A DNA stretch of 5,209 bases from Myxococcota bacterium (GTDB lineage Bacteria; Myxococcota; Polyangia; GCA-2747355; JAKLHH01), in NCBI GenBank assembly GCA_022710245.1, contig JAKLHH010000651.1:1-5209 (forward strand), read 5' to 3'. This document shows, one piece after another, positions 1 to 5,209 of this stretch. The stretch's first letter is position 1. Each line of letters begins with the position of its first letter. The notes beneath the pieces are model-generated. The model searched no databases. It had not been told where the DNA came from and saw only the letters and a list, made by a program, of their open reading frames with translations. The position numbers were made by a program, and so were the translations under genes.

Positions 1-1004
1 ACCTGCTGGCACGACTCGGTGACGAACTTCTTCGTCTCGCTGACCAGCCGCCGGACATAGGCCGCCGGCGCGCTCGCGTCCACCGCCCGCGCCGTGGTGT
101 AGACGAGGCTCCGGCTCGCGTCGAGGAGGGTCAGCGCCTCGGCGATCTGGAAGCTGACGCCCTGGAAGTCGCGGATGGTGCGGCCGAACGCCTTGCGCTT
201 GCCCGTGTAGCGGGTCGCGATCTCGAGCGCCGGGCGCGCCGCGCCGATGGTCATCGCGGCGGTGCCGAGGCGCTCGGGGATCATCATCGGGTAGAAGATG
301 TCGGCGGCCCCGTTCACCTGCCCGAGCACGTTACGCGCCGGGACGCGGACATCCTTGAAGGAGACGCGCGCCGCGCCGCCGCCGCGGCAGCCCATCAGCC
401 CGTAGAGGTACGCCGTCTCCACGCCGGGGCCTCGGTCGACGAGGAAGCAGGTCATCGAGCGGTGCGGCGGCGCGTCCGGATCGGTCTTGGCGTAGACCAG
501 GAAGTAGTCGGCGCCGTCCCCTCCGACGATGAAGCGCTTCTGGCCGCTCAGCACGTAGTCCTCGCCGTCGCGCACGGCGCGGGTGGTGGCGCCGAAGAAG
601 TCGGAGCCTCCGCGCGGCTCCGTGAGGCACTCGGCGGCGAAGAGCCGCCCCTCGAGGAGGGGGCGCACGTAGCGCTCGCGCTGCTCGTCGGTGCCCGCGG
701 CGACGATCGCGTCGCAGACGAGCTCCGCGCCGACGCCGAAGACGCAGGCGAAGATGTAGCCGAGGACCCCGACCTCCTCCATCACCATGCAGGTGTCGAC
801 CCAGGTGAGGCCGCGCCCGCCCCAGCGCTCCGGGTGGCGCACCCCCAGCAGCCGCCGCCGGCCGGCCTCGGCGAGGAACTCCTTGGGGAACTGCAGCTCG
901 TCGCGGTCCATCGCCAGGATCCAGTCGCGCGGCACCCAGCGGACCAGGTCGCGGACCTCGTCCCGCAGCGCGCGCTGCTGATCGGTGAGCAGGTGCTCGA
1001 ACAT
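1..1004 (-). CDS. acyl-CoA dehydrogenase, C-terminus cut off by window edge
   Basis: FAD-dependent flavoenzyme of the acyl-CoA dehydrogenase family, which forms the alpha,beta double bond of an acyl-CoA and passes electrons to electron-transfer flavoprotein in the cytoplasm. The reading frame gives 334 uninterrupted residues starting MFEHLLTDQQRALRDEV. Seen: the family's first signature, CLTEPRGGSDFFG, at residues 126-138; the middle beta-domain ending in VSFKDVRVPARNVLG; and RKAFGR around R270-R275, where family members contact FAD. E244, in MIPERL, aligns by eye with the helix-G glutamate that is the catalytic base in isovaleryl- and long-chain enzymes. The alternative C-terminal base position is outside the window. 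Members are usually about 380-400 residues, so some 50-60 are missing. ATG 1004 is chosen because GAGGAGGA lies 5 bases upstream; an in-frame ATG at 1058 has no such site. Family is sure; substrate cannot be told. Confidence 0.95.
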   Translation of the reverse strand, partial: MFEHLLTDQQRALRDEVRDLVRWVPRDWILAMDRDELQFPKEFLAEAGRRRLLGVRHPERWGGRGLTWVDTCMVMEEVGVLGYIFACVFGVGAELVCDAIVAAGTDEQRERYVRPLLEGRLFAAECLTEPRGGSDFFGATTRAVRDGEDYVLSGQKRFIVGGDGADYFLVYAKTDPDAPPHRSMTCFLVDRGPGVETAYLYGLMGCRGGGAARVSFKDVRVPARNVLGQVNGAADIFYPMMIPERLGTAAMTIGAARPALEIATRYTGKRKAFGRTIRDFQGVSFQIAEALTLLDASRSLVYTTARAVDASAPAAYVRRLVSETKKFVTESCQQ

Positions 1005-1008
1005 GGCG

Positions 1009-1016
1009 TCCTCCTC
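1009..1016 (-). promoter_or_regulatory. ribosome binding site of the acyl-CoA dehydrogenase gene
   Basis: GAGGAGGA on the minus strand ends 4 bases before ATG 1004 (the GGAGG core ends 5 bases before it). It decides between this start and the in-frame ATG at 1058, which would add 18 residues (MLVAPPDTP...) that do not resemble the usual N-terminus of the family. Confidence 0.75.
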
Positions 1017-1063
1017 GGCGCGGTCGGCTGCCGGGGTGTCCGGCGGCGCGACGAGCATGGCCG

Positions 1064-1168
1064 TCGCCGAGGGACTTGCCCTTCACCGCGCGGCGTCCGC
1101 AGGACGCGAGCAGGGCAAGTCCGCCCTCGCGGAGCGTCAGAAGGACGCCAGCAGGGCAAGATCGGCGA
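1064..1168. repeat. intergenic element with imperfect terminal inverted repeats (MITE-like or RNA structure)
   Basis: A 105-base segment lies between the metal-binding lipoprotein gene and the acyl-CoA dehydrogenase gene. Its left end is TCGCCGA (1064-1070), then four bases, then CTTGCCCT (1075-1082). Its right end is AGGGCAAG (1153-1160), one base, then TCGGCGA (1162-1168). The two ends pair over 8 and 7 bases with a small asymmetric internal loop. The left arm GGACTTGCCCT (1072-1082) also pairs perfectly over 11 bases with AGGGCAAGTCC (1112-1122), so the two pairings exclude each other. A nested hairpin GCGTCC-GCA-GGACGC sits at 1093-1107. No target-site duplication is visible and no T-run follows, so a standard intrinsic terminator is not supported. 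It could be a small dispersed repeat or a leader structure of the downstream gene; the sequence alone does not decide. Confidence 0.6.
1093..1160. repeat. two tandem imperfect repeats, 27 nt conserved, 41-nt period
   Basis: Copy 1 (1093-1119) and copy 2 (1134-1160) match at 24 of 27 bases; the longest shared block, starting GGACGC at 1102 and at 1143, matches 17 of 18. Each copy begins with a small hairpin: GCGTCC-GCA-GGACGC at 1093-1107 and GCGTC-AGAAG-GACGC at 1134-1148. Each hairpin is followed by CAGGGCAAG. A third, partial copy, GCGTCCGCCGGA, starts at 1177 inside the last codons of the lipoprotein gene. The repeats lie within the larger 1064-1168 element. Confidence 0.7.
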
Positions 1169-1173
1169 GGCGA

Positions 1174-1521
1174 TCAGCGTCCGCCGGAGGGCTCGGCGGC
1201 GCGGGCAGCGCGGGGAGGGGACGCGGCGCGGTAACCGAGCCGGGTGATCGCCTCCACGATCTGCCCCGGCTGCAGCCGGACCTCGTCATAGGTGACCTGC
1301 GTCTGGCGCAGGGTCCTCGAGGCCTTCACCGCCTGCACGCCGTCGAGCCTCCCCACCGTCTCCTGGATGGCGCGCTCGCAGGCGCCGCAGGTCATGCCCT
1401 CGGTGGGGAAGATCGTCGTGGTGATGCGCGGCGGCTTGACTGGCTTCTTGCAGCTCACCGCGGCCGCGCCGAGCAGCACCACGAGCCCTACCAGCACCTT
1501 CCTGGCCATGTAGTATCGCAT
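1174..1521 (-). CDS. small HMA-domain metal-binding lipoprotein (MerP/copper-chaperone-like)
   Basis: A complete 115-residue protein. Residues 1-24 form a lipoprotein-type signal: MRYYMARK, a hydrophobic run VLVGLVVLLGAAA, then AVSC with C24 as the predicted lipidated cysteine (an acceptable but not ideal lipobox). Residues about 33-98 form one heavy-metal-associated domain with the metal-binding loop GMTCGAC (C45, C48) and the usual beta-alpha-beta ending in AITRLGYRAA. The tail from about 101 is Ala/Pro/Arg-rich and probably disordered. Such domains bind Cu(I), Hg(II) or similar soft metals; a membrane-anchored extracytoplasmic version would scavenge or hand over metal. No ATPase, reductase or metal regulator is adjacent, so the metal is unknown. 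ATG 1521 is chosen because GAGGAGG ends 5 bases before it; Met5 (ATG 1509) would be 17 bases away. It is divergent from the sigma gene and upstream, on the same strand, of the acyl-CoA dehydrogenase gene with a 169-base gap. Confidence 0.88.
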   Translation of the reverse strand: MRYYMARKVLVGLVVLLGAAAVSCKKPVKPPRITTTIFPTEGMTCGACERAIQETVGRLDGVQAVKASRTLRQTQVTYDEVRLQPGQIVEAITRLGYRAASPPRAARAAEPSGGR

Positions 1522-1526
1522 ACTAC
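1510..1526. promoter_or_regulatory. perfect 7-bp inverted repeat spanning the lipoprotein start codon
   Basis: GTAGTAT-CGC-ATACTAC is a perfect inverted repeat with a 3-base centre. It covers the ATG at 1521-1519 and the bases between that ATG and the ribosome binding site (1527-1533). It is unusually AT-rich for this sequence. As DNA it could be an operator for a dimeric regulator; as mRNA it would form a hairpin that hides the start codon. I could not match it to a known metal-regulator box. Confidence 0.55.
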
Positions 1527-1530
1527 CCTC

Positions 1531-1562
1531 CTCGCCTGAACCCTCGCCTGACCCTCGCCAGA
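1531..1562. repeat. three short direct repeats CTCGCC(T/A)GA upstream of the lipoprotein gene
   Basis: CTCGCCTGA occurs at 1531-1539 and 1543-1551, and CTCGCCAGA at 1554-1562, so the copies start 12 and 11 bases apart, close to one helical turn. The first copy touches the ribosome binding site of the minus-strand lipoprotein gene. Helical phasing of this kind suits cooperative protein binding, but the stretch is short and could be simple slippage. Confidence 0.5.
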
Positions 1563-1659
1563 GGTGCGGGGACAAAACCTTCCTGCCCCGCGCCTGTCCA
1601 ACCCTGCGGCCGGCTCGCGAGGACCTCACGGATTCGCCCCTCGCGGCCACTTCAGACAC

Positions 1660-1664
1660 GGAGG
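1660..1664 (+). promoter_or_regulatory. ribosome binding site of the sigma-factor gene
   Basis: GGAGG lies 4 bases before ATG 1669. It selects this start over the in-frame ATG at 1564, whose extra 35 residues (MRGQNLPAPR...) look like translated intergenic DNA and have no comparable site. Confidence 0.7.
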
Positions 1665-1668
1665 CAAC

Positions 1669-2298
1669 ATGCAGAGCGGCGCGAGACCGGCCCCCGGGGC
1701 GAAGCCACCAGACGACACCGATAGCCTGATCAGCCACAGCATCGCGCGCAAGGAGTACCGGCGAGCGCTCGAGCTCCTGGCCCGCGCCTACGCCGCGCGC
1801 CTCGGTCGCTTCTGCCTCGCCGCGCTCGGCGACCAGGGCGAGGCCGAGGAGCTGGTGCAGGAGATCCTGCTGGCGGCGCACGGAGCGATGCCCCGCTTCG
1901 AGGGGCGCTCCGCCGTGCGGCCCTGGCTCTACACCATCGCCCGCCGCACCTGCGGCCACGCCCTGCAGAAGCGTGGCCGACGCTCGCGGCTGGCGGTGCT
2001 CCAGCCGCTCCCCGCGCCCCCCGAGGACCCCTACCAGCTCGCGCTCGCGCGCGGGCAGCGCGAGCGGTTGCGTCGCGCGCTGGCCGAGCTCACGCCGGCC
2101 GCGCAGGAGGTGCTGCTGCTGCGCTACGCCGGCGGGCTCAGCTTCCGCGAGGTGGCCGAGGTCTGCGGCATCCGCGAGGACGCCGCGCGGCAGAGGGCCT
2201 CCAGCGGGCTGCGGCTGCTGCGCCGCGAGCTCGAGGAGCTGCGCGAGGACGCACCCGCCCCCGCCGAGGGCGCTGTCTGTCAGGAGGTGTCGCGATGA
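1669..2298 (+). CDS. ECF-like sigma-70 family RNA polymerase sigma factor
   Basis: A 209-residue protein with only the two core sigma domains, the layout of extracytoplasmic-function sigma factors, which direct RNA polymerase to a specific promoter set when released from an anti-sigma factor. Region 2 spans about residues 36-103; it shows GDQGEAEELVQEILLAAH (54-71) and the RPWLYTIARRTC stretch (84-95), as in the family's WLxxIARN core. Region 4 spans about 132-188; it includes LTPAAQEVLLLRYAGGLSF (141-159) and a helix-turn-helix, REVAEVCGIREDAARQRASS, that reads the -35 element. Residues 1-25 are a polar Pro/Asp-containing extension. The stop codon overlaps the next gene's start in ATGA, so the two are co-transcribed and probably translationally coupled. 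That next gene begins with an anti-sigma motif, which fits a cognate pair. The target promoter and the ECF group cannot be determined here. Confidence 0.93.
   Translation: MQSGARPAPGAKPPDDTDSLISHSIARKEYRRALELLARAYAARLGRFCLAALGDQGEAEELVQEILLAAHGAMPRFEGRSAVRPWLYTIARRTCGHALQKRGRRSRLAVLQPLPAPPEDPYQLALARGQRERLRRALAELTPAAQEVLLLRYAGGLSFREVAEVCGIREDAARQRASSGLRLLRRELEELREDAPAPAEGAVCQEVSR
2282..2287 (+). promoter_or_regulatory. strong ribosome binding site inside the end of the sigma gene
   Basis: AGGAGG lies 7 bases before ATG 2295 and 10 before the adjacent ATG 2298. It supports the first ATG as the start of the multidomain gene and allows independent or coupled initiation at the ATGA overlap. Confidence 0.8.
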
Positions 2299-5209
2299 TG
2301 ACGTGCAAGCAGATCGAGCTGGAGCTGGCGAGCCTCCTCGAGGATCAACCGCCGCCCGAGGCCGTCGAGGAGCACCTCGATCGGTGCGAGGCCTGCGCCG
2401 CGCTGGTCCACCGCAGCGGCCGCATGGTGGCGGGCCTCGTCGCGCTCGGCGATGGGTTCCGCGTGCCGGACGACCTCGTCGCCCGCGTGCTGGCGGCGGC
2501 GCCCGCCGACCCTGCGCCCGCCTGGCGGACCCGCGCCGCGGCGCTGCTCGCGGCCTCCAGGCAGAGCCTCGCGCTGCGCGTGGCCCTCGTCGCCGGCGGG
2601 CTCGCGCTGGCGCTCGGGCTGGCGCTCACCGCCGGGCGCCGGCCGATGCCACCCGTCGCCGTGCCGGGCGCGCCCGCGCTCGCGGTGGTCGAGCTCTCCG
2701 CCCCGGGCGGCGCGCCCCCTCGCCTCGAGCAGCGGGTGGCCGGCCGCTGGGTGCCGGTCGCCGCGGGCGCGAAGCTCGCGCCCTCGCGGCTGCGCGTCGA
2801 CGGGCAGAGCCGCGCCCGCCTGCGCCTCGCCGACGGCACGACCCTGCTGCTCAGGCGCGGCAGCGAGCTCGGCCTCGACGCCGCCGACCTCCTCGAGCTC
2901 CGCCGGGGCGCGCTGGTCGCCGAGGTCGCCCCGCGGCGCGCCGGCGCACGCCCGTTCGCCATCCGCGTGCCGACCGGGCGCGTCGAGGTGCTCGGCACCA
3001 AGTTCCACCTCAGCGCCGACGAGCAGCTCGCGGTGGTCGACGTGGTGCACGGCGCCGTGCGCCTCGGCGACCCCGCCGTCGGCTGGCAGACCGTGGGCCC
3101 GGCCCAGGAGGGCGCGCTGACCCGTGCGCGCGTCTCGACCGGGCAGGCGCCCGACCTCGGCCGCGTCCTCGCCTGGACGCAGCCCGCGGAGGGGATCGAT
3201 CCGGAGCCCGCCCCCTCGGGTCTCGGCTCCCTCACCGCGCACCCGCCGGGCCGCGAGGCGAGCCCGCGCGCGCTCGCCCTCGCCGAGCACAAGGTCGACG
3301 TGCGGATCCAGGGCGCGCTGGCGCGGACCGAGATCAGCGAGACCTTCGAGAACCCCGGCGGCGAGACGCTCGAGGGTGTCTACCGCTTCCCGCTCCCGCC
3401 GGGCGCGCGCATCTCGCGCCTCGCGCTGTGGGTCGACGGCCGCCTGGAGGAGGGGACCCTCGTCGAGCGCGACCGCGCCGCCAAGATCTGGCGCGGGGTG
3501 ATCCGGCAGTCGACGCCGCTCGCGCTGCGCAAGGCCGAGGAGTACGTCTGGGTGCCGGGCCCCTGGCGCGACCCCGCGCTCCTCCAGTGGAAGCAGGGCA
3601 GCCAGTTCGAGCTGCGCATCTTCCCCATCCCGGCGCACGGGAGCCGCACCGTCGTCCTCGGCTACACCGAGACCCTCCCGGCCACCGCGCGCGGGCGCCG
3701 CTACGTCTACCCCCTCGCCGAGGACCGCGAGGGCAAGGCGCGCGCGCGCCGCTTCGAGCTGACCGCGCAGCTCGCCGGGCACCTGCCCGGGGAGCCGCTC
3801 CTCGCGCCCGGCTACGCCCTCGAGCGGCGGCAGGACGGCGCCTCGGAGCGGCTGCGCTTCGCGGCGAGCCGCTTCGTCCCCGCGGGCGACCTGGTCCTCG
3901 ACTTCGCGACGCGCGAGGCGGGGCCGCTGAAGGTCCACACCTACCAGGGGCCGGGCGGCGAGGCGGGCTATGCGCTCTTCTCGCTCCGCCCCGAGCTCCC
4001 CGGCTACCGCGACCTCAGGCCGCGCTCGCTCCTCCTCGTCGTCGATCGATCCTACAGCAGCGTCGGCGAGGCCAGCCGCCGGCAGAAGCTGCTCGTCGCC
4101 GAGCTGCTCGCCGAGCTCGACCGGAGCGACGAGGTCGCGCTCCTTACCTGCGACTCGCGCTGCCGCCCGGCTGGCGCATGGAAGGCCCCGGGGGCGACCA
4201 CCACCGCCAGCCTCCTCGCCTCCCTGGAGCGCACCCCGCCGGGGGGCGCCACCGACCTCGGCGAGGCGCTGCGCGCCGCGGGCGAGCTCCTCGGGCGGCG
4301 AGCGGCCGCGCGCCCCGCGCGGGTCATCTACCTCGGTGACGGCACGCCGACCGCCGGCGAGCTGGAGGCAGGGCGCCTCACGGCGCTCGTCTCGCGCCAC
4401 CTGGGGCCCAGCCACGCGCGCCTCACCACCGTCGGGGTGGGCACCGCCGTGGACGGCAAGATCCTGGAGGCGCTCGCCCGCGCTGGCGGCGGGAGCTACC
4501 TCGGCTACGCGCCGGGCACCACCGCCCGCGGCCAGGCGCTGCTCGTCCTCGCTCGCCAGTACGGCCCCGTCCTCGAGGAGCTCTCCGTCGAGCTCCCCGG
4601 GGGCGTCAGCGAGATCGCGCCGCGCCGCCTGACCACCCTCCACGCCGGAGAGGAGCTCCTCGTCACGGGTCGCGCGCGCGGCCGCATCGAGGGCGCGGTG
4701 CGCGTGAGCGGCCGCGTCAACGGCGAGCCGTTCCGCGCCAGCTACCCCGTCTCCGCCGAGCTGCAGCCGCGGGCGGGGAACGCCTTCCTGCCCCGCCTCT
4801 GGGCGCAGCTCACCATCGACGAGCTCGCCGCCGACGAGGCCGCCGACCACCGCGAGGCGATCGTCGCGCTGAGCAAGCAGCACGGGCTCCTCTCGCGCCA
4901 CACCTCGCTCCTCGTCCTCGAGAGCGAGGCGATGCGGCGCGCCTTCGGGGTCGCGCGGGCCACCGCGCTCGCCGACTGGAGCGGACGCGAGGCCGCCGAG
5001 GACACCTCGACGGCGCTCGGGCTGCGCGGCACCGGCCGCGGCGGCGGCGGCTCCGCCGAGGCCCTCGATGGCCACGACGCTGACCCGGTCGGCCTCGGCG
5101 GCCTGGGCACCCTCGGCAAGGGCGCCGGCGGCGGCACGGGCGCGGGCTACGGACGGCTGGCGGCGGTCCGCGCCGCGAGGTCCAAGGGGGTGCTCGGGCT
5201 GCGCGGCTC
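2295..5209 (+). CDS. anti-sigma (ZAS)-TM-FecR-VIT-VWA multidomain protein, C-terminus outside window
   Basis: At least 971 residues without a stop. Order: a ZAS zinc motif with C4 and H27-x3-C31-x2-C34 (HLDRCEAC), known to bind ECF sigma factors; one hydrophobic helix, about 96-113 (VALVAGG...LTAG); a FecR-like domain, about 160-255, with ADGTTLLLRRGSEL and VEVLGTKFHL; a VIT domain, about 331-463, with ETFENPGGETLEGVYRFPLP and a DPALLQW segment; and a VWA domain, about 577-740. The VWA has a full metal-ion-dependent adhesion site: D584-R-S586-Y-S588, T653 in GGATDLGEAL, and D682 in YLGDGTPT. LSKQHGLLSRHTSLLVLES (859-877) is typical of the end of VIT/VWA proteins. A glycine-rich tail starts near 908. 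Only five cysteines are seen; C619 and C623 lie in the VWA. Predicted topology is ZAS in the cytoplasm and everything after the helix outside. It overlaps the sigma gene by four bases, so it is probably that factor's regulator. Domain calls are by eye; the sensed signal is unknown. Confidence 0.92.
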   Translation, partial: MMTCKQIELELASLLEDQPPPEAVEEHLDRCEACAALVHRSGRMVAGLVALGDGFRVPDDLVARVLAAAPADPAPAWRTRAAALLAASRQSLALRVALVAGGLALALGLALTAGRRPMPPVAVPGAPALAVVELSAPGGAPPRLEQRVAGRWVPVAAGAKLAPSRLRVDGQSRARLRLADGTTLLLRRGSELGLDAADLLELRRGALVAEVAPRRAGARPFAIRVPTGRVEVLGTKFHLSADEQLAVVDVVHGAVRLGDPAVGWQTVGPAQEGALTRARVSTGQAPDLGRVLAWTQPAEGIDPEPAPSGLGSLTAHPPGREASPRALALAEHKVDVRIQGALARTEISETFENPGGETLEGVYRFPLPPGARISRLALWVDGRLEEGTLVERDRAAKIWRGVIRQSTPLALRKAEEYVWVPGPWRDPALLQWKQGSQFELRIFPIPAHGSRTVVLGYTETLPATARGRRYVYPLAEDREGKARARRFELTAQLAGHLPGEPLLAPGYALERRQDGASERLRFAASRFVPAGDLVLDFATREAGPLKVHTYQGPGGEAGYALFSLRPELPGYRDLRPRSLLLVVDRSYSSVGEASRRQKLLVAELLAELDRSDEVALLTCDSRCRPAGAWKAPGATTTASLLASLERTPPGGATDLGEALRAAGELLGRRAAARPARVIYLGDGTPTAGELEAGRLTALVSRHLGPSHARLTTVGVGTAVDGKILEALARAGGGSYLGYAPGTTARGQALLVLARQYGPVLEELSVELPGGVSEIAPRRLTTLHAGEELLVTGRARGRIEGAVRVSGRVNGEPFRASYPVSAELQPRAGNAFLPRLWAQLTIDELAADEAADHREAIVALSKQHGLLSRHTSLLVLESEAMRRAFGVARATALADWSGREAAEDTSTALGLRGTGRGGGGSAEALDGHDADPVGLGGLGTLGKGAGGGTGAGYGRLAAVRAARSKGVLGLRG
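5016..5209 (+). other. glycine-rich low-complexity tail of the VIT/VWA protein
   Basis: From residue 908 the protein changes to a glycine-rich segment, with GTGRGGGG at 912-919 and GLGGLGTLGKG followed by GGGTGAGYG at 933-953. It ends in the basic stretch RLAAVRAARSKGVLGLRG at the window edge. From memory, similar GLGxLGTxG linkers in myxobacterial proteins often precede an AgmX/PglI (TonB-like) C-terminal domain. Such a domain may lie just beyond the edge, but that is inference. Confidence 0.6.

Follow-up and report, generated by a model that had tools for sequence, protein, structure and literature searches.

Overlapping genes for a sigma factor and a membrane protein

The locus raises the question whether an ECF sigma factor and a large membrane protein, encoded by overlapping genes, form a signalling module in which a sigma-binding domain and a sensor-like ectodomain share one polypeptide. 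The analyzed window comprised 5,209 nucleotides of a Myxococcota contig (JAKLHH010000651.1). On its forward strand, a gene at 1669-2298 encodes a 209-amino-acid protein with sigma factor regions 2 and 4. A second gene on the same strand (2295..5209, open at the window end) encodes a membrane anti-sigma/FecR/VIT/VWA protein, whose start overlaps the sigma stop in an ATGA at 2295-2298. Reading of open reading frames gave 971 codons for this long frame up to position 5207, with the C-terminus beyond the window; those relatives of the protein that were listed are mostly about 1300-1500 amino acids long. An earlier note had described an ECF-like sigma gene that overlaps, by ATGA, a frame with an anti-sigma domain, one helix, and FecR, VIT, and VWA domains, and this layout was confirmed by the sequence and by Pfam. 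A plasmid comparison of the window gave no near match, an Rfam scan of the window gave nothing above the gathering score, and anti-phage defence models did not match P0001, P0002, or P0005 at E <= 0.001.

Pfam models for regions 2 and 4 (Sigma70_r2, 7.5e-15; Sigma70_r4_2, 8.2e-12), as well as TIGR02937 (1.4e-25), matched the smaller protein. The region 2 and 4 models scored above cut-off, and models for regions 1.1 and 3 were absent among the listed matches. At approximately 200 amino acids, and with regions 2 and 4 present but 1.1 and 3 absent, the predicted product of 1669-2298 fits an ECF (group 4) sigma factor. In the set of 77 sigma factors from related loci, Sigma70_r4_2 was found in 77/77 and Sigma70_r2 in 71/77.

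Recurrence of the gene pair

A survey of the same gene order elsewhere, proposed in the earlier note, showed that the module recurs; counting that of the window, there were 77 distinct sigma/anti-sigma pairs, mostly from Myxococcota. Since the pair recurs in 77 distinct cases, a chance arrangement is unlikely. An ATGA-type overlap occurred in 33 of the 77 pairs, and in 66/77 the anti-sigma start lay at most 30 nt from the sigma stop. The start was assigned to whichever ATG was closest to that stop, a choice that biases toward small gaps. Among readable family loci scoring above 450 bits, a cut-off chosen after the scores were seen, the sigma gene was directly upstream in 77/81. The coupling of an ECF sigma gene to one chain that combines an anti-sigma domain with a FecR/VIT/VWA ectodomain was thereby supported and is conserved in the family. 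The pair looks like a widespread and apparently unstudied type of ECF signalling within Myxococcota.

Sigma-free relatives were of several kinds. For L058, which has the anti-sigma domain, no sigma gene was found in 5.4 kb upstream; L097 starts with a lipoprotein-like signal; and L066 has the membrane helix without the anti-sigma domain. In addition, 15 lower-scoring paralogue rows showed no sigma gene in at least 600 nt upstream.

The N-terminal anti-sigma domain

Residues 1-70 of the long protein (2295..2504, forward strand) were assigned to a class I anti-sigma domain from a comparison of the family profile with the PDB. They include an HxxxCxxC motif (HLDRCEAC, 2373-2396, residues 27-34, with H27, C31, and C34). 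A structure model predicted helices at residues 4-9, 11-15, 22-30, 32-50, and 61-68. In the Pfam search that the earlier note had suggested, FecR, VIT, and VWA were matched; zf-HC2 stayed below its threshold (14.5 bits; cut-off 22.2), and across the family it was detected at E <= 0.1 in 36 of 77 members. A profile of the 77 N-termini, however, matched RsiW (1.2e-7), RsrA (4.4e-5), and, at 0.34, ChrR. The presence of HxxxCxxC and the family profile's matches to RsiW and RsrA, both of which inhibit their sigma factors, sustain the anti-sigma assignment despite the sub-cut-off zf-HC2 score.

HxxxCxxC was kept in 59/77 pairs. Its conserved loss beside a retained sigma gene had been named as evidence against an anti-sigma role, and the zinc ligands were indeed gone in 18/77. 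According to PMC7406223, however, groups of class I anti-sigma domains contain zinc and non-zinc forms side by side, and inspection by eye showed that the ligand-free members here keep the remainder of the domain; the criterion is therefore invalid, and loss of zinc ligands was rejected as disproof of an anti-sigma role.

When divergence of the VIT-VWA part was removed, sigma and anti-sigma divergence gave a partial r of 0.23, and sigma and FecR divergence one of 0.06 (bootstrap of the difference, 0.03 to 0.36). By this sequence comparison, the anti-sigma domain co-varies with the sigma factor beyond common ancestry, and it is predicted to bind the ECF sigma factor. In rare relatives (P0067, P0103, and L076), pieces of sigma are fused ahead of the anti-sigma protein. 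Such natural fusions, like the partial correlation, speak indirectly for the predicted binding.

Membrane topology and the FecR domain

A hydrophobic run at residues about 94-114 (2574..2636, forward strand) represents a single membrane helix, across which the confidence of the structure model was below 50. Given one helix with its N-terminus inside and the anti-sigma domain in the cytoplasm, the ectodomain would be periplasmic in a diderm cell. The suggestion in the earlier note of a route from "surface contact" was consequently unsupported, as nothing was found that carries the ectodomain across the outer membrane.

The FecR domain spans residues 165-256 (2787..3062; PF04773, 5.1e-13). In a one-target search with E. 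coli FecR (9.4e-17), Gly234-Thr235 (2994..2999, forward strand) aligned with Gly181-Thr182, the self-cleaved bond of that protein. Of 121 proteins, 120 have Gly-Thr and only P0103 lacks it; in a 94-row alignment that excludes P0103, it is present in all rows (94/94). PMC9249621 reports that FecR and FoxR self-cleave at the Gly-Thr bond, that FoxR activation does not require self-cleavage, and that N-terminal FecR fragments stimulate FecI-dependent transcription. By homology, the FecR domain encoded in the window probably cleaves itself at Gly234-Thr235.

Sigma-linked rows of the family tree carried Gly-Thr in 73/77 cases, with GA in L057, L064, and L069 and NT in L065, and scorable sigma-free rows in 4/13; 5 further sigma-free rows were unscorable, and 12 loci whose sigma state was unknown or fused were excluded. 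Because the tree contains just 3 changes in sigma linkage, this association is indistinguishable from shared ancestry, and an analysis of correlated evolution was dropped for lack of power.

The VIT-VWA ectodomain and its C-terminal extensions

The FecR domain is followed by a VIT domain (residues 330-457, 3282..3665; Pfam 1.1e-16) and a VWA domain (residues 579-735, 4029..4499; PF13519 and PF13768), within which VWA_2 matched residues 579-683 (1.2e-8). The VWA domain holds a MIDAS DxSxS motif (4044-4058; D584, S586, and S588) and a CxxxC motif (4149-4163; C619 and C623), all on the forward strand. These five residues and D682 were invariant in both family alignments (45 and 94 rows), which bore out the MIDAS-bearing VWA of the earlier note. 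Structure prediction and fold comparison modelled this part as an inter-alpha-trypsin-inhibitor heavy-chain (ITIH) fold, with 19% identity. As modelled, the ectodomain is ITIH-like, a VIT domain followed by a VWA domain with MIDAS. In contrast to ITIH heavy chains, a human blood protein, the window protein is bacterial, membrane-anchored, and fused to FecR and anti-sigma domains.

The frame ends in the window with a Gly-rich linker (residues 908-971, 5016..5207, forward strand; pLDDT <50). In the 11-row clade to which the window belongs, the chain continues after such a linker, outside the window, with a TonB-like tail of the AgmX/PglI kind, which is followed by TPRs and a beta-rich domain. 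The tail model NF033768 matched P0004, P0005, P0007, and P0011 (2.7e-21 to 8.7e-31). A model built from these four tails matched all 9 proteins P0003-P0011 of the clade and also a second frame of L001. Full-length relatives showed TPRs and a beta-rich domain after VIT-VWA. The C-terminal part of L041 was modelled with a pLDDT of 94 and clear TPRs. Weak PPC matches were obtained for the last, beta-rich part in 5 of 69 members, and the listed fold-comparison matches belonged to the TPR part; this domain may, at most, be weakly called PPC-like on sequence grounds.

A promoter-like element and the regulon

A promoter-like element, CTCACGG-n16-CCAC, was located at 1621..1656 on the forward strand (TCAC 1626-1629, CCAC 1647-1650), 12 nt 5' of the sigma ATG. 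In many loci the sigma gene is preceded by the family consensus GGTCACG-n16-SCAC, the spacing of which resembles that of the ECF41 promoter. TCAC-N17-SCAC occurred in 42 of 77 upstream regions (shuffled mean 1.4, maximum 6). The window copy is weak: its score of 11.4 fell short of the 21.8 that marks the 99% level of the background per 400 nt, but was attained by just 0.67% of background 220-nt stretches, both backgrounds having been taken from the same loci with real sites included. The usual ECF motifs, GGAAC/CGTC and two variants of it, were no more frequent than in shuffled sequences, and a scan of 1000-2400 for sigma-70 promoters and terminators found none.

Across 13 genomes, GGTCACRAA-N14-SCAC yielded 53 sites, against 13 for a reversed control. 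Among the 30 that were scored, 4 exceeded 25, and all of these are at sigma genes of the family; none of the remaining 26, which lay inside frames of at least 371 amino acids, exceeded 21.9. The regulon search thus returned, from these 30 scored sites, no convincing site except the sigma genes' own. The module is probably self-regulated.

Proposed mechanism and alternative explanations

Apart from sigma, even the commonest neighbour family was limited to at most 16 of the 81 sources, and receptor and motor families were not recurrent. Plug domains were present somewhere in 16/16 genomes searched; among the matches listed, 1/16 genomes (G181) had a Plug less than 10 kb from its best family locus, at 7.3 kb, and the window DNA ends before downstream genes. 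Classical receptor-dependent cell-surface signalling was not adopted, since the neighbours of the pair include no recurrent receptor family. The site-2 protease family was found in 16/16 genomes, which lends the proposed mechanism weak support, as it was also in 14/14 control genomes.

The likely explanation is a two-gene signalling module in which the membrane anti-sigma protein restrains the ECF sigma factor, the FecR domain cleaves itself, and proteolysis releases sigma. In this model, a single-pass inner-membrane protein would restrain sigma via the class I anti-sigma domain at its N-terminus; the periplasmic FecR domain would cut itself at Gly234-Thr235, after which both halves would remain associated. 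The outer half would bear the ITIH-like VIT-VWA sensor. In full-length relatives it would also include TPRs and the beta-rich, PPC-like domain, with a TonB-like tail present as well in the clade of the window. Binding or loss of an envelope partner would cause periplasmic proteases to strip the outer half; a site-2 protease would then cleave the membrane helix, and the freed sigma factor would transcribe its own operon and further targets. The gene overlap, the domains, the conserved Gly-Thr, and the promoter-like element can be read from the sequence, whereas sigma binding, cleavage, proteolysis, and the signal are inferred.

That only sigma recurs widely as a neighbour, with no receptor seen co-travelling among the matches listed, would also be expected of an envelope-integrity sensor without a dedicated ligand. 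By analogy with RseA, its ectodomain would fold on, or bind, peptidoglycan or envelope proteins, and misassembly would lay it open to site-1 proteolysis. The strict conservation of the MIDAS residues D584, S586, S588, and D682 points instead to a metal-dependent ligand, and we regard this explanation as possible but doubtful. Sigma release under tension is unlikely. In the window's clade, the TonB-like tail would take hold of a partner in the outer membrane and, perhaps powered by a Tol/Exb-type motor, draw the self-cleaved outer half away, which would set off proteolysis and free sigma. The AgmX/PglI tail occurs throughout P0003-P0011 of the window's clade, the conserved Gly-Thr allows two halves, and, according to PMC5349195, the single-pass proteins GltG and GltJ, which have such tails, are thought to touch outer-membrane proteins. 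However, the tail was present in only 17/120 listed relatives and, among 80 genome loci, only in L001, so that it cannot be a general mechanism; nor does a motor or receptor family recur nearby, and the tail lies beyond the window. A fuller version is quite improbable. Here the anti-sigma chain would be a mechanical switch that unites a self-cleaved FecR hinge with the ITIH/MIDAS sensor and the TonB-like tail, and force exerted on the tail by a motor or by the outer membrane would part the halves and free sigma; if true, one polypeptide would substitute for the three-protein FecA-FecR-TonB relay.

It is decidedly unlikely that the anti-sigma domain acts as an activator or escort of sigma, by analogy with FecR and FecI. 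The boost that N-terminal FecR fragments give to FecI-dependent transcription, as described in PMC9249621, would fit this role, but the domain resembles RsiW and RsrA, and the Pfam search matched no model of a FecR-type N-terminus. Least probable, and very unlikely, is a chiefly structural or adhesive envelope protein with a vestigial anti-sigma domain. Sigma-free relatives do occur (L097, L066, and the 15 paralogue rows), but retention of the adjacent sigma gene in 77/81 readable loci and co-variation of the domain with sigma argue otherwise.

Comparison with known systems

FecR-type regulators have an N-terminal sigma-binding domain and a C-terminal receptor-binding domain. Like the FecI-FecR-FecA type of system (FecR, FoxR), the window combines an ECF sigma factor with a single-pass anti-sigma protein, a periplasmic FecR domain, and a Gly-Thr bond. 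Unlike it, the window has a class I RsiW/RsrA-like sigma-binding domain and an ITIH-like ectodomain after FecR, and no recurrent receptor gene was found. At E <= 1 the window protein matched only zf-HC2, FecR, VIT, and VWA type models, not FecR-type N- or C-terminal domains, and neither of these was listed in 7 full-length relatives. The FecR domain is thus placed behind a different sigma-binding domain and ahead of a different sensor than in classical FecR. The earlier note had contrasted the single chain with classical signalling, in which the parts are split; that contrast is imprecise in that classical FecR is itself both anti-sigma factor and sensor. Here, a FecR self-cleavage module is joined to an ITIH/MIDAS sensor with no siderophore receptor seen to recur beside it, which makes the role of the Gly-Thr break testable where a TonB-dependent receptor is uninvolved. 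The family also supplies a candidate promoter and sigma/anti-sigma pairs for testing. A description of this architecture was not found in the literature searched, a search outside which the 2021 ECF reclassification fell.

RsiW, RsrA, and ChrR share the sigma-binding-type helical domain and HxxxCxxC; to our knowledge, none has a FecR/VIT/VWA ectodomain. AgmX/PglI is a part of the myxobacterial gliding motility machine. Like GltG and GltJ, it resembles proteins of the window's clade, in which a Gly-rich linker precedes a TonB-like tail at the C-terminus. GltG and GltJ are described as motility-machine parts in PMC5349195, whereas the window's clade joins the tail to an anti-sigma protein. That a single polypeptide can hold both sigma and anti-sigma parts has a precedent in IutY of Pseudomonas putida, a sigma factor fused to a FecR-like anti-sigma factor according to PMC9249621; it resembles the fused relatives P0067, P0103, and L076, whereas the window carries separate, overlapping genes.

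Gene Layout and Recurrence of the Module

In the window, the stop codon of an ECF sigma gene (1669-2298, + strand; 209 amino acids, regions 2 and 4) shares the sequence ATGA (2295-2298) with the start codon of the next frame. The latter comprised 971 codons and remained open up to the window end, so that the encoded anti-sigma protein (P0002) is truncated. HLDRCEAC (residues 27-34) in its anti-sigma segment is followed by a hydrophobic helix (residues ~94-114) and by FecR (165-256), VIT (330-457), and VWA (579-735) domains; a zinc-finger model scored below threshold (14.5 bits versus 22.2 needed). The observation, made in an earlier note, of an ECF sigma gene overlapping a single-polypeptide anti-sigma/FecR/VIT/VWA gene proved correct, and the arrangement was recurrent. 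After removal of four duplicates, a sigma frame was found just upstream of the anti-sigma gene in 77 pairs, including the window. An ATGA-type overlap as in the window occurred in 33 of these pairs and, when the ATG nearest to the sigma stop was taken as the anti-sigma start, this start lay within 30 nt of the stop in 66 of 77. Because the model by which sigma frames were found had been built from the same loci, the frames were checked independently with Pfam, which detected Sigma70_r4_2 in 77/77 and Sigma70_r2 in 71/77. The module is best described as a putative variant of the FecR-type anti-sigma factors, with a class I sigma-binding domain, a conserved candidate self-cleavage bond, and an ITIH-like, presumably periplasmic sensor. 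No earlier description of this architecture was found in the literature searched, which did not cover the main ECF catalogue paper.

Among family members that scored above 450 bits, a cut-off chosen post hoc after inspection of paralogue data, and whose sigma state was readable, 77 had a sigma gene and three (L058, L066, and L097) had none; in the remaining one (locus L076), a fused sigma piece precedes the anti-sigma protein. Loci with less than 600 nt upstream were scored as unknown and excluded from this count, and 15 lower-scoring sigma-free paralogue rows were tallied separately. L058 (5462-8344) encodes an intact anti-sigma domain; no sigma gene was found in the 5.4 kb upstream, where a divergent pair occurs that we take to be MoxR-like and VWA-like. 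L097 (259-4398, - strand), nested within the sigma-linked part of the tree, has a lipoprotein-like signal sequence in place of the anti-sigma domain and a TonB-like tail at its extreme C-terminus; judging by motif, the gene upstream is presumably CDGSH-like.

Sigma pieces were fused in front of the anti-sigma/FecR protein in P0067, P0103, and L076 (7497-11984). P0067 retained region 2, with, by eye, little anti-sigma domain before the helix, while P0103, and by eye also L076, retained region 4 and the HxxxCxxC segment. These fusions may represent membrane-tethered sigma factors or dead sigma remnants.

Predicted Sigma-Binding Domain

A profile of 77 N-termini, compared with solved structures, matched RsiW (1.2e-7), RsrA (4.4e-5), DdvA (0.1), and ChrR (0.34); two designed repeat proteins, in neither of which any single stretch was significant alone, were also among the top matches (2.6e-7 and 3.9e-7). 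HxxxCxxC was kept in 59/77 pairs. The earlier note had proposed that its loss beside a retained sigma gene would refute an anti-sigma role. Such loss does occur, in the remaining 18 pairs, mainly Sandaracinus-like, which retained the sigma gene and, by eye, the rest of the domain. It does not refute the anti-sigma role, since zinc and non-zinc class I anti-sigma domains are intermixed within groups (PMC7406223). After regressing out VIT-VWA distance, sigma and anti-sigma distances showed a partial r of 0.23, as compared to 0.06 for sigma-FecR and 0.05 for anti-sigma-FecR (bootstrap difference, sigma-anti-sigma minus sigma-FecR, 0.03 to 0.36). This correlation lends modest support to a specific sigma/anti-sigma partnership.

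Promoter-Like Element

TCAC-N17-SCAC was present upstream of the sigma gene in 42/77 regions, versus a mean of 1.4 and a maximum of 6 in shuffled sequences. The consensus of 36 dereplicated aligned sites was GGTCACGAA-N14-SCAC, i.e., GGTCACG-n16-SCAC, whose spacing resembles that of the ECF41 promoter TGTCACA-n16-CGTC (PMC3426412). With a weight matrix, 43/77 upstream regions scored above the 99% background value. The window copy scored below that value (11.4 versus 21.8 per 400 nt), and its score was attained in only 0.67% of background 220-nt stretches; of 35 loci outside the motif set, window included, 11 scored at least 11. Among 30 sites examined in 13 genomes, none was convincing beyond the sigma gene's own. 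The simplest reading would be autoregulation of the sigma operon via this element.

Conserved Gly-Thr Bond

In a one-target search, the family FecR profile matched E. coli FecR at 9.4e-17 and aligned Gly234-Thr235 with Gly181-Thr182, at which FecR self-cleaves (FoxR equivalent, Gly191-Thr192); FoxR activation does not require self-cleavage (PMC9249621 for both). Gly-Thr was present in 120 of 121 proteins (the window protein and 120 listed relatives), P0103 being the exception. It occurred in 73/77 sigma-linked tree rows and in 4/13 scorable sigma-free rows, with five further sigma-free rows unscorable; among sigma-fused forms, P0067 had it and P0103 and L076 lacked it. Since the tree contained only three sigma changes, an association of Gly-Thr retention with sigma linkage is suggestive only.

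Neighbors, Relatives, and Distribution

No recurrent co-encoded receptor was seen among neighbor families from 81 sources. Of 16 relative genomes, one (G181) had a receptor plug domain, among the matches listed, at a distance of less than 10 kb from its best family locus. With frames inside the main gene disregarded, the largest recurrent non-sigma neighbor family occurred in 16/81 sources; bigger clusters consisted of the main gene and frames antisense within it. In the window, a gene divergent from the sigma gene (1174-1521, - strand) encodes a small protein that is lipoprotein-like and contains a heavy-metal-associated (HMA) domain (2.1e-12 in the longer frame), and an acyl-CoA dehydrogenase gene (3-1058, - strand) is cut by the window edge. 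No HMA family stood out among recurrent neighbors, which were not annotated individually.

The protein search yielded 386 relatives at E ≤ 0.001, of which 120 were listed, mostly ~1300-1500 amino acids long; Sandaracinus amylolyticus has the homologue P0066. The part of the relatives after VWA consists of a linker, TPRs, and a C-terminal domain that is beta-rich; PPC matches, all weak, were obtained for 5/69 C-terminal pieces. An AgmX/PglI TonB-like tail was found in 17/120 listed relatives, including all of P0003-P0011, the nine protein relatives within the window's 11-row clade, four of which seeded the tail model. Its 18 matches comprised these 17 proteins and a second frame of locus L001, the sole tail match among the best 80 genome loci.

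The genome-contig scan gave matches at 146 loci. The 80 best were retained, and all of them except L001 (79 of 80) had myxobacterial or 'Deltaproteobacteria' names. P0002 matched at E ≤ 1e-40 in 39/188 sampled genomes of the phylum of G001, and the weaker matches in this sample included paralogues in which neither an anti-sigma motif nor a sigma gene was detected. Among the best 80 of 146 loci, the genome contig nearest to the window is L001, which shares 62% identity with it across 562 columns. It is labeled Phycisphaera mikurensis, a planctomycete, and spans only 3.4 kb, in which a second frame carries the tail; our guess is that the label reflects mis-binning. Within the VWA domain, a CxxxC pair (P0002 residues 619 and 623; window 4149-4163) was invariant in both family alignments and is possibly a periplasmic disulphide or redox site.
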